DNA of 9,987 bases from Chloroflexota bacterium (GTDB lineage: Bacteria > Chloroflexota > Anaerolineae > UBA3071). Location of the stretch: NCBI GenBank assembly GCA_014383605.1, contig JACNHM010000185.1:1-9987 (forward strand), read 5' to 3'. The position numbers were made by a program, and so were the translations under genes. Within the stretch, counting starts at the first letter, position 1; the number at the start of each line of letters is the position of its first letter. A model generated the notes under the pieces. That model saw only the letters and a program-made list of their open reading frames with translations. It made no database searches and had not been told where the DNA came from. Positions 1 to 9,987 of the stretch are shown piece after piece.

Positions 1-14
1 TGGTGGATGTACTC

Positions 15-43
15 TAGACAAAGAGCGAAGTCGGTGGTATAAT
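15..43 (+). promoter_or_regulatory. Sigma70-type promoter of the secreted golvesin-domain protein
   Basis: A -35 box TAGACA (15-20) and a perfect -10 box TATAAT (38-43) are separated by exactly 17 bp. The start codon at 108 lies about 58 nt after the expected transcription start. The same TAGACA-17-TATAxT layout recurs at 6099-6127 and 6804-6832, which supports it as this genome's housekeeping promoter form. Activity is inferred from sequence only. Confidence 0.7.
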
Positions 44-107
44 GAGGTTGCCTTATCTGGACAACCTTATACGTGCACTGTAGTTGACCGCAGAGGAGGG
101 TAATCCA

Positions 108-971
108 ATGAAGCGAAGAAAACTCTTGGCGAGGGGGTCGGTGGGGCTACTGCTCTTAGCTATGGGGCTGATGGTAGGCCCTGTATCCCTAGTGGTGGCC
201 CAGTCTGATCTCTATTGGTCAACCGAGACTGTGGATCCAGGTGAGATCTCCCCACTTTTGGGGATGGATCTGGCATTGGATAACAGTGCAGAACCCCACA
301 TCGTTTACTTTACCGAACCGACTCCTACCCCGACCCCCACTAACACATCAACGCCGACCCCAACTAGCACACCAACAACGACTCCAACTGGCACAACCAT
401 CGCCACAGCCACTCCCACACCTACGGCGACTGGTACGCCACCTCCAGGCACCATCATCGTGGACGACCTGGACGATGGCTTCATCCAGTACGGCACCCCG
501 CACTATTGGCGGGAATCCTCAATCGGCTACAAGGATCACATGTTCTGGACCTACGTGAATGGCAACACCATTGACAACTGGGCTGAGTGGCGTCCTGGCC
601 TCTTGCCATGTGGCTTCTATCGAGTCTCGGTCTTCGTGCCTCGCGACAACGCCACCACCCATAGCGCCCGCTATGAGGTCTACCACGCGGATGACACCGA
701 AACTGTGGTGGTAAAGCAGGTTGTTTACTACGATGAATGGGTGATCTTGGGCACCTACAGGTTCGGTGATAGCGCTGAGGAGCACGTCCGCCTGACTGAC
801 GCCACAGGCGAGGATCCCAGCACCCTGCGGCAAATCGGGTTTGACGCCGTGAAGTGGGAGCTGGAAAGCCCCTGCGCGCCGACGGCCACGCCCACAGCAA
901 CTGCCACACCTACGGCGACCGTAACCTGGCGTCTGTATCTGCCCCTGGTGGTCAAAGACTATGGCATGTAG
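108..971 (+). CDS. Secreted protein with golvesin/xanthan-lyase-type C-terminal domain
   Basis: 287 aa. ATG at 108 is chosen because AGAGGAGGG (92-100) stands 7 nt upstream and the protein then opens with a typical signal peptide: MKRRK, a Leu-rich core at residues 12-30, and likely cleavage near VVAQS (29-33). A TTG at 84 would add eight residues before the signal and is less likely. Residues 35-68 resemble one repeat of a beta-propeller family with the pattern W-x-ETVD...ALDxxxxPHIxY. A Thr-Pro-rich linker covers 71-113. Residues ~116-250 match the golvesin C-terminal / xanthan lyase carbohydrate-binding-like domain, with landmarks IIVDD, AEWRPGL, GFYRVSVFVP, ARYEVYHAD, WVILGTYRF, VRLTDATGE and FDAVKW. 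A short second Thr-Pro linker (258-272) leads to the tail WRLYLPLVVKDYGM. The domain is usually an accessory binding module, so an extracellular or surface role (carbohydrate or matrix binding) is inferred. No catalytic site is visible. It has its own promoter and is not obviously in an operon with the kinase. Confidence 0.85.
   Translation: MKRRKLLARGSVGLLLLAMGLMVGPVSLVVAQSDLYWSTETVDPGEISPLLGMDLALDNSAEPHIVYFTEPTPTPTPTNTSTPTPTSTPTTTPTGTTIATATPTPTATGTPPPGTIIVDDLDDGFIQYGTPHYWRESSIGYKDHMFWTYVNGNTIDNWAEWRPGLLPCGFYRVSVFVPRDNATTHSARYEVYHADDTETVVVKQVVYYDEWVILGTYRFGDSAEEHVRLTDATGEDPSTLRQIGFDAVKWELESPCAPTATPTATATPTATVTWRLYLPLVVKDYGM
318..446 (+). repeat. Low-complexity Thr-Pro linker-coding repeat
   Basis: This stretch encodes residues 71-113, almost entirely Thr, Pro, Ser and Ala in TPT/TPTPT units. 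It forms the extended, probably surface-exposed spacer between the N-terminal fragment and the golvesin-type domain. A shorter relative (residues 258-272) precedes the C-terminal tail. The bias also opens a spurious frame on the opposite strand (305-496). Confidence 0.8.
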
Positions 972-1014
972 GGTGCATTTCCTAATTTGGCTTGTGGGAC
1001 AACAGGTACGGAGT

Positions 1015-1046
1015 CACGGAACTTCCATGCTCTCCGTGCTTCCGTG
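1015..1046. repeat. Small inverted repeat, CACGGAA/TTCCGTG
   Basis: CACGGAA (1015-1021) and TTCCGTG (1040-1046) are perfect 7-bp complements around an 18-nt loop. The loop contains a further CTCCGTG (1032-1038) that could pair as an alternative. No T-run follows, so it is not a standard terminator. It resembles small dispersed intergenic repeats of environmental genomes. Function unknown. Confidence 0.35.
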
Positions 1047-1138
1047 TTCCCGCGCTGTCTGGCTGCGAAATCGGGGTTAAGGTGCGAAATGTAGGCTTAA
1101 ATTCCTCTGACTTGTGTAGGGTAGCAAAACTGAGAATA

Positions 1139-1150
1139 AGGGATTTCCCT
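1139..1150. promoter_or_regulatory. Candidate operator: inverted repeat abutting the kinase -35
   Basis: AGGGA (1139-1143) and TCCCT (1146-1150) form a perfect 5-bp inverted repeat with a 2-nt centre, and it ends one base before the -35 box at 1152. The position would suit an activator or repressor site, perhaps for the operon's own regulator. The repeat is short and could be chance. Confidence 0.25.
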
Positions 1151-1151
1151 A

Positions 1152-1181
1152 TTGACGAATCAGGCAAGAATCTGGTATAAT
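1152..1181 (+). promoter_or_regulatory. Sigma70-type promoter of the kinase/regulator operon
   Basis: TTGACG (1152-1157), an 18-bp spacer and TATAAT (1176-1181). A second TATAAT follows at once, sharing one base (1181-1186), so start-site choice may vary by a few bases. The kinase ATG is ~110 nt downstream. No known riboswitch or attenuator was recognised in that leader. Confidence 0.7.
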
Positions 1182-1299
1182 ATAATAGAGTGAGTTCGCG
1201 TCCCGCTGAGTACGCTCTTGATGGGTGCGTTTGGGTGAGGACACGGAGTAGGAGTTTCGGCGACTTGAGCACAGGCGGTCCGGGCATGAGGAGAAGCAA

Positions 1300-4200
1300 A
1301 TGAACTCAGTAGAACGTTCCCAACTGATCCAGGTATTGCGCGGTCGTCGCGATGCCATCGCCGACAATTGGTGCAAGGCCATCGCACAGATCAGTTTTGT
1401 ATCACTCGAAACGACGGAAACGCGGCACCGCCTCGTCGAATTGACCCGGCAGGTCATCACAGCTCTGCTCGCGGAACCGTTCGAGCATGCCCAGGCTCAG
1501 GCCATTGGCGTGTCGCTGGCAGGCTTACATTACATCGAACCCGCGGCCCTGGGCCAAACCCAAGAAGTGCTGGCACAGCAGCTAGTCGAAGGCTTGCCCG
1601 CCGGCCAAGTTGTCGCGTTGCAGCCTCGCCTGGCTGCGTTGCTCGGCGGACTGGCGACTGGTTTTTCCGAGCAGGTTCATGAGATCATTCTCAACGAGCA
1701 AGAACGGGCTCGGGATGCACTCACCATTGCGCTCCAGCAAGCTGAGGAAGCATTGCAGAGGGCAAATGACGAATTGGAACAGCGGGTGCAGGAACGCACC
1801 ACCGAACTGCGCGCAATCAATGAGTCGCTACAACGCGAGATCACCGAGCGCAAGCGGGCGGAGGAGGAACTTGACCGCTTTTTCAACTTCTCATTCGATA
1901 TGCTATGCATCTCTGGTTTTGATGGCTATGCCAAGCGTGTGAACCAGGCGTTCGAAAAGACGCTTGGTTACACTGCCGAGGAGATCCTTGCCAAACCGTT
2001 CCTCGATTTCGTCCACCCCGAAGACCGTGCTGCAACTGTTGCCCAGTTGGAGAGGCTTGCCGCCGGCATACCCACCGTCTACTTCGAGCAGCGCTGTCGC
2101 TGTAAGGATGGTTCATACAAGTGGCTGGCGTGGACCAACGTTCCGGCCGTTGAGGAAGGCTTGATGTATGCAGTCGCCCGCAACACCACCGAACGCAAAC
2201 GAACCGAGGAGGCGATCAAGCGGCGCAACCGGGAGCTGGCTGCCCTCCATGCCATAGCCAATACGACCAGCCGACATCTGCATCTCGAAGAGGTGCTGGA
2301 TGTCAGCCTGGAGACGGTCAAGGACATCGTGGAGGCTGATATGGGATGCGTCCTCTTGGCAGAAGGCTCCTCGCGCACATTGCGCGTCCGCAGTGGGCAA
2401 GGATTGTCGCCGCAACTGGTGCAACGGCTGGAGGCCATAACGCTGGACGAGCGCTATTGGCCGAAAGGAGCCCCCTTGGACATCGCTAACCTGTGGCGGC
2501 TCAGTGACTCGGTCAAGGACATAGCCATGAACGCCGGGGTGACTCCTTGCATCCTATTGCCCTTGCGATGGGAAAGAACTGCCTTAGGGATTGTGCTGCT
2601 GGCTGACGGTGAGGGCAATGCCCTTGTCCAGTGGAGCATGGAGTTCCTGATGACGGTCAGCGACCAGTTGGGCATGGCGGTGCGGAACGCACAGTTGTAC
2701 GAGGAGGCCCAACGAGAGCTGTCCGAGCGCAAGCGGGCGGGGAAAGCGCTGCGGGAAAGCGAGGAGCGCTACCGCAGCTTGTTCGAAGGTGTGCCTGTGG
2801 GACTCTTTCGCATTACACCGGACGGGCATTTCCACGACGCTAACGCGGCTCTGTTGAAGATGCTGGACTATCCGGACAAAGAGTCCCTGCTGGCAGTCCC
2901 TTCGGCTGACCTGCAACTGCACGCGACCCCTGAGGATCGCCAGAAACGGCAGGCCATGCTACAGCGCGACGTAACCCTGCGCGATCTCGAAGTGCAACTG
3001 CGTCGTCGCGACGGCGGCGTCATTTGGGCACGGAGTAACTTCCGGGCCGCCCACGATGCTGATGGTCAGGTGCTCCACTACGAGGGTAGTGTGGAGGACA
3101 TCACCGAGCGCAAACGGGCGGAGGAGGCGCTGCGCCGCCGGGCCGAGGAGTTGGCCGCGCTCCAGGCAACCGTGCTCGAGATCGTTGCTCCCCACGATTT
3201 GCCTACCCTGCTCCAGACCGTTGTCGAGCGGGCAGCACTGCTGCTGAATGCTCTGGGCGGTGGGCTGTATCTATGCGATTCGGTCCGACGGGAAGCCCGC
3301 TGCGTGGTAAGCTATAACACTCCTCATGATTACACCGGGACGATGCTCAAGTATAGTGAAGGTGCGGCTGGTACCGTGGCCCAGACCGGGAAGCCGCTGA
3401 TCATTGACGACTACCGTACCTGGAGTAGACGGGCCACTGTCTATGAGGAGGAGCAGCCTTTCACCTCTGTACTCAGCGCACCGATGATCTGGCAGGGCCG
3501 GGTGACAGGGGTGATCCATGTCCTGCACGATGTGGAAAGCCGGCGCTTCACTGAGGCCGACCTTGACTTGCTCACCTTGTTCGCCAACCATGCGGCCATC
3601 GCTACGGAGAATGTCCGGTTGTACGAAGAAGCTCAGAAAGAAATCTCCGAGCGCAAGCGGGCGGAGGAGGCGCTGCGAAAGGCTCACGCCGAGTTAGAAG
3701 TGCGAGTGCAGGAACGAACGGCAGACCTGGTGAAAGCCAACGAAGCATTACGGGCTGAGATCAGCGAGCGGGAACGAGCCGAGGAAGCACTGCGGCAGAG
3801 CGAGGAGCGCTACCGCAGCCTGTTTGATCGGGTGCCCGTGGGGCTCTACCGCACCACGTCGGGGGGGCAGGTTGTGGACGTCAACCCGGCCCTGGTACAG
3901 ATGCTGGGCTACCCGGACCTGGAGTCCCTGCTGGTGGTCAATGCCACCGACCTGTATGTGGATCCTGAGGATCGCATGCGGCAGCAGGCACTGTTGGAGC
4001 GAGAAGGGGTCGTGCGTGATTTCGAAGTGAAATTGCGCTGCCACGACGGAGCACCCATCTGGGTGCGGGATACTATCCGGGTCATGCGGGATGCCAACGG
4101 GCAGGTGCTGTACTACGAGGGGGGGCTAGAGGACATCACCGAACGCAAGCGGGTGGAGGAGGACATCGAACAGCGTAATCGAGAACTGGTTGCCCTACTG

Positions 4201-5379
4201 ATGGCCAGCCAGCGGATGGCTACCCACCTTGATCCGGACGAATTGCTGGGCGACATCGCCAGCTTTATCGTGGAGACACTGCCGGCTGCCGACGCCTCTT
4301 CGCTGTGGCTCTACGACGAAGGGCGAAACGAATTGGTGATCCACGCCTGGGCCGGCTTGGACGACGAGGCCCTCTCGGGATTGACGCTGCCACCCGACAC
4401 CGGCTTGGTAGGGCTTGTGTATCGCAGCCACCAGCCGCGTATTGTGGACGACGTTGCCAGCGAACCCGCCTTTAAGGACTTCGACCGCCCAGCCCTCGGC
4501 CCTCCGCGCTCGGTGCTGGGCGTGCCTTTGCTGGTCGAGGGCCGGCCAATTGGCGCTATGTTTGCAGATAACTTCTCGCGCCCACGAGCCTTTGGGGAGA
4601 ATGATATGCATTTGCTCCAGTCACTAGCCGGCCAGGCGGCAGTTGCCATTCAAAATGCCCAACTGTTCGAGCGGGTGCGCACCGGGCGCGAGCGGCTGCA
4701 GGCTCTCTCCCGCCGGCTAGTGGAGGTGCAGGAAGCTGAGCGCCGTCACATCGCTCTCGAACTCCACGACGAGATCGGCCAGCTCCTGACCGGGCTTAAA
4801 CTCGGCCTGGAAGTTGGCACGCGCTTACCGGCTGACGCGGTCAGGGCCCGCCTGGGCGAAGCACAGGCGTTGGTCAGTGAACTTATGGCGCGGGTGCGCG
4901 ATCTGTCGCTCGACCTACGGCCGGCAATGCTGGACGACCTGGGCCTGCTGCCCGCGCTGCTGTGGCATTTCGAGCGTTATGCCGCTCAGACCAATGTGCG
5001 CGTGACTTTCGAGCACCACGGGTTGGAGGGACGTTTTGCGCCAGAAGTTGAAACGGCCGCCTATCGCATTGTGCAGGAAGCGCTGACCAACGTCGCCCGT
5101 CACGCTGGCGTGAGCGAGGTGATGGTGCGGCTCTGGGCCAACCAGGACACACTTGGCGTGCAGATCGAAGACCAGGGTACCGGTTTCGATCCTGAGGCCG
5201 CGCTGGCCTCCGGCGCCACCAACGGCCTGGCCGGGATGCGCGAGCGACCCGTTTTGCTGGGCGGTCAACTGACAGTGGAATCGGCGCCGGGGGCTGGGAC
5301 ACGCGTGACGGCTGAATTGCCTCTGCGCGACTGGCTCGAAAGGAGGAGTTATGACCGTTTCCATTCTGTTGGCCGATGA
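1300..5379 (+). CDS. Soluble multi-PAS/GAF sensor histidine kinase, NarL-partner (HisKA_3) type
   Basis: 1359 aa, started at the ATG at 1300 behind GAGGAGA (1288-1294). No signal peptide or membrane segment is visible, so it should sense cytoplasmic or diffusible cues. Domain order by approximate residue: helical N-terminal region 1-125 (family not named with certainty); coiled coil 138-193; PAS1 191-305; GAF1 308-471; PAS2 486-607; GAF2 616-777; coiled coil 778-830; PAS3 832-947; GAF3 961-1124; HisKA_3 1133-1200; HATPase_c 1240-1350. In HisKA_3 the phosphoacceptor is expected to be H1156 in the ELHDEIGQ motif. The ATP site shows the N-box with N1264 (QEALTNVARHA), the G1 box D1291-Q-G-T-G, and a G2-like NGLAGMRER (1308-1316). 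PAS2 and PAS3 are clear internal duplicates, both starting SEERYRSLF and ending EDITERKR. It would autophosphorylate and pass phosphate to the regulator whose gene overlaps its 3' end. The ligands of the PAS and GAF domains cannot be read from sequence. Confidence 0.93.
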   Translation: MNSVERSQLIQVLRGRRDAIADNWCKAIAQISFVSLETTETRHRLVELTRQVITALLAEPFEHAQAQAIGVSLAGLHYIEPAALGQTQEVLAQQLVEGLPAGQVVALQPRLAALLGGLATGFSEQVHEIILNEQERARDALTIALQQAEEALQRANDELEQRVQERTTELRAINESLQREITERKRAEEELDRFFNFSFDMLCISGFDGYAKRVNQAFEKTLGYTAEEILAKPFLDFVHPEDRAATVAQLERLAAGIPTVYFEQRCRCKDGSYKWLAWTNVPAVEEGLMYAVARNTTERKRTEEAIKRRNRELAALHAIANTTSRHLHLEEVLDVSLETVKDIVEADMGCVLLAEGSSRTLRVRSGQGLSPQLVQRLEAITLDERYWPKGAPLDIANLWRLSDSVKDIAMNAGVTPCILLPLRWERTALGIVLLADGEGNALVQWSMEFLMTVSDQLGMAVRNAQLYEEAQRELSERKRAGKALRESEERYRSLFEGVPVGLFRITPDGHFHDANAALLKMLDYPDKESLLAVPSADLQLHATPEDRQKRQAMLQRDVTLRDLEVQLRRRDGGVIWARSNFRAAHDADGQVLHYEGSVEDITERKRAEEALRRRAEELAALQATVLEIVAPHDLPTLLQTVVERAALLLNALGGGLYLCDSVRREARCVVSYNTPHDYTGTMLKYSEGAAGTVAQTGKPLIIDDYRTWSRRATVYEEEQPFTSVLSAPMIWQGRVTGVIHVLHDVESRRFTEADLDLLTLFANHAAIATENVRLYEEAQKEISERKRAEEALRKAHAELEVRVQERTADLVKANEALRAEISERERAEEALRQSEERYRSLFDRVPVGLYRTTSGGQVVDVNPALVQMLGYPDLESLLVVNATDLYVDPEDRMRQQALLEREGVVRDFEVKLRCHDGAPIWVRDTIRVMRDANGQVLYYEGGLEDITERKRVEEDIEQRNRELVALLMASQRMATHLDPDELLGDIASFIVETLPAADASSLWLYDEGRNELVIHAWAGLDDEALSGLTLPPDTGLVGLVYRSHQPRIVDDVASEPAFKDFDRPALGPPRSVLGVPLLVEGRPIGAMFADNFSRPRAFGENDMHLLQSLAGQAAVAIQNAQLFERVRTGRERLQALSRRLVEVQEAERRHIALELHDEIGQLLTGLKLGLEVGTRLPADAVRARLGEAQALVSELMARVRDLSLDLRPAMLDDLGLLPALLWHFERYAAQTNVRVTFEHHGLEGRFAPEVETAAYRIVQEALTNVARHAGVSEVMVRLWANQDTLGVQIEDQGTGFDPEAALASGATNGLAGMRERPVLLGGQLTVESAPGAGTRVTAELPLRDWLERRSYDRFHSVGR

Positions 5380-6004
5380 TCATCCTGTCGTCCGCCAGGG
5401 GCTGCGGGCCTTGCTGGAGGGCGAGTCGGATTTCCGCATTATTGGCGAGGTGGGCGATGGGCTGGAGGCATCTCAACTGGCCGAACGTCTGCAGCCGGAC
5501 GTGCTGGTGCTCGACCTGATGATGCCCGGCCTGAACGGCCTGGAGGTCACGCGGCAAGTCAGCCAGCGTTCACCGCGGACCCGCATCGTCATCCTCTCCA
5601 TGCACGCCAACGAGGCCTACGTGCTGGAGGCGCTGAGAAACGGGGCCACCGGTTACGTCCTCAAAGATTCCAGCGCAGCCGATCTGGTGCGGGCGGTGCG
5701 CGAGGTGACCGCCGGCCGGCGCTACCTTAGCCCGCCGCTTTCCGAGCGTGCCATCGAGGCCTACACGCAAAAAGCCAAAGTCGCCGCGCTGGACCTGTGT
5801 GACACGCTAACTACCCGCGAGCGGGAGGTGTTGCACCTGGCGGCCGAGGGCCACACCAACCGGGAGATTGCCGACCGGCTGCACATCAGCCCGCGCACCG
5901 TCGAGGTCCATCGCGCCAACATGATGCACAAACTGGGCCTGCGTACCCAGACCGATCTGATCCGCTACGCCCTGCGGCGGGGGATTTTGCCGATGGAGGA
6001 ATAG
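5351..6004 (+). CDS. NarL/FixJ (LuxR-type) response regulator
   Basis: 217 aa, the normal size for this family. The receiver spans residues 3-120 with acidic pair D9-D10, phosphoacceptor D55 (VLVLDLMMPG), switch residue S83 and K105. A LuxR-type helix-turn-helix spans ~153-212, with LTTREREVL, the TNREIADRLHIS turn and the TVEVHRANMMHKL recognition helix. The ATG sits 3 nt after AGGAGGAG (5341-5348) and 29 nt inside the kinase gene, so translation is probably coupled. It should be phosphorylated by the preceding kinase and bind DNA as a dimer. Targets are unknown; the inverted repeats at 1139-1150 and 6310-6322 are only candidates. An intrinsic terminator follows 41 nt after the stop. Confidence 0.95.
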   Translation: MTVSILLADDHPVVRQGLRALLEGESDFRIIGEVGDGLEASQLAERLQPDVLVLDLMMPGLNGLEVTRQVSQRSPRTRIVILSMHANEAYVLEALRNGATGYVLKDSSAADLVRAVREVTAGRRYLSPPLSERAIEAYTQKAKVAALDLCDTLTTREREVLHLAAEGHTNREIADRLHISPRTVEVHRANMMHKLGLRTQTDLIRYALRRGILPMEE

Positions 6005-6044
6005 AGGAGCGGGGAACAGTCATCCCCCGCACCCCTGCACCCAC

Positions 6045-6075
6045 AGCCCCGTACTAAAACTACGGGGCTTTTTTT
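6045..6075 (+). terminator. Intrinsic terminator of the kinase/regulator operon
   Basis: AGCCCCGTA (6045-6053) pairs perfectly over 9 bp with TACGGGGCT (6061-6069) around the 7-nt loop CTAAAAC. The run of seven T (6069-6075) overlaps the last paired base. This is a textbook rho-independent terminator 41 nt after the regulator stop codon. Its right half is repeated at 6760-6778 without a left arm. Confidence 0.92.
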
Positions 6076-6113
6076 GGTTAATTACGTAGGTTTACGGATA
6101 GACAGGCCTGGCA
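6055..6113 (+). repeat. Duplicated terminator/promoter cassette, copy A
   Basis: This 59-bp block aligns with 6760-6818 at about 53 of 57 aligned positions, plus two 2-nt indels (by eye). It carries the loop end and right arm of the terminator, the T-run, a shared TTAATTACGTAGGTTT block (6078-6093) and the -35 box TAGACA (6099-6104). Similarity fades in the promoter spacer. Copy A directly follows the operon terminator's left arm, whereas copy B lacks that arm. Confidence 0.85.
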
Positions 6114-6127
6114 GGAGAGTGTATACT
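6099..6127 (+). promoter_or_regulatory. Promoter of the receiver-only gene
   Basis: TAGACA (6099-6104), 17-bp spacer, TATACT (6122-6127). It lies inside and just past repeat copy A, only 24 bp after the terminator T-run. A transcript would have a leader of about 218 nt that includes the inverted repeat at 6155-6251. Confidence 0.65.
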
Positions 6128-6154
6128 ATAAAGGACGGTTCTTTAGGATTTCGC

Positions 6155-6251
6155 GTGGTCAAGGTGAGAAATTTGCCACGAATTGCACGAATTAACACGA
6201 AAAAATAAAATTAGTGAAAATTCGTGTCATTCGTGGCAAAGAATTGACCAC
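6155..6251. repeat. Long imperfect inverted repeat (possible MITE-like or REP-like element)
   Basis: The inner arms 6172-6193 and 6219-6240 are 22 nt each and complementary except at two positions; the outermost 12 bp (TTTGCCACGAAT / ATTCGTGGCAAA) are perfect. The 25-nt loop is AT-rich. An outer perfect pair, GTGGTCAA (6155-6162) and TTGACCAC (6244-6251), extends the symmetry to 97 bp. Its AT-rich composition differs from the neighbouring GC-rich genes. From memory, similar CACGAAT-rich palindromes occur dispersed in many environmental genomes. It has no coding capacity and no T-run, and could fold in the leader RNA of the next gene. Confidence 0.75.
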
Positions 6252-6309
6252 TTGGCAAACCAACCACGCAAACTACCAGAGAGCCGGGTTCACAAAATCG
6301 GCGATTGAC

Positions 6310-6322
6310 GACTTCCGAAGTC
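6310..6322. promoter_or_regulatory. 13-bp palindrome, candidate operator
   Basis: GACTTC (6310-6315) and GAAGTC (6317-6322) are perfect complements about a central C. The site is 30 nt before the start codon of the receiver-only gene and downstream of its likely promoter. It could be a protein-binding site or a small leader hairpin. No family assignment is possible. Confidence 0.3.
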
Positions 6323-6351
6323 TTAACTTAGTAGACAGAGGGAGATAAAAG

Positions 6352-6762
6352 ATGAATCCTATTTCCGTTCTGCTCATAGACGACAATCCCACCTTTTTGC
6401 GTATTGCCACCCGCTTCTTGCAGGAGCACGACGATGTGGTCGTCGTTGGCGCAGTAGGTGGGAGCGAAGAGGCCCTGGCCCAAGCCCAAGCCCTGCAGCC
6501 GCAGGTTGTTTTGCTCGAGCTAGGCATATCCGACTTGACTGGCCTGGAGACGATCCCCAGCCTGCGGAGCCTGATGCCCGAAGTGGGCATCATCGCTATG
6601 ACACTGATGGATACTAACGGCTACCGGTCGGCGGCGCTGGCAGCCGGTGCGAGCGAGTTCATCCCCAAGGCCACTCTGAACACCGACCTGCTGCCAGCCA
6701 TCCGGCGGGTGGCGCAAGGCGACCGACCCCGACAAAGGCCGGCTGACAGGACTGCTACTTAA
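6352..6762 (+). CDS. Receiver-only response regulator with Glu at the phosphoacceptor site
   Basis: 136 aa, ATG at 6352 behind AGAGGGAG (6337-6344). Residues 4-121 are a complete CheY-like receiver with acidic pair D10-D11, switch residue T84 and K106. The phosphoacceptor position is Glu: E56 (codon GAG at 6517-6519) in VVLLELGIS, where the family has LLDLxMP. Glu is a classical phospho-mimic in other receivers, so it may be locked in an active-like state or have lost signalling. There is no output domain: after AIRRVAQGD, where NarL-type proteins continue into a linker and helix-turn-helix, only a short Arg/Ala/Asp-rich tail remains. The TAA stop (6760-6762) is formed by the first bases of repeat copy B, which suggests 3' truncation. 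It may interact with the adjacent kinase or be a decaying paralogue of the upstream regulator. No kinase is adjacent downstream. Confidence 0.88.
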   Translation: MNPISVLLIDDNPTFLRIATRFLQEHDDVVVVGAVGGSEEALAQAQALQPQVVLLELGISDLTGLETIPSLRSLMPEVGIIAMTLMDTNGYRSAALAAGASEFIPKATLNTDLLPAIRRVAQGDRPRQRPADRTAT

Positions 6763-6818
6763 AACTACGGGGCTTTTTGGCATTAATTACGTAGGTTTCC
6801 GTATAGACAGACCCGGCA
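6760..6818 (+). repeat. Duplicated terminator/promoter cassette, copy B
   Basis: Second copy of the block at 6055-6113, exactly 705 bp downstream. TAAAACTACGGGGC and TTAATTACGTAGGTTT are identical in both. Here the sequence before it (GGACTGCTACT) does not contain AGCCCCGTA, so the terminator hairpin cannot form and only the right arm plus five T remain. The copy supplies the stop codon of the receiver-only gene and the -35 box of the riboswitch promoter. Confidence 0.85.
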
Positions 6819-6832
6819 AAATCGTTTATAAT
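6804..6832 (+). promoter_or_regulatory. Consensus promoter driving the riboswitch and protease
   Basis: TAGACA (6804-6809), 17-bp spacer, perfect TATAAT (6827-6832). The expected start (~6839) falls just before the first bases of the GEMM-I aptamer, which is strong mutual support for both calls. Confidence 0.8.
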
Positions 6833-6841
6833 ATAGTAAGA

Positions 6842-6930
6842 TCGCGAGCGAAAAGGCAAACCCATCGAAAGATGGGGACGCAAAGCCACGGGTCCTCCGC
6901 TCAGCGGGCCAGGATAGCCGGGTTGCCGAC
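6842..6930 (+). promoter_or_regulatory. GEMM-I (cyclic di-GMP-I) riboswitch aptamer
   Basis: The conserved core is present in order. GGC (6855-6857) and AAA lead into a perfect hairpin CCCATC-GAAA-GATGGG (6861-6876) whose GAAA tetraloop is the one that docks in this class. Next come the invariant GACGCAAAGCC (6877-6887) and a second hairpin GGTCC/GGGCC (6891-6895/6906-6910). The conserved 3' strand AGGATAGCCGGGTTGCCGAC (6911-6930) closes a weak outer stem with bases near 6842-6847. By hand alignment to the V. cholerae Vc2 aptamer, the ligand-discriminating position G20 is G6855, favouring c-di-GMP over 3',3'-cGAMP. The RNA begins a few bases after its promoter and ends in a terminator before a secreted protease gene. 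Family identity is confident; the direction of regulation is not determined. Confidence 0.9.
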
Positions 6931-6995
6931 ACCAGGTGAAGGTGAAAAGCTTCCGGCCCTGCGCTTTAAGGGGCAAGGATAGCCGGGTTGCCGAC
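6931..6995 (+). repeat. Second, half-preserved GEMM-like segment with exact 20-nt repeat
   Basis: The last 20 nt of the aptamer recur exactly at 6976-6995, 65 nt downstream. They are again preceded by a hairpin in the P3 position: GCCCT (6956-6960) pairs with GGGGC (6970-6974). CCGG (6953-6956) could also pair with CCGG (6983-6986). Before it, CACC/GGTG (6930-6933/6941-6944) and AAAAGC faintly echo the P2 hairpin and CGCAAAGCC, but the invariant CAAACC and GACGCAAAGCC motifs are absent. It is either a decayed tandem aptamer or a duplicated 3' half recruited into the expression platform. Its end overlaps the terminator's left arm. Confidence 0.7.
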
Positions 6996-7033
6996 TCAGT
7001 GAGGTGAGAGTCAGTAGCTCGGCTTTTTGTTTT
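6981..7033 (+). terminator. Riboswitch expression-platform terminator
   Basis: AGCCG (6981-6985) pairs with CGGCT (7020-7024), enclosing an inner stem GACTC/GAGTC (6993-6997/7008-7012), followed by TTTTTGTTTT (7024-7033). An alternative pairing, GCCGA (6990-6994) with TCGGC (7019-7023), uses the same right arm. Both left-arm motifs occur again in the first aptamer (6916-6920 and 6925-6929), so ligand-dependent competition is plausible. The protease start codon lies 28 nt after the T-run. Confidence 0.72.
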
Positions 7034-7061
7034 AGGAAGGTGTCAAAAAAAGGAGGAAATC

Positions 7062-9987
7062 ATGGAGAAAGCAGTGGAACGTGCAGGATTCATTAGATGG
7101 TATAAAGCTTTCAGTCTCCTGTTGACGGTAGCGTTGCTGGTGCCGCTAATGGTGACGGCGCCAGCGCCAGAGGCGGCTCCCCGCGCCCAGCCGCTACTGT
7201 TAGCCATGGCCGCCGAGCGGCCCGAGGAGACGGTGCGTGTCATCGTGCAGAAGGTCGCGCAGGACACCAGCGTCGAGGATCTGGCGGCCCGGTTGGGCGG
7301 GGTGGTCACCAGGGACCTCTACATCATCAACGCCTTTGCGGCGGAGCTACCGGCCAAGGCGTTGCCGCGCCTGGCCAGGACTGCTGGCGTGCGCTGGGTG
7401 TCCCTGGACGCGCCAGTCTTCGGGGCCGACGACGAGGACGACGACAAGCCCAGCGGGATCATTACCGTTCGCGATGAATTCGGCGCCGTTTCCTACAAGA
7501 ACAACGACGGCGCCGTCTACTGGACTGGCGATTGGGTAGAGATTGGAGAAAGCGACGGTCCTGGAGTCGGTGACGTAGCAGTCACGAGCTTCCTGGGTGG
7601 TACCAGGCAGGGGCTTCGTATCCAGAACGCGAACAAGGGCATACGGCGCGAGGCCAATCTATCCGGCACTGGATCGGCTGTGTTGAGTTTCGACTATCGC
7701 CGCAAAGGGTTTGAGAAGGACCACTACGTCGCTGTCGAAATATCGGCCGATGGCGGTGCCTCGTGGAAAGAACTAGACCGCTTGGCGGGGCCGGCTACCG
7801 ACCCCGACGTGCAGTTCGTAAGTTACGACATTTCGAGCTACGTATCCAGCAACACCGCCATCCGGTTTGTCAGCTCTCCGTCCCTGGGCGAGCAGGACAA
7901 GCTTTATATTGACAATGTTTACATCGAGTACACCCTCACCGATGGCAGTAGCCTTGATGCTGTTAAAAGCAAGCCTGCGTTCCCCCGTGACAGCTTTGAT
8001 GCCATTGAGACTGAGGCTCAGCTCGCCAGCAGCGGTGGCACCGAGACCGTTCGTGATGAATTCAATGCCGTGTCCTACAGCAACAACGATGGGACGCAGT
8101 CCTGGTCTGGCGATTGGGTCGAGGATGATCCAGAGGTAGGTGGCGAAGGCCCTTCTGCTGGACAGGTGCGGATAGTTGATGGTGAGTTGCGGCTGGACGA
8201 CCAACCCGATACGGGTGGCGAGCCTAGTGTCGGTCGTGAGGTGGACCTCTCAGGGGGCGTTACAGCCGCCACGTTTAGCTTCGATTTTCGCACCTCCTGG
8301 GGAGTGGACTGGGACGATGCGATTGCGGTGGAAGTGTCGAGCGACGGTGGCGCGAACTACACGGTGCTCGAGACGTTCACCGGGATCTGGGGCGCGACCT
8401 GGGGCTCGAGAAGCTTCGATATATCGGGCTACATCTCCGCCGACACCATGATCCGGTTTCGGGTGGCAAACAAGTACGGTGGTAGCGATGAGTTCTTCTT
8501 CGCCGACAACATTCAGATCGAATATGTCGGAGGCTGCTCGGAGTGCATTGACACCTCGAATCTGGCGAATGCGTATATCCGCGCCATTGGCGCCGATCAA
8601 CTGTGGAACGAGGCGCTCTACTTGCAGGGACAGGGCGTCACCGTGGCTGTCGTGGATAGCGGCATCGCCCCACACGACGACCTGCTGGACGGCGTGGGGA
8701 ATTCCCGCGTGGTGGCGCAGGTGGATCTCACCGGCGGCCTGGGCCTGCCCGACGACTTCTACGGCCACGGCACTCACGTCGCCGGCATCATCGGTGGTAA
8801 CGGTGCCAAATCCGACGGCACCTACATCGGCGTGGCTCCCAAGGTCAACCTGGTGGATGTCAAGGTGATAGACGACAACGGGACAGGCACCACCTCGGAC
8901 GTGGTCGCCGGCCTGCAGTGGATCCTCGACAACAGGGCTGTGTACGATATCCGGGTGGTCAATCTCTCCCTCAACAGCAGCGTCGCTGAGTCCTACAACA
9001 ACAGCCCACTGGACGCGGCGCTGGAGATTCTGTGGTTCAACAACATCGTGGTGGTGGTCTCCGCCGGCAACAATGGCGGTGGGGCGCTATACGCGCCGGC
9101 CAATGATCCCTTTGTGATCGTCGCGGGTGCGGCGGACGACATGGGCACAGCCGACATCGCTGATGACGTGCTGTCGTCATTCTCGGCGTACGGAATGACG
9201 GTGGATGGCTTTGTCAAGCCGGACTTGATATCGCCAGGTAGAGACGTCATCAGCCTGTTGGCCAGCGATGACTGCAATTTGGCGCTGGCCCATCCGGCTC
9301 ATGCGGTCGCTGGTCCTTACGGTAATTACTATTTCCGCATGTCGGGAACCTCGATGGCCTCGGCGGTGACGGCGGGGGCCGTGGCGCTACTGCTTCAGGA
9401 CGAGCCCGGTCTGACGCCTGATCAGGTGAAGCACCGCCTGATGGCGACGACGCAGCCTTTCGACGGCCCCACGCCCAGCTCGACCGGCGCGGGCTACCTG
9501 GACATCTACGCCGCCGTTCACGGCGCCACGACGGGGAGTGCCAACACCGCCAAGATCACCTCCACCTCCCTTAGAGACGGCAACTACGAGATATACGTGA
9601 TGGATGCCGACGGCCTTAACCAGACCCGCCTCACTAACAATGCGGCCTCTGACGACAGACCGGCGTGGTCACCAGATAGGTCCAAGATCGCCTTCGCCTC
9701 TGACCGGAATGGCAATTGGGAAATCTACGTCATGGACGCCGACGGCTCCAATCCGATCAATCTCACCAACCATGCATACAATGACCGTTATCCGGTGTGG
9801 TCACCAGACGGCTCCCAGATCGCCTTCTACAAGTACTATCCCGATAACTGGGAGATCTATGTAATGGACGCCGACGGCGCCAACCAGACCCGCCTCACCT
9901 TCAACGCAGTCTCTGACTCTTATCCGGCGTGGTCCCCCGACGGCTCTCAGATCGCCTTCCACTCTGACCGGGACGGCAACTATGAGA
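7062..9987 (+). CDS. Secreted subtilisin-like (S8) protease with PD40 propeller, 3' end beyond window
   Basis: One uninterrupted frame of 975 codons from ATG 7062 (AGGAGG at 7051-7056) to the window edge. Approximate residues: signal peptide 1-42 (hydrophobic 16-33); I9-like propeptide 57-122; acidic linker 123-128 (DDEDDD). Two related beta-sandwich domains follow (135-290 and 329-488), each opening TVRDEF.AVSY.NNDG and containing W(T/S)GDWVE and S.DGGA. CSEC (492-495) precedes the S8 catalytic domain (~505-822). The catalytic triad is D532 (VAVVDSGI), H569 (GHGTHVAG) and S764 (SGTSMAS), with oxyanion N670 (SAGNN). All four key residues are intact, so it should be active. From ~835 run 44-aa repeats of the TolB/PD40 propeller type, with EIYVMDADG and WSPDGSQIAF. 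It should be exported and cleave extracellular protein; the added domains probably bind substrate or surface. The upstream c-di-GMP-I riboswitch and terminator imply second-messenger control. The C terminus is not seen. Confidence 0.93.
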   Translation, partial: MEKAVERAGFIRWYKAFSLLLTVALLVPLMVTAPAPEAAPRAQPLLLAMAAERPEETVRVIVQKVAQDTSVEDLAARLGGVVTRDLYIINAFAAELPAKALPRLARTAGVRWVSLDAPVFGADDEDDDKPSGIITVRDEFGAVSYKNNDGAVYWTGDWVEIGESDGPGVGDVAVTSFLGGTRQGLRIQNANKGIRREANLSGTGSAVLSFDYRRKGFEKDHYVAVEISADGGASWKELDRLAGPATDPDVQFVSYDISSYVSSNTAIRFVSSPSLGEQDKLYIDNVYIEYTLTDGSSLDAVKSKPAFPRDSFDAIETEAQLASSGGTETVRDEFNAVSYSNNDGTQSWSGDWVEDDPEVGGEGPSAGQVRIVDGELRLDDQPDTGGEPSVGREVDLSGGVTAATFSFDFRTSWGVDWDDAIAVEVSSDGGANYTVLETFTGIWGATWGSRSFDISGYISADTMIRFRVANKYGGSDEFFFADNIQIEYVGGCSECIDTSNLANAYIRAIGADQLWNEALYLQGQGVTVAVVDSGIAPHDDLLDGVGNSRVVAQVDLTGGLGLPDDFYGHGTHVAGIIGGNGAKSDGTYIGVAPKVNLVDVKVIDDNGTGTTSDVVAGLQWILDNRAVYDIRVVNLSLNSSVAESYNNSPLDAALEILWFNNIVVVVSAGNNGGGALYAPANDPFVIVAGAADDMGTADIADDVLSSFSAYGMTVDGFVKPDLISPGRDVISLLASDDCNLALAHPAHAVAGPYGNYYFRMSGTSMASAVTAGAVALLLQDEPGLTPDQVKHRLMATTQPFDGPTPSSTGAGYLDIYAAVHGATTGSANTAKITSTSLRDGNYEIYVMDADGLNQTRLTNNAASDDRPAWSPDRSKIAFASDRNGNWEIYVMDADGSNPINLTNHAYNDRYPVWSPDGSQIAFYKYYPDNWEIYVMDADGANQTRLTFNAVSDSYPAWSPDGSQIAFHSDRDGNYE
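9576..9987 (+). repeat. PD40/TolB-type propeller repeats, 132-nt period
   Basis: The Asn codon of the DGN/DNW motif falls at 9582, 9714, 9846 and 9978, exactly 132 nt (44 aa) apart each time. Each unit reads D-G-N-x-E-I-Y-V-M-D-A-D-G, then a Leu-Thr strand, then P-x-W-S-P-D-x-S-x-I-A-F. Three complete units and the start of a fourth are visible, and a propeller would need more copies past the window end. Confidence 0.85.

Follow-up and report, generated by a model that had tools for sequence, protein, structure and literature searches.

The gene for an S8 (subtilase) protease in a Chloroflexota bacterium is preceded by a riboswitch of the c-di-GMP-I (GEMM-I) type that has a single 5′ half (the P1 5′ strand, P2 and strand 5′A) and, downstream of it, two identical 3′ halves. 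Both lie in the window, by which we mean the whole 9,987-nt stretch of DNA analyzed here. The most economical reading of the duplicated half would be that one 5′ half serves two 3′ halves, pairing with the near copy and then with the far copy, and that c-di-GMP held by the second arrangement would keep the terminator from forming and turn the protease gene on. We give this whole explanation, which leans on modeled folds, a probability of roughly 0.45. The riboswitch class is a known one and its target is recurrent; the duplicated half is what is unusual, and we infer its function from the pairings that it allows. The features of the leader and the gene are collected in Table 1.

Table 1. Features of the leader and the protease gene (window coordinates)
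Feature	Position (strand)	Description	Basis
Sigma-70-type promoter	6804–6832 (+)	−35 TAGACA 6804–6809, 17 nt, −10 TATAAT 6827–6832; 11/12 matches	
P1 5′ strand	6842–6850 (+)	predicted partner 6992–7002 (far copy); strongest rival partner the P3 loop, ~6894–6911	prefix folds
End of J1/2 and P2	6855–6881 (+)	G20 = 6855; GC pair 6856–6857/6880–6881	
P2 hairpin CCCAUC-GAAA-GAUGGG	6861–6876 (+)	GNRA loop	Rfam alignment and fold
Position 47	6882 (+)	A in the window; G in RF03167 consensus	alignment
5′A, P3 5′ strand AGCCACGGGUC	6884–6894 (+)	same 10 pairs possible with either 3′ copy	
3′A, near copy of aptamer 3′ half, AGGATAGCCGGGTTGCCGAC	6911–6930 (+)		Rfam alignment and repeat search
Ghost second aptamer	6932–6995 (+)	shortened P2 stem-loop, P3 arm retained; holds 5′B and 3′B	
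5′B, degenerate P3 5′ strand AAGCUUCCGGCCCU	6947–6960 (+)	partners 3′A or 3′B	
3′B, far copy of aptamer 3′ half	6976–6995 (+)	identical to 3′A, 20/20 nt; C92 = 6991	
Intrinsic terminator	6982–7028 (+)	5′ arm 6982–6997, 3′ arm 7008–7023, then TTTTT	fold
Ribosome-binding site GGAGG	7052–7056 (+)	5 nt before ATG 7062	read from sequence
S8 (subtilase) protease	7062–9986 (+)	hydrophobic N-terminus, reelin-like insert, C-terminal PD40 repeats; open at window end	

An earlier note on this DNA had described a promoter, a c-di-GMP-I aptamer, an intrinsic terminator and a ribosome site, in that order, before an S8 protease gene with intact catalytic motifs, and all of these parts and their order are borne out. 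A consensus scan found two promoter-like sites in 6400–7400, where shuffled sequences gave a mean of 0.2, and the transcript is expected to start near 6839–6840. The terminator is absent from the list made by the consensus scan and was seen by folding instead, as a predicted stem of 15 pairs with one mismatch (6982–7023) and TTTTTGTTTT directly after it; the region 6840–7035 folds with a z score of −2.76, and 2 of 200 shuffles folded equally well. What does not stand is the treatment of aptamer and terminator as separate parts: the terminator 5′ arm lies largely within the second copy of the 3′ half, 3′B, and its competitor is the fold of 6842–7002, not that of 6846–6931.

A search with the Rfam covariance models, which the same note had proposed as a check on its aptamer, gave a significant match at 6846–6931 (68.6 bits, E 6e−15; gathering score 59). 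The class I call is upheld, with the qualification that the top family is RF03167, the c-di-GMP-I-GGC variant, and not plain c-di-GMP-I. By alignment and folding, both P2 with its GNRA loop and P3 with its bulge, which acts as a receptor, are present. The pocket bases G6855 (G20), A6882 (A47) and C6926/C6991 (C92) are likewise present by alignment, the numbering 20/47/92 having been transferred to the window by our own alignment mapping. In class I, according to the available part of PMC9049102, A47 is conserved and critical for ligand stacking, and G20 and C92 are pocket bases. The G that marks the RF03167 variant at position 47 is not found in the window, and presumably it is this base from which the family takes its name. 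Among 142 aptamers recognized by a motif that left position 47 free (the window and those of loci L073–L272), 141, the window included, have A there and one has C. Because this position holds A in the window, c-di-GMP is the likely ligand even though the GGC model wins, and it is the bases G20, A47 and C92 that point back to a c-di-GMP-type pocket. RF03167 is the best Rfam model, and a true GGC-type aptamer binding another ligand would explain this, but with the distinguishing base so rarely other than A and with G20 and C92 canonical we consider that very unlikely. In Chloroflexota many RF03167 matches carry A, not G, at position 47, and the family label therefore seems to make the variant look commoner in this phylum than it is.

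The exact 20-nt repeat formed by 3′A and 3′B, which the earlier note had overlooked, has an expected number by chance of 0.00. Pairwise alignment shows that the whole P3 arm is doubled, its 5′ strand and loop diverged and its 3′ strand identical over 20 nt. An assembly artefact was considered as the source and is thought unlikely because both repeats have diverged surroundings. The second element falls short of a complete aptamer, and the leader is not a tandem of two complete ones: RF01051 matches the ghost at 19.6 bits, where its gathering score is 35 (E 0.049 for the 136 bases searched), and skips most of the shortened P2. Its degenerate strand 5′B can pair with either copy (−18.0 kcal/mol for 5′B:3′A and −15.2 kcal/mol for 5′B:3′B), as can 5′A, and each 3′ strand can have one partner at a time.

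Compared with known c-di-GMP-I riboswitches (RF01051/RF03167), the leader is alike in its plan of P2, P3 and a predicted P1, its GNRA P2 loop, G20/A47/C92 and intrinsic-terminator platform, and it differs in having the 3′ half twice, the second copy with a reduced P2 and doubling as terminator arm. Tandem c-di-GMP-I riboswitches number 347 doublets and 12 triplets in the available text of PMC9481103, which presents them as riboswitches arranged together, and the triple Bc3–5 riboswitches are explicitly complete in that of PMC4759541. As far as those texts go, two related elements in one leader are the common feature; the second element of the window, in contrast, has nothing left but P3 and its 3′ half, and to make it a full aptamer the 5′ half of the first would be needed. 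A glycine riboswitch with a ghost aptamer (PMC6944388) offers another decayed tandem member that retains a useful part, and the available part of that paper mentions a combination of the 5′ half of aptamer 1 with the 3′ half of aptamer 2 and deems it unlikely. The glycine ghost is described there as a scaffold for tertiary contacts, whereas the ghost in the window would supply competing strands. We infer that the leader is a c-di-GMP-I riboswitch derived from a partly decayed tandem. Selection for one shared 5′ half may be at work, or the repeat may be plain decay.

Growing transcripts were folded by minimum free energy and partition function, as equilibrium prefixes. The near pairing 5′A:3′A has a probability of about 0.9 in transcripts ending at 6926–6956 (0.72 at 6938) and is down to 0.00–0.01 at 6962–6980, after 5′B appears. 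The tracked 5′B:3′A pairs are at 0.10, 0.92, 0.39 and 0.14 at 6962, 6968, 6974 and 6980, respectively, the values dropping because both strands pair in another register too. At 6986 near pairing (0.41) exceeds the far pairing 5′A:3′B (0.26), and at 6992–7016 far pairing is at 0.53–0.78 against 0.20–0.43 for near pairing. The far fold is the optimum at 6990–7010; at 7010 the near fold without P1 sits 0.8 kcal/mol above it, and 5′B:3′B reaches 0.42. By 7016 the inner stem of the terminator has reached 0.68, and from 7022 the terminator as a whole is at 0.92–1.00. This order of folds is unchanged at 37, 50 and 60 °C and with dangles 0 or 2. Removal in silico of one 65-nt period yields a clean P1–P2–P3 aptamer that excludes the terminator, and in the model such a leader is an ON-switch design.

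P1 is predicted with the far copy, at 0.34, 0.84, 0.31 and 0.11 at 6998, 7004, 7010 and 7016; near P1 is at 0.00 in the prefix populations and at most 0.01 across the temperature and dangle variants. The P1 5′ strand pairs with the far strand at −7.6 kcal/mol and with the near strand at −3.6 kcal/mol. When the far strand is shuffled, 893 of 5000 versions do as well, so its match to the P1 5′ strand is not significant by this measure; among strand pairs taken across relatives 6% are as strong as far P1 and 38% as strong as near P1. Better partners for the P1 5′ strand are the P3 loop (−12.5 kcal/mol) and sites near 7010–7017 (about −9 kcal/mol).

These folds suggest a course of events in which nascent 5′A would pair with 3′A, making P3 and no P1, until 5′B captures 3′A and releases 5′A. 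The latter would then go mostly to 3′B, in a fold that has a complete P1 and carries the 3′A:5′B hairpin inside P3, and the terminator 3′ arm would finally capture 3′B. If the far aptamer is competent to bind, c-di-GMP on it would retain 3′B, termination would be prevented and the protease would be ON; early c-di-GMP on the near aptamer would leave 5′B free to cover 3′B, and the sign would also be ON. On the modeled folds, a transcriptional ON switch by one route or the other is reasonably probable. It is doubtful, though conceivable, that use of one 5′ half twice creates two ligand checkpoints, the first being cleared by the ghost strand so that termination is settled at the second. The riboswitch probably controls the protease gene directly. 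If the shared 5′ half works in this way, partial duplication can make a riboswitch exchange strands serially with no need of a second complete sensor, and it would be one route for a tandem riboswitch to decay without loss of control.

The predicted sign depends on kinetics or on a requirement for P1, and from equilibrium energies one would expect OFF or an unresponsive leader. At 7024 the free optimum is −77.5 kcal/mol; the near aptamer with the terminator is at −73.9 (−66.4 with its own P1), and the far aptamer is at −71.3 (−68.1 with P1 enforced). The near aptamer with the terminator is the more stable, and thus an equal ligand bonus would favor OFF unless binding needs P1.

Terminators in other leaders give a setting for this question. 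Of 130 leaders put through a simple scan, 11 have a terminator arm that shares sequence with the 3′ strand of the aptamer itself (an ON design), and 4 of these 11 precede S8 genes; a further 31 have a separate terminator, and in 88 none was found; the scan undercounts, as L120, L215 and L235 (among the 88) look ON by eye and the terminators of L127 and L160 were missed. The window is of the separate-terminator type with its near aptamer and of the ON type with its far aptamer. An OFF design, with the terminator arm complementary to the aptamer 3′ strand (p ≤0.05 against shuffles), was found for 17 of the 31 separate terminators. The S8-linked L079 and L185 pass this test and look like OFF switches, and the S8-linked L073, L177 and L150 fail it.

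Such OFF switches bring up a reading of the window in which c-di-GMP is bound by the near aptamer, nothing hinders the terminator from forming on 3′B and the second copy is a relic, the leader being an OFF switch or a weakly responsive attenuator. The near aptamer and the terminator are indeed compatible, at a cost of 3.6 kcal/mol relative to the optimum at 7024 without ligand, and the published Bc1 c-di-GMP-I riboswitch, in the available part of PMC11218506, binds its ligand with expression unchanged. That 20 nt have stayed identical in diverged surroundings and that the far fold is the optimum at 6990–7010 suggest, however, that 3′B is in use, and the OFF-kind antiterminator complementarity in the window is not significant (p 0.11); we hold this reading to be rather unlikely. 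An ON switch could also arise with the near aptamer as the single c-di-GMP sensor and 5′B as a relay, such that 5′B pairs with 3′A and the terminator forms when ligand is absent, and bound ligand frees 5′B to act on 3′B as an antiterminator. The score of the near aptamer, the stability of both 5′B pairings, the strong near pairing before 5′B emerges and the rise of 5′B:3′B at 7010 all agree with this. Yet near P1 does not form, and the terminator duplex (−27.6 kcal/mol) far exceeds 5′B:3′B, and so we think such a relay unlikely.

Among the aptamers placed, the arrangement has one example. Of these 130 (142 minus 12 that stayed unplaced; at least the S8-linked L073 and L187 look misplaced), the window alone has an exact copy of the 3′ half without its own 5′ half. 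A 3′-half copy lies within 300 nt of 19 placed aptamers, and six were initially flagged as without their own 5′ half; L098, L109 and L204 were dismissed on finding that 5′ half (AGCAAACC), and L117 and L188 have 13-nt matches with 2 mismatches and no aptamer seen around them. The duplicated-half architecture was not found in any relative examined. A DNA search with the full leader in the class of genome G011 (below) gave matches in 18 of 158 genomes, and none of the matches listed reached beyond query position 96 in a query of 222, so that they covered the first aptamer alone. A DNA search with 6905–7035 (0/400) was run without a positive control, so its empty result carries no weight. An exact 16-mer scan of viral contigs gave 12 stretches with one match in each. 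A non-exhaustive literature search turned up no recognizable account of a shared or duplicated riboswitch half, nor of a Chloroflexota subtilase gene headed by a c-di-GMP riboswitch.

Tandems were seen as well. The fetched Chloroflexota loci include 16 tandem loci with 17 pairs of neighboring aptamers, and in five pairs (L098, L109, L204, L207 and L263) the first aptamer has A20 and the second G20; the reverse order occurs in none. A20 is a mark of 3′,3′-cGAMP (c-AMP-GMP) variants, and these leaders may respond to two signals. Pfam Sortase is matched by the genes downstream of L109, L204 and L263 (L204 above the curated cut-off, L109 and L263 below), the gene after L207 matches LysM, and that after the L098 leader (L202) has no Pfam match. 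A20 aptamers outside any recognized tandem are those of L082, L242 and L253. A possible decaying tandem is found at L076, L090 and L093 (G003:C28:34424–34783), where three aptamer-like elements stand in a row and the middle one scores 27.7 bits.

The pairing of a riboswitch of this type with an S8 protease gene is well supported and recurs in Chloroflexota. RF03167 matches occur in 91 of 400 genomes of this phylum, that of genome G015, and exceed the cut-off in 70, with 0 of 14 control genomes matching. For 22 of 142 aptamers, an S8 gene on the same strand begins no more than 1 kb downstream (248 ORFs examined there), and none of 157 ORFs upstream on that strand is an S8 gene. The set includes loci fetched for their protease and was searched with an S8 profile built from the window's domain and its downstream-set matches, hence tuned to the downstream set. 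Among loci obtained through RNA hits the link is found in 14 of 99, or in 8 of 92 once seven loci fetched on seeing a nearby S8 gene are removed; this set comprised 117 loci, 18 of them without a motif aptamer or with an already counted one, and over-cut-off hits were fetched in part. The closest case is Herpetosiphonaceae bacterium KatS3mg057 (G011), where the riboswitch (C1:1020385–1020469) has the S8 protease directly downstream; that protease has 66% identity over the catalytic domain and a Peptidase_S8 score of 157.6 bits. Four of four further S8 relatives checked match in Pfam. A scan of genome contigs with the protease gave 72 loci, mostly through the PD40 part and directly with no leader homolog, and 18 of the 72 were used as entry to genomes.

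The protease of the window matches Peptidase_S8 with 156.6 bits, together with PD40 repeats, and has all the motifs of the D–H–S triad (VDSG, HGTHVAG, SAGN and SGTSMAS); the 3′ end of the gene is beyond the window. Its N-terminus, judged hydrophobic by eye, suggests a protease of the secreted kind. The recurrent link suggests that such a protease belongs to the c-di-GMP regulon in Chloroflexota, with ON-type and OFF-type platforms across leaders. In Clostridioides difficile, as far as the available sources on ZmpI/PPEP-1 go, c-di-GMP is also tied to extracellular proteolysis, although that enzyme is a metalloprotease and the one in the window an S8 subtilase.

Upstream of the leader, 1300–6762 encodes a PAS/GAF histidine kinase, a LuxR-type response regulator and a lone receiver-domain protein; these regulators have no tblastn match at E 1e−15 in the closest leader locus, L173. 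A mir-785 match in Rfam (E 0.12) was judged to be chance, as were other weak families. This weak match falls on an inverted repeat at 6172–6240 (TTTGCCACGAATTGCACGAATTAA...), which resembles a mobile or repeated palindrome.
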